From the IMG/VR virus record IMGVR_UViG_3300036861_000110, positions 1 to 41,871 of that record: a DNA stretch of 41,871 bases; one strand, 5' to 3'. This stretch comes from a virus. Shown piece by piece: positions 1-41,871 of this stretch. The translations under genes were made by a program, and so were the position numbers. Numbering within the stretch: the stretch's first letter is position 1; the number at the start of each line of letters is the position of its first letter. The notes under the pieces are model-generated. The model made no database searches and was not told the origin of the DNA. It saw only the letters and a program-made list of their open reading frames with translations.

Positions 1-174
1 GCCGGCATCGACCCGGCCAAGGCTCATAGCCATATTCTCCGTGCGTCCTTTGCGACGCACGCCTTGGCCGCCGGCGCCGACGTCCGGACCGTCGGGAAAC
101 TGCTCGGCCACGCGACACTCGGCCCGATACTCCGCTATCTCGCCGTGCTCGACTCCCGGATGCGAGAGGCCGTC
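1..174. repeat. Terminal direct repeat, left copy (circle junction)
   Basis: These bases match 41698-41871 with a single difference (T at 128 here, C at 41825). The repeat lies inside the integrase gene, whose frame continues from the right end into the left end, so the window is a circular molecule written out with a 174-base overlap, or a terminally redundant phage. The mismatch changes an integrase codon from Thr (ACA, right copy) to Ile (ATA, left copy) and may reflect population variation or a read error. Confidence 0.93.
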
Positions 175-234
175 AACCTCATTCATGCCCCCCGACTGGA
201 CGAAGCGCCCCTCCCTGCCGCAGAATCCGCGTAG
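1..234 (+). CDS. int: Tyrosine integrase, C-terminal part (continues from right end)
   Basis: This is the C-terminal 77 residues of the phage integrase whose first 310 codons are at 40942-41871; joined across the repeat the protein is about 329 residues before removal of the overlap ambiguity. The segment holds the second half of the catalytic core: the H-x-x-R box (HILR), the LGH box in KLLGHATLG and the nucleophilic tyrosine in LRYLAV. The gene stops with TAG at 232-234. The reaction is site-specific strand exchange between phage attP and host attB through a 3'-phosphotyrosine intermediate. Residue 43 of this segment is Ile here but Thr in the right-hand copy; it sits just before the catalytic tyrosine helix, and Thr looks the more usual choice. 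Confidence 0.95.
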   Translation, partial: AGIDPAKAHSHILRASFATHALAAGADVRTVGKLLGHATLGPILRYLAVLDSRMREAVNLIHAPRLDEAPLPAAESA

Positions 235-236
235 AC

Positions 237-245
237 TTGCCAAGC
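237..245 (+). promoter_or_regulatory. Operator-like 9-mer TTGCCAAGC behind int
   Basis: TTGCCAAGC sits two bases after the integrase stop and 29 bases before the ATG at 275. It is part of a short inverted repeat TTGCC-N7-GGCAA (237-253). Related 9-mers TTGTCAAGC (40601-40609) and, on the other strand, TTGCCAAGC (40644-40652) lie in the divergent repressor promoter region. I see no further copies. This distribution suggests a binding site for the XRE repressor, or an arm site or part of attP for the integrase, since it lies immediately downstream of int. Neither role is shown by sequence alone. Confidence 0.45.
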
Positions 246-274
246 CTCGGCAACCTGGGAAAAGGGATCAGCTC

Positions 275-523
275 ATGGGACTGCTGAAGAAGTCGAAGGA
301 AGACGCCGCCGTGAAGGCCGCCCAGCGAGCACTCGACGAGGGTCGCCGGTTCTTCATTCTCTCGGCCGGCAGCTCGTTCGGCGGCCAGATCGCCGGCGTC
401 GCCGAGCAGCTCGAAGCGGTCGAAGATCTCGGCTGGCGACTCGAGCACGTCTCGCACGTCTGGTCATCGTCGATGGCGAATCATGCCGTCGGCTTCTATG
501 TCTTCCGCCGCACCGTAGCCTGA
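275..523 (+). CDS. Conserved-looking 82-aa phage protein of lysogeny operon
   Basis: The protein starts MGLLKKSKEDAAVKAAQRAL, with a basic amphipathic first third, and ends in a small alpha/beta-looking core with the pattern LGWRLEHVSHVW ... GFYVFRRTVA. That ending resembles the short DUF4177-like fold (aromatic strand, then YVFRR), but I would not name a family with certainty. The ATG at 275 is preceded by AAAGGGA. It is the third gene of the rightward repressor-integrase operon, 40 bases behind int, and 24 bases in front of the 54-aa zinc protein. A role in lysogeny or in altering the host membrane or cell state is possible but unproven. Confidence 0.7.
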   Translation: MGLLKKSKEDAAVKAAQRALDEGRRFFILSAGSSFGGQIAGVAEQLEAVEDLGWRLEHVSHVWSSSMANHAVGFYVFRRTVA

Positions 524-547
524 GCCATCCCCCGAAAGGAGCCCCAG

Positions 548-712
548 ATGGCGATCCAGGAAGTTACCCGCGTCGAACGAGTACGCGTCTGCGATCTCTG
601 CCGGACGCCGCGAGACGCGGTCGACCGTAGAACGATCGACGTTTGCTCTCGGCACGACGGGCAGCTCGAGCGCAACGCGAAGAAGACTGCGCGCGCTCGC
701 CGGAAGTCCTGA
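548..712 (+). CDS. 54-aa putative zinc-binding protein
   Basis: A small basic protein with an N-terminal zinc-ligand pattern: CDLC near residue 15, then CSRHD near residue 34 (C-x2-C ... C-x2-H), followed by a Lys/Arg-rich tail (KKTARARRKS). This is the layout of small treble-clef or ribbon proteins found often in actinobacteria and their phages, where the knuckle is followed by a DNA-binding tail. A very good Shine-Dalgarno, GAAAGGAG at 534-541, fixes the ATG at 548. It is the last gene of the rightward lysogeny operon and is followed by a terminator hairpin. Too short to be assigned a function. Confidence 0.8.
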   Translation: MAIQEVTRVERVRVCDLCRTPRDAVDRRTIDVCSRHDGQLERNAKKTARARRKS

Positions 713-737
713 GAGCTTCCCCATCCGGAGATAGCAA

Positions 738-767
738 AGCGGCCGGGAGCCGAAACCCCCGGCCGCT
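738..767. terminator. Bidirectional hairpin terminator between convergent operons
   Basis: A perfect 10-base inverted repeat, AGCGGCCGGG (738-747) and CCCGGCCGCT (758-767), encloses a 10-base loop. It lies between the end of the rightward lysogeny operon (712) and the end of the long leftward operon (792), exactly where two convergent transcripts meet. There is no long T-run on either side, as is usual for terminators in high-GC actinobacteria. Confidence 0.85.
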
Positions 768-791
768 CGCGCCTTGCTTGGTGCGCTCAGC

Positions 792-1070
792 CTACCGCTT
801 TACTCCCCCGTTCGTCGGTACGGTCCGAGCGATCTGCAGCCCGGAGCGTGCCTGCGCGGCTTTCGCCTTGACCTCGTCGGCGAACGCGTCTGCCTGGTCC
901 GGCGTGGCGACGAAGACGAGATCCCCGCACGCCACGACGAAGCGCAGCAGGACCGTCGTCGAGCCGTCCTTCATATCGGCGATCCCGGCCATCATCCGGG
1001 TCGGGATCGCATCGAGCGGGAACGTCGGCGGCAAGAGCTCCGGCTCCTGGCCGACCTCTTCGTCAGCCAC
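792..1070 (-). CDS. 92-aa phage protein, last gene of leftward operon
   Basis: GTG start at 1070, overlapping the preceding membrane protein gene by 8 bases; TAG at 792-794. The protein has a proline-rich first 25 residues and then an alpha/beta core including TTVLLRFVVACGDLVFVATP and an Ala-rich helix. No signal peptide or membrane segment. It ends the lysis-proximal cluster just ahead of the hairpin at 738-767. I do not recognise the family; its context near the endolysin is the only hint. Confidence 0.65.
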   Translation of the reverse strand: MADEEVGQEPELLPPTFPLDAIPTRMMAGIADMKDGSTTVLLRFVVACGDLVFVATPDQADAFADEVKAKAAQARSGLQIARTVPTNGGVKR

Positions 1071-1362
1071 CGGGAGACGCCATTCCCGCTACCGGCTTCA
1101 CGGATCCATCGATCGAAGCCTCGATCGGCTCCCGCGGATCACGTTGCTTCTTCGCCGTCAGCCACGTCTTGATCGCGGCGATCCACGCGAAGACGATGCC
1201 GAGTGCACCGAGCGACTCCGCATTGAGGCTCGTGAAGTCGACCCCATGCTGGAAGGCGCCGTACACGATCAGGAACGAGCCGCCGAGCGTCTGCAGCCCA
1301 GCTTGACGCGTCTCGGCTGGTCGCGTCTGCCATTTCTCGACGAGCCACTCCCAGATCTTCAT
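1063..1362 (-). CDS. Putative holin: 99-aa membrane protein with two TM segments
   Basis: The N-terminus MKIWEWLVEKW is amphipathic, then two hydrophobic stretches follow at about residues 25-42 (TLGGSFLIVYGAF) and 50-67 (LGALGIVFAWIAAIKTWL), and the tail is charged (KKQRDPREP). Two transmembrane segments with a short turn and a charged C-terminus fit class II holins, which permeabilise the membrane to release the endolysin. It is encoded four genes after the amidase and overlaps its neighbours by 4 and 8 bases. Several small membrane proteins compete for the holin role in this cassette, so the assignment rests on topology and location. Confidence 0.6.
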   Translation of the reverse strand: MKIWEWLVEKWQTRPAETRQAGLQTLGGSFLIVYGAFQHGVDFTSLNAESLGALGIVFAWIAAIKTWLTAKKQRDPREPIEASIDGSVKPVAGMASPGG

Positions 1363-1742
1363 AGCTCCCCTCCCCCCAGCTCTTCCCTTCGGAGCTCTTC
1401 GTCGTCCCGGCCGTCGAGGACCGACGCGTATTGCATCAGCCCGAGCATCAGGAGCAGCGCCACGGCGACGACGATGCCGGCTCGAGTCGAGCGCCGGCAG
1501 ATCTCCGGAATGTCCGGATCGACGAGCGCGATCAGGATCGCCACCAGCGCAAGCGCGTTCGCGATCCCCCGGACACGTTCAGAGCGGACGCGGCCGCGGG
1601 ACAGGATCTCGGCGCCGTGATTGATCCCGGTCCGCACTATGGCGCTCCGGATCCGCTTCGCCTTGTTGAGCCGGCGCCAATGATGGACAACGCCCAGCCC
1701 GGAGAGCAGCGCCCAGACAACGATCGTGATGATCCTCGTCAT
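1359..1742 (-). CDS. Membrane protein of lysis cassette, three TM segments
   Basis: A 127-aa protein with hydrophobic stretches at about residues 3-20 (IITIVVWALLSGLGVVHHW), 60-77 (GIANALALVAILIALV) and 87-105 (AGIVVAVALLLMLGLMQYA), and a strongly acidic tail (DGRDDEELRREELGGGEL). It starts with ATG overlapping the coiled-coil gene upstream by four bases. Location next to the amidase suggests a holin, antiholin or membrane-disruption role. No family is recognised. Confidence 0.6.
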   Translation of the reverse strand: MTRIITIVVWALLSGLGVVHHWRRLNKAKRIRSAIVRTGINHGAEILSRGRVRSERVRGIANALALVAILIALVDPDIPEICRRSTRAGIVVAVALLLMLGLMQYASVLDGRDDEELRREELGGGEL

Positions 1743-1945
1743 ATCCCTGGCCTTTCGGTACTCCGACCCGCGCCCCGACGAAGCTCCGCCATGCGATGCT
1801 CGCTCTCGGCGAGTCGCCGATCCTCGATCTGCTGCGCTCGGAGCCTGGCCTCGGCCTCAAGCTCGAGCTCTTCGAGCTTGCGCTCGGTCTTCCGCTTCTC
1901 ATCCTCGTTGGTGGTCTTCGGTCCGTTGCGTCGAAATAGCCTCAT
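1739..1945 (-). CDS. 68-aa charged coiled-coil protein
   Basis: After a basic start (MRLFRRNGPK) residues 14-55 form a nearly uninterrupted Lys/Glu/Leu/Ala-rich helix typical of a coiled coil, followed by a short Arg/Gly tail. No membrane segment. It overlaps the next gene (ATG within the stop) and the one before it by four bases, so it is translated together with the lysis membrane proteins. It may be a soluble partner of the neighbouring TM protein; function unknown. Confidence 0.6.
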   Translation of the reverse strand: MRLFRRNGPKTTNEDEKRKTERKLEELELEAEARLRAQQIEDRRLAESEHRMAELRRGAGRSTERPGI

Positions 1946-2160
1946 CGCCGACGCCTCCCGACGGGCGGCGTTCCGTTGATCAGCTTCTCGGTGATGCCCA
2001 GCGAGCGCTCTGCTGCGGCCTTCCAGTAGTCCCGGTCTTCCTCGAGCCTGCGGACTTCGCGATCGAACCGGAGAATGCCGCGGAGGAGCAGGCTAAGCAC
2101 GAGCAGCGCGAATGCGACGAGCGGCCCTTGCCTCGCGAGCTCGTCCATTAGCGCGTCCAT
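1942..2160 (-). CDS. 72-aa single-TM protein after endolysin (holin candidate)
   Basis: One transmembrane helix at about residues 12-30 (GPLVAFALLVLSLLLRGIL) is followed by a cytoplasmic coiled coil (RFDREVRRLEEDRDYWKAAA) and a basic end (PPVGRRRR). This N-in/TM/coil design is common for the small protein encoded directly behind the endolysin in actinophages. It begins three bases after the amidase stop, which implies tight translational coupling. It could be the holin or a membrane adaptor that works with the two-TM protein at 1063-1362. Confidence 0.65.
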   Translation of the reverse strand: MDALMDELARQGPLVAFALLVLSLLLRGILRFDREVRRLEEDRDYWKAAAERSLGITEKLINGTPPVGRRRR

Positions 2161-2163
2161 GAT

Positions 2164-2973
2164 CTAGTCGGGAAGCCCGAGCGCCTTCTTGGCCTGCCGG
2201 GCCATCAGCACGGCCAGAATTCCTTCCTTCTCACCGGCGGCCCGATCCATATCGTTCTGCGACGTGTCCGAGTCGACCTTCGGGATCGCCTCGTTCTCGG
2301 CTGCGAGCCACTGCGCGTAGACGTCGGCGTCCGACTTCAGCCGAGCGTTATTGAATCCCGTCCGGAACCCGTCGGTAGATGGCGCGTTGTGCGGCATAAA
2401 GAGTCCCCCTCCTTCTTCGGCGACTGGAGCCGTGAGCAGCGCGGCGACCTTCGCTCGCTCGTCGTCCATGTTCGTTGGGAACGGATCGATCTTCCGCAGC
2501 GGAGCCCATTCCTTGTGCCCTTCGAGCCAGGTCGCATCGCGATGGTGATACGCGATCAGCGCAGCCTCGGCCCGGCGCGATGCGTCGATCTGGACGCCCG
2601 GCCACGGCTCGCCGGCGCCGTCGTTCTCGCATTCGTTCCCGTAGAAATACTTGTTCCCCGAGTCCTTCGGGACGGTCTTGTACGGGCCGCCCGCGCCGGC
2701 ATGATTGCAGTAGCCAGCCGCGACGACGTAGATCCATCCGTTCCGAGCCGTGAGCAAGTTCGCGAGCGGGCCGGGGAGATCGCTTCGCCCGTTCGTCACC
2801 GTCCAGAGTGACGGCGCATTGCCGCTGCCACGACCGCTGGCCGTGTGATGGCGCATGACGTAGCCGATCGGCTCGAAGTCGTAAGGCCGGCCGCGAGTCT
2901 TCCAGCCCTCGACCTCGAAGACAGTCAGACCAGCGTCTCGAAGAACGTCGGCGAGCCACGTGGCGAGGGTCAC
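2164..2973 (-). CDS. Endolysin, N-acetylmuramoyl-L-alanine amidase
   Basis: The first 180 residues of this 269-aa protein form an amidase-2 (PGRP-type) domain, which cuts the lactyl-L-Ala bond of peptidoglycan. Visible zinc ligands are His42 in MRHHTASG, His153 in EGHKEWAP and Asp163 in KIDPFP, the expected spacing for the H...H...D/C triad; the internal NHAG (residue 90-93) and the aromatic GWIYVVAAGY strand also match the fold. A linker near 183-190 leads to a C-terminal region of about 80 residues (LFMPHNAPSTDGFRTGFNNA...) that may bind the wall. No signal peptide, so export depends on a holin. It heads the lysis cassette. Confidence 0.93.
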   Translation of the reverse strand: MTLATWLADVLRDAGLTVFEVEGWKTRGRPYDFEPIGYVMRHHTASGRGSGNAPSLWTVTNGRSDLPGPLANLLTARNGWIYVVAAGYCNHAGAGGPYKTVPKDSGNKYFYGNECENDGAGEPWPGVQIDASRRAEAALIAYHHRDATWLEGHKEWAPLRKIDPFPTNMDDERAKVAALLTAPVAEEGGGLFMPHNAPSTDGFRTGFNNARLKSDADVYAQWLAAENEAIPKVDSDTSQNDMDRAAGEKEGILAVLMARQAKKALGLPD

Positions 2974-3155
2974 GGCCCCTCGATTCGACCGTCGGGATGA
3001 TGGACGGTTCCGTCCTGCATCCGGACCGGCTTCGGCTTGATCCGACGCTTCAGCCCGACCTTCTCGAGCAGCGTCTTCGGGTTGGTCAGCCCGGCCTCTT
3101 TGGTCGCCTCCGGAGAGTCATCCGGCGGGAGCTCCTGCTCCTGGTGCTCGTCCAT
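2970..3155 (-). CDS. 61-aa hydrophilic protein between tail and lysin genes
   Basis: An acidic N-terminal half (MDEHQEQELPPDDSPEATKE) is followed by a basic segment (KVGLKRRIKPKPVRMQDGTV). It overlaps the endolysin start by four bases and starts 10 bases after the small tail-associated gene. No motif is recognised. Tight coupling to its neighbours is the reason to call it real. Confidence 0.6.
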   Translation of the reverse strand: MDEHQEQELPPDDSPEATKEAGLTNPKTLLEKVGLKRRIKPKPVRMQDGTVHHPDGRIEGP

Positions 3156-3164
3156 GCCTGCCCC

Positions 3165-3374
3165 CTATGCGATCGCCGTCGACTTCCAGACGCCGGCGTC
3201 GTTGGCCCAGAGCTTCCCGTTGCCGACGATCGTCGCCCCCGACCGGCCGCCGGCCGGCACGACCGCCCCGATATGCCGCGGTGCCCCGACGAGCTTCGCG
3301 AGCCGCTCGACCTCAGCCTCAAGCGCCCGAAGACGCGACTCTGGATCCTTGCCGTGCTTTCGGATTCGCGGCAT
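3165..3374 (-). CDS. 69-aa coiled-coil tail-region protein
   Basis: The protein starts MPRIRKHGKDPESRLRALEA at 3374, giving a one-base TGATG overlap with the stop of the minor tail gene; a longer reading in the same frame upstream is only the shadow of that gene. Residues 12-32 form a coiled coil (ESRLRALEAEVERLAKLVG), followed by a Gly/Val-rich beta part ending KLWANDAGVWKSTAIA. Small trimerising proteins of this kind are common among minor tail genes. It is probably a tail-tip or fibre accessory component. Confidence 0.65.
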   Translation of the reverse strand: MPRIRKHGKDPESRLRALEAEVERLAKLVGAPRHIGAVVPAGGRSGATIVGNGKLWANDAGVWKSTAIA

Positions 3375-4567
3375 CAGCTCACCCTCCGGTCGAACGTGAG
3401 AACCATCCTCTCGGTACCCTGCTGCGGGACATTCACCGTGATCCCCGAGCAGTGAAAGGTTCCCGAGATCTCGGCGTAGCCATCGTTTAGACGCAAAGTC
3501 GGCTCGTCTCCCGGATGGATCACTCCGACCGGCACGTCGAGCCCGGTCGCGAAGACGGTCAGTTGGGGGATCTCGAGCCCGTTCCGCCGGTTGACTAGCT
3601 CCTGATCGGCGAGGGACTGCAGGAGCGCGGAGCTCGAGACGTCGTCCTCGGAGATCTCCTCTTCCATGAGCCCGTATGCGACAGCCGTGCCGGCGTCGCT
3701 GGCCGTGGCGATGAGCTTGTGACTGCCGTCGCCGGCGCCGAGCGCCGAGACGTTGGATGCGATCGCGAAAGCGTCGATCGTGAAGCCATAGTCGGAGACG
3801 TTCTTCCCCGTCTCGAGGATAAAGTCGACCGGCCCGCCGCGCCGCGGGTAGTACGCGATCCACCGCAGAAGCGGATCGACCTCGAAGTCGAAGCCATCGT
3901 CTCCGCCGGCGAGCTGCTGAAGGATCCCGGCGATCTTCCCCCGCTCCGAGCCCAGGTAGGTGATGGTCCGGAGGATGGTCGAGAGCGGGACGGTCTGCCG
4001 GGCGATCCCGAGATCTCCGCTCGTCTTCGCCTGCGTGTACGCGATCAATTCCCACGCTATGTCGAGCTGATCCTGATTGACGAAGACCCGGTCAGACGTG
4101 ACCGAGCGCCGCGCCAGCGCCGAGAACCAGCTCGCTCCGCCGAACCGGACGACCTTCTCCCCCGAGCTCGTGACCGCGGTCCACAGATACCCGCCCCAGA
4201 CCGGGTCGGGAGCGTCGTCCCGGTAGATCCGGATGATCCGCTGGCCCGGCTCGAGGATCTCCCGCGTGCATTTCGGGTCGTACTTCGGGAGCTCGAAACC
4301 GATCGGGCCGGCATCGTTCCCAACCTCGCCCCAACTCAGATTCTTCACCGGGATCTCGGCCAGGAGCTCGTCGTCGCTCCGCCGGTAGACCTCGATCCGG
4401 TAGAAGCCAGCGGGCGGAACCCAGACCGGTTGCTCGAGGGAAGGCGCCTTGGAATCGGAGAGATCAACGCCCTCCCACGTGACGGAAAGCGAGTCCCACG
4501 TGACCTGTTGGGAGTCCCATGTGACAGTCGGCAGCGGGAGCGTCTCCCCCGGAAACCCTACGGGCAA
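3374..4567 (-). CDS. Minor tail protein, siphovirus Gp37-like
   Basis: A 397-aa tail-tip protein. It opens with a three-fold heptapeptide repeat (VTWDSQQ, VTWDSLS, VTWEGVD; residues 15-35), then a beta-rich domain with AGFYRIEVYRRSDDELLAE and the patterns PGQRIIRIYRDD and PVWGGYLW, characteristic of siphophage tail proteins of the ReqiPepy6 Gp37 type (a Tal/gp27-hub relative). The C-terminal part carries further beta repeats and ends with NVPQQGTERMVLTFDRRVS. It lies between the tail spike and the lysis genes and would form the baseplate hub or the base of the receptor-binding apparatus. Confidence 0.8.
   Translation of the reverse strand: MPVGFPGETLPLPTVTWDSQQVTWDSLSVTWEGVDLSDSKAPSLEQPVWVPPAGFYRIEVYRRSDDELLAEIPVKNLSWGEVGNDAGPIGFELPKYDPKCTREILEPGQRIIRIYRDDAPDPVWGGYLWTAVTSSGEKVVRFGGASWFSALARRSVTSDRVFVNQDQLDIAWELIAYTQAKTSGDLGIARQTVPLSTILRTITYLGSERGKIAGILQQLAGGDDGFDFEVDPLLRWIAYYPRRGGPVDFILETGKNVSDYGFTIDAFAIASNVSALGAGDGSHKLIATASDAGTAVAYGLMEEEISEDDVSSSALLQSLADQELVNRRNGLEIPQLTVFATGLDVPVGVIHPGDEPTLRLNDGYAEISGTFHCSGITVNVPQQGTERMVLTFDRRVS
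4473..4525 (-). repeat. Three 21-bp direct repeats in minor tail gene
   Basis: TCCCA[C/T]GTGAC recurs at 4473, 4494 and 4515, exactly 21 bases apart, encoding the three VTW(D/E) heptapeptides near the N-terminus of the minor tail protein. The copies have diverged elsewhere, so this is an old tandem duplication rather than an assembly artefact. It may serve as a docking or oligomerisation segment. Confidence 0.85.
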
Positions 4568-4580
4568 CGTCGGCCTCCGA

Positions 4581-6365
4581 TCACGGCACTAGAGCGGCAT
4601 ACGCATTCCACGTGCCCGGCGTTGCACCGGCGACGCAACGATAGGCCGGTGCGTCCCCTCCGACGGCGTCGTCGATGTAGATGTCCATTCCCTGAGCCCA
4701 ATAGCCCTCGACCGGCGTCGGCAAGGCTTTAGTTCGGTGGGCAAACGACACTTCCCTGCCATAGAAGACCTTGTTGGAGTTGGCCGCGAAGATCCGGTTG
4801 TGATTGTCCTCGGCGAAGGTCCCCAGGACTACCCTGACGTTCGCCGTGTCAAAGACCGCGTGATTGCTGATATTGAGCAGCTTCTTCACCGAGATCGGCT
4901 GAGTGTGGGCGGCCGGCGTAGTCCCGTGAGCGCCCCGTGCCACGGTCCACGTCTTACCTGCGCCCACGCCCCCTGGTGCAGCGGTCACGCTGACTTGCTC
5001 GTTGTCGAACCAACCAGCACCGAACGGAACGGCGGCTCCCATATCTACAAGAGCAGTCCCTACGAAGCTCGGGGTAGCGTTGTCCACACTCGTCGTCAGC
5101 GTGAAGATGTTCACTCCTCTGGCCTGGTCACCGCCGGCCGAGGCACTCTCGCCGAGAGAGACATATCCGCTGCCGCTGCCGCCACGAAAGTAGTAATCGA
5201 CGTAGGTGCCGCCGTCGAGGAAACTATCGAGGGCGCGATCGTGTCGAATGACCCCGCCTTTGAGAACCGCCGTCCCCGCTAGGTTGTTGCCACTCGGCGG
5301 CCCGCCGTCCATGTTCATGATTTTGAAGCCGTAATAGGGGCCGACCGTGGCTTCTTTCCCGTAGGTGTCGATGAGATAGTCGGTGACGCGGAAGTTGAAC
5401 CCGCAGTTGTCGACGACAATGGCGTCGCGTTGAACGTGATCGACGTGAAGCGCCATCCACACCCAGCCGCCAGAAGTGTACAGATGGAACCCCTTACCGC
5501 CCGATGCCTTCACATCGATCATCACGCCGTCGGTAAGTTCAGTGTCCTCGAAGTCCACCGCGTACTGATAGCCGAGGGTCGCATTGTTGCCGCAGCCCAG
5601 CACGCGAGAGTGCAGGAACCGGGAGCCGACTCGGTTGGCCGGCGCGTTCGAGTTGTCGGCTCTCTTATCGGGATTCCAGTGTCCCCGTCCGGTGAAGCCG
5701 TCAATAAAGCAGAACTGCACCGTCCCCCGGTCAGGGAAATAGGTGAGCCCATTGAGCGCCTCGCCCACCCCCAATGGGCCAGCCGTGCCGAACCCCTGCA
5801 TATGCAGCCCGGTCACACCGAACCCGCGATCAGGCACGCTTGAGCCGCCGGCGCCATCGTAATAAGAATCTGTCTCAAACAGCCCCGCCCGGCCTGCGTT
5901 GTGACCCGATGGCTTCGCCCACGTGGAATGAGGGAAGAAAACGCAGCCCTTCGGCGACGGCGAATAGGCAGCGATCGGCCCGGCGTAGTGCCGGTTGTCT
6001 CCGAGAAGCCTGATCGTGGTCGTCAATCCGACCGTCCCGCCGCCCGGCCAGTGAAGAGTCCCGCCTTCCTTCGCGTCGTCCGCGGCGAACTGCATCGTCG
6101 ACCGGTTCGTCTCGGCACCGATCCCGGTAACGTCGGTCCCGAAGTAGAGCGAGCCGTAGTCGTCGGCCGAACGATGCCGGCGTCGGACCCGCCGCTCGAC
6201 CGCAGTCGCGTCCGTCTCCTGATTCGGGATTCCGAGAACGTCCTCGAGTGCCCGAACCGCGACCTGCAACTGCGTAACGAGCTCAGCAGATTGTGCCCTG
6301 GCGGCGCCGATCGCGTCGGTAGGGATAGGCGCGACGAAGTCGTCTTTCGTGCTCGGGTAGGCCAT
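4581..6365 (-). CDS. Tail spike, probable beta-helix receptor-binding protein
   Basis: This 594-aa protein starts MAYPSTKDDFVAPIPTDAIG at 6365, just after the stop of the upstream tail gene. Residues 1-60 form a helical N-terminal tail-attachment segment (AARAQSAELVTQLQVAVRAL). From about residue 90 the sequence has the short, Gly/Asn/Asp-rich alternating strands of a right-handed parallel beta-helix (for example DGVMIDVKASGGKGFHLYTS and DAIVVDNCGFNF), as in pectate-lyase-like spikes that bind or cut surface glycans. The C-terminal 150 residues look like a separate beta domain and end EGYWAQGMDIYIDDAVGGDA, a sequence style seen in trimeric spike ends. No catalytic residues can be assigned by eye. 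Confidence 0.8.
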   Translation of the reverse strand: MAYPSTKDDFVAPIPTDAIGAARAQSAELVTQLQVAVRALEDVLGIPNQETDATAVERRVRRRHRSADDYGSLYFGTDVTGIGAETNRSTMQFAADDAKEGGTLHWPGGGTVGLTTTIRLLGDNRHYAGPIAAYSPSPKGCVFFPHSTWAKPSGHNAGRAGLFETDSYYDGAGGSSVPDRGFGVTGLHMQGFGTAGPLGVGEALNGLTYFPDRGTVQFCFIDGFTGRGHWNPDKRADNSNAPANRVGSRFLHSRVLGCGNNATLGYQYAVDFEDTELTDGVMIDVKASGGKGFHLYTSGGWVWMALHVDHVQRDAIVVDNCGFNFRVTDYLIDTYGKEATVGPYYGFKIMNMDGGPPSGNNLAGTAVLKGGVIRHDRALDSFLDGGTYVDYYFRGGSGSGYVSLGESASAGGDQARGVNIFTLTTSVDNATPSFVGTALVDMGAAVPFGAGWFDNEQVSVTAAPGGVGAGKTWTVARGAHGTTPAAHTQPISVKKLLNISNHAVFDTANVRVVLGTFAEDNHNRIFAANSNKVFYGREVSFAHRTKALPTPVEGYWAQGMDIYIDDAVGGDAPAYRCVAGATPGTWNAYAALVP

Positions 6366-6369
6366 TCCG

Positions 6370-7302
6370 TCAGACCCCCAAGACCTGAGCCCAGATGGTG
6401 ACTTCGACCTCGGCTTGAGCTGATGGAGCGAAAGCCGCGTCGGTCGTGACTCGGACCTGCAGGAGATCTCCGACCACGAACGGATAGGTTCCGCGTGCAA
6501 ACGCGGCCGCGGCCTGCAGGAGCCCATTCGCCCACGTGGCCTGAGCGTTGCTCGCAGCCCCGTTCTTGTAGACCTTGAACGTCGCCGTTCCCGCGGTCTT
6601 CGCGACGTTCGATGACCAAGAGATCCCGACGATCGAGCCGGCCCACGGAAGGCAGATCCCGAGATCCCGCTTGCCGATCGTGCCGGCGGCACCGATTTCG
6701 ACGACCCGGTCCACCTGAAGATTGGTCTGGGACGCACCAAGATTCGGAGTGTTGAACCCGGAGAGCGCCATGATCCCCTGTCCGACGGCTGCCACCAGCG
6801 GGGCGGCGACCCGGCGGTCAGTGATCTTCGCGTTGAGAATGTTCGGCACGCCGACCTCGGAACGGACCTCGGCCAACAGGAGCGCGGTCGGTGGGAGTGC
6901 CGGCGCAACCGGGTTCGCGTTCTCCGTCCCCGGAACGCGGGTCGCGTGCCAGAGATCATCGGCGCCGCCATAGGCCGTATCGAGCTGTTGGCAAACGATT
7001 AGGTCGATCCGCGGATTGCCCGCGACCCCTGGTATCGGGACCACGATATCCGCGTCATTCTCGAGCGTGTAGACGCCCTGGTGGATGGCCGAGTCACCCT
7101 TCACCGCGCCGCCGCCTCGTTTGACGAGCACGTTCGGGCCGACCGGCGCGTTCTCCGTGACCTTCAGATCATCCGGAAGCGCCCCGAGCCCCTCAAAGGA
7201 TCCGACGCCTTCTCCGAGGATCATCGCCGTCTGTCGACGGGCGACGAGAGCAGGATGGTCGATCGCTCCCTGCATCGCCCATGACGGATTGTTTTCGGTC
7301 AC
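6370..7302 (-). CDS. Minor tail/baseplate protein
   Basis: A 310-aa beta-rich protein. The N-terminal half (residues 10-170) includes GNPRIDLIVCQQLDTAYGG and PTALLLAEVRSEVGVPNI, a pattern shared by many actinophage minor tail proteins that sit directly after the distal tail protein. The last 140 residues (VDRVVEIGAAGTIGKRDLGI to VTIWAQVLGV) look like a jelly-roll or head domain of a baseplate upper protein. Its stop TCA (reverse strand) lies four bases ahead of the tail spike start. It probably anchors the spike to the tail tip. Confidence 0.72.
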   Translation of the reverse strand: MTENNPSWAMQGAIDHPALVARRQTAMILGEGVGSFEGLGALPDDLKVTENAPVGPNVLVKRGGGAVKGDSAIHQGVYTLENDADIVVPIPGVAGNPRIDLIVCQQLDTAYGGADDLWHATRVPGTENANPVAPALPPTALLLAEVRSEVGVPNILNAKITDRRVAAPLVAAVGQGIMALSGFNTPNLGASQTNLQVDRVVEIGAAGTIGKRDLGICLPWAGSIVGISWSSNVAKTAGTATFKVYKNGAASNAQATWANGLLQAAAAFARGTYPFVVGDLLQVRVTTDAAFAPSAQAEVEVTIWAQVLGV

Positions 7303-7315
7303 TTCGGCTCCCTCG

Positions 7316-8182
7316 TTAGATCGCTGCCGGCCAGGCCGATTGCCAGGTCACGGTTGCGAGGGTCGTGATCTCGTTTACCTGGTCGGCGATAAATGAGAGG
7401 TTGTTCACACCCGGCGCGAGCTCCCACCATTCCGACGTTGGATCCTTCGTCGAGTACCGGCTGACCTCGCCGTTCAGATTTACCAGCCGGTTGACGAAGT
7501 CGATCGACAGATAGTCATCCGGCGTGAGCGTGATCGTGAACTTGAGCGACTGCTCTTTGTCCTCGTGCTTGACCAGCGGATTGAGCGCCGGTCCGCGGAT
7601 CACGACGTAGGGCGGCGTCGGGATCGTACCGTCGTTCTTCGCCTGACCGAGCCCGCTCGTGCCCCCGCCGAAGTTGATCGGGAAGCGGACCGGGAAGCGA
7701 ATCCCCTTCTGAGAGAGCGAGCGCGGCTGAATGCTGATCTGCCGGAGCTCCGTCTCGTAGATTCGAGGATCCCCAGCCAGGAACTCTGCGGCCCACGAAA
7801 TGACGCCGTTCGCATACCGACGGTCGATCGCATACGCGAGCGGCCGTGTCGGGATGCAGTGGATCTCCTTGACCCGAGAGTCTCCGAGCCAGAAAGAGAG
7901 CGGCAACGGTCGGCCGTCGCGGCGAGGGACCAGAGCCGCAGCGAGCTCGCTCAAGTCCTCCCACGTCTTGTCGGCGCGATTGGCCGCGATCCTGCCGGTG
8001 AAGAGCACCCGACGAGCCGACATAAAGCGAGCATCCGCGTACTCGCCATCGTCGACGAGCCGCGGCTCGGTCGATTCCCGCAGGTCCGGGATCCCGAGTC
8101 CGGTCACTTCGTCGACCTGGATCGACGCGTTCTCTCCGCCCCACCGGATCCCGTTGAACTGGTACTCCCACTGGCTAACCAT
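7316..8182 (-). CDS. Distal tail protein (Dit-like)
   Basis: The start MVSQWEYQFNGIRWGG and the order of a beta-barrel N-domain (RVLFTGRIAANRADKTWEDL) followed by a galectin-like C-domain ending in GVNNLSFIADQ ... VTWQSAW fit the siphovirus tail component / SPP1 Dit family. Dit hexamers cap the tail tube and connect it to the tail-tip hub. The 288-aa length is usual. It starts where the tape measure ends (one-base overlap at 8182), which is the canonical gene order. Confidence 0.88.
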   Translation of the reverse strand: MVSQWEYQFNGIRWGGENASIQVDEVTGLGIPDLRESTEPRLVDDGEYADARFMSARRVLFTGRIAANRADKTWEDLSELAAALVPRRDGRPLPLSFWLGDSRVKEIHCIPTRPLAYAIDRRYANGVISWAAEFLAGDPRIYETELRQISIQPRSLSQKGIRFPVRFPINFGGGTSGLGQAKNDGTIPTPPYVVIRGPALNPLVKHEDKEQSLKFTITLTPDDYLSIDFVNRLVNLNGEVSRYSTKDPTSEWWELAPGVNNLSFIADQVNEITTLATVTWQSAWPAAI

Positions 8183-9939
8183 CAGCCCACCGACCAGCGA
8201 CCCGTAGTCCGCGCCATCCAGTCGAACTCGCGAGCGATCGCCGCGGGATCCTGCGCGACGGCCTGGACGTTGAAGTTCTCGACGGTGAGCCCCCGGCTTG
8301 GAGCGGCCGCGGCCGCCGCCGGCTCGACGACCCGCTCGAGCATCGAGTTCGGCAGCACTCCCCCGCCCCGGTCGAAGTAGCGGATCTCCGGCCCGCGCTC
8401 TCCGACCTCATAGAAGCCGGCTCGGCGGATCCGACCGCCATGCTGCAGGCCCGGAATATGCGGGACCGACGGGAGATTGATAAACGGCCCCAGCGCGACG
8501 TCGAGCCCGTTCACCAGCCGGTTGAGCCCGTCGATGATCCGGTTCACGAAGCCGACGATCGCATTCATGGCGGAGCGCGCGGAGTTCGTGATGTTCGTCC
8601 ACGTGCGACTCGCGACGGTCTCGACTGTTCCCCACACTCGGGACCAGATGCTCTTGATCGTGTCGAGCGTCCGGGAGATAAAGCTTTTCACGGCGTTGAA
8701 CGGCGTCAGCACGGCCGTCTTGATCCCGTTCCAGATCGCGACCGTCGTCGAGCGGATCGCTCCCCAATGCCGGATTATCATCGCCACGATCAGCCCCAGC
8801 CCGCCGGTGAAGATCCCCAGCAGCAGCGGCCACCAGCGCGCAAAGAAGTCCTTGATCCCGTTCCAGATCGCCAACGCGCGAGCCTTGATCGCGTTCCATA
8901 CGCCGATCACGAAGTTCTTGATCTTCGACCAGTTCGCGATGATCAGGATCGCGATCGCGATCGTGGCCGCGATGATCAGCAGATACGGATTCGCCTTCAG
9001 CGTCGTGTTCAGCAACTTGAACGCGTCGACTGCGCCTTTGACCATCATGATCATCTTCCCGAAGATCAGCAGCAGCGGACCGACGACGGCCACGATGCCG
9101 AGAACCGTCAGAACAGTCTTGCGGCCGCCCTCGTCCATCCCGTCGAACCACTTCAGGACGCCGACGCCGATCGAGAGCAACTTCTGGACGAATGGCAGCA
9201 GCAGCTTGCCGAAGCTCGCCCCGAGCTCCTTCACTTGCTCACCGGCCGCTCGGCTCTTGTTCGCGACGCCGTCGGCCGTTCGCGCGTAGTCCCCGGTTGC
9301 CTTCGTGAGCGACTTCTGAATGATCGAGGCTCGAGCTTGAACCTTCTGCTGCTCGGTGAGCTCGGCGCCGGCCTTCGCCAGTCCCAGAGCGACGGCCTCT
9401 TGCTTCACCCGAGCCTCGGTCAGCAGGACACCGAAACGACGGAGCGGCTCGGCCTCCCCCACCAGGCCCGATCGGAGCGCGTTCAGCGCGTCGCCGGCCG
9501 GCACGTTGAAGAACGAAGCCATATCGGCCGCGAGCTGGGTAAAGCTCTCCGAGAGCCCCGCGACTTGCTTTGCACCGAAGCCGCCGGCCTGGAAGATCGC
9601 CGCGAGCTCGGCCGCCATATCCTGCGCGGTCGCTCGCGCCAGCCCCATTTTCTCGATCGACGTCTTCGACCACTTGATCACGGAGCCGGCCATCTTTCCG
9701 AAGATGACCTTGATCTTGTTCTCCGTCTCGTTCGCGTCGCTCGCGAGCTTCACCATCGCGGCGCCGCCGGCCAGGATCGGCAGAGTGACGAACTTGGTCA
9801 GCGACTTGCCGGTCCGCTGCAGCCCTCCCGAGATCCTCTTGATCGTGCTCTCGGTGCCGGCTTTGAGCTTCTGCTCGAAGTCCCGCATCCACGGCAGGAC
9901 GTCGATATAGACCTCGCCGGCGTTACTCGGTCCCGGCAT
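8182..9939 (-). CDS. Tape measure protein
   Basis: The 585-aa protein has a helical N-terminus (VYIDVLPWMRDFEQKLKAG), a TP901-type core with SDANETENKIKVIFGKMAGS and SFTQLAADMASFFNVPAGDA, and three hydrophobic helices at about 283-303, 320-340 and 365-388, then Trp-rich helical repeats (IWNGIKDFFARWW, AIWNGIKTAV) before a Gly-rich C-terminal tail. It sets tail length and crosses the host membrane during DNA entry. At about 0.15 nm per residue a tail of roughly 90 nm is expected, on the short side for a siphovirus. It overlaps the chaperone reading frame by 17 bases. Confidence 0.95.
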   Translation of the reverse strand: MPGPSNAGEVYIDVLPWMRDFEQKLKAGTESTIKRISGGLQRTGKSLTKFVTLPILAGGAAMVKLASDANETENKIKVIFGKMAGSVIKWSKTSIEKMGLARATAQDMAAELAAIFQAGGFGAKQVAGLSESFTQLAADMASFFNVPAGDALNALRSGLVGEAEPLRRFGVLLTEARVKQEAVALGLAKAGAELTEQQKVQARASIIQKSLTKATGDYARTADGVANKSRAAGEQVKELGASFGKLLLPFVQKLLSIGVGVLKWFDGMDEGGRKTVLTVLGIVAVVGPLLLIFGKMIMMVKGAVDAFKLLNTTLKANPYLLIIAATIAIAILIIANWSKIKNFVIGVWNAIKARALAIWNGIKDFFARWWPLLLGIFTGGLGLIVAMIIRHWGAIRSTTVAIWNGIKTAVLTPFNAVKSFISRTLDTIKSIWSRVWGTVETVASRTWTNITNSARSAMNAIVGFVNRIIDGLNRLVNGLDVALGPFINLPSVPHIPGLQHGGRIRRAGFYEVGERGPEIRYFDRGGGVLPNSMLERVVEPAAAAAAPSRGLTVENFNVQAVAQDPAAIAREFDWMARTTGRWSVG

Positions 9940-10743
9940 TCGAGCCCTCCGGAGTTGGTGTGTATTTCACGGTCACACCGCCGAGGAAGCTCAGGAGCTC
10001 CCGCGGCGATGCCGGCTTGTCGAGCTCGGGTTCGGCGACGTCGCCCGGCTGCGGCCGGCGGATCTTGATCGGTGGCGGGATCGCCACACCCTTACGGCGA
10101 TTGGCCGCGAAGAAGAGTCGGTTGCTCAGATCAACGAGCTCGCAGAGCGTCGCGAGCAGCTCGGCCGTGACGGTCCATTCGGCCGCCGGCGTGCCGGCCA
10201 CGGCTCGAGTCGTCTGCGATTCCCGCGGCAGTCCGAGAATCAACGCCCGGAGCCGGCGCAGATCGGTTCGGTCATCGAAGACGACGTCCGCGAGATCGAG
10301 CCTGTAGTAGCGCTGGAAGTCTGCCTCGAGCGGATCCCACTGCTCCGCTAGGAGCGCGCCGAGGCTTGCGATTCCCCCAGGCCGCCCTCGAGATCGTAGA
10401 GCGGCAGGATCCCATCGGTGAACTTCATGAGCTCATAGATGCCGGGTTCCGTCGCGACGAATCGCTCATACTCCGCGTTGTCCCGGAAGAATGGCTTCAG
10501 GAAGTCCAGCAACGCGACCTCGGCCTCGTCGAGCCCGTCCATCATCGCGCTCTCGTCCGGACCGTCCCCGTTGCCCTTCGATGCCGTCTCGAGCTTGTTC
10601 CGGATCTGCAGGACGTTCTTCGCCCGCTTCACGAGCCGGCCAGGAATGGAACCGCGGAGCTGCCACCATTCCCCGCCGAACTTGACCCGATGAGCACCGC
10701 CTCGCTTCTCGTCCTCGCGTTTGTCGAGATCGATCTCGGCCAC
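9923..10743 (-). CDS. Tail assembly chaperone fusion made by -1 frameshift
   Basis: The upstream chaperone frame (10743 to 10348) contains GGGGGAA at 10378-10372. Slipping back one base there leads from ...EGGLG into a frame that stays open to 9923 and reads GIASLGALLAEQWDPLEADF, then RYYRLDLADVVFDDRTDL and LILGLPRESQTTRAVAG. No independent start with a ribosome site is seen for this second part, and its N-terminal sequence before residue 53 is only reachable by frameshift. Expected product is about 273 residues. This is the gpG/gpGT arrangement that lies just before the tape measure gene in most long-tailed phages; the two products coat the tape measure during tail assembly. Confidence 0.9.
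10348..10743 (-). CDS. Tail assembly chaperone, short (unshifted) product
   Basis: Start is GTG at 10743, preceded by AAGGGAGC with good spacing; an ATG-based longer frame upstream overlaps the tail tube gene in shadow only. The 131-aa product MAEIDLDKREDEKRGGAHRV... includes a DLDKRED/WWQLRGSIPGRL domain and a helical EAEVALLDFLKPFF segment, and ends LGESQASARS at TAG 10348. It corresponds to lambda gpG in position and role. The frameshift site is eight codons before its stop, so both products share nearly the whole sequence. Confidence 0.85.
   Translation of the reverse strand: MAEIDLDKREDEKRGGAHRVKFGGEWWQLRGSIPGRLVKRAKNVLQIRNKLETASKGNGDGPDESAMMDGLDEAEVALLDFLKPFFRDNAEYERFVATEPGIYELMKFTDGILPLYDLEGGLGESQASARS
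10372..10378 (-). promoter_or_regulatory. Slippery heptamer GGGGGAA for programmed -1 frameshift
   Basis: Read on the minus strand, the zero-frame codons are CTG GGG GAA TCG. The run of five G followed by AA permits tRNA re-pairing one base upstream. The downstream frame (10375 to 9923) has no stop and encodes the typical C-terminal chaperone extension. Poly-G followed by A is a known type of shift site in phage tail chaperone genes. Confidence 0.85.
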
Positions 10744-10787
10744 GTGTCGCCAGCTCCCTTCGCTGGGCGCTCGAGGCAAGCCCGAGT

Positions 10788-11345
10788 CTAGGAGAAAGCC
10801 GCGTCGTTGGTAAGGAAGTACCAGGGATCGACGCCGGGCGATGAGTTGACGCCCCACGTCAGCGGCAGATCCGCGAGCTCGGAGCTCGAGAGCGGGATCT
10901 CGAGATCGTCGCTCGTCGGGTCGGCCTTGAGCGCGATCAGCCGGTAGATCAGCGATCCGTCGATCCACTCGAGCCCGAGCGCGCGCTCCCAGACGACGCC
11001 TGCCGCCGGCGGCGCGAACTTGATCGCGCTGCCAGCCCCGGTGATCGTGCCGCCCCCGAACGCTTCCTTCAGGTTGTCCTTGTTCCATTGCCGGAGCACG
11101 GTCACGACCTGGACGTCCTTCGCCGTGAGCAGCCGGCGGAGCACGAGCAGCCCCGGCCAGCCTCGGAACTCTTCCTTCGTCCGCGCCTCCCGGAAGCGAA
11201 CCCCGTCCTCGTTCGCGAACCCGAGATCGACCCAGCCCGCCGGCCACGCGACGAGCACGTCGGCCGGAGCGGCGGTCCCAACCGGCGCCGAGAGGATCTT
11301 CCCGCCGACGGCGGCCCGTACCTGACCACTGTCCTGTCCTGCCAC
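10788..11345 (-). CDS. Major tail (tube) protein
   Basis: The 185-aa protein lies immediately before the chaperones, the fixed place of the tail tube gene. It is beta-rich with the motif VDLGFANEDGVRFREARTKE and a later TWGVNSSPGVDPWYFLTND, typical of actinophage tube proteins of the gpV / T6SS-Hcp-like fold, where the 'G(Y/F)...DGV' segment precedes a long beta hairpin. It polymerises into hexameric rings around the tape measure. Stop is TAG at 10788. Confidence 0.85.
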   Translation of the reverse strand: MAGQDSGQVRAAVGGKILSAPVGTAAPADVLVAWPAGWVDLGFANEDGVRFREARTKEEFRGWPGLLVLRRLLTAKDVQVVTVLRQWNKDNLKEAFGGGTITGAGSAIKFAPPAAGVVWERALGLEWIDGSLIYRLIALKADPTSDDLEIPLSSSELADLPLTWGVNSSPGVDPWYFLTNDAAFS

Positions 11346-11358
11346 TTTCCCTCCCCTC

Positions 11359-11808
11359 CTACGTCACCGGATGGAAAACGACCTCGATCTCTGCGATGTA
11401 CCGCGGCCGATTCGACGGCTCGTCCTCCTGCCACGCAGGCTCGAGGATCCCATTGCACTCGGTCACGACCCCGAGCGGCGCGCCGACCGGCTGCAGATTC
11501 ACCATCCCCAGCAGCGCCGAGTACGCGGTTCGGGCGAGCTGGTGAGCCCGGTACTGCCGGCCCTGGCCTTCCGTCTCCGCCGGCGTGCCGTCCCACGCCT
11601 CGAGCTGCAGCCGAGCCCGATGCAGCCAGCTCCGAGCCTGCTGCGTCCCGCCGATCTGGAAGATCACCAGGAGCGGCCACTTCGCCCCGCTCTCCGGAAC
11701 CTGCGTGTAAACGCGCGACTCTCCGCCGGTCAGCGCCATGACTTCCGGCACGACCCGGACGAAATCGATCGCCATCTTCTCGACGTCGGGCAGGACGACA
11801 AGCGGCAC
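11359..11808 (-). CDS. Tail terminator/completion protein
   Basis: A 149-aa alpha/beta protein starting MPLVVLPDVEKMAIDFVRVV, with VYTQVPESGAKWPLLVIFQI and WLHRARLQLEAWDG followed by a helix ARTAYSALLGM and a final strand RYIAEIEVVFHPVT. This succession (helix, strand, strand, helix, strand) is that of lambda gpU-like tail terminators and DUF3168-like proteins. The gene order connector, HK97 gp10-like, terminator, tube matches. It would cap the tail and mate it to the head. Confidence 0.78.
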   Translation of the reverse strand: MPLVVLPDVEKMAIDFVRVVPEVMALTGGESRVYTQVPESGAKWPLLVIFQIGGTQQARSWLHRARLQLEAWDGTPAETEGQGRQYRAHQLARTAYSALLGMVNLQPVGAPLGVVTECNGILEPAWQEDEPSNRPRYIAEIEVVFHPVT

Positions 11809-11811
11809 GGC

Positions 11812-12132
11812 TTACTCGTTCTCGAGTCGCTGCGTCAGTTCGGCCGGCTGCCCGGCCCCTCGATCAGCCTTGCGCCCGCGGCCACGCCGGCGCGACTTCT
11901 TCGACGTCTCCCGGACCTCCGTCGGCATCGTGACCGACGCGGTCTGCGTGAAGTCCTCCGGATCCCCGCCGGCGGTCTTTGCTCCCGTCTTCGTGGCGAA
12001 GCGGCCGGCACCGGCCCTCACGAGCTGTCGAGCCTGGTCTGGATCCAGATCGACCTTGTCGCCGACCGAATGCTCGTCGCCCTCGGGATCCCGCCAGGGA
12101 TGCGAGAGAACGACCGTCACGTGCTCGCCCAT
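11812..12132 (-). CDS. 106-aa protein between connector and tail terminator
   Basis: The N-terminal 50 residues form a small beta domain (VVLSHPWRDPEGDEHSVGDK ... DPDQARQLVRAGAGRF), a pattern seen in short actinophage head-tail proteins that define a 'D..V.LD...A..LV.AG.' element. The rest is Thr/Ser-, then Lys/Arg-rich and likely disordered (KKSRRRGRGRKADRG). It starts after the HK97 gp10-like gene with a 12-base gap. Possibly a minor head-tail junction or decoration protein. Confidence 0.6.
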   Translation of the reverse strand: MGEHVTVVLSHPWRDPEGDEHSVGDKVDLDPDQARQLVRAGAGRFATKTGAKTAGGDPEDFTQTASVTMPTEVRETSKKSRRRGRGRKADRGAGQPAELTQRLENE

Positions 12133-12144
12133 CCTTCCTCCCTC

Positions 12145-12486
12145 CTATCGCGCGACTCTCAGGCCCCTAGCGTGAGCCTTCAGCCCGACGGAGATCGCGG
12201 CCTTCCGCAGCGGAGCGAACGCCGGCGTCGGCGCCGGCGGCCCGGTCCCGTATTCGATCCAGCGGCTCTTCCAGTCCGTCGCCCGGATCCGACCGGCAGC
12301 TCCGAACGGCGTTTGTACGACCAGGCCGACGATGCCGTTTATGTAGTCACCCTCGTCCCGCGGAGCTCGCCGCCTCGCATCCGCCGCACCCAGCCCGACG
12401 GCCTTCTGGATCGCGAGTCGGAGCGGCTTGCCCGCCCGGATCGTCTTCTCGATGGCCGGCCGGTAGCGGAATCTTGGCGCCGGCAC
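12145..12486 (-). CDS. Head-tail connector, HK97 gp10-like
   Basis: The 113-aa protein MPAPRFRYRPAIEKTIRAGK has an N-terminal helix and then the hallmark of HK97 gp10-like proteins: a strand-turn-strand with WIEYGTGPPAPTPAFAPLRK (Trp-x-Glu-Tyr-Gly-Thr and an aromatic-proline stretch toward the C-terminus). These proteins complete the neck and allow tail joining. The start ATG at 12486 lies one base after the stop of the 41-aa gene upstream. Confidence 0.82.
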   Translation of the reverse strand: MPAPRFRYRPAIEKTIRAGKPLRLAIQKAVGLGAADARRRAPRDEGDYINGIVGLVVQTPFGAAGRIRATDWKSRWIEYGTGPPAPTPAFAPLRKAAISVGLKAHARGLRVAR

Positions 12487-12487
12487 T

Positions 12488-12613
12488 TTAGGCGCCGGCG
12501 ATCAGAGAAGCAACGAACGCAGCGGTCTTATCCTTTACCGCTTGCTCGAACTTCCTGGACTCTTCCGCGTCAGGAAGATGCTTGTGACCATTCACCGAGA
12601 TCGTAAAGCTCAT
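12488..12613 (-). CDS. 41-aa protein in head-tail connector cluster
   Basis: Starts MSFTISVNGHKHLPDAEESR with ATG at 12613 and a Shine-Dalgarno AAAGGGGG about nine bases upstream, and ends AAFVASLIAGA at TAA 12488. The first strand plus helix (ESRKFEQAVKDKTAAFVASL) looks like a small alpha/beta microprotein. Very close packing between the 63-aa gene and the gp10-like gene supports it. Function unknown. Confidence 0.65.
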   Translation of the reverse strand: MSFTISVNGHKHLPDAEESRKFEQAVKDKTAAFVASLIAGA

Positions 12614-12636
12614 CCCAGATTCCCCCTTTCGGTTGT

Positions 12637-12828
12637 TTAGACCCGGACGCCGGCGAGTGAGTCCTTCACGAAAAGGAACGTCCCATCGGGAGCCGCGAAG
12701 CCGGAGAGCACCATCAGTCCGCCCTCGCCGATCTCGACCAGGACCGCGACACGGTGCCAGCCGACGCCGAGCTCGAGCTCTTCGCCGAAGTCCTCTACAT
12801 GCAGAAACCGGATCGGTAGATACGTCAT
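12637..12828 (-). CDS. 63-aa beta-rich connector-region protein
   Basis: MTYLPIRFLHVEDFGEELEL begins a small all-beta protein (HRVAVLVEIGEGGLMVLSGF, GTFLFVKDS). It overlaps the head-completion gene by four bases and stops at TAA 12637. No family recognised. Its position among connector genes suggests a minor head or neck protein. Confidence 0.6.
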   Translation of the reverse strand: MTYLPIRFLHVEDFGEELELGVGWHRVAVLVEIGEGGLMVLSGFAAPDGTFLFVKDSLAGVRV

Positions 12829-13178
12829 CCCGTCACCGCCCGAACCTTCGCTTCTAGATGATGCGGCCCTTCCCCCGGCCGCTCGAACGCAAGCGGCGGC
12901 CCCTCGAGCTCGTAGGAGATCCCCTCGATCGTGACCCGATCAGCGGCACCCAGCACCGGCAGGAGCCCATAACCGTTCGACCCGATCACCAGCAGGAAGC
13001 GTGAGATCACCGTCTCCCGGCCGGTCGTGAGCTCCTGGCCCTCAAGCGGCGAGAGCGAGCACGGCCATTCGCCGGCTTCCTGGATTTCACCGGGGATCGG
13101 GTTGTGGTACTCGTCCTCGACCGGCGCGCCACGTGTAAACGCGACCATCGTCTTCGAGAGCAGCGTCTCGAGACTCAT
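12825..13178 (-). CDS. Head completion/stopper-like protein
   Basis: The 117-aa sequence begins MSLETLLSKTMVAFTRGAPV and has the beta-barrel signature of head-tail stopper proteins: GEWPCSLSPLEGQELTTGRE then RFLLVIGSNGYGLLPVLGAADRV and a final YELEGPPLAFERPGEGPHHLE strand. Stoppers (SPP1 gp16, HK97 gp10 neighbours) close the portal channel until the tail is joined. It is flanked on both sides by four-base overlaps with neighbouring connector genes. Confidence 0.7.
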   Translation of the reverse strand: MSLETLLSKTMVAFTRGAPVEDEYHNPIPGEIQEAGEWPCSLSPLEGQELTTGRETVISRFLLVIGSNGYGLLPVLGAADRVTIEGISYELEGPPLAFERPGEGPHHLEAKVRAVTG

Positions 13179-13804
13179 ACCCGCATCGCCCAGCTATCGA
13201 TGATCGCGAGCTCATCGTCGTTCAGCTTGATCCCGCCGGCCGGCGAGCCGTGCGTCACGGAGTACGCCTGGCCGATCGACTCCTGCGCCTCCGCGGTCGG
13301 GTTCGACCAGGCCCTCGAGGCAGCGGACAGACAGACGCCCTTGATCGCTTCCGGAAGCAACTCGACGCCGAGCGGGTTCGGATTCGGGATCGCGTCCTGC
13401 GTGAGCGCGTAGCCGTGCGTGTATTTCACGCGAACGACGGAGCTCGTCCCTCCCCAGAAACCGGCGCCGTTCAGCGGCTCGACGAAGACCGGCCGGACGA
13501 GCTCGAGCTTCCCCAGAGCATCGACCGTCCACCGCGCAGCAGGCACCGGAACCGCCAACGAGCCCGGCGCGATGATCTCCACCAGCGAGACGGCGTAGAC
13601 CGGCCGCATCGGGAGCTGGATCTCGGCGCCCCACGTTCCCCGGAGCTTGACGTCGTCGTCGACCACGTAGGAAAACCACTGGCCGGCCCGGACCTCGATC
13701 GTCGCGGAGAGCAGCTCGAGGATCAGCTTCGCGCGGGCGGAGTCCTCCGGGATCTGCCGGCCCAGGTACTCGGCGAGATCGGCGACTTGCGCGAGCATCG
13801 TCAT
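13175..13804 (-). CDS. Head-tail adaptor (gp6/gp15-like)
   Basis: A 209-aa protein with an N-terminal helical pair (VADLAEYLGRQIPEDSARAK LILELLSATIEVRAG), then strands (VKLRGTWGAEIQLPMRPVYA) and an exposed loop, ending in helices EAIKGVCLSAASRAWSNP. That order is typical of the adaptor that plugs into the portal dodecamer, and the LPMRPVYAVSLVEI strand is the 'LP..PV.SV..V' element of the family. Start ATG at 13804 overlaps the upstream gene by four bases; an internal ATG two codons later is an alternative. Confidence 0.78.
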   Translation of the reverse strand: MTMLAQVADLAEYLGRQIPEDSARAKLILELLSATIEVRAGQWFSYVVDDDVKLRGTWGAEIQLPMRPVYAVSLVEIIAPGSLAVPVPAARWTVDALGKLELVRPVFVEPLNGAGFWGGTSSVVRVKYTHGYALTQDAIPNPNPLGVELLPEAIKGVCLSAASRAWSNPTAEAQESIGQAYSVTHGSPAGGIKLNDDELAIIDSWAMRV

Positions 13805-14118
13805 TCGACGATCACCTTCCCGGCCAGCTTGACCGGCCGCTCCGTATCACCAGCATTCCCGATCCGGATCCACGCCGCGTAGACCCCATCAGCCAGGATC
13901 AGCGTCGTGCCAGGACCGACCACGACGCGCGCGAAATAGTTTGGCCCGTCCGTCTCCCACGTGCCGGTCTTCCAGTCGCCCTCAACCGGCTCGGTATTCG
14001 GCCCGACGAAAGCGAGCTGCACCGGGAGTCCCGTCGGATTGACGACGGCGCCAGCTTCACGAGCTGCGACCGGGATCCGAACGTATTCCTTCGTCAGCGA
14101 CGAGATCCGGATCGTCAC
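13801..14118 (-). CDS. 105-aa structural protein of connector cluster
   Basis: An all-beta protein with VRIPVAAREAGAVVNPTGLP, an Asp/Trp-rich middle (EGDWKTGTWETDGPNYFARV) and a terminal IRIGNAGDTERPVKLAGKV. Immunoglobulin-like or head-fibre-like beta proteins with such features are common beside the adaptor gene in actinophages. It might be part of the head-tail joint or a decoration. No motif of known catalysis. Confidence 0.62.
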   Translation of the reverse strand: MTIRISSLTKEYVRIPVAAREAGAVVNPTGLPVQLAFVGPNTEPVEGDWKTGTWETDGPNYFARVVVGPGTTLILADGVYAAWIRIGNAGDTERPVKLAGKVIVE

Positions 14119-14130
14119 GGCCCCTCCCCT

Positions 14131-15138
14131 TTATCGAGCGATCGGTTCGCCCGTCTGCCATTTCTTCTCTAGCCGATCGCCGGCCCACTTATCCGTCGGA
14201 GCGTCGGCCTGCCACGGCCGCTCCGGCTCGCCGACTCTCCACTTCCCCGAAATCTCGACGAGCCACTTCAGCGCCACGCCCCCCACGAAGATCTCGAGGT
14301 TCGGAGCGGTCGCGAAAGCAACCGCGACGCCGATCGCGGACCCGGTCGCGACCTTCGTCACCTGGCCGGCGCCGACGGTCACGGCCACGCTCACCGCCGC
14401 AGCCAAGCTCGCCAGCCGAACCGCGCCTTCCCCGTTTACACGCGCAACGCCTACGGCCGCCCCGGAAGCCGGCTGAACGACGCCGGCGAGCGCCTGGCCG
14501 GCCGCGACGCCGATCCCACTCCCGGAGCCTGCCTGCAGCCGCGTACCGGCGGCAGCGCCGGCGGCGACGCCTATGGCCGAGCCCTGTCCCCCGGCCTTGA
14601 ACGAAGCCGTTGCTAAGGCCGACGCGACGGCCACCGCGGAGCCGGTCGCGACCTTCCACACTTCGCCTGAACCGGCTACCGCCGCGACGCCGATCGCAGA
14701 TCCCGAGCCGGCGACGCGCTTGGTCGCGTCACCGAGAGACCGCGCCACACCGATCGCTGCGCTCGTGCCGGCCTTCCGAACCGCTCCGGACGATGCCCCT
14801 ACGGCCACACCGGCGACTGCGGCGGCCCCTGCTAGGACCCGCGCCCCGGACGAGGCCGAAGCGGCAACCGCTACGGCTTGCCCCGCTCCGGCGAGCAGGA
14901 TCGCCCCAGACGCGCTCCCAGCGGCAACCGCGACGGCCGAGCCCGTCGCTTCGACGACGTTTCCTCCCGCCGATACGGGCGCCTGACCGACGAGGAAGCT
15001 CCCCTTCTTGCCCTCGTCGCCCTCGGCCGGCCACCAAACGTGTGACTCGGACGGGAGGTAAATCTTGGTCCCCGTCCCGGTAACGAGAATGAAGCGGCTA
15101 CCGATACCAGGGGCGGGATGAAATGGCTGCTGCGGCAC
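14131..15138 (-). CDS. Ala/Gly/Val-rich 20-residue repeat structural protein
   Basis: The 335-aa protein (GTG at 15138) has a beta N-domain (RFILVTGTGTKIYLPSESHV ... GSFLVGQAP, residues 1-55), then about eleven imperfect 20-residue repeats, residues 58-275, with consensus K/L-x-A-G-S-G-S-A-I-G-V-A-x-A-x-A-x-G-x-x. The C-terminal 60 residues carry evenly spaced Trp (VALKWLVEISGKWRVGEPER, KWAGDRLEKKWQTG). The regular small-residue repeats suggest a beta-solenoid or a long packed helix bundle, as in phage fibres or whiskers. It sits between connector genes and capsid-side genes, so a head fibre or neck whisker is my best inference; I do not know a named family. Confidence 0.75.
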   Translation of the reverse strand: MPQQPFHPAPGIGSRFILVTGTGTKIYLPSESHVWWPAEGDEGKKGSFLVGQAPVSAGGNVVEATGSAVAVAAGSASGAILLAGAGQAVAVAASASSGARVLAGAAAVAGVAVGASSGAVRKAGTSAAIGVARSLGDATKRVAGSGSAIGVAAVAGSGEVWKVATGSAVAVASALATASFKAGGQGSAIGVAAGAAAGTRLQAGSGSGIGVAAGQALAGVVQPASGAAVGVARVNGEGAVRLASLAAAVSVAVTVGAGQVTKVATGSAIGVAVAFATAPNLEIFVGGVALKWLVEISGKWRVGEPERPWQADAPTDKWAGDRLEKKWQTGEPIAR

Positions 15139-15142
15139 GCCC

Positions 15143-15583
15143 TTACTCTTCCCAGACGGCCCAGACTTGCAGCACCGAGCCGGCGCCGCCGCCGTAGTTC
15201 CACAAGATGACCGAGCTCGAGATTGGGATGATCAACCCCCGACGAGCGGCCCACCATGACCAAACGATGCCAGCGCCGATCTGCGCGGCGGTCCCGAACC
15301 GACGGAGATAGATCGTGCCGATCGTCGGCGCCGATGACCAGGCCGTGCCAATGACCGCCGTCGCGGCCGTGTCAGCAGGATCTTCCGGCTGGCCCGCGGT
15401 CGTCGTCGTGGCCGTTCCCACCGTGGCCGGCCGGATCAGTCCGATCGCAGACGCCGTCGCCGCGTTGCAAACCGCGCCGATCTCCCGGATCTCTGCTCGA
15501 GCTCCTGCGGCCGTGCGAATGTCGCAATACGCTGCGCCAGCAGCCGCAGCCGGCGTTGCGACAGCCACTTCATACAGCGCCAT
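15143..15583 (-). CDS. 146-aa capsid-side structural protein
   Basis: MALYEVAVATPAAAAGAAYC opens an all-beta protein whose pattern AYCDIRTAAGARAEIREIGAV ... GTIYLRRFGTAAQIGAGIVW ... WNYGGGAGSVLQVWAVWEE resembles short phage structural proteins predicted as jelly-roll head decorations. The N-terminal Ala-rich stretch may be flexible. It lies between the Gp80-like protein and the repeat protein. Stop TAA at 15143. Confidence 0.65.
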   Translation of the reverse strand: MALYEVAVATPAAAAGAAYCDIRTAAGARAEIREIGAVCNAATASAIGLIRPATVGTATTTTAGQPEDPADTAATAVIGTAWSSAPTIGTIYLRRFGTAAQIGAGIVWSWWAARRGLIIPISSSVILWNYGGGAGSVLQVWAVWEE

Positions 15584-15594
15584 CCCGGCTCCCC

Positions 15595-16125
15595 CTAGTC
15601 GAACTGGACAGTCAACGTGCCGGCTCGAAAGACGAACTGGTCGCTCGAGTTGATCGTCTTCGCCACGCTGAGTGCTCCGTAGATCACGCCGTTTCCAGCC
15701 GTGACCGCGTCAGCGAGGAAGAAGTCGGTGATCGTCCCCCAACCGGCGCTCGCTATCGGATAAAGCACGTCGGACGTGTTCGCGCACGTCCCGGTCCCGT
15801 CCGGAGCGTTGAACGCAATCGCCTGCCGCGCGTAGGCTCCACCGGAGACTTCGGTCCACGTCTGCGCCTCGCTATTGCTTGTCGCGGTTAGCAGCCCACC
15901 GTAGATCGTGGTGATCGGCGCGAAGTTGGTATTTCGCAAGACCTCGTTCAGCAGCGCGTTCTCGAGGTAGTTCGTCATCGATACGCCGGTCGCCGCGCCT
16001 CGGATGATCGGGACGCGATGCCCGTCGAAGATCGCAACGCCGTCGACCTCGACCCAATCGTGCGCCCGAGCGCGGATCCGGCGGATCCGGACATGCGCCT
16101 CGCCCTCGATCAACCGGCCCCTCAT
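15595..16125 (-). CDS. Gp80-like structural protein with N-terminal extension
   Basis: From residue 50 (MTNYLENALLNEVLRNTNFA) to the end this matches the style of phage Gp80-type structural proteins: a terminal helix, then TTIYGGLLTATSNSE, TEVSGGAYARQAIAF and WGTITDFFLADAVTAG with the final GTLTVQFD. The ATG at 16125 overlaps the preceding stop by four bases and adds about 49 residues (MRGRLIEGEAHVRIRRIRAR...) that may be a genuine extra domain; the internal ATG at 15978 gives the canonical 127-aa form. Likely part of the virion; in many phages it lies near tail fibre or head genes. Confidence 0.72.
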   Translation of the reverse strand: MRGRLIEGEAHVRIRRIRARAHDWVEVDGVAIFDGHRVPIIRGAATGVSMTNYLENALLNEVLRNTNFAPITTIYGGLLTATSNSEAQTWTEVSGGAYARQAIAFNAPDGTGTCANTSDVLYPIASAGWGTITDFFLADAVTAGNGVIYGALSVAKTINSSDQFVFRAGTLTVQFD

Positions 16126-16397
16126 CGTGCCTTCCCTTCGAGCTTCGCCTTGCTGGCCCGCAGATCCCCCATCGCGCGATCGATAGCGGCGACCTGCTCA
16201 TCGTGCGTGAGCTTGTCCGAATCGATCACGTCGTAGGACTTCGGATCCAGATCCTCGAAGACTTCCTTGCGTGTCTTCTCGACCGGCCGCAGCGTGCCCT
16301 CGTCGTCCGGCTCCATGACCTCTTGCTTCTCGGCGAAGTCGAACGACTCGAACATGCCGGTCGCCTTGTGCCGGATCAAGACCTGCTTCTTTGCCAC
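16122..16397 (-). CDS. 91-aa charged protein after head genes
   Basis: MAKKQVLIRHKATGMFESFD gives an N-terminal beta hairpin, followed by an acidic middle (EKQEVMEPDDEGTLRPVEKT) and a helical C-terminus (HDEQVAAIDRAMGDLRASKAK). It overlaps the Gp80-like gene by four bases. Function unknown; coupling to virion genes suggests a head-region accessory. Confidence 0.6.
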   Translation of the reverse strand: MAKKQVLIRHKATGMFESFDFAEKQEVMEPDDEGTLRPVEKTRKEVFEDLDPKSYDVIDSDKLTHDEQVAAIDRAMGDLRASKAKLEGKAR

Positions 16398-16409
16398 GGC
16401 GACCTCCCT

Positions 16410-16622
16410 CTAGCCGGCCGGCGTGATCTCGACGTCGGCGCCGAAGTCCTGCTTGAGCCGAGCGGCAGTCTGCGGCTCGTGCATGACGACCTCGAGCTCC
16501 TGGTACGGCTCGAGCGTGCCGATCGGCGGGATCTCGATCGCCCGGTTTCGCTTGTTCCGTAGAAGGAAACGCGGGCCGGCTTGGTCGGCCAGCCCGGTCC
16601 CTTTAGCTCGTTTCGACGCCAC
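16410..16622 (-). CDS. 70-aa head-region protein (start uncertain)
   Basis: The reliable part is FLLRNKRNRAIEIPPIGTLE PYQELEVVMHEPQ and a final DFGADVEITPAG, a small beta-rich unit. I place the start at GTG 16622, preceded by GGGGAAGAAGG, which overlaps the upstream stop by 20 bases; an ATG at 16676 would add an Arg-rich stretch that looks like shadow of the neighbour. Small proteins of this type (short beta sandwich) are common just after the capsid gene as neck or head-fold helpers. Confidence 0.55.
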   Translation of the reverse strand: MASKRAKGTGLADQAGPRFLLRNKRNRAIEIPPIGTLEPYQELEVVMHEPQTAARLKQDFGADVEITPAG

Positions 16623-16956
16623 CCTTCTTCCCCTTCTCGTCGCCGATCTCGTCGGCGCGCGGACGCTGCGGGACAAGGATCGTCCGCGGCGACTCCGGGT
16701 CGTCCGGGTCGTAATCCGGGTTCAGGACGGACTCGTGCGGCTGGTAGCTCGAGTCGCCGAGCCGGTCGCGGTAGTCGCCCCGCTTCGGTCCCGCGCCGAG
16801 TGCGTCCTCCGGTCCCGTCGGCTCGCTCGGATCCCCCTGCAGCATGGGGACGCCGGCGTCCAGCGCGTCGTCGCGCGTGGTCGTGCCGCCCTGCGAATGC
16901 TCGAGCGCGCCTTCGCGACGCTTACGCGCCGGCGCCTTGGTTACCTTCTTCGCCAT
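16603..16956 (-). CDS. 117-aa disordered hydrophilic head-region protein
   Basis: Begins MAKKVTKAPARKRREGALEH and is rich in Asp, Pro, Gly and Arg throughout (DYRDRLGDSSYQPHESVLNP, DYDPDDPESPRTILV, KGKKGGVETS). No clear fold. It overlaps the following small gene by 20 bases and the preceding zinc protein by 35 bases. Probably a minor head-associated polypeptide. Confidence 0.55.
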   Translation of the reverse strand: MAKKVTKAPARKRREGALEHSQGGTTTRDDALDAGVPMLQGDPSEPTGPEDALGAGPKRGDYRDRLGDSSYQPHESVLNPDYDPDDPESPRTILVPQRPRADEIGDEKGKKGGVETS

Positions 16957-17239
16957 CGTCTGCCTCCTCGGTCATTCCTTCCGGAAACGTCACCCGATGG
17001 CCGCCACAGACCAGGCAACGCGTCACCCAGACTCCAATCCCTCCCCGCTTTCGCGGATCGGGCTCGTCCGGGCGGAACGGCGTCGTCGCCTCGTGGTGCT
17101 CGTACACGTCCAGCGGCTCCCTGTTTGCATCGAAGCGTTCCTTCGGGCAACCGCGGAAATGCTCCGCATTGTCCTCGAGCTTCGCCCGGAGCTCAGGATC
17201 CATACCCTCGGGCTTGGCTTTCGTCCGTGTACGCGCCAT
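16922..17239 (-). CDS. 105-aa protein with C-terminal zinc knuckle
   Basis: The N-terminal half is charged (MARTRTKAKPEGMDPELRAK) with FRGCPKERFDANREPLDVYE; the C-terminal third has CLVCGGHRVTFPEG, which with the earlier Cys could form a C...C-x2-C-x2-H zinc site. It is the first gene downstream of the major capsid, behind a 65-base gap with repeated hairpin-forming sequence. Role unknown. Confidence 0.6.
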   Translation of the reverse strand: MARTRTKAKPEGMDPELRAKLEDNAEHFRGCPKERFDANREPLDVYEHHEATTPFRPDEPDPRKRGGIGVWVTRCLVCGGHRVTFPEGMTEEADDGEEGNQGAGA

Positions 17240-17256
17240 CGGATCTCCCTTCCGCC

Positions 17257-17292
17257 GGCCTCGCGCCGGCCCTCGAGCCTCGGCCTCGCGCC
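17257..17292. repeat. Duplicated GC hairpin motif behind major capsid gene
   Basis: GGCCTCGCGCC occurs at 17257-17267 and again at 17282-17292, with flanking GCCGGC arms around the first copy that can pair (GCCGGC-CTCGC-GCCGGC). The element fills the 65-base gap between the capsid stop (17305) and the next start (17239). It may act as an attenuator or mRNA stabiliser that lets capsid mRNA exceed its downstream genes. Confidence 0.5.
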
Positions 17293-17304
17293 GATGCTTT
17301 GCTG

Positions 17305-18261
17305 CTAGGAGTTCAGCACTCCGCGGAGACGGGAAGCCGCCTTGCCGCCGAACATGCCCAAGCCGATGAACGCCTCGATCCGGGTGCGAAAGACCGGCTT
17401 CGCCTGCTGCTCGCCCAGATCCCGGACGTCAATCGGCTGAGCTGGATCGCCGTTGAACAGGCCCATGACTCCGCCCGTCTCCGGCGAGTCGCCGAAGTGG
17501 ACCGCGTAGATCGAGCTACAGATGGACGAGGCTCCCTGCGTCTCGGTCTGCGGGATGATGAGCGTCCCGTCGGCCTTGGTCCCAATGTCGAGCAGCGGGA
17601 TCCCGTTGTAGCGATCGATCTGGCGACCGAACTCTTCGACGGTCATCGTCCATGCCCCGAGCCGGCGGGCGGAGCTCTTGATCTTCTGCCGGATCATCGA
17701 GTTCATGTAGAGAGCGTCGACCCCACCGACCACGGCCGCGATCGCGGCGTCGAGCACGTCAAAGAACGCGTGCCGCGCGTTGTCATCGGCCCCGATCACC
17801 GGCAGCCCGTTCGTCGCTGCATCGATGATCTGCGCGCCAGTGATTCGCTTCTTCAGACCGTCGAAGCTATTCGCGTCGACGGCCGTGTCGCCGTTGATAA
17901 ACGTGTCTTGGAACTTGTAGACGGCAGCCTTCACCTTGAGCTTCGTCTGGACCGCCCGCTGGTCGTTCAGGTTCCCCCTGGTCTGGGCGATGAACCTGTC
18001 CACGTCAGCATCCCCACCAAGGATCACCAGCGACTCGGTCTTCTGCACGACGGTCCCGGTCGATTCCGTGTATGCCGAGTTCACGGCCCGGAACTCGATC
18101 CCCGGAAGCGTCGCTTCCTCGTTGTATGCGAACGCGTTCCCCTGAATCGGCTCGAGCGGGATGCGATCGAGCACGGTGCTCTCGATCACGAACGTCTCGT
18201 TCACTCCCTGCTGCAAGTCGTTCTCGGAGAGCAGCGCCGACTGAACCAGCGTCACGGCCAT
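17305..18261 (-). CDS. Major capsid protein, HK97 fold
   Basis: The 318-aa protein starts MAVTLVQSALLSENDLQQGV at 18261, preceded by GGGAGAA; a longer in-frame reading upstream is out of register with the scaffold gene and not used. Its body has the order of HK97-type shells: N-arm, E-loop, spine helix and P-domain (VIESTVLDRIPLEPIQGNAF, TEFRAVNSAYTEST-like strand, DRFIAQTRGNLNDQ helix, DALYMNSMIRQKIKSSAR, and a C-terminal RTRIEAFIGLGMFGGKAA). Length, position directly behind the scaffold and its hairpin-bounded gene support it. It self-assembles into the icosahedral head. Confidence 0.93.
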   Translation of the reverse strand: MAVTLVQSALLSENDLQQGVNETFVIESTVLDRIPLEPIQGNAFAYNEEATLPGIEFRAVNSAYTESTGTVVQKTESLVILGGDADVDRFIAQTRGNLNDQRAVQTKLKVKAAVYKFQDTFINGDTAVDANSFDGLKKRITGAQIIDAATNGLPVIGADDNARHAFFDVLDAAIAAVVGGVDALYMNSMIRQKIKSSARRLGAWTMTVEEFGRQIDRYNGIPLLDIGTKADGTLIIPQTETQGASSICSSIYAVHFGDSPETGGVMGLFNGDPAQPIDVRDLGEQQAKPVFRTRIEAFIGLGMFGGKAASRLRGVLNS

Positions 18262-18310
18262 TCGGACTTCTCCCTTCCTCCAAGCCCGCCGGCCATGACC
18301 GAACGGGCGC

Positions 18311-18922
18311 CTACTTCTTCGCGTTCTCCGCGTAACCCCGAGCCATCCGCTGCTGCGGCGTGAGCTTCTCGTCGGCCCCGCCGTCGCCCTTGCGAGCTCC
18401 GCCGTCCGCGGATCCGCTCGGCTTCTTCGGTCCCTTGTCCGGTGCGAGGTACGGCTTCGCCTCGAGCAGCTTGTCGATCGCGGCGTCGATCTTCTTCCGA
18501 TCGACCTCGCCGTCGTCACCGACCGCAAAGTCGTCCAGATCCAGGAGACGGACCGCGTCCTCGGGATCGGCCAGCTTCGTACCGGCTCGAGCCCGAACCT
18601 CAGACGCAACGACGCGCGACGCCCAAGCCTCGCGCTCTTCCTTCCGCGCCGTGTCGCCGGCTTCCCGGATCTTCTTGTCGCTTTCGCCTTCGCTCGCTTG
18701 CTTGAGCTTCTCGAGCTCGTCCCGCGCAGCCTTCGCCTCGCGCTCGGCCTTCGCACGAGCCTTCCGCTCTTCCTCGAGAGCCCGCTTGCCTCCCTCGCCG
18801 AGCTCGGCGTCGCTCTTCTTCTTCGCCTCTTCGTCTTCCCGACGCTTCGCCTCTTCGTCCTCGCGACGCTTGGCCTCGTCGGCTTCCTTCTGCTTCTGGA
18901 TCTCTTCCTGCGACTGAGCCAT
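18311..18922 (-). CDS. Scaffolding protein
   Basis: A 203-aa, very charged helical protein (residues 1-110 nearly all Lys/Arg/Glu/Ala) located directly before the major capsid gene, the standard place for a scaffold. Two tandem octapeptides RREDEEAK (residues 19-34) come from duplicated DNA. The C-terminal part, KPYLAPDKGPKKPSGSADGG then EKLTPQQRMARGYAENAKK, is the usual basic capsid-binding helix at the end of scaffolds. It guides procapsid assembly and then leaves or is cleaved; no protease is visible next to it. Confidence 0.88.
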   Translation of the reverse strand: MAQSQEEIQKQKEADEAKRREDEEAKRREDEEAKKKSDAELGEGGKRALEEERKARAKAEREAKAARDELEKLKQASEGESDKKIREAGDTARKEEREAWASRVVASEVRARAGTKLADPEDAVRLLDLDDFAVGDDGEVDRKKIDAAIDKLLEAKPYLAPDKGPKKPSGSADGGARKGDGGADEKLTPQQRMARGYAENAKK

Positions 18923-18941
18923 CGCGGCCCCTTTCGTTCGA

Positions 18942-18962
18942 GCTCCGGGATCGCCCCGGAGC
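18942..18962. terminator. Hairpin before scaffold gene
   Basis: A perfect 8-base stem, GCTCCGGG (18942-18949) and CCCGGAGC (18955-18962), with a 5-base loop lies in the 66-base gap between the 31-aa basic protein and the scaffold. A second palindromic element around GCGTTTACGCGC follows at 18971-18982. The pair could be an attenuator or an RNA processing site that separates the head operon from upstream genes. Confidence 0.5.
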
Positions 18963-18988
18963 GACCATCCGCGTTTACGCGCGGAGTC

Positions 18989-19084
18989 CTATCGACGTTT
19001 ACCGCGGCTCCGCTTCCGAGCGCGAGCTCCCCGCGCCTTGCGGAGATTCCTCTTCGCCGCGGCGACTTGCTTCTTGCTCGCCAT
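18989..19084 (-). CDS. 31-aa highly basic protein
   Basis: MASKKQVAAAKRNLRKARGA is followed by ARKRSRGKRR; about 40 percent of the residues are Lys or Arg. A strong Shine-Dalgarno, GGGAGGACGAA, directly precedes the ATG at 19084. The pattern AAAKRNLRKA is shared with short Rho-terminator-like/basic phage microproteins. It may bind nucleic acid or neutralise DNA in the head. It lies between a zinc protein and the scaffold. Confidence 0.75.
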   Translation of the reverse strand: MASKKQVAAAKRNLRKARGARARKRSRGKRR

Positions 19085-19104
19085 TTCGTCCTCCCTTCTT
19101 CCCT

Positions 19105-19374
19105 TTAGCGGCAGCGCGAGCAGAGGCCCAAGTCGTCGTCGGGATCGACCGGGCGGTCCATGCAGCGCCAGCAGCGTTCCAGAGCGTGCGCCTCCCAATA
19201 GAGCCGACGGACCGCCTGCTGCGGCGTCTCGCCACGGGGATCCCAACCCATCGGGTCAAACAGGCATCGGCGGCAGGGGCCGCATAAGACTCGTCCATCC
19301 GTGGTGGGCATGACCTCCGCCGCACCGCACCGCCAGCAGCAGGAATCCAGCCAATCTGCCGCGCTAATCGACAT
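19105..19374 (-). CDS. 89-aa protein with four Cys pairs (zinc)
   Basis: Four C-x2-C-type groups are visible: CCWRCGA (residues 12-17), CGPCRRC (31-37), CWRCM (68-72) and CSRCR (85-89), giving two predicted zinc ribbons separated by a helical segment (GETPQQAVRRLYWEAHALE). It is placed between the MuF-like and the scaffold genes, an odd location for a ribbon protein. It could act in head assembly or as a late regulator; no family is identified. Confidence 0.72.
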   Translation of the reverse strand: MSISAADWLDSCCWRCGAAEVMPTTDGRVLCGPCRRCLFDPMGWDPRGETPQQAVRRLYWEAHALERCWRCMDRPVDPDDDLGLCSRCR

Positions 19375-19377
19375 TCG

Positions 19378-20199
19378 TCAGCTCGCCCGAGCCAGGAGCT
19401 CTTCGAGCGGCCGGGTCACGAGCGCATCGCGCCACTCGTGAGCGCCGTCGCGCGCGACGAGATCAGCCCAGGAGATCCGCCCCGAACGGAGCAGAGCAGC
19501 TCGCTCCGCCCCGAAGCTCGCATCCTGCTCGGCCTCGGTCATCGCGTTGAAACGCTCATGACCACTGTCCCGCTGGACCGTCTCAGCGACGTCGAAGACC
19601 GGCTCCTGAATGCAGACGCAGAAAGGATGGCCGCGGAGCGGTTGCCCACCGTCCCGCACCGCTCCGTTATCCAGTGACATACAGGCCGCGCACGTGCCCC
19701 TCGAGCGCCATCGCCAGCCCCGGATCGCCGGCGTGTCACGGATCTGCGCCTCGAGCTCGAGCCGGCCGGCGTCGACGACTTCGGTCGCCGCGACCCTGGC
19801 TGCCGAGAACGCCCCGAACCGGATCGCCTCGGCCAGCGAACGACCCCGCTTCAGCGCGAGGAAGACCCTCGCCGGCGTTGCCGCCAGAGCGGCCACCAGC
19901 GGCCGATGATCGGCCGTCTGCCCGACGTTCTCCCCCACCGGCGGCCCGATGGTCGCCTCTCCGACCTCGAGCCGTCCCAGAGCCCGCACGTAGCCCCTGG
20001 CGAGCCCTACAGCGCCGGTCTGCCCGAGCTGGATCATCCCCAGCGCCGCTGCAATCGCCTCGCGGTAGGCAGCCTGCAGATCCTCCGTGTCCACGCCGGC
20101 GAAGATCCTCGAGACGCTGGTCGCGGCCCGGATCCGGAGCTCGGCGATCCGACCGTGAAACGTGTCCGAGAGCTCGAGCGATCTAGGGTCCGCCGGCAC
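19378..20199 (-). CDS. Minor head protein, MuF/SPP1 gp7-like
   Basis: I place the start at GTG 20199 (MPADPRSLELSDTFHGRIAE), behind GGGCGGGAG, overlapping the portal end by 17 bases. It has a helical N-terminal half (RIAELRIRAATSVSRIFAGV ... AYREAIAAALGMIQLGQ) and a C-terminal MuF-type core with the cysteine/His pattern RGTCAACMSLDNGAV ... GHPFCVCIQEPV, the conserved 'C..C...G......HP.C.C' of phage head morphogenesis proteins that bind zinc. It is ejected or stays with the portal and helps initiate capsid assembly. Length 273 aa. Confidence 0.86.
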   Translation of the reverse strand: MPADPRSLELSDTFHGRIAELRIRAATSVSRIFAGVDTEDLQAAYREAIAAALGMIQLGQTGAVGLARGYVRALGRLEVGEATIGPPVGENVGQTADHRPLVAALAATPARVFLALKRGRSLAEAIRFGAFSAARVAATEVVDAGRLELEAQIRDTPAIRGWRWRSRGTCAACMSLDNGAVRDGGQPLRGHPFCVCIQEPVFDVAETVQRDSGHERFNAMTEAEQDASFGAERAALLRSGRISWADLVARDGAHEWRDALVTRPLEELLARAS

Positions 20200-21637
20200 C
20201 GGCCACTCCCGCCCCTGCCGGCACTCCGGGCGGCCCGCCATTCGCGGACGGAGCCGCGGCGAACGGGTCGAAGCTCGACGCGACCGTGAGTGCTTCCTCG
20301 GCAAGCTGATCCTTGAACCGCTGGATCTGCTGCGGCGAGTAACCGGCGTCCTCCCAGAGCTGCTCCGTCGGAACGCCGATCGCCTTCTTCTTCAGGACCG
20401 CGTCGATATGCTCCGACTCGGACCGGCTCTCCGGATCCGCCCAGATCGTCTCGGAGCTGCGGACCGCCGCTCGAGGATCGTCCAGGACCGCGAACGCGAG
20501 CCGGAGCACTTCCTCCCAGCTCTCGCCGTAATAGACCATCTTCCGGACCGTCTTCGCGACGAGTCCCGTCTCCGCCGACTTGATCGACTCGCCGCTCGGA
20601 AACTGTCCTCGCAGGAAGAAGTAATGCGGCGGAGTCCTGGTCTGCGACGCCGCGTGCTGGACGAACATTTCGATCGCCGTGACGAAGTTCTGAAGCTCCG
20701 TTTCGGTGAACTCCCCGAACTGCGCCTTCTCTGACTTCACGTGCCAGAGCCGGCCGATCGCCTGGTCGAACGGCTCGAGCTCCTGGCCCGTCTTCGGATC
20801 GATCGGGATCTCGATCCCGGTTGCCCACTTCCGTTTGACCGCCGAGAACTCCGACGCGACGAGCATGTCGGCGACGAGCTTGTTCACCGCATCCTGAATC
20901 GGGATGATCGGCTTCAGCTCCGAAACGGGCGGCGCCAATAGTCGCGGCTTGTTCCGAAGCGGCACGACCGGCACGACCCCGAGCGGGTTCTCGAGCGGCC
21001 AGCTCTCTCCGTCGACCTCGCGCCGGATCCATTCCGTCCGGGCATCACCGAGGATCGACCGGCCCGCTTTCGACGATTGATACTTCGCGATCTGATCCGG
21101 GAGATACAGCGTCGCCATGCGCTGCCCGGTCCAATCGTCGCGCCATATCTTCAGCGCGGCGGCCCGCTTGCGCGTTCCCGGCTCGTATTCGACGACCATC
21201 TGCGCCGGATGCTCGACCGTGATCGCCGGTGTCTCCGGATCGTCCGGGTCGTTCCAGACGAGCACGTAAGACTCGGTCCCGATCAGCGACTCCGTATGGG
21301 CGATCTGGGAGAACGCATCGAGCGCGTTCGCCTGCCAGATCCGCCACGCGTCTCGGTCCCCCGGCCCCGACGCGTCGGCCTGGTCGTCCTGCGGGATCCG
21401 GAAGCCCCGGATATTCAGTCGCTCTTCGACCGCGTCGACGACGAGCGGACACCAGTTATCCGCGAGCTCACCGAAGAGCCCCTGGAATGCCTTCCTGAAC
21501 TTCTCGGTCGCGAACTGCAGCGGATGCTTCCCGTCGTAATAGGAGTCGTACAGCTTGAGAGCCGTAGCGCGCCGGCGAAGCTGCGCCGAGAGCCGCGCGA
21601 GCCACCATTCATTCGTCCCGACCTCGAGCTCCGCCAT
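20183..21637 (-). CDS. Portal protein, SPP1 gp6-like
   Basis: A 484-aa protein starting MAELEVGTNEWWLARLSAQL with the family's YDSYYDGKHPLQFATEKFRK segment, DNWCPLVVDAVEERLNIRGF, then a wing/stem region with IPIQDAVNKLVADMLVASEF and the clip-like PPHYFFLRGQFPSGESIKSA. These match phage portals of the SPP1-type. Twelve copies form the DNA channel at one capsid vertex and dock TerL. The Pro/Gly-rich last 30 residues are disordered. Confidence 0.94.
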   Translation of the reverse strand: MAELEVGTNEWWLARLSAQLRRRATALKLYDSYYDGKHPLQFATEKFRKAFQGLFGELADNWCPLVVDAVEERLNIRGFRIPQDDQADASGPGDRDAWRIWQANALDAFSQIAHTESLIGTESYVLVWNDPDDPETPAITVEHPAQMVVEYEPGTRKRAAALKIWRDDWTGQRMATLYLPDQIAKYQSSKAGRSILGDARTEWIRREVDGESWPLENPLGVVPVVPLRNKPRLLAPPVSELKPIIPIQDAVNKLVADMLVASEFSAVKRKWATGIEIPIDPKTGQELEPFDQAIGRLWHVKSEKAQFGEFTETELQNFVTAIEMFVQHAASQTRTPPHYFFLRGQFPSGESIKSAETGLVAKTVRKMVYYGESWEEVLRLAFAVLDDPRAAVRSSETIWADPESRSESEHIDAVLKKKAIGVPTEQLWEDAGYSPQQIQRFKDQLAEEALTVASSFDPFAAAPSANGGPPGVPAGAGVAGAGGP

Positions 21638-21646
21638 CCGTCTCCC

Positions 21647-23281
21647 CTATGAGACACGCAGGGTTCGGTCCTGGCCGCCCCGCCGGCCGAGCAGCGCGAG
21701 CTTCAGCGCCATGACCGACGCGGCCGGTCCGTCGACCTTGTCCTTCGAGCCTCGCTTCTTCGCCTTCGAGATCTTCACGTTCTCGTTGTTATCGGACTCG
21801 ACGACGATGTTGTCGACCTGCCAGCGCATGACCGGATGGCCGGCGTGGTGGTAGCGCTTGCGAAGGATCAATTTCTCCCATTCCTTCGTTGCGCCAGAGA
21901 GCTCGAGGAACGTCTGCCGGATCTCGACGAGCTCGAACGGCGCGCTCTCGAACTCCGACTCGATGTTGCCTTTGTTCCACGCGTCGAAGCCGAGCTCCCA
22001 GATCCGGAAGCGATTCGCGTCGGCCCGGATCTGCTCCCAGATCGCGTCATGGTCGATCACGTTCCCCGGCGTGGTCTTCAGGAAGCCTTCTTTCACCCAG
22101 ACCGCCGCCTGGCCGCCCGTCCGCTCGTCGAGGTTCGGGATCCGATCCTCCGGCACCCAGAAGCGGAAGAGCCCCGCGTGCTGCGGCGGCTCGAGCGGGA
22201 AGTCCAGCACGAGCGCGACCGTGTCCTGCGTCGACGCAAGATCCAGGCCGGCCCAGCATTCGCGGCCCTCGAGCCGGCGCTCGAGCTCGGAGATCAGCTC
22301 CATCCCGGCCTCGTCCCAGACCGTGAGAGAGATCCACCGCTCCGCCTGCTGGACCCACTGATTGAGCCGAAACTGACGGAAGCGGTTCTCCGTCGCCGGG
22401 TTCTGCTCCGCCTCGAGCGCCTCTTCCCGAAGGATCTGGATCCGCAGGAAGTCTCCGAGCGCTGGGTTCGCGTGGCGCCACTCTCGCTCATCCCGCCAAT
22501 CGACGGCGACGACCTTCTTCGTCTTCGGGTCGCGGCGCGTCTTCGGCGTGTTCCGCATGTAGACGAACCGCGCCGGGTCGAGCGACGGATCCCGAGCAAC
22601 CTTCTCGCAGTATTCGTGCTCGGTCGCCGCAAAGCTCGTCGGATCGTTCCCGGCCGTCGTGGCGGCCACCATGAGCGGCTGCCGGCGAGACGCCGACCCC
22701 ATGCCCGTCTTCAGCGCGTCCCAGAGTCCCCGGTCCGGCTGCGCGATGACCTCGTCGAAGATGATGCCGTGCGGATCCGGACCGAGGTTCCCTTCGGCGT
22801 CGGCCGCGATCACCTTGTAGAACGAGTCCGTGTGGACGTTGACGATCCGCTTCTCGGTCCGGTACACCCGGAGCCGCCGCGAAAGCGTCGGCGAGAGCTC
22901 GACCATCCGGGCGGCCACTCGGAACACAAGCGCGGCCTGGTCGCGATCCTTCGCTGCCCCGTAGACCTCGGCGCCTTCTTCGTCGTCGCCGTCCAGGAGC
23001 ACGAGCGCGATCCCGGCGAGCAGCTCGCTCTTGCCATTCTTCCGCGCGAGCTCGAGCCACGCGACCCGGTATCGCCGGACCCATTCGTCGATCTCCGGAT
23101 CGAAAACGACGGTCCCGAAGAGGGGGCGGATGATCTCCGACCACTGCCAGTCGGCGAGCAGGAAGCGCTTCCGCGCGTAAACGCCTTTGGTGTGGACGAG
23201 GATCTCCTCGAAGATCCTCCGGACGCGGTCCGCGCGCTTCTGATCGAGCCGGCTAGCTGAGTAGTCGATCCTGGTCGTCAT
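21647..23281 (-). CDS. terL: Terminase large subunit (TerL)
   Basis: The 544-aa protein has an ATPase N-half: adenine and arginine features, a Walker A-like ARKNGKSELL (residues 79-88, deviant as usual for phage terminases), Walker B GIIFDEVI (172-179) with the catalytic Glu, and motif C-like AATTAGNDP at about 212-219. The nuclease half begins near CWAGLDLASTQDTVAL, where the RNase H-like metal Asp sits, followed by DVSASP-like strands. It pumps and cuts concatemeric DNA at the portal. It overlaps TerS by 29 bases. Confidence 0.95.
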   Translation of the reverse strand: MTTRIDYSASRLDQKRADRVRRIFEEILVHTKGVYARKRFLLADWQWSEIIRPLFGTVVFDPEIDEWVRRYRVAWLELARKNGKSELLAGIALVLLDGDDEEGAEVYGAAKDRDQAALVFRVAARMVELSPTLSRRLRVYRTEKRIVNVHTDSFYKVIAADAEGNLGPDPHGIIFDEVIAQPDRGLWDALKTGMGSASRRQPLMVAATTAGNDPTSFAATEHEYCEKVARDPSLDPARFVYMRNTPKTRRDPKTKKVVAVDWRDEREWRHANPALGDFLRIQILREEALEAEQNPATENRFRQFRLNQWVQQAERWISLTVWDEAGMELISELERRLEGRECWAGLDLASTQDTVALVLDFPLEPPQHAGLFRFWVPEDRIPNLDERTGGQAAVWVKEGFLKTTPGNVIDHDAIWEQIRADANRFRIWELGFDAWNKGNIESEFESAPFELVEIRQTFLELSGATKEWEKLILRKRYHHAGHPVMRWQVDNIVVESDNNENVKISKAKKRGSKDKVDGPAASVMALKLALLGRRGGQDRTLRVS

Positions 23282-23726
23282 CGGCGACCGGCGGAACCTC
23301 GAGCATGGCCCGCCCCGCCGGCGACAGACCGAAGTGCCGAGCCCACTGCCGCATATCGTTCCCGGCGTCCCGAGCGACCTGGATCGCCGGATGCTTCACG
23401 CGGATTCTGCGATCGCCGGCGACGACGATCCCGCCGCCGTCCTTCTTCGCCTTCTTGATCTCCGCGGACGCATCCAGGAGCAGGCCGGCGGCCATGCAGT
23501 ACGCGGCGAAGTTCTCCCGGTCCCAATCAGTCAGCAGCCGCTCCCGATGGAGCTGCGGCGCGAGGCGATTCCAGACCTTGCGAGCACTCGGCGCAAGCTC
23601 CGTCGGACACGCCGGCGGCTTCGCGGTCCGGGGCGGCTCGGGCTCGGCCGCGTTGATCCGATCCTTCCGCTCGCCCTTCAGCAGTTTGAGCCGCGTCGGT
23701 GCGGCCGTCGGCCCTCGAGCTCCCAT
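23253..23726 (-). CDS. terS: Terminase small subunit, P27-type
   Basis: MGARGPTAAPTRLKLLKGER is the typical start of P27-family small terminases ('GPRPTPT.LKLLKGN'), followed by a helical core with APSARKVWNRLAPQLHRERLL TDWDRENFAAYCMA and a final helix with HPAIQVARDAGNDMRQWARH FGLSP. It recognises phage DNA and regulates TerL. It overlaps its TerL neighbour and abuts the HNH gene (stop of that gene overlaps by one base). Confidence 0.93.
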   Translation of the reverse strand: MGARGPTAAPTRLKLLKGERKDRINAAEPEPPRTAKPPACPTELAPSARKVWNRLAPQLHRERLLTDWDRENFAAYCMAAGLLLDASAEIKKAKKDGGGIVVAGDRRIRVKHPAIQVARDAGNDMRQWARHFGLSPAGRAMLEVPPVADDDQDRLLS

Positions 23727-24035
23727 TCAGTCGTCGACCCTTTCTCCGGCCAGCCGTAGCGCTTCCGTGGCGAGATCCCATTCGGCCTTGCCGTACTCGG
23801 CCCGATGCGCCGTACCGCCCAGCCGACGCCGAATGCATTCGTGGACGTTCTCGTGCCCGGTCGAGCAGATCGCGACCGTCTTCCCGTCCGACGGCCCGCC
23901 CATGCCGAGCGGCCAGACGTGGTGAAGCTCGCGGATCTGCGGCCGCGGCGAATGGTATCGGTGCGCCGTACACGGCCGGCTCGTGGTCAGCGGCGCAGCG
24001 CCGCGGTTTCTCTTCCGGTCTTCCGATCGTGGCAT
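23727..24035 (-). CDS. HNH-type nuclease, terminase-adjacent
   Basis: A 102-aa protein from ATG 24035. The core IRELHHVWPLGMGGPSD (residues 35-50) and CSTGHENVHECI (58-69) provides the H-H ... N ... H ligand set of HNH nucleases. An HNH protein directly beside the terminase genes is a recurring feature of HK97-like phages, where it assists specific cutting during packaging. It overlaps a second HNH gene by 49 bases. Confidence 0.82.
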   Translation of the reverse strand: MPRSEDRKRNRGAAPLTTSRPCTAHRYHSPRPQIRELHHVWPLGMGGPSDGKTVAICSTGHENVHECIRRRLGGTAHRAEYGKAEWDLATEALRLAGERVDD

Positions 24036-24361
24036 GACTTCGCCAGCCCCTCGAGGTTCTCGTCGCGTTCGGGATCCCGGCCGGCCGCGACCTCGACTCG
24101 ACGCGGCGACCGATGGTCTACAACCGTCGACCGGCGCCGGCAGCCTCGCGGGCAGCAGCTCGCGTCGCACCGGCAGAGCGGATCCCGCTCGAGGATCCGG
24201 CTGCGGATCCGGCCCCACTCCGGCGTCCGGTAGATCAATCGCCACGGCTGCGCCGACTTGACACGTCGATCGTCCTCGCGGCGATGCTCTGGGCAGCGGC
24301 CCTCGGCGACGAGCGCTCTACAGCCTGGCTTCGTGCAGTTTCGGAGAGCTCGGCGTGGCAT
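23987..24361 (-). CDS. Second HNH endonuclease
   Basis: From ATG 24361 the protein is 124 aa: an N-terminal zinc-like cluster (CTKPGCRALVAEGRCPEH), an aromatic helix (RLIYRTPEWGRIRSRILERD), a Cys-rich CRCDASCCPRGCRRR loop, then the HNH core VDHRSPRRVEVAAG (D82-H83), N102 in RDENLEG and CHDRKTGRE (110-118). This is the more canonical HNH of the two. Whether the two act together as one packaging nuclease or one is a homing-type remnant cannot be told. An alternative GTG start at 24418 is less likely. Confidence 0.85.
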   Translation of the reverse strand: MPRRALRNCTKPGCRALVAEGRCPEHRREDDRRVKSAQPWRLIYRTPEWGRIRSRILERDPLCRCDASCCPRGCRRRSTVVDHRSPRRVEVAAGRDPERDENLEGLAKSCHDRKTGRETAALRR

Positions 24362-24431
24362 CGCGGGAGCACTCCGGGGCGGAGTGCGGGAATCCTGCGG
24401 ATTGTAACGCGAAAACACGCCGGCGGGAGCA

Positions 24432-24605
24432 CTAGCTTGCTGCGTTGCGACGTTCTAGCAGCCGGCGGCCGTGCCGGACGACGAGATCCTCCGGTCGATC
24501 GGCTCCATTCCGGCGCCGGTACTGGTAGCACGTCATACAGAGCCCCTTGCGGGTCGCCCGGCGCCAGAGGCAGACCCGGCAGAGCCTAGGCCGAGGCTTC
24601 CTCAC
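24432..24605 (-). CDS. 57-aa zinc-finger microprotein
   Basis: GTG start at 24605, overlapping the upstream gene by 20 bases. Residues 8-30 hold CRVC ... CMTCYQY, a C-x2-C-x12-C-x2-C knuckle, followed by RRRNGADRPEDLVVRHGRRL, the arrangement seen at the front of many phage HNH or regulatory proteins ('CxxCYxYxRRxGxxRPE'). Here it stands alone. It may be a split-off DNA-binding module for the HNH proteins encoded next to it. Confidence 0.7.
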   Translation of the reverse strand: MRKPRPRLCRVCLWRRATRKGLCMTCYQYRRRNGADRPEDLVVRHGRRLLERRNAAS

Positions 24606-24990
24606 GAGCTCGAGCCTTCTCGCGCGACTCGCGGAGCTCGGCCTTCGTGACCGTCCGCGGGTACTCGTCCGGCTGGATCGCGCGGGCGCGCAGCGGCGGA
24701 GAGAGCACGTCGGCGAGACGGCGATCGGCCCGGTTCACGAGCTCGAGCGCCTCCTGGACCCAGCCGACAGTCCTCTCGGCCGCGAACCGCGCGCTTTGCT
24801 TCTGCGGATTCTCGACGACGGCAAGCGTCGGATCGCTCGTCCCGGAGCGGGATCCCTCGAGCCGGCCGCGGCTTGTGGCCTCGAAGCCGAGCTCGAAGAC
24901 CGTCGGATAGTGCTTGCGGATCCGGCCGGCGGAGCGCTCGAGTGCCTCGAGCAGCACGGCGACGGAGACGGGATCTCTGGCCGGACTCAA
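24586..24990 (-). CDS. 134-aa helical protein, TTG start
   Basis: The only in-frame start that fits is TTG at 24990 within the preceding stop (TTGA). The protein is helical (VSVAVLLEALERSAGRIRKH, TVGWVQEALELVNRADRRLA) with a basic Arg/Glu-rich end (REKARAREEASA). It overlaps the zinc microprotein start. No family recognised; could be a small DNA-associated protein. Confidence 0.55.
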   Translation of the reverse strand: MSPARDPVSVAVLLEALERSAGRIRKHYPTVFELGFEATSRGRLEGSRSGTSDPTLAVVENPQKQSARFAAERTVGWVQEALELVNRADRRLADVLSPPLRARAIQPDEYPRTVTKAELRESREKARAREEASA

Positions 24991-25283
24991 CGGCGCCGGC
25001 GACTCCTCGCCCGCCGAACGACCCGCCGTCGAGCTGGCCGGCGGCTCTTGGCCTTCGACTTCGGCGTCCGGATCACCTTCGAGCGCCGAGCGAGAGCCGG
25101 ATAGCGCCGTTTGATCGCCCGCTTGACCTTCGCCTTCTCGGACGACGAGATCTTCGAGCGTTTCAGCCGAGCGAGAGCGTTCCGCGCGTGCGGTAGGTCG
25201 TGGATCGGGAACTTCTTCTTCTTCGGGAGCGCGAAGCTCTTCTTCGGCATCCGTCGGCGACGTCGATGCGTCAGCTTCGCCAC
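24987..25283 (-). CDS. Basic DUF6582-like protein
   Basis: The core KSFALPKKKKFPIHDLPHAR NALARLKRSKISSSEKAKVK matches the phage domain in which 'F(A/P)IxDxxHxRNALxR' is followed by a helix with EKAKV. A very basic tail (RTPKSKAKSRRPARRRVV) follows. I place the start at GTG 25283; an ATG at 25250 (MPKKSFALPK) is also possible and cuts eleven residues. Function of the domain is unclear; it appears in phage structural or DNA-binding settings. Confidence 0.7.
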   Translation of the reverse strand: MAKLTHRRRRRMPKKSFALPKKKKFPIHDLPHARNALARLKRSKISSSEKAKVKRAIKRRYPALARRSKVIRTPKSKAKSRRPARRRVVRRARSRRRR

Positions 25284-25293
25284 GCCGAGAATC

Positions 25294-25521
25294 TTACCGC
25301 CGTGGCCTCCGCGTTGAAACGCGCGTGAGCGCGTGGATCCGAGCTCGAGTGACGCCGGCGGCCTTGCCAATATCGGCGAGCGTGAGCCCGGCCGCCTTGT
25401 CGGCACGCGCCGCCTTGAACTCTTCGACAAGCACGGCGCGCATCTCGTCGGTCCGAGCCTGGAACGAGCGAACGACTTCGGCCTGCCGGCGGATCCGAGC
25501 GAGCCGCTGCTCGCGCGTCAT
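25294..25521 (-). CDS. 75-aa HTH DNA-binding protein
   Basis: After a helical Arg/Glu start (MTREQRLARIRRQAEVVRSF) the segment GLTLADIGKAAGVTRARIHA at about residues 45-64 is a clear helix-turn-helix. Small HTH proteins of this type often regulate the adjacent phage operon. Its stop TAA (25294) lies 10 bases before the start of the DUF6582-like gene. It overlaps the 47-aa gene by four bases (ATGA). Confidence 0.78.
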   Translation of the reverse strand: MTREQRLARIRRQAEVVRSFQARTDEMRAVLVEEFKAARADKAAGLTLADIGKAAGVTRARIHALTRVSTRRPRR

Positions 25522-25661
25522 GCCGGCCCCATCGTGAAGTACCGCCAGCCGTTCGGGCCGGCCTCAGTCGCACCGTAGCATCGCCAACCCGTCGCGATCG
25601 GGTAACGCGCCCGGCAGAGCCCGAAAGCCGTCTCGAGATCCGGCGCATAGAACTGCATCAT
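25518..25661 (-). CDS. 47-aa protein with strong ribosome site
   Basis: MMQFYAPDLETAFGLCRARY PIATGWRCYGATEAGPNGWRYFTMGPA is compact and aromatic. The Shine-Dalgarno GGGGAGGATC eight bases ahead is among the best in the window. It overlaps neighbours on both sides by four bases, which supports it as a real gene. Function unknown. Confidence 0.7.
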   Translation of the reverse strand: MMQFYAPDLETAFGLCRARYPIATGWRCYGATEAGPNGWRYFTMGPA

Positions 25662-25804
25662 CGGAAGATCCTCCCCAGCAGCCGGCCAGTCGCCTTGCCG
25701 GCCACTCGTCGCCCCACTCGGCGAGCGACCCGGCCCTTCCGGATCGCGTTCACGTCGCCGAGCAGCTTCGCCAGTCCGTACAGAAACGATCGGAAGCCGT
25801 TCAC
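25658..25804 (-). CDS. 48-aa basic single-helix protein
   Basis: GTG start at 25804 in a GTGA overlap with the previous stop. The protein MNGFRSFLYGLAKLLGDVNA begins with an amphipathic helix and continues with IRKGRVARRVGRRVAGKATG. This 'LAKLLGDVNAIRKG...RRVxGKATGR' form is seen in short actinophage proteins; no function is known. It may bind membrane or nucleic acid. Confidence 0.72.
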   Translation of the reverse strand: MNGFRSFLYGLAKLLGDVNAIRKGRVARRVGRRVAGKATGRLLGRIFR

Positions 25805-26001
25805 TTCGCGGCCCCCTTCTTCACGAGCTGCCGCGTCTCGACCTGCATCCCATGAGTCGGCGGGTTGCCACGCCACTCAATCGTGCGGGCCGTGAGGTTG
25901 CCACGGACCTTTTGAGCGACACGTGAGAGCAGCGCCTCGACCGCGTCGGATGCGAGCGATTCCGTCACTTCGACCCGCAGCACGAACCGGATCGTTCTCA
26001 T
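25801..26001 (-). CDS. 66-aa alpha/beta protein
   Basis: MRTIRFVLRVEVTESLASDA forms a strand followed by a helix (AVEALLSRVAQKVRGNL) and a last strand TARTIEWRGN. The ATG at 26001 overlaps the zinc microprotein stop. A basic end (RQLVKKGAAK) follows. No family recognised. Confidence 0.62.
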   Translation of the reverse strand: MRTIRFVLRVEVTESLASDAVEALLSRVAQKVRGNLTARTIEWRGNPPTHGMQVETRQLVKKGAAK

Positions 26002-26165
26002 GCTGCCCTCGCAATCACGGCCGCGGCACCGGCGGCCAGGAGCCGCCACGCGAGCCGATCCATGCAGCGAGCGCATCCGCGCTCGAGCCGGTACGCGACG
26101 CCACGGAGCGAAGAGACGGCGACCTCGATCTTGTGTGTGGCCTGATCCCCGCAGCCGCAGATCAT
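25998..26165 (-). CDS. 55-aa zinc microprotein
   Basis: Starts MICGCGDQATHKIEVAVSSL at 26165 and overlaps the SprT-like gene stop by four bases. C3-x-C5 ... H11 and C35-x2-C38 (CARCMDRL) make a probable zinc site, followed by a hydrophobic helix (AWRLLAAGAAAVIARAA). The Cys spacing and helix resemble small ribbon proteins common in actinophage early regions. Confidence 0.65.
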   Translation of the reverse strand: MICGCGDQATHKIEVAVSSLRGVAYRLERGCARCMDRLAWRLLAAGAAAVIARAA

Positions 26166-26893
26166 GCGGCCTCAGTCCCCTCGACCGGCTGGCCGGCGGG
26201 ATCGTTCCCCGCCGGCGCCGACTCAATCTTCTCGAAGCGCGAGCCGCAGACGTTGCACGTCGCGTCAAACTCGGCGCTCGCGACGCGGACCTTGACCGGC
26301 TTCTCGCACTTGCACTCCCAGAGCCGCATCCGGGATCCGGAACCCTTGCCGCGAGACTTTCCGCCGCGAGCTCCGACGCCGGCGGAGCACGGACGGACCG
26401 AGATCCGCAACAGCCCGGCCAGTCCCCAGCCGAACGTCGTGAACTCGGGTCGTCCGTCGCCGAGTAGGTTCGCGAGCTCGTACACGCGCTCGCGGATCTT
26501 CGGGTCGATCTGCGCCAGCTTGTAGATGTTGCCGGCGGCGAGTGCCCGACGGAGCCCGAGCCGCTCGCAAGCCGACTTCCAATCCTTGCCGTGGCCGGCA
26601 CCCCGCGGCGCGAGAACGTGAGCGAGCTCGTGAATCGTCGTCCCGGCGAGCTGGATCCAGCTCTCTTCGGCCGCTGCCGCGATCTCGACGACGTCGACCT
26701 TTCCGATCCCGTTTTGCCAGGCTTCGTAATGGCAGACGCCGCGATAGGAGCCGTCGCCGACCCCGTAAACGAGCTTTGTGTGCTCGATCTTCAGCGCCTC
26801 GTCAGCGCCGATCGTCGCGAGCTCGAGCGCGCGGGCCACGACCGCCTCGCGCGTCTGGTGAAGGTACTCTTCGTGCGTCCTGGTGCTCTGCAT
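26162..26893 (-). CDS. SprT-like zinc metalloprotein
   Basis: The 243-aa protein carries TTIHELAHVLAPRGAGHGKDWK (His88-Glu89-Leu-Ala-His92 and a third His at 101), the HExxH...H of the SprT/Spartan family, followed by a C-terminal zinc ribbon (CKCEKPVKVRVASAEFDATC and CNVCGSRF). Cellular Spartan proteins cut proteins crosslinked to DNA; phage versions are not well studied. It is the first gene after the strong promoter at 26946-26975 and starts with ATG 26893 behind GAAAGGGG. Confidence 0.88.
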   Translation of the reverse strand: MQSTRTHEEYLHQTREAVVARALELATIGADEALKIEHTKLVYGVGDGSYRGVCHYEAWQNGIGKVDVVEIAAAAEESWIQLAGTTIHELAHVLAPRGAGHGKDWKSACERLGLRRALAAGNIYKLAQIDPKIRERVYELANLLGDGRPEFTTFGWGLAGLLRISVRPCSAGVGARGGKSRGKGSGSRMRLWECKCEKPVKVRVASAEFDATCNVCGSRFEKIESAPAGNDPAGQPVEGTEAA

Positions 26894-26945
26894 GGGATTC
26901 CAGCCCCTTTCGCTCCGCCGGACCCTTGCCGGCCCTGTATCTAGC

Positions 26946-26975
26946 AGTATACGGCGCTGGCCTCCCGCGTGTCAA
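26946..26975 (-). promoter_or_regulatory. Strong sigma70-type leftward promoter
   Basis: Reading the minus strand, TTGACA (26975-26970), an 18-base spacer and TATACT (26951-26946) form a near-consensus promoter. It sits in the only real gap (26894-26971) of the long leftward operon, with the start site expected near 26939, about 45 bases before the ATG at 26893. It probably drives the SprT-like gene, the microproteins, the HNH proteins and perhaps the head genes. It is the best promoter in the window. Confidence 0.88.
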
Positions 26976-27334
26976 CCCCGCGATACGGCCTCCCGGACCA
27001 GCCGGCCAGCGACCCACGTCAGCCCATGCGGCTCTCCGCAGCGGTCCGGCCAGCCCTCGAGCCGGCGCTCGAGCTCGGCCTCGTCCCGGCAGACGCCGAG
27101 GATCCTGATCTCGCCATCTTCCTCGCCGGGAAAGACGGCCTGCCGGAACGCGTAGATCTCCCCGGTTGCCTCGACCCACGTCACCCGGTAGCGCGGGAAT
27201 GCCCGATCGCCTTCGAGCCACCAGACGCCGAAGTCGACCTCGCGCGAGAGATAGCGCGCTCGCTGCTCTTCGCTCTGATCCCGCCGGATCTCATGCGTCC
27301 GCGGATCCCCTCCGTAGAACTCTTCGATCTTCAT
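26972..27334 (-). CDS. 120-aa hydrophilic protein before strong promoter
   Basis: MKIEEFYGGDPRTHEIRRDQ opens a charged protein with SREVDFGVWWLEGDRAFPRY and WVEATGEIYAFRQAVFPGEE, an alpha/beta small fold of unknown family, ending GLTWVAGRLVREAVSRG. It overlaps the upstream zinc protein by four bases. It is the last gene before the internal promoter and may end the early transcript. Confidence 0.65.
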   Translation of the reverse strand: MKIEEFYGGDPRTHEIRRDQSEEQRARYLSREVDFGVWWLEGDRAFPRYRVTWVEATGEIYAFRQAVFPGEEDGEIRILGVCRDEAELERRLEGWPDRCGEPHGLTWVAGRLVREAVSRG

Positions 27335-27699
27335 TCCGAGCCCCCCTTCGTCACGATTGCCAGCGTCGGTATTCCGCGCCGGCACTCTTGCTCCCACCAG
27401 CACCAGGGGCAGACCTTCCAGCCCGGCGCCTCCGGATGCGGGCAGACCTCGAGCTCGACCGGGACCGCCAGCGCCTTTCGGTGCGCCCGCGCTTCTTCGT
27501 CGATCTCCGCGGCCCGACGAGCTCCGAGCGATTCCGGCTTGCGCGGTCCTCGAGGGATCGGGACCGGCCTCGGCCCCGCCGGTGGGATCGTCCGAAGCTG
27601 CGCTTCCGCTTGCGCTTTGCAAACCTCGCACGAGAGGAAGTGCTGCCCCGGCCGGTGCCCAAGTAGTCGATGCTCTTTGACCGCCGCGCTCTCGGCCAC
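27331..27699 (-). CDS. 122-aa zinc-binding protein
   Basis: Contains CEVCKAQAEAQLRTI at about residue 24-38 and a second cluster CPHPEAPGWKVCPWCWWEQEC near the C-terminus (86-106): C-x2-C and C...C-x2-C...C. It has HRLLGHRPGQHFLSCEVC, a form common in phage zinc-beta-ribbon proteins. Its stop overlaps the next gene by four bases, and it is the gene after rusA with a one-base overlap. Possible DNA-binding accessory. Confidence 0.7.
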   Translation of the reverse strand: MAESAAVKEHRLLGHRPGQHFLSCEVCKAQAEAQLRTIPPAGPRPVPIPRGPRKPESLGARRAAEIDEEARAHRKALAVPVELEVCPHPEAPGWKVCPWCWWEQECRRGIPTLAIVTKGGSE

Positions 27700-28283
27700 T
27701 AGATCAACGGAATCCGGACGAGCCGCGTCGCGACAGCGTCGCCGAGCAGCTCGAAAACTTCAGCGAATGCGCTCTGGAACGCGGCGACGTCTTGCGGCAG
27801 TTGCCAGATCGCGATCTGCGCGCCCGGCCGGCGATCGTCGGCGTAGAACTTCCCGCCGACGGCGAAGACGATCCTCGCATCATCGGCGATCAGTCCGGGA
27901 TAACCCTTTGCCGGCCGCACGATCGGATCCTCGAGAGCCCGGAGCAACTTCGACCAATCCGGTTTCACCGTCGGCCAGGCCGCCCGCACCGACACCGGCC
28001 GCGGGAGATAGAAGTCGGCCCACGCGAGCAGCGGCCCGTCCAGCGGAGCCGGTCGCGGCGAGCTCCCGAGCACTCGCTCGAGAACAACCGCCGCGACCGC
28101 ATCCCGCCACTGCTGCGCCTTTCGGGAGGATGCCTTGCTCTTCCCGCCTTCGACGATGCGCGCGCCGAGGATCGGCTGGCCGTTTGGACGGCGACCGCGG
28201 ATAAACGGGAACGCGGTCTTGTTCCCGGCCGTGGCCGGTACGCCGTAGACGTCCAGCGCCAGATCGGCGATCGCTGGGATCAC
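27699..28283 (-). CDS. rusA: RusA-like Holliday junction resolvase
   Basis: GTG start at 28283 (GTGA overlap) gives 194 aa. The RusA core is present: an N-terminal GVPATAGNKTAFPFIRGRRP strand, then the conserved VKPDWSKLLRALEDPI (Asp109, Asp119) and GLIADDARIVFAVGGKFYAD (Asp134-Asp135, Lys145), the acidic residues that bind Mg for cutting four-way junctions. Length and spacing are normal for phage RusA. It resolves recombination intermediates made by the annealing and SbcCD-like proteins upstream, before packaging. Confidence 0.92.
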   Translation of the reverse strand: MIPAIADLALDVYGVPATAGNKTAFPFIRGRRPNGQPILGARIVEGGKSKASSRKAQQWRDAVAAVVLERVLGSSPRPAPLDGPLLAWADFYLPRPVSVRAAWPTVKPDWSKLLRALEDPIVRPAKGYPGLIADDARIVFAVGGKFYADDRRPGAQIAIWQLPQDVAAFQSAFAEVFELLGDAVATRLVRIPLI

Positions 28284-28654
28284 TTCTCGCGCGGCTCCTG
28301 CAGCTTCCGAATATGGTCGGCCTTCGGATCCTCGCCCTCTTCCTCGCCTTCGTCCGACACCGGCTCGCCGAAGAGCGCCGCCTGATTCGGATCCACGGTC
28401 CGCGACGCGCTCTCGACCCTCACCGACGACGCCGACACCGGATGGACACGGCCGAGCGTCCCGTCGGCCGCCGGCTCGAAGATGATCTTGCCGACGCGCC
28501 CGCGAACAGTCATCACGACGTAGTCGCCCCAATGCAGCGCGTCGTCGATCGAGAGCTCTTTCGCGTTGAGTTTGAGCGTGAAGCGCGTCACGTCGTATCC
28601 CTCGAACTCGACGCTCGGGTCAACTCCCTCCGGTGCCTTCCTGCTACGCGGCAT
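28280..28654 (-). CDS. 124-aa protein upstream of rusA
   Basis: A small beta-barrel-looking domain (VTRFTLKLNAKELSIDDALH WGDYVVMTVRGRVGKIIFEP) is followed by an acidic tail (EPVSDEGEEEGEDPKADHIR). Short barrel plus acidic tail recalls single-stranded-DNA-binding style or chaperone proteins, but no family is recognised. It overlaps both neighbours. Confidence 0.65.
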   Translation of the reverse strand: MPRSRKAPEGVDPSVEFEGYDVTRFTLKLNAKELSIDDALHWGDYVVMTVRGRVGKIIFEPAADGTLGRVHPVSASSVRVESASRTVDPNQAALFGEPVSDEGEEEGEDPKADHIRKLQEPREK

Positions 28655-28832
28655 CCTTCCCCCTTCCCGCGGCCTCGCGCCGCTTTCGATCGCCGGCCTT
28701 GCGCCGACGAAACTTCCGGTGCCTCGTCTCGGGGAAGAGCCAATAGCCGGCTCGGTAGGCGGCCACTTCCTCGGCGCCCAGCCGGTACGGCGACAGGACG
28801 GGACGAAAGCCGAAGAGATCGTGTTCGTTCAC
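28644..28832 (-). CDS. 62-aa basic protein
   Basis: GTG start at 28832 (GTGA overlap with the MerR-like gene). MNEHDLFGFRPVLSPYRLGA then AEEVAAYRAGYWLFPETRHR and a very basic end (KFRRRKAGDRKRREAAGRGK). No motif identified; possible nucleic-acid binding. Confidence 0.6.
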   Translation of the reverse strand: MNEHDLFGFRPVLSPYRLGAEEVAAYRAGYWLFPETRHRKFRRRKAGDRKRREAAGRGKDAA

Positions 28833-29212
28833 CGGCTACCGTTGCGGATCGCTCGGATCGCGATCCCGTCGAGTGCCCGGCCCGTCTGCCGCCAGTTGTT
28901 CCGCGCGATCTCCTCGAGTTCGAGGCCGGCGGAAAGCTGTACCCGGATCGACTGGACCGTCCAGCCGTCCCAGAGCAGCGAGACGATCGCCTGCAGCCGA
29001 CGAAGGTCGGCGGCAGAGTAAAGACGCGGGATCCCCGGCGTGCCCCTCGTCGTCTGGATGGACGGCCGCGCGAGCCCAATCCGATCCCAATACCGGAGTT
29101 GCCGCGGCGTCGCCCCGGACCACTGGCAGGCTCGGGTCGCCGTGTATTGCCTCCGCTCATGTAGCTCGAAAGGCTCGGTGTGACCGGCTCTCAGCCGCTC
29201 AAGATTCGCCAT
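28829..29212 (-). CDS. MerR-type winged-helix regulator
   Basis: The 127-aa protein starts MANLERLRAGHTEPFELHER. YTATRACQWSGATPRQLRYW DRIGL is the MerR helix-turn-helix with its 'R..R.W...GL' wing (residues 23-47), followed by PRLYSAADLRRLQAIVSLL, another helix. There is no metal-binding Cys set at the end. Phage MerR-like proteins act as excisionases or early regulators. It overlaps the replication initiator-like gene by 14 bases. Confidence 0.85.
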   Translation of the reverse strand: MANLERLRAGHTEPFELHERRQYTATRACQWSGATPRQLRYWDRIGLARPSIQTTRGTPGIPRLYSAADLRRLQAIVSLLWDGWTVQSIRVQLSAGLELEEIARNNWRQTGRALDGIAIRAIRNGSR

Positions 29213-30311
29213 CGATCGCCCCCTTTTCCGGCCCGATTCCGGGCAGATCTTCGGTCGATTCCTGGCCCGTTTTCCCCGGATCCTCCCCACCTGTGGACAC
29301 TTCCCGGACCAGCTCTTCGAGCCAGGCCCGCGGCTTCTGGACGGCTGAAACGTCACGCATTCGAGCTCGCATCAGCGCCTCCGGAACGATGTAGGGGCCG
29401 AGTTCCCGCCACTGGTCGAATGACGGCGGCCAGACGTCGAGGAAGAGCTTGTTCTCGACGCAAAGTGCCTGGTAGTTGTGCCTTTCGTCCGAGCTCAGGA
29501 CCGCAGAGAATCGCGACGCGACCATGCTCGCGACGTGGTCTTGCCAGGAGATTTCCGAATCGTCGGGTTTCCCCCCGGACCCCCCTTCGAGAGCAACCCG
29601 ACGGTCGGAATCGGGAAGAGCAAGATCTAGATCTTGTTCGTGCTCTTCTCTGATCTGCTCTGATCTACTCTGCTCTAGAGTCTGATCCGGATTAGGTCGG
29701 CGACTTAGATCGCGGATTAGATTGGGATCAGATCGAGCCGGCGGTCGCCGAAGGTCCATCCCGGCCTCGTCCGGCGTCCGAGCGCCCTTGCGCGAGTTGC
29801 AGCCGCGGCACGCGACGACGATGTTCTCGAGCGTGTTCTCCCCGAACGGCTCGACATGATCGTAAGTTCCGCCAGCCACTCCGCGCCGATCTGACCAGTC
29901 GACTTTCCGCCCGCAATAGCGACAGCGATCGCCGTCACGTACTCGGATGGCCTTCACGAGATCGACGTTCCGATGCAGCGCCATCTTCCGAGCCCCCATA
30001 GCCCGGCCGTACTCGAGCCGATCTGTATCGAGTCGAACGGCTTCCTGCCACCGCTCCCAGCGTGTGACCTGATAGCCGGCGCCGTTTGCAGCCCAGAGTT
30101 CGACCTCGACGAGACGGCGAGCCGCGAGGGTCTTCGCCTTCGCAGTCGGCGGGAACGGGAAGAGCGCGATCGCAGCCGCCGGCACGCGTCCGGCCGTATC
30201 GTGCTGGCCGGCATAGCCGAGGCCCTCGAGGAAGAGCACCGCGGCGTCCTGGCCGGCTGCGAGGATCTTCGGGTCGGTCCACCAGCGCGAAGCGAGCCGG
30301 ATCCAGTCCAT
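29199..30311 (-). CDS. Replication initiator-like protein with inserted HNH domain
   Basis: The 370-aa protein starts MDWIRLASRWWTDPKILAAG and its first 110 residues resemble the winged-helix N-domain of phage replisome organisers (FLEGLGYAGQHDTAGRVPAA, then ARRLVEVELW). Residues 118-185 are a full HNH nuclease module: C130-x2-C133, YDHVEPFG (Asp151-His152), N163 and CRGCNSRKGARTP (C168, C171, N172). A low-complexity linker (residues 186-250) is encoded by candidate origin DNA. The C-terminal 110 residues include ERHNYQALCVENKLFLDVWPP and WLEELVREV. Fusion of an initiator-like domain with HNH is unusual. Confidence 0.72.
   Translation of the reverse strand: MDWIRLASRWWTDPKILAAGQDAAVLFLEGLGYAGQHDTAGRVPAAAIALFPFPPTAKAKTLAARRLVEVELWAANGAGYQVTRWERWQEAVRLDTDRLEYGRAMGARKMALHRNVDLVKAIRVRDGDRCRYCGRKVDWSDRRGVAGGTYDHVEPFGENTLENIVVACRGCNSRKGARTPDEAGMDLRRPPARSDPNLIRDLSRRPNPDQTLEQSRSEQIREEHEQDLDLALPDSDRRVALEGGSGGKPDDSEISWQDHVASMVASRFSAVLSSDERHNYQALCVENKLFLDVWPPSFDQWRELGPYIVPEALMRARMRDVSAVQKPRAWLEELVREVSTGGEDPGKTGQESTEDLPGIGPEKGAIDGES
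29621..29740. other. Candidate phage replication origin inside initiator gene
   Basis: A perfect 16-base palindrome CAAGATCTAGATCTTG (29621-29636) is followed by TCTGATC at 29649, 29659 and 29681, a variant TCTGCTC at 29669 (10-base spacing for the first three), and GGATTAG at 29689 and 29714. The stretch is visibly richer in A and T than its surroundings. Iterons within the coding region of the initiator, as in lambda O, are a known origin design. In the protein it encodes a flexible, low-complexity linker, so DNA function rather than protein constraint would explain it. Confidence 0.55.
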
Positions 30312-32086
30312 CAGCTCGCCCCCTGCGAGATCTGGGAGCCCTCCGGCCCGCGCGTGACCAGGATCCGGTCGGCGAAAGCATCGGCGAGCTCCTGTAGGTG
30401 AGTGACCAGGACGATCGCGTCGAACTCGTTCCGGAGCGAGCCCAGGAGATCCACGGCTCGCTGCAGATGCGAATGATCGAGCGATGTGAAGCCCTCGTCG
30501 ATGTAGAGACTTCGCATCGGCCGGCCGGCCCGGCGCGCGAGGATCCTCGACAGTCCGACCCGGAGCGCCAGGTCGACGCAGAAGCGCTCTCCGCCAGACA
30601 GATTGCCGATCGGCCGCTCGGAGACGTCGTCGGAGACGAGGATCTCGAGCGTCTCCCGGACCCCGCCAGTCTTCAGCGCGCGTTGAGACGCGATCGTCAC
30701 CTGCAGCCGCTCCATGACGCCGGAGAGGATCCGGTTCGCCTCAGCCTCGAGTTCAGGGATAGCCGTCTCGATCAGCAGCGCCGGGATCCCGTTCGGCCCG
30801 AAAGCGTCGGCCAGGAGCTCGAGGATCCCGCGGAGCTCGCCGAGTTCGGTGGACTTCTGCATGATCCCGTCGAGCTGCTCGAGGATCTGGACCGCAGCCA
30901 TGACCCGCTCGTTTACACGCGCAAGATTGGCCTCCGCATCCCGCAGCGCCCGGCCGGCCGCCGTGATCGTGCCGGCGACTTCGCGCTCATGAGCCTCGAG
31001 CCCGCGGAGTTCACCCTCCACACCGGCGCCGGCTTGTAGCCGAGCCGCCAACTGTTCTTCGTGCTTTGACGGCGTCTTGAGCGCCTCCACTTCACGGAGA
31101 GCCTCAGCGACTTCTATGGCCTTCTCTTCGAGCCGCGCCTCGAGCGTGCGGATCTCCTGCTCGAGCACGTCGCGACACTCCGGAACGTCATCGATCTGGC
31201 GACGGCGGTTATCAATGAGCGTCTGCGTCCGCTTCCAGTCCCGCTGCGCGCCCTCGGAGTTGACGAGGATCTGCCGGCCGGTTTCCTTTCGCTTGGCACT
31301 TTCCTCGGCGAGCTCCGCGCGTACGCCCGCGAGCTCCTGCGCCTGGTCGTGAAGCTCCGCCCGCCGAGCTCGGATCTGCTCCGACTCGGACTCGAGCGCT
31401 TCGAGCCGACCGATCTCACGATCACGGATAGCCTCGAACGTCTGCAGATCGGCCGATGGATCCCCCAGCGCCTCGAGCCTTCGCTCGAGATCGACCTTGA
31501 GACTCTGCGCGCCGGCAAGTTGACCTGAGATCTCGCGTTGCCGTCCGCGAGCCACGTCGCACCAGGCTTGGTAGCGCTCAAGATCCAGGACGGACGCGAG
31601 AACGGCCTTCCGCTCGCCCGGACGAAGCTCGGAGAATCGATCGGCGTCGCCTTGCCCGATCCAGGACGTCGCGGCCCACGTCTCGAAGTCCAGCCCGAGC
31701 AGCTCCCGGATCGCCGTTTCCGTCTCGTCGATGCGCGATCCACCGGCCGGCTGCCAGCCGAAGCCGTCATAGTCGTTCATATCGACGTCCAGCCGCACAG
31801 AGCTCTTGCCCCGGCCGCCGAGCTCACGGACTCGCTGGACCCGGTAGTTCGTGCCGTCCATCGTGAAGTCGAAGACGACGATGCAGCGATCGCCAGATGC
31901 GTTGACGAAGTCATCAGGAGAACGGCCGCGGCCGGCACCGAAGAGCGCCCACGGAATCGCCTCGACGAGAGACGTCTTGCCGGCGCCGTTCTCCCCGACG
32001 ATGGCGATCGCTCCATCGGTGAACGCGATCTCGGTCCGCTGCTGCCAGGATAGGAAGCCCTCGAGCTCGAGGCGGCGAGGGATCAT
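30311..32086 (-). CDS. sbcC: SbcC-like SMC-type ATPase (short)
   Basis: From ATG 32086 (MIPRRLELEGFLSWQQRTEI) the 591-aa protein has Walker A GENGAGKTSL (31-40), a long coiled coil (about 150-430), then the ABC signature NLSGGERFCVDLALRVGL and Walker B YIDEGFTSLD, ending with a D-loop/H-loop ALVTH-type IVLVTHLQELADAFADRI. This is the ATPase of an SbcCD/Mre11-Rad50 nuclease, which opens hairpin or blocked DNA ends. The usual hook CxxC is not visible in the coiled coil; only a lone Cys in DVPECRDVLEQE appears near the middle, so the apex may dimerise differently. Its partner nuclease is at 34970-36130. Confidence 0.9.
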   Translation of the reverse strand: MIPRRLELEGFLSWQQRTEIAFTDGAIAIVGENGAGKTSLVEAIPWALFGAGRGRSPDDFVNASGDRCIVVFDFTMDGTNYRVQRVRELGGRGKSSVRLDVDMNDYDGFGWQPAGGSRIDETETAIRELLGLDFETWAATSWIGQGDADRFSELRPGERKAVLASVLDLERYQAWCDVARGRQREISGQLAGAQSLKVDLERRLEALGDPSADLQTFEAIRDREIGRLEALESESEQIRARRAELHDQAQELAGVRAELAEESAKRKETGRQILVNSEGAQRDWKRTQTLIDNRRRQIDDVPECRDVLEQEIRTLEARLEEKAIEVAEALREVEALKTPSKHEEQLAARLQAGAGVEGELRGLEAHEREVAGTITAAGRALRDAEANLARVNERVMAAVQILEQLDGIMQKSTELGELRGILELLADAFGPNGIPALLIETAIPELEAEANRILSGVMERLQVTIASQRALKTGGVRETLEILVSDDVSERPIGNLSGGERFCVDLALRVGLSRILARRAGRPMRSLYIDEGFTSLDHSHLQRAVDLLGSLRNEFDAIVLVTHLQELADAFADRILVTRGPEGSQISQGAS

Positions 32087-32250
32087 CGCGCGCCTCGTTC
32101 GGCTGCGCGGAGATCCGAGAGAGCCTTCTGGCCGCATGGCCGGCAGAAGACGCCGTGCGAAGAGTTCCTCGTGTTGAATAGCTCGACGACGGCGGCCTTG
32201 ACGTGGCAGCGCTGGCATCGGCGGGAGAGATCGCGAAGGTAGGCCGGCAT
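32083..32250 (-). CDS. 55-aa zinc protein before sbcC
   Basis: MPAYLRDLSRRCQRCHVKAA carries C12-x2-C15, and CRPCGQKALSDLRAAERGAR provides C39-x2-C42, forming a small zinc ribbon with VVELFNTRNSSHGVF between. It overlaps sbcC by four bases (ATGA) and the membrane protein by one base. The short beta ribbon is probably regulatory or DNA-binding. Confidence 0.72.
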   Translation of the reverse strand: MPAYLRDLSRRCQRCHVKAAVVELFNTRNSSHGVFCRPCGQKALSDLRAAERGAR

Positions 32251-32501
32251 CAGAGCGTCGACCTCCGCTCCTGGATCCAGTGGTGAACGAGCCAGATCAG
32301 GAACCACAGCGAGCCGGCCACGATCGCGAGCAAGAGCCCGACGACGAAGACGAAGCCGGCGAGGCTCGCGTCCCGCACGCCCTGGACGACCCTCGAGATC
32401 GTCGGCACCCCTCCGGCGCCGTCGGCGATGGCGATCCCCTCCCAGCCGCCGCAGACGGTCGCGAGCCCGCAGAGCGAGAGTCCGAGGATCCGGCCCTTCA
32501 C
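32250..32501 (-). CDS. 83-aa membrane protein with signal-like N-terminus
   Basis: MKGRILGLSLCGLATVCGGW EGIAIADGAGG looks like a signal or first membrane helix; a second, longer helix is at about 47-75 (GFVFVVGLLLAIVAGSLWFLIW), with a basic end (HHWIQERRSTL). The length, two hydrophobic segments and separation by a GVPTISRVVQGVRDASL spacer recall small secreted or pilin-like membrane proteins, but this is only a shape. It lies inside the SbcC...SbcD interval. Confidence 0.62.
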   Translation of the reverse strand: MKGRILGLSLCGLATVCGGWEGIAIADGAGGVPTISRVVQGVRDASLAGFVFVVGLLLAIVAGSLWFLIWLVHHWIQERRSTL

Positions 32502-32818
32502 TCGAGTTCCTCCGGGATCCGGGTTGCATCTTCCGAGCGTGCATGGCCCGGTTCAGCGACGACGTCGGACGCGACCGCCGGCGAGACGATGCTGCCGAAG
32601 ATGATGGCGCCGGTTCTCGGTGCCTCGCACCGCTGCTCGTGGACGTCTTTCCAGAGTCCTTCGCAGTCGAGGCAACCCGGCCCCGAGACGGCGATGCGGT
32701 TCTCGTGATCGAGTCGGAGATCCTCCGAGCTCATGGCGAAGTCGGTCGCATGTACGCCGGCGGCCTGCTCCTGCGAGAGCCGATACGTGACGACGACGAC
32801 CCAGCGATGGTGCCTCAT
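32498..32818 (-). CDS. 106-aa protein in sbcC-sbcD interval
   Basis: Starts MRHHRWVVVVTYRLSQEQAA with a hydrophobic strand, then SEDLRLDHENRIAVSGPGCL with one Cys pair CLDCEGLWKDV (C-x2-C), and an acidic end (ARSEDATRIPEELE). The N-terminal strand and later CxxC may make a small alpha/beta zinc protein. Overlaps both neighbours by four bases. Confidence 0.6.
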   Translation of the reverse strand: MRHHRWVVVVTYRLSQEQAAGVHATDFAMSSEDLRLDHENRIAVSGPGCLDCEGLWKDVHEQRCEAPRTGAIIFGSIVSPAVASDVVAEPGHARSEDATRIPEELE

Positions 32819-32940
32819 GGCTTCGCCGGCTTCCCAGCCTTGCCCTTCGCCTTGTTGCGCCGTTTCGCCACTCGGCGGCGTTGCGCCAGCGTGAGCTTCC
32901 AGTCGGGCTTGCCGTAGTTGGTCTTCGCCGTGCCGCTCAA
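32815..32940 (-). CDS. 41-aa basic protein, TTG start
   Basis: TTG at 32940 overlaps the protease stop (TTGA) and has GAGGAAG seven bases ahead. MSGTAKTNYGKPDWKLTLAQ then RRRVAKRRNKAKGKAGKPAKP is extremely basic. It resembles a DNA- or RNA-binding tail peptide. Small size keeps confidence moderate. Confidence 0.6.
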   Translation of the reverse strand: MSGTAKTNYGKPDWKLTLAQRRRVAKRRNKAKGKAGKPAKP

Positions 32941-33593
32941 CGGACTTCCTCGGCGAGCGCGACTTCGCCGTTCGCGCCGAAGAGCAGATACTCGAGCTCG
33001 TCGAACGGGATCCAGCAGAAGCCATCGTCGCCCCAACTCCGGCCCCATGAGTTCTTCAGCCGGACCAGGCCCTTCGTGACGTTGATCCCGTCGGCGAGGA
33101 TCGCGTGGCCGCCGACGACTTCTCCGGTCGCGTAGATCAGACCCCTCTCGTCCGTGTCCATCATGCCGGCGAGCCAGTCGATGCCGATCACCATCGGGCC
33201 GAGCTCGAGCAGCGAGTAGACGAAAGCGCCGGCGTCGTAGATCCATGCGTAGTTCTTCACGAAGCCGAGCTGCTGCGCGGCCTTCATTCCGCCGCGGACG
33301 CTCGTCCCCTCGTAGTCTTGGCCGTCCCACTCGTCGAGCTGCTGCGCGAGCAGATAGAGCTCTTGGGGATCGACGACTGGCGCCGGCCCGCGATGGGTGA
33401 CCGGACCGTCTTCGATCCAGTGAGTGATCGAGAATCCGACGCACTCCGACGCCCCGCCCTGGTCGCCCCACCAGCCTTGAGCGTTCCAATACCGATAGGT
33501 CCGCTCGGACTTCCGACGCGGCGCCATCAGCCGGTAGCCGCGGTCGCGTGGATCCGGCGCATACCGCCGGCCGAGCCCTCGCGTTGCCTTCAC
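32937..33593 (-). CDS. Papain-like (C1 family) cysteine protease
   Basis: The 218-aa protein from GTG 33593 starts MKATRGLGRRYAPDPRDRGY, a region that resembles the short pro-like segment of this family. All four papain signatures are present: Gln45 (WWGDQGGASECVGFS), the nucleophile Cys51, His163 in VVGGHAILADG and Asn181 in LKNSWGRSWGDDGFCW. No signal peptide or membrane segment, so it would act in the cytoplasm unless released by lysis. Phage genes of this fold are rare; possible roles are cleaving a host target or a virion protein. It lies between a 41-aa basic protein and a 77-aa protein in the SbcD...SbcC interval. Confidence 0.9.
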   Translation of the reverse strand: MKATRGLGRRYAPDPRDRGYRLMAPRRKSERTYRYWNAQGWWGDQGGASECVGFSITHWIEDGPVTHRGPAPVVDPQELYLLAQQLDEWDGQDYEGTSVRGGMKAAQQLGFVKNYAWIYDAGAFVYSLLELGPMVIGIDWLAGMMDTDERGLIYATGEVVGGHAILADGINVTKGLVRLKNSWGRSWGDDGFCWIPFDELEYLLFGANGEVALAEEVR

Positions 33594-33823
33594 TGTCCCG
33601 CCTCTCGCGGAACGCGTTCGTACAAGTCCGGAAAGACCTGCCAACCGAAGCTGTAGCCGCATGAGGAAATGTCCAGATGCGTGCCCGGCTTCCGGTACGG
33701 TCCGTCGTACTCGGGATGCCGCGCTCGCCATTCGGCCGAGTTCACCGGACCCCTACTGTCATCAGCGAGCCACTTCGCCAGCCATCCGTGCTCTCCCACG
33801 TTCAGCTCCTTTCGGGTCTGCAT
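33590..33823 (-). CDS. 77-aa protein upstream of protease
   Basis: MQTRKELNVGEHGWLAKWLA DDSRGPVNSAEWRARHPEYD is followed by GTHLDISSCGYSFGWQVFPD and an Arg-rich end. It has a small aromatic, single-Cys C-terminal part. It overlaps the protease by four bases and the next gene by one base. The protein may be an inhibitor or substrate adaptor for the protease by operon logic, which is inference only. Confidence 0.6.
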   Translation of the reverse strand: MQTRKELNVGEHGWLAKWLADDSRGPVNSAEWRARHPEYDGPYRKPGTHLDISSCGYSFGWQVFPDLYERVPREAGQ

Positions 33824-34329
33824 CAGCGCCTTTCCGGCCAGTCGACGAGCTCGGCCAGCTCGAGTGCGGCGACCATGCCCGTTCCATGCCGCGTCACGAG
33901 GCCCTCGGCCTCGAGTCCGTTGAGCAGAGCCTGAGCGGCGCCGAAGAGTGAGTCCTGGAAACGTGTCTCCGAATACGCGCGTCTACCCCGCGGTCCTTGG
34001 AGCTCTTCGTCGACTGGTGCTACCCCTCCCCCTTCGGCCTGGACAGCACGATCGACTTCCTCCCAGCCCTCAACCAGACCTTGCATGAGCGCCCGATAGA
34101 GCTCCTGCTGCAGCCGAGTACGACGACCGATCAACCGCCCGATGACACGGACAGAGCGAGGGTCGACGGACTCAAGCTGCTCGACCAGACGCACGACCTG
34201 ATCGATCCCCGTTGAGTGGCCCGGCTCGCGCTTGAGCTCGACGATGGCGCGCCCGAGTGGATCGTGGCCGAGCTCCCGGCCGGCAGGTAGGTCGGTGCGG
34301 GTAGGGTCGGGATCGGATCCGAGCGTCAT
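33823..34329 (-). CDS. 168-aa helical protein
   Basis: Starts MTLGSDPDPTRTDLPAGREL. The middle (QVVRLVEQLESVDPRSVRVI GRLIGRRTRLQQELYRALMQ) is helical with alternating charge, and the end (AAQALLNGLEAEGLVTRHGT GMVAALELAELVDWPERR) looks like a small winged helix. It overlaps the Rpf-like gene by four bases. No family recognised; DNA-binding is possible. Confidence 0.62.
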   Translation of the reverse strand: MTLGSDPDPTRTDLPAGRELGHDPLGRAIVELKREPGHSTGIDQVVRLVEQLESVDPRSVRVIGRLIGRRTRLQQELYRALMQGLVEGWEEVDRAVQAEGGGVAPVDEELQGPRGRRAYSETRFQDSLFGAAQALLNGLEAEGLVTRHGTGMVAALELAELVDWPERR

Positions 34330-34973
34330 CCGTACCGCCCGCAATACGGCCAGCCGCCCGGCGACCAGTAGTCCCCGCCGAGCTTCGCGGTCCATGCCTG
34401 CGCCGTGGCGATCTGCTCGGTCGGCGTCGCCTGGTACGCGAACGCCGCATAGCGCCCACCGCCGGCAGAGATCCACGTCGACGGCGAGAATTGCAGCCCG
34501 CCGTCGAATGTCCCGTTGATCGTCCAGTCGGCCGTATACGGCGGCTGCCCGTCGTGGTCGCCCGACTCGCAATCGGCGATCGCCAACCAGTTGATCGAGC
34601 CCGAATGAGATTGCGTCGAGGATCCAGCGAAAGCCGGCGCCGGCGTCGCTCGAGCAGCCCGGAGCTCGGCCAGCCAGCGTGCGTGACGAAGGCGCCGCAG
34701 CCAGCGCTCGTGAGCCTCTCGCCGAAGCGCGTAGAAGGCCCTGGAAGCCCGGAGACGGATTCCTGCGTCCCAGACGGCCTCCTGGCCGTGGACGGCCGCC
34801 AGCGTGGCAGTGGCGCTCGGCGTGGCCCGTTTCTGCGGCCTCTGGCCGGAGCAGAGCGCCAGCCCGAGAACGCAGACGGCCAGGACCCCGACGGCGATCC
34901 TCGAGAGCCGTCTCACTGTCCGGAGCTCCGCTGCGAGCTGGTCTTCGAGCCCTGGATCGTCGAAGCGCCTCAT
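34326..34973 (-). CDS. Membrane-anchored Rpf-like muralytic protein
   Basis: A 215-aa protein with an N-terminal membrane anchor at about residues 26-43 (IAVGVLAVCVLGLALC), an Arg-rich stalk, and from residue 127 a resuscitation-promoting-factor domain: INWLAIADCESGD with the catalytic Glu136, GTFDGGLQFSPSTWISAGGG, then AYQATPTEQIATAQAWTAKL and a final GWPYCGRYG. Cys135 and Cys211 would form the family disulfide. Rpf folds like lysozyme and cleaves the glycan backbone; it is typical of actinobacteria. Its place in an early recombination region, not with the endolysin, is odd. It starts four bases into the SbcD stop. Confidence 0.88.
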   Translation of the reverse strand: MRRFDDPGLEDQLAAELRTVRRLSRIAVGVLAVCVLGLALCSGQRPQKRATPSATATLAAVHGQEAVWDAGIRLRASRAFYALRREAHERWLRRLRHARWLAELRAARATPAPAFAGSSTQSHSGSINWLAIADCESGDHDGQPPYTADWTINGTFDGGLQFSPSTWISAGGGRYAAFAYQATPTEQIATAQAWTAKLGGDYWSPGGWPYCGRYG

Positions 34974-36130
34974 TTCGGCCCCCTTCCGCCCATGAGATCG
35001 CCGGCGAGCTCTTCGAGACGCGGATGCATCGCCGGCGGGATCCGGTCACCCTGCTCGGCGATCCAGAGCCGCAGAGCGGCCAGCGGATCCGTTGCCTCGG
35101 CGATGGCCTCTACTCGTGGCCGCCTCGAGCGCTGGACGTCGAGCTCGAGGAGCACGTGATCAGCGCCGGCTTCCAGAAGTGAGCCGCGGAGCTTCACGTT
35201 CACGGCCTCGGCGATCTCCTGCGTCACCAGGCCGCGGATCCGGACGATGGCGCCGGCGACGTCCTCGATGGCCGGATCTGCGCCCTCCTCGAGCTGGATC
35301 GTCACCAGCCGGCGCGCCGGCGTCGCGTGAAACATGACCTTGTCGTAATCAGAGCCGAGGATGACCTCGAGAGCGCCCTTGTCCTGGCCCTCATCGCCGA
35401 AGTCGAAGCGATCGATCCCGCCCGAGTACCAAGCGAGTGCACTTTGATTCAGACGTGGAGCGACGACGATCGGCTGCGCTCGGTGAAGATGGCCGGCTGC
35501 GACGTAGCGAAAACCCTCGAGATCCGCGGGCGAGAGCATCGGCTCACCAATGATGGAGACGTCTCGCTCAGTCCCGAGAACACTGCCCGCAATCGGCCAG
35601 TGAAGCGTCAGGACGTCGGCGTCGGCGTCTGCGCGTAAACGATCGAGAACGCGGCGCAAGAGATCGATCTGGCGCTCTCCGACGTTCTCGTTCTCGGCCA
35701 GGACGCCGGCGAGATTCGCCTTCGATGCCCACGGCAGCGCGGCGATCCGGATCCCGGCGACCTCGACGACCTCCGGACGAGTCAGCGCGTAAACGTACGG
35801 CCGGTCCTCGAGCGCGTCGAGAATGGAGAGCCTCCCGGCGGCCATCGGCCCGTCGTGATTGCCCGCCAGGAGCACGAGCGGGATCCGGGCGAGCTTCAGA
35901 GCCCGGATCTGCCGGGAGAAGAGCGCTAGCGTGGCGGCGTCCGGGTTCCGCGTGTCGAACGCGTCGCCAGCGACAAGAACGAACTCGCAGCCGTTATCGA
36001 GCGCCCAGCCGACGGCATAGGCCCAGCAGCGCGCAGCCGAGTCCACCGCGGAGTTGATCCCGGTCCGTGGATCCACGCGGCCGTGCGTTTGTCGGCCGGC
36101 GTGAAGATCGGCTGCGTGAAGGAACTTCAT
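34970..36130 (-). CDS. sbcD: SbcD-like nuclease (Mre11 family)
   Basis: The 386-aa protein starts MKFLHAADLHAGRQTHGRVD. All five metallophosphoesterase motifs are visible: DLHAG (Asp8, His10), AGDAFD (Asp56), GNHDG (Asn91-His92-Asp93), TLHWPI and GHLHR near residue 212. These bind two Mn ions for exo- and endonuclease action with SbcC. The cap region and a C-terminal helical part (RSRRPRVEAIAEATDPLAAL) follow. It overlaps both its neighbours by four bases. The partner SbcC lies about 3 kb downstream, after nine intervening genes. Confidence 0.93.
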   Translation of the reverse strand: MKFLHAADLHAGRQTHGRVDPRTGINSAVDSAARCWAYAVGWALDNGCEFVLVAGDAFDTRNPDAATLALFSRQIRALKLARIPLVLLAGNHDGPMAAGRLSILDALEDRPYVYALTRPEVVEVAGIRIAALPWASKANLAGVLAENENVGERQIDLLRRVLDRLRADADADVLTLHWPIAGSVLGTERDVSIIGEPMLSPADLEGFRYVAAGHLHRAQPIVVAPRLNQSALAWYSGGIDRFDFGDEGQDKGALEVILGSDYDKVMFHATPARRLVTIQLEEGADPAIEDVAGAIVRIRGLVTQEIAEAVNVKLRGSLLEAGADHVLLELDVQRSRRPRVEAIAEATDPLAALRLWIAEQGDRIPPAMHPRLEELAGDLMGGRGPK

Positions 36131-36309
36131 AGGTAGTCACCCCGACGCTTGCACTCGACGCCGCGGCCACCGTTCAGGATCGGCGTGACCCGATGCTCGA
36201 GATCCGCGTTCGAGACGGTCCGCTGGCAGAAGCCGCAGCGACCGGCGAGATCCGGCCACGCCGCTGCGAGCTCGTCCATTTCGCGCTCTTCGGCCTCGGT
36301 CGTCTTCAC
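36127..36309 (-). CDS. 60-aa zinc/HNH-like small protein
   Basis: MKTTEAEEREMDELAAAWPD leads to RCGFCQRTVSNADLEHRVTP (C-x2-C ... EHR) and VECKRRGDYL. The C-x2-C followed by a His-containing strand resembles one half of an HNH or a zinc knuckle. Overlaps sbcD by four bases. It could be a truncated HNH or a DNA-binding cofactor. Confidence 0.65.
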   Translation of the reverse strand: MKTTEAEEREMDELAAAWPDLAGRCGFCQRTVSNADLEHRVTPILNGGRGVECKRRGDYL

Positions 36310-37031
36310 TTGACGGCCTCATGCCGACAGACGAGACGGACTCGTGGATCCTCGGTCCAGGCTCGACGATGCAGATCAGCGACGGCTCGAGCGTTCCGAG
36401 CCATGATCCGCGACTTCGCAAGCTGCAGCGCACGGACCTTCCCGAGCCCCTCCGCGATGCGAGTCTTCGACCAACCAGCGCCGAGCAGGCAGCCGATCAG
36501 CTCCCATGACGGCGCCGCATCGACCAGCGCCCCGCCGGCGGCGTCGCTTGCAGTCACGGCGAGGATCCGATCGGCCGTATCGCGCCGGACGAACCGGATC
36601 CCGCGATAGCTGCTGCCCATGATCCGGGTCAGCGTTTCGCGCTTGATCCCGGACACGGCCGCAGCCTGCCTCAGCCCGACGCCGTTCTCCCGCAGGAAAG
36701 CCAAGTGTTCGCGAACGAGCCGCGTCCGAATGCGTTTGGAGTTCAGCCCGTCGCCGTCGCGGCTATTGAGTCGGCTGGCCTTTCGGTATGCCTCATCGCG
36801 ATCCCGCGTCTTCAGGACCGTTTCGGTTTCGTCGGCGTTCCGAACAAGCCACCAGCCGTAGCCGGTGCGGCGCACGCGCCATTCCTTCCGATGCTGACGG
36901 TTCAGTTCGGCCATGTAGGCAGAGTTCGCCACTCGACACCGAAAGCAACGGCAAGGCCCGAAGACGTAGCGCGCTCGCGTCCCATGCTCGTAACGGTTTG
37001 CCGCAATCTCGGGAGCGATGAGCGCGCTCAT
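36306..37031 (-). CDS. 241-aa DNA-binding regulator with zinc cluster and HTH
   Basis: The N-terminus has FGPCRCFRCRVANSAYMAEL, a C-x-C-x2-C cluster of the type seen in actinophage regulators ('HGTRARYVAGCRCxxCRxAN'). The middle LRENGVGLRQAAAVSGIKRE TLTRI is a helix-turn-helix, followed by RRDTADRILAV and a second helical unit (LLGAGWSKTRIAEGLGKVRA). The design fits a transcription factor of the early operon. ATG at 37031 overlaps the ATPase stop by four bases. Confidence 0.75.
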   Translation of the reverse strand: MSALIAPEIAANRYEHGTRARYVFGPCRCFRCRVANSAYMAELNRQHRKEWRVRRTGYGWWLVRNADETETVLKTRDRDEAYRKASRLNSRDGDGLNSKRIRTRLVREHLAFLRENGVGLRQAAAVSGIKRETLTRIMGSSYRGIRFVRRDTADRILAVTASDAAGGALVDAAPSWELIGCLLGAGWSKTRIAEGLGKVRALQLAKSRIMARNARAVADLHRRAWTEDPRVRLVCRHEAVK

Positions 37032-38800
37032 GCGTACTCCCGGACGAGCTCACGGATCGCCGCGTAGCCGTTCCCGATCTGCTCGACGAGCCCGAAGGAT
37101 GCGAGCGAGCGCAGGATCGCTCCCGGCTGCGAGCTCGTCGTCGAGTAGCCGAGAGCCGTTGCGACCTCGCTTGCCGTGTAGCTGGTGGGGAAGCCCTCGA
37201 CTATGTAATCGAGGAACTTCCGCTCCCCTTCACTCAGCCGATGGCGCCAGTACGCGAGCAGCGCGTCGGGATCGGATGGCACGACGGAGACGTCGACAGC
37301 AGCCTCGCCGGCCGACGTTAGCTTCAGAGCGTCATTCGGACCTTCGAGCATCCCTTTCTCGCGTAGCGAACGGAGCAAAGTGCCTGGCTGGGAGCTCTTC
37401 TTCGAGAAACCGGCGATCGCTCGAGCTCGACCGAAGCCGACCGTCTGCGGGAAGTGAAGAGCGACCGCGGCGAGCAGCTTCTTCTCGCCCTGCGCGAGAT
37501 CTCCGTTCGATGCAGGGATCGGCTCCCACTTGCCCGGCGAACCGGCCTCGACGGTCCGGATCGCCTTCGGAGCAGGGACCGGGATCCGGACCGTGCGAAC
37601 GTCCTCCGGCTTGACCACCGCGGCCTCCCGCAATCCGGCGATCAGGACGTTCACTTCGCCGCTCTTGCTCGATAGATCTCCGACGAGCCGCTCGAGCGAT
37701 TTCGTCATCGATGCGAAGACGGCCTCGACGGCTGGCCCTGCCTTCTCGATCGCCTTCACCAACGCCGGCGGGACGTGCGCGACTTCGGCGACGACCGTCT
37801 TCACTTCGGCTGGCCGGCTGCGGAGATGTTTCTCGAGCTCGCGGATTCGCGCCTGCAGCTTCGCCGGATCCGTGGCCTCGGCCCGCTTGACCGCGTCGAT
37901 CATCCGCGTTCGGATCTTCTCGATCTCGACGTCGGCCAGGACGCGCGGCTCGACCCGCTTCTCGCCAGGCTTCGGCGTGGCCGAGCTATTGAACGTGCGC
38001 CGGCGCCGGATCTTCACCCGCTCGAAGAGCGCGGGATCCCCGCCGGGCTCCCAGATCCATGCCTCGCCCAGATTCAGTGATGCCAGGCCCCCCATGAGCT
38101 CGCGGCGGAGTTCGTCGTCGCCATGCACCGCGGAGACGTATCCGTCGACGGCGGCCCGGTCATTCGGCCCCACCACTCGGAGCACGATCAGGACGTCGAT
38201 CTGCTCGAGCACGTTCTTGTTCACGACGGCCGCGCGCTGGGAGATCAGCGTCGTCCCAATGCCGCGCAGCCCGCCGCGGAGGACGAGCGCCTCGAACGCG
38301 CCGAGCATCCGCTGGTCCCCTGGTAGCGGCCGCTGCGGGACGAAGCGGTTCGCCTCGTCGACGAGGAAGTGCATCGGAAAGTCCTTGCCGGCCTGCGCCT
38401 TCAGCCGGTAGATCCGCTCGGCGAAGTCGGTCGCGAACTCGCGCTCGGCGGCCCCGGACTCAAAGAGCGAGAAATCGATCACGTAGTAGCCCGGCTGGTC
38501 GATCACGAGCTCGGCGACGAGCTTTCCGGCCGAGCGCTCGAGCGGCAGATCGCCGTGCTGCCCACCGATGACGACGACCGGCAATCCCGGCCCCTTACCA
38601 TTGGCTGCGGCGCGCAGTCCCCACCACGCGCCGGTCGGATCCAGCGCGACGAATGGAACCTTGGTCGCGACGAACTCTTCAGCCAGGACCGACGCCGTGT
38701 ACGTCTTTCCCTTGCGCCGCTGCGCGAGGATCGCCGCAGTCTTCGTGACGAAATCCAGGCCGAGGGAGAGCTTCGCGGAGATCGCGAGCCGGCGCGTCAT
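37028..38800 (-). CDS. HerA/FtsK-like ATPase
   Basis: From ATG 38800 the protein is 590 aa and reads MTRRLAISAKLSLGLDFVTK. The P-loop is AILAQRRKGKTYTASV (deviant: Gly replaced at the first positions) and the Walker B is MHFLVDEANRFVPQRPLPGD, with RGGLRGIGTTLISQRAAVVN as the sensor region, as in the HerA/DUF87 family. The C-terminal half has a coiled coil and two repeated winged-helix-like units with 'SxxSxxPGxxLRSLxxxG' (TSAGEAAVDVSVV... and TSSQPGAILRSL). HerA-type pumps work with nucleases in DNA end processing, fitting the SbcCD neighbours. Confidence 0.86.
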   Translation of the reverse strand: MTRRLAISAKLSLGLDFVTKTAAILAQRRKGKTYTASVLAEEFVATKVPFVALDPTGAWWGLRAAANGKGPGLPVVVIGGQHGDLPLERSAGKLVAELVIDQPGYYVIDFSLFESGAAEREFATDFAERIYRLKAQAGKDFPMHFLVDEANRFVPQRPLPGDQRMLGAFEALVLRGGLRGIGTTLISQRAAVVNKNVLEQIDVLIVLRVVGPNDRAAVDGYVSAVHGDDELRRELMGGLASLNLGEAWIWEPGGDPALFERVKIRRRRTFNSSATPKPGEKRVEPRVLADVEIEKIRTRMIDAVKRAEATDPAKLQARIRELEKHLRSRPAEVKTVVAEVAHVPPALVKAIEKAGPAVEAVFASMTKSLERLVGDLSSKSGEVNVLIAGLREAAVVKPEDVRTVRIPVPAPKAIRTVEAGSPGKWEPIPASNGDLAQGEKKLLAAVALHFPQTVGFGRARAIAGFSKKSSQPGTLLRSLREKGMLEGPNDALKLTSAGEAAVDVSVVPSDPDALLAYWRHRLSEGERKFLDYIVEGFPTSYTASEVATALGYSTTSSQPGAILRSLASFGLVEQIGNGYAAIRELVREYA

Positions 38801-38964
38801 GGCCGGCGCTCGTGGATCCGCTGCAGCGCCTCGAGGTACTCCTGCCGGCTGCGGACCTTCCGTCCGTTCTCTCGGACCTCGGCCCGGAAGAGCGCGAAGA
38901 GCAGGACCGCGGCGGATCCGAGAACGAGCCACGCGAGAGCCTCGAGCAAGACCTGGCCGAACAT
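38797..38964 (-). CDS. 55-aa single-TM protein
   Basis: ATG at 38964 gives MFGQVLLEALAWLVLGSAAVLLFALFRAEV, one transmembrane segment followed by a charged helix (RENGRKVRSRQEYLEALQRI). The start overlaps the preceding stop by one base (TGATG), which supports it over a longer frame reading upstream. Function unknown; possibly part of a membrane complex with the HerA-like ATPase. Confidence 0.62.
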   Translation of the reverse strand: MFGQVLLEALAWLVLGSAAVLLFALFRAEVRENGRKVRSRQEYLEALQRIHERRP

Positions 38965-40385
38965 CAGTGGCCCGCCCGCGATCGCCGCGACGGCGGTTCG
39001 AGAAGCTGCGCCTGCCCGGCGTGATGTATCGGGTTCTCGATGGCCCATCCGCAGCCCGGATAGGCGCAGCCGATGCTCTCGTCTGTCCCGACGAACGAAT
39101 GCGGCTCGAGCCCATCGGGAAGGCCGGCGCCGGCTGGACTCTCGTCGACAGCCCCTTCCGCCGACGATTCCTGAGCCGACGCCGGGGACTGCTCGAACCA
39201 GAAGCGCGCGATGGCGCGCAGCTTCGGCGAGCGAGCGTTCTCCTGGACGTCCTCGAGTGCCTTTCGCGCGTGGACGGCCAGCCAGGAGAATCGCTTTCCG
39301 TGATGCGGAGAGCCGGCCAGATCCAGCGTCGGATCCTCGGCCTTGTTCTCGCCCCCTCCGGGTTTGGGCGGAGCTGACCCCGAGCGCCCTCCCTTGGCCG
39401 GCTCCGCCCCCTTCCCCGGAGAGTCGCCGGCCAGCTCGCTCCGGGAAGAGGTTTCCACTCCGGCTCCCGCGGGAGCTGCCCCGGCCGGCGACGTCATCGT
39501 CCCGAGCTCCGGCAGCCCGCCGTACAGCGATCGCTCGGCGCGCTGGCCCTCGATCTGCGCCTGCTCGAGCTGCAGCGGATCCGCGAAGTCCGGGCGGTAC
39601 AGCAGTCGAGGGACCGCGAACGGTCGCTCGATCTCTTCGTGCGAGAACGTCTGCGGGAGCGAGAGCAACCGGCGGATCGCCCGCGTCTTTGCTTTCGTCT
39701 CTGCGTGTCGCAGGACGAACTTCCGAAGCTGCATGATTTCCCGCTCGACCATGCCGGCGACGTCGTCGGCCGTGAAGCGTTCTTGACCGCGCTTGTCTCC
39801 GTAGAGGTACTTGTTCCGGCCGTCGCGGATCTGCCGGCGATACGTCGCGGCGATCTCTTCAGCCTCGTCCTGCGTGTCGATCTCGACCTCGGTCGGCTCC
39901 CAATACCATTCGCCGTTCGGCTGCCGGACCGCGCCCGTCGCCTTGTAGCGCAGATAGACGTGTCCGTTCGGGCGGCGCTCGCGCGAGCCAGGGATCATTC
40001 CGGTTTGCTCCGGGATCCACTTGACGCCGGCGTTCGCCGCGATCCGACCGATCGCCTGCGCGGTCAGCGCGTAGCGCGTCTTCGCCGGAACGATCGCGCC
40101 CTTCTCCATCCAGAGCGGCGCGAAGCGAGGATCGTGGTAGACGTCGCCCGCCTTCTCGTCCGCGTTTACGCGCACGAACTGGATCGACTGGACGAGCATC
40201 GGCGAGACGGCGTCGCCCTCGACGGAGATCACTGGCTGCAGGACGTTGAACCGCCGGGGATCCAGAGCGGCGAGCTCCGCGGCCGCATCCCCTCGACGCG
40301 CTAGAGTGTCGGCGGGCGAGGTTCCAGCCCCGCCTTCGGGAGCGGTCGCTTCGGTGGCCGCTCCCCCTGTCTTCCGGGGACTCAT
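38964..40385 (-). CDS. Putative recombination (annealing-type) protein
   Basis: A 473-aa protein. After a Gly/Ala-rich start it has a core with YALTAQAIGRIAANAGVKWI PEQTG, RYKATGAVRQPNGEWYWEPT EVEI and LRKFVLRHAETKAKTRAIRR LLSLP then FSHEEIERPFAVPRL. The 'AET.AK.RA.R.LL' helix and the strand order resemble phage single-strand annealing proteins (ERF/Rad52-like), which pair recombining ends, but I cannot assign the family with certainty. A flexible linker leads to a C-terminal zinc module (CAYPGCGWAIENPIHH). It is the second gene of the leftward operon, right where phage recombinases are expected. Confidence 0.6.
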   Translation of the reverse strand: MSPRKTGGAATEATAPEGGAGTSPADTLARRGDAAAELAALDPRRFNVLQPVISVEGDAVSPMLVQSIQFVRVNADEKAGDVYHDPRFAPLWMEKGAIVPAKTRYALTAQAIGRIAANAGVKWIPEQTGMIPGSRERRPNGHVYLRYKATGAVRQPNGEWYWEPTEVEIDTQDEAEEIAATYRRQIRDGRNKYLYGDKRGQERFTADDVAGMVEREIMQLRKFVLRHAETKAKTRAIRRLLSLPQTFSHEEIERPFAVPRLLYRPDFADPLQLEQAQIEGQRAERSLYGGLPELGTMTSPAGAAPAGAGVETSSRSELAGDSPGKGAEPAKGGRSGSAPPKPGGGENKAEDPTLDLAGSPHHGKRFSWLAVHARKALEDVQENARSPKLRAIARFWFEQSPASAQESSAEGAVDESPAGAGLPDGLEPHSFVGTDESIGCAYPGCGWAIENPIHHAGQAQLLEPPSRRSRAGH

Positions 40386-40567
40386 GACGCCCGCTCTTTG
40401 GCAGCGTCTTCCCGTTCGATCCCGGCGACGTGGTCGTATACGCCCTGCGTGGTGATCCCCATCACGGTTGCGATCTGCCGGATCGTCAGCCCCCGCGCGA
40501 GCAGATCCCGGACTTGCTGGCGCCGCGGCGCAGCCTTCTTCCCGTTCGGCGTTGCAACTTTGGACAT
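40382..40567 (-). CDS. Cro-like HTH protein (first leftward gene)
   Basis: Using ATG 40567 the product is 61 aa, MSKVATPNGKKAAPRRQQVR, with the helix-turn-helix LTIRQIATVMGITTQGVYDHV near residues 30-50. A GTG 21 bases upstream would add seven residues. As the first leftward gene, directly opposite the repressor, it is in the cro position. The -10 of its promoter is 11 bases before the ATG, so its mRNA would be almost leaderless. Confidence 0.8.
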   Translation of the reverse strand: MSKVATPNGKKAAPRRQQVRDLLARGLTIRQIATVMGITTQGVYDHVAGIEREDAAKERAS

Positions 40568-40577
40568 GGCAGCGGAC

Positions 40578-40607
40578 AGCCTAGACACGCCATGCGGGGC
40601 TTGTCAA
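40578..40607 (-). promoter_or_regulatory. Leftward early promoter
   Basis: On the minus strand, TTGACA (40607-40602), an 18-base spacer and TAGGCT (40583-40578). Expected start near 40571, only a few bases ahead of the ATG at 40567. The -35 shares its bases with that of the rightward promoter on the other strand, so the two cannot be bound at once. Confidence 0.78.
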
Positions 40608-40630
40608 GCAAGCAGGTTGCAGCGTATGGT
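40601..40630 (+). promoter_or_regulatory. Rightward repressor-integrase promoter
   Basis: TTGTCA (40601-40606), an 18-base spacer and TATGGT (40625-40630) precede the XRE repressor start at 40676. The -35 element lies in the palindrome GCTTG-T-CAAGC (40599-40609), used in reverse as the -35 of the leftward promoter. This implies direct competition or shared control between lysogenic and lytic transcription. Confidence 0.72.
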
Positions 40631-40643
40631 CTGCCCACGCAAG

Positions 40644-40652
40644 GCTTGGCAA
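40644..40652 (-). promoter_or_regulatory. Second operator-like 9-mer TTGCCAAGC
   Basis: On the minus strand TTGCCAAGC lies between the rightward -10 (40625-40630) and the repressor start at 40676. Together with TTGTCAAGC at 40601-40609 and the copy at 237-245 it makes the set TTGYCAAGC. A repressor bound here would also block rightward elongation and could set autoregulation. Confidence 0.5.
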
Positions 40653-40675
40653 CCTCCGGGCGAGGGGAGAGAGCG

Positions 40676-40945
40676 ATGCGGCAAGTACGGCAGATGAGCG
40701 AGCGTCAGCAGCAGATCGCATCCGCGATCGGTTCGCGGATCCTCGCGCTTCGGACCGAACGAGGTTGGTCGCAAGAGCGGCTAGCCAGAGAGATCCGAAT
40801 GTCGCGCGAGACGGTGCGGGCGGCCGAGGCTGGCGAGCGGATTCCCGAATGGGAGACGCTTGAGCTGATCGCCGATGCCTTTGGAGTCTCCCTCGGTGAG
40901 CTCTTAGGATTCGGAGCTAAGGGCCGAAAGCTCAGGGCAGCATGA
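40676..40945 (+). CDS. XRE-family repressor (CI-like)
   Basis: The 89-aa protein from ATG 40676 (behind GAGGGGAG) begins MRQVRQMSERQQQIASAIGS and contains a full XRE helix-turn-helix: RILALRTERGWSQERLAREI RMSRETVRAAEAGERIPEWE TLELIADAFGVSLGELL. There is no cleavage domain, so induction would not use a RecA-type self-cleavage. It is the first gene of the rightward operon and overlaps the integrase start (ATGA), so repressor and integrase are made together. An ATG at 40694 (MSERQQQ) is an alternative. Confidence 0.88.
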   Translation: MRQVRQMSERQQQIASAIGSRILALRTERGWSQERLAREIRMSRETVRAAEAGERIPEWETLELIADAFGVSLGELLGFGAKGRKLRAA

Positions 40946-41871
40946 GCGGGTTTCCTTCCGCCGAAAGACCTACCGACGTCGCGCCCTCCGACCACTCGAC
41001 GGACTACGGCCCCGAGCCGATACTCGGCCCTCGGCCGATGGATGCTCTCTGCGTGTGGGACGCATGGTCCCGCGTCAGCCGTGGAGAACTCGCGCCCGAT
41101 ACGTGGCGGTCATACGCGAGCGCCGGCCTTCGGTTCCTGGCCGTGGGCGGCCTGGCCCGCCGACAGATCGGCGAGATCACCCGGAGCGACATTCTCAGCT
41201 TCTACGGCGATCACGTCCCGCGCGGCCATGCACGCTGCCTGATGCACGCCGCGCTCTCGTCGCTCTTCCGGTACGCGGACCTCGAGGGACTGGTCACGAG
41301 CAATCCGATGGCCGGCATTCGACCGCGTCGACCTCGAGAGAGCGAGCCGCTGGCGCTCTCCGAAGATGAGCTCTCCGCGCTGGTCGTCGAGATCGCGCGC
41401 CTCCGCGGCCAGCGGGCGGCGTATGGGATCCTGCTCGGCTATCTGCTCGGCCTGCGCCGGAAAGAGCTCGCCGGCCTGCGCTGGGAGAACATCATCGACG
41501 GCCCGCAGCCAGTCGCGCGCCTGATCGAAACGAAAGGCAGCCATCCTCGCAATGTCCCGATCTCCGATGACGCGCGCCTGGTGCTTGCCGAGCTCCGCCG
41601 GCTTCCCTCGAGATATCAGCGCCGGACCCGCGCCGGCTTCGTCCTCGGCGTAAACCGAGCGACGATCTCGGAATGGGTTCACAAAGCGGCGATCTCCGCC
41701 GGCATCGACCCGGCCAAGGCTCATAGCCATATTCTCCGTGCGTCCTTTGCGACGCACGCCTTGGCCGCCGGCGCCGACGTCCGGACCGTCGGGAAACTGC
41801 TCGGCCACGCGACACTCGGCCCGACACTCCGCTATCTCGCCGTGCTCGACTCCCGGATGCGAGAGGCCGTC
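40942..41871 (+). CDS. int: Tyrosine integrase, N-terminal part (continues at position 1)
   Basis: 310 codons from ATG 40942 (overlapping the repressor stop). Residues 35-110 form an SAM-like core-binding domain (WDAWSRVSRGELAPDTWRSY ... GGLARRQIGEITRSD ... SSLFRYADLEGLVTSNP), then the catalytic domain starts (LALSEDELSALVVEIARLRG) with the first Arg in YLLGLRRKELAGLRWENI and the beta-hairpin Lys near RLIETKGSHPRN. HILR and LGH boxes and the Tyr follow close to the end and again in the left copy. Compared with lambda-type integrases the arm-binding domain is short. Confidence 0.95.
   Translation, partial: MSGFPSAERPTDVAPSDHSTDYGPEPILGPRPMDALCVWDAWSRVSRGELAPDTWRSYASAGLRFLAVGGLARRQIGEITRSDILSFYGDHVPRGHARCLMHAALSSLFRYADLEGLVTSNPMAGIRPRRPRESEPLALSEDELSALVVEIARLRGQRAAYGILLGYLLGLRRKELAGLRWENIIDGPQPVARLIETKGSHPRNVPISDDARLVLAELRRLPSRYQRRTRAGFVLGVNRATISEWVHKAAISAGIDPAKAHSHILRASFATHALAAGADVRTVGKLLGHATLGPTLRYLAVLDSRMREAV
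41698..41871. repeat. Terminal direct repeat, right copy
   Basis: Partner of 1-174, identical except for C at 41825 (T at 128). It falls within the integrase gene and allows the molecule to close. Because the repeat cuts a gene in the middle and has one mismatch, it looks more like assembly overlap of a circular molecule than a cohesive or pac-type end. Confidence 0.93.

Follow-up and report, generated by a model that had tools for sequence, protein, structure and literature searches.

A gene in a 41,871-base IMG/VR virus record, the whole of which we call the window, probably encodes the rope of a bead-on-rope neck fiber of the GP4 fiber I kind, here in a long-tailed phage. In podophage GP4, Zheng and colleagues reportedly described fiber I in 2023 as five dimers of gp80 that an elongated rope protein joins together. 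The window carries features of this system, namely a gp80-family bead gene and a repeat protein encoded in the gp80 operon. Our model suggests that copies of the gp80-like protein, which is dimeric in its GP4 relative, would be strung along 20-residue repeats, and that bead number, and hence fiber length, would be determined by how many repeats there are. The Trp-spaced tail or the N-domain of the rope would then anchor it at the neck or bear the tip.

The candidate rope is a 335-aa ORF on the minus strand (14131-15138) with a GTG start, an N-domain (residues 1-57), an array of 20-residue repeats and a Trp-spaced C-terminal tail. Over residues 58-281, the identity is 0.377 at a lag of 20 residues (z=8.8) and 0.342 at a lag of 40 (z=6.9), values reached in 0/1000 shuffles each, and no other lag between 5 and 59 was comparable. 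In the best register, the array contains ten units (residues 66-265; 14344-14943, minus strand) with a mean pairwise identity of 37% and the consensus G-S-A-[VI]-[GA]-V-A. The first-pass annotation, made from the sequence and giving no strand, had counted eleven imperfect 20-residue repeats between residues 58 and 275 or so; this is the same array, resolved here into ten full units and a degenerate flanking unit. The Trp-spaced C-terminus that it described was also recovered, as a tail (residues 292-335; 14134-14265, minus strand) with five Trp at residues 292, 300, 309, 318 and 327, that is, one every 8-9 residues.

The repeats are rich in Ala, Gly and Val (GC 66.6%), and such a strong bias could in principle generate periodicity by chance in GC-rich, low-complexity coding sequence. 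We rejected this explanation, which we regard as extremely improbable, on the basis of the shuffle tests at lags 20 and 40, of the codon-position signal and of the recognition of the window by a profile derived from sequences of other genomes (see below). At a lag of 60 nucleotides, DNA identity was 0.58 and 0.52 at codon positions 1 and 2, compared with 0.47 and 0.31 at other lags, and was barely raised at codon position 3 (0.38 versus 0.32). No 60-bp DNA tandem repeat was found under the array. Given this absence and the weak third-codon signal, the repetition is held at the protein level.

The genes of the region run on the minus strand in the order TerL, portal, protease, scaffold, major capsid, gp80-like, 146-aa protein, repeat protein, 105-aa protein, Ad1 and, after it, Hc1, tail terminator, tape measure, distal tail protein and endolysin. 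This set of genes is that of a phage with a long tail; among the window proteins scanned, a subset of the ORFs, we saw no sheath protein. The gp80-like bead protein (15595-15978, minus strand) has 127 aa when read from the ATG that aligns with its homologues, the longest ORF starting at 16125. Spacing in the operon is tight, with 11 nt between gp80 and the 146-aa gene (15143-15583, minus strand) and 4 nt between the latter and the rope. The 146-aa protein, a candidate tip or accessory part, had no match in Pfam, PHROG or NCBIfam, none in a direct IMG/VR search, and one distant phage relative (31% identity). The earlier placement of the repeat gene beside head-tail connector genes was correct: directly downstream are the 105-aa gene (13801-14118, minus strand), the head-tail adaptor Ad1 (13175-13804, minus strand; phrog_442, E 1e-24) and the head closure gene Hc1 (12825-13178, minus strand; phrog_501, E 1e-6). 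The adaptor, used as a query, found no relatives. The major capsid ORF (17305-18756, minus strand) matches phrog_212 (E 6e-83) from residue 166. Because this ORF overlaps the scaffold ORF and the family match begins only at about residue 166, the true capsid start is probably internal to it.

The identity of the bead rests on three matches of the gp80-like protein: PF23140 ('Podophage GP4 fiber I protein gp80'; E 1.2e-36, above cutoff), phrog_240 ('head protein'; E 6e-23) and PDB chain 8jou_a (E 3e-7). The entry 8jou, 'Fiber I and fiber-tail-adaptor of phage GP4', contains gp80 in 10 chains, which fit five dimers. Like fiber I of the Ralstonia podophage GP4, the window thus has a gp80 homologue, encoded here in the operon of the rope. 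Unlike GP4, it carries a tape-measure gene and other long-tail genes, its repeats are of Ala/Gly/Val, and the 146-aa gene parts bead and rope. Searches for gp80-like proteins in phage records gave hundreds of matches, mostly annotated as hypothetical or head protein; the counts from one of these searches, which used a consensus-like query from alignment A2 that corresponds to no natural protein, are only a rough guide. A repeat-protein partner would give a function to many unnamed genes.

The window rope itself had no homologue in direct sequence searches and no match in Pfam, PHROG or NCBIfam. In other phages, repeat proteins with 20 residues as the best lag (shuffle p <=0.01) lie directly 3' of gp80: BcepMigl gp57, DC1 gp54, IL02 gp56, POI1126 gp16, PBC5 orf12, MEP401 gp59 and the proteins of ct2t, DSL-LC06 and C72C1. 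Venkman gp51 and a ctXG protein have the same best lag at the same threshold and are located farther from gp80. Near gp80, the best lag was 22 in JC1 gp54 and 36 in CRP-4, and the periodicity of the genes near gp80 in Itty13 and Atu_ph08 was not significant.

Our survey covered gp80 homologues and their surroundings in 80 viral loci and in 40 loci from bacterial genomes. The lag was 20 in 104 of 129 periodic ORFs in these loci, some of which are antisense shadows. Where at least 4.5 kb of sequence lay downstream, 38 of 41 viral loci had a lag-20 ORF, and 25 of the 54 viral lag-20 ORFs start within 14 nt of gp80 (often 3-14 nt). All 54 of these viral proteins have a Trp-spaced tail, with 222 of 230 spacings being exactly 10, compared with 8, 9, 9 and 9 in the window. 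This pairing of bead and putative rope genes recurs in dozens of viruses that are otherwise unlike one another. Some gp80 genes lie outside this pattern. We looked at phiCbK-like phages because they have a head filament, whose protein was reported in 2012 as not identified; their gp80 neighbors were without 20-residue repeats, and among the genes examined neither phiCbK-like Karma nor mycobacteriophage Hocus had a 20-residue-repeat neighbor. In Karma, the gp80 homologue (4962-5354 of that locus) is near the capsid gene. The first 50 kb of Slicko01 contained neither gp80 nor strong repeats.

As a control, we fetched 36 relatives with the capsid protein of the window. None of them had gp80 at E 1e-3, and two (L151 and L154) had a 20-residue-repeat protein, of other repeat types as judged by reading the matches; since the gp80 and capsid sets differ in taxonomy, this control is a contrast and no matched test. 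The L154 protein (11836-13407) has repeats of the AVESDTATAIGHATSKAL type and is positioned after a phrog_26662 protein, which might be an analogous bead, and before a BppU_N-like gene. The BppU_N-like domain occupies the slot that corresponds to the 105-aa protein of the window, a likeness by position only.

We then scored the window against a profile of 20 positions that drew on 381 units from 54 viral ropes, the window being left out. Its score was reached by 0/1000 composition shuffles and by 9/1000 period-preserving permutations, the latter being the fairer figure. This gives moderate support for the window fitting an Ala/Ser/Thr-type repeat profile beyond period and composition. The closest-looking repeats (GSATGVAQVTGAARANRGGS) belong to a locus of an Azospirillum MAG, 16 nt after gp80. 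Bcep22-type proteins have the 20-residue period yet do not fit the profile, so conservation is stronger for the period than for the residues themselves.

Variation in repeat number among relatives, which had been named as a check on the original proposal, was found, in steps of 20 residues. In the class of proteins starting with MFG, the start lies 99-359 residues from the Trp tail, and in 14 of 17 measured cases this distance leaves a remainder of 0 or 19 when divided by 20. In alignment A3, relatives differ by the presence or absence of whole blocks, each about 20 columns wide, and six Trp were counted in 31 of 46 tails measured across all classes. Arrays therefore change mostly by whole repeats, with the tail usually constant in its number of Trp. 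We tentatively raise the possibility of a molecular ruler, in which a single gp80 monomer docks on each repeat, a dimer thus taking two, and the gain or loss of whole repeats sets the number of beads and the length of a neck fiber widespread in short- and long-tailed phages. Binding between gp80 and rope, and a ratio of one repeat per monomer, are assumed in this scheme. With that ratio, the 10-11 repeats of the window would accommodate roughly ten gp80 monomers, as many as there are gp80 chains in 8jou, an agreement that is only suggestive. One end of the rope would be anchored at the neck, and our assignments of the attached end and of a role in host contact are equally provisional. If the ruler reading is true, this fiber system has so far been without such a name in the protein-family libraries. 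The link between bead and rope also offers a simple test: does the number of repeats set fiber length?

A plain flexible tether would account for the array differently, with repeats acting as a spacer that does not bind beads and an adhesin, for example the 146-aa protein, carried on the gp80 structure. Repeats do occur beside large domains at some loci, such as Laminin_G_3 in L141 and an 892-aa protein in L024. Furthermore, in the siphophage LSH1, gp35 is placed between the anchor gp36 and the payload gp34 (PMC13243795). A plain spacer, however, need not hold exactly 20 residues or change its length by whole units, and we consider the tether improbable. In L024 and L025, the repeats, of about 20 residues, lie inside the 892-aa protein (3254-5929), directly upstream of gp80, which suggests a rope built into a larger protein.

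LSH1, an Alishewanella siphophage with a GP4-fibril-like dimer, gp35, is among the closest known systems. Its authors matched gp35 to the GP4 fibril chain 8JOU_g, described in the same 2026 paper as a dimeric fibril protein joining an adhesin to the tail collar (PMC13243795). For the protein beside gp35, they could not model the C-terminal part and suspected that it might contain a repetitive motif (PMC13243795). The bead-rope link may explain such regions, which that study could not model.

For structure prediction, we used a natural in-frame gp80-rope read-through found at locus L083, its stop codon translated as Ser, as a modeling device only. AlphaFold gave a pLDDT of 47 with 8 sequences; with 92 sequences, the gp80 part reached about 93. 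The rope repeats remained at about 46-60, with two short strands per 20 residues, and were not confidently docked on gp80. In a Foldseek search, the gp80 part hit 8jou as well as chains from the necks of Bas63 (9mt4) and Sf14 (9c39), with no significant fold match outside this part. The beta-solenoid that the first-pass annotation had in mind is therefore without support from this model of a related rope, whose low confidence over the repeats speaks neither for nor against a solenoid. By sequence, no rope chain was found in the PDB, that of GP4 included.

These models bear on a further alternative, a self-standing head or neck fiber (a beta-solenoid or trimeric beta-fiber with attachment domains at both ends), gp80 being a separate decoration. 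The alternation of hydrophobic and small residues in the repeats, the two predicted strands per unit and the connector genes next door all agree with such a fiber. It gives no reason for the linkage to gp80 in unrelated genomes, and neither the pLDDT over the repeats nor the lack of a fold match beyond gp80 favors it. Consequently, we think it unlikely, with somewhat more in its favor than the flexible tether. The original suggestion of a head fiber or neck whisker holds as regards location, with the gene lying between capsid and connector genes, two genes from a gp80 homologue whose fold is also found in the Sf14 neck whiskers and the Bas63 connector. As regards a fiber standing by itself, it is better replaced by a rope carrying separate gp80 beads. 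The window protein is thus probably something more specific than first proposed, the rope of a GP4-type fiber and a variant of a known system.

Experimental structures provide a precedent for the proposed rope. Dimers with the gp80 fold occur in the neck whiskers of Sf14, a Shigella phage (gp30/gp31; 9c39), and in the connector of Bas63 (9mt4). Each Sf14 whisker has dimers of gp30 and of gp31, and a single chain of gp30 runs through both whiskers; the threading protein is the product of the gene adjoining the gp80-fold gene. A threading partner for gp80-fold dimers has thus been seen experimentally at a phage neck. A close Sf17 homologue of Sf14 gp31 belongs to phrog_240, like the gp80 of the window, with PF23140 just below cutoff. 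Unlike the window rope, the homologue of the Sf14-type threading protein has 166 aa and, on reading, no obvious 20-residue repeats.

The Bcep22-type proteins (BcepIL02 gp56, DC1 gp54 and BcepMigl gp57; phrog_19041) share with the window rope the 20-residue period and follow gp80 directly. Of the ropes, these are the nearest to GP4; their repeats differ in residues from the Ala/Ser/Thr type and contain few Lys or Arg, and their C-terminal tail has no Trp ladder. BcepIL02 gp56, which occupies the rope position, carries a virion-associated annotation, and for BcepMigl gp57 the matching PHROG bears the name virion structural protein. In JC1 virions, mass spectrometry detected gp53 (gp80), and gp54, in the rope position, is not among the listed proteins examined; phiM5 virions give a similar picture. 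The neck of the Anabaena myophage A-1(L) bears five bead-chain-like fibers (gp82-gp81-gp80). In contrast to our reading of the window, those beads connect head to tail and no rope is described; its gp80 shares the number only.

Elsewhere in the window, genes for SbcC-like and SbcD-like nuclease subunits are located at 30311-32218 and 34970-36130 (minus strand), with a peptidase-like gene and others between them. A 370-aa ORF (29199-30311, minus strand) has a replication-initiation-like match at its N-terminus and matches an HNH endonuclease in its central part, and perhaps carries an HNH insertion. Short imperfect tandem repeats of 5-15 bases are clustered at 29641-29735.
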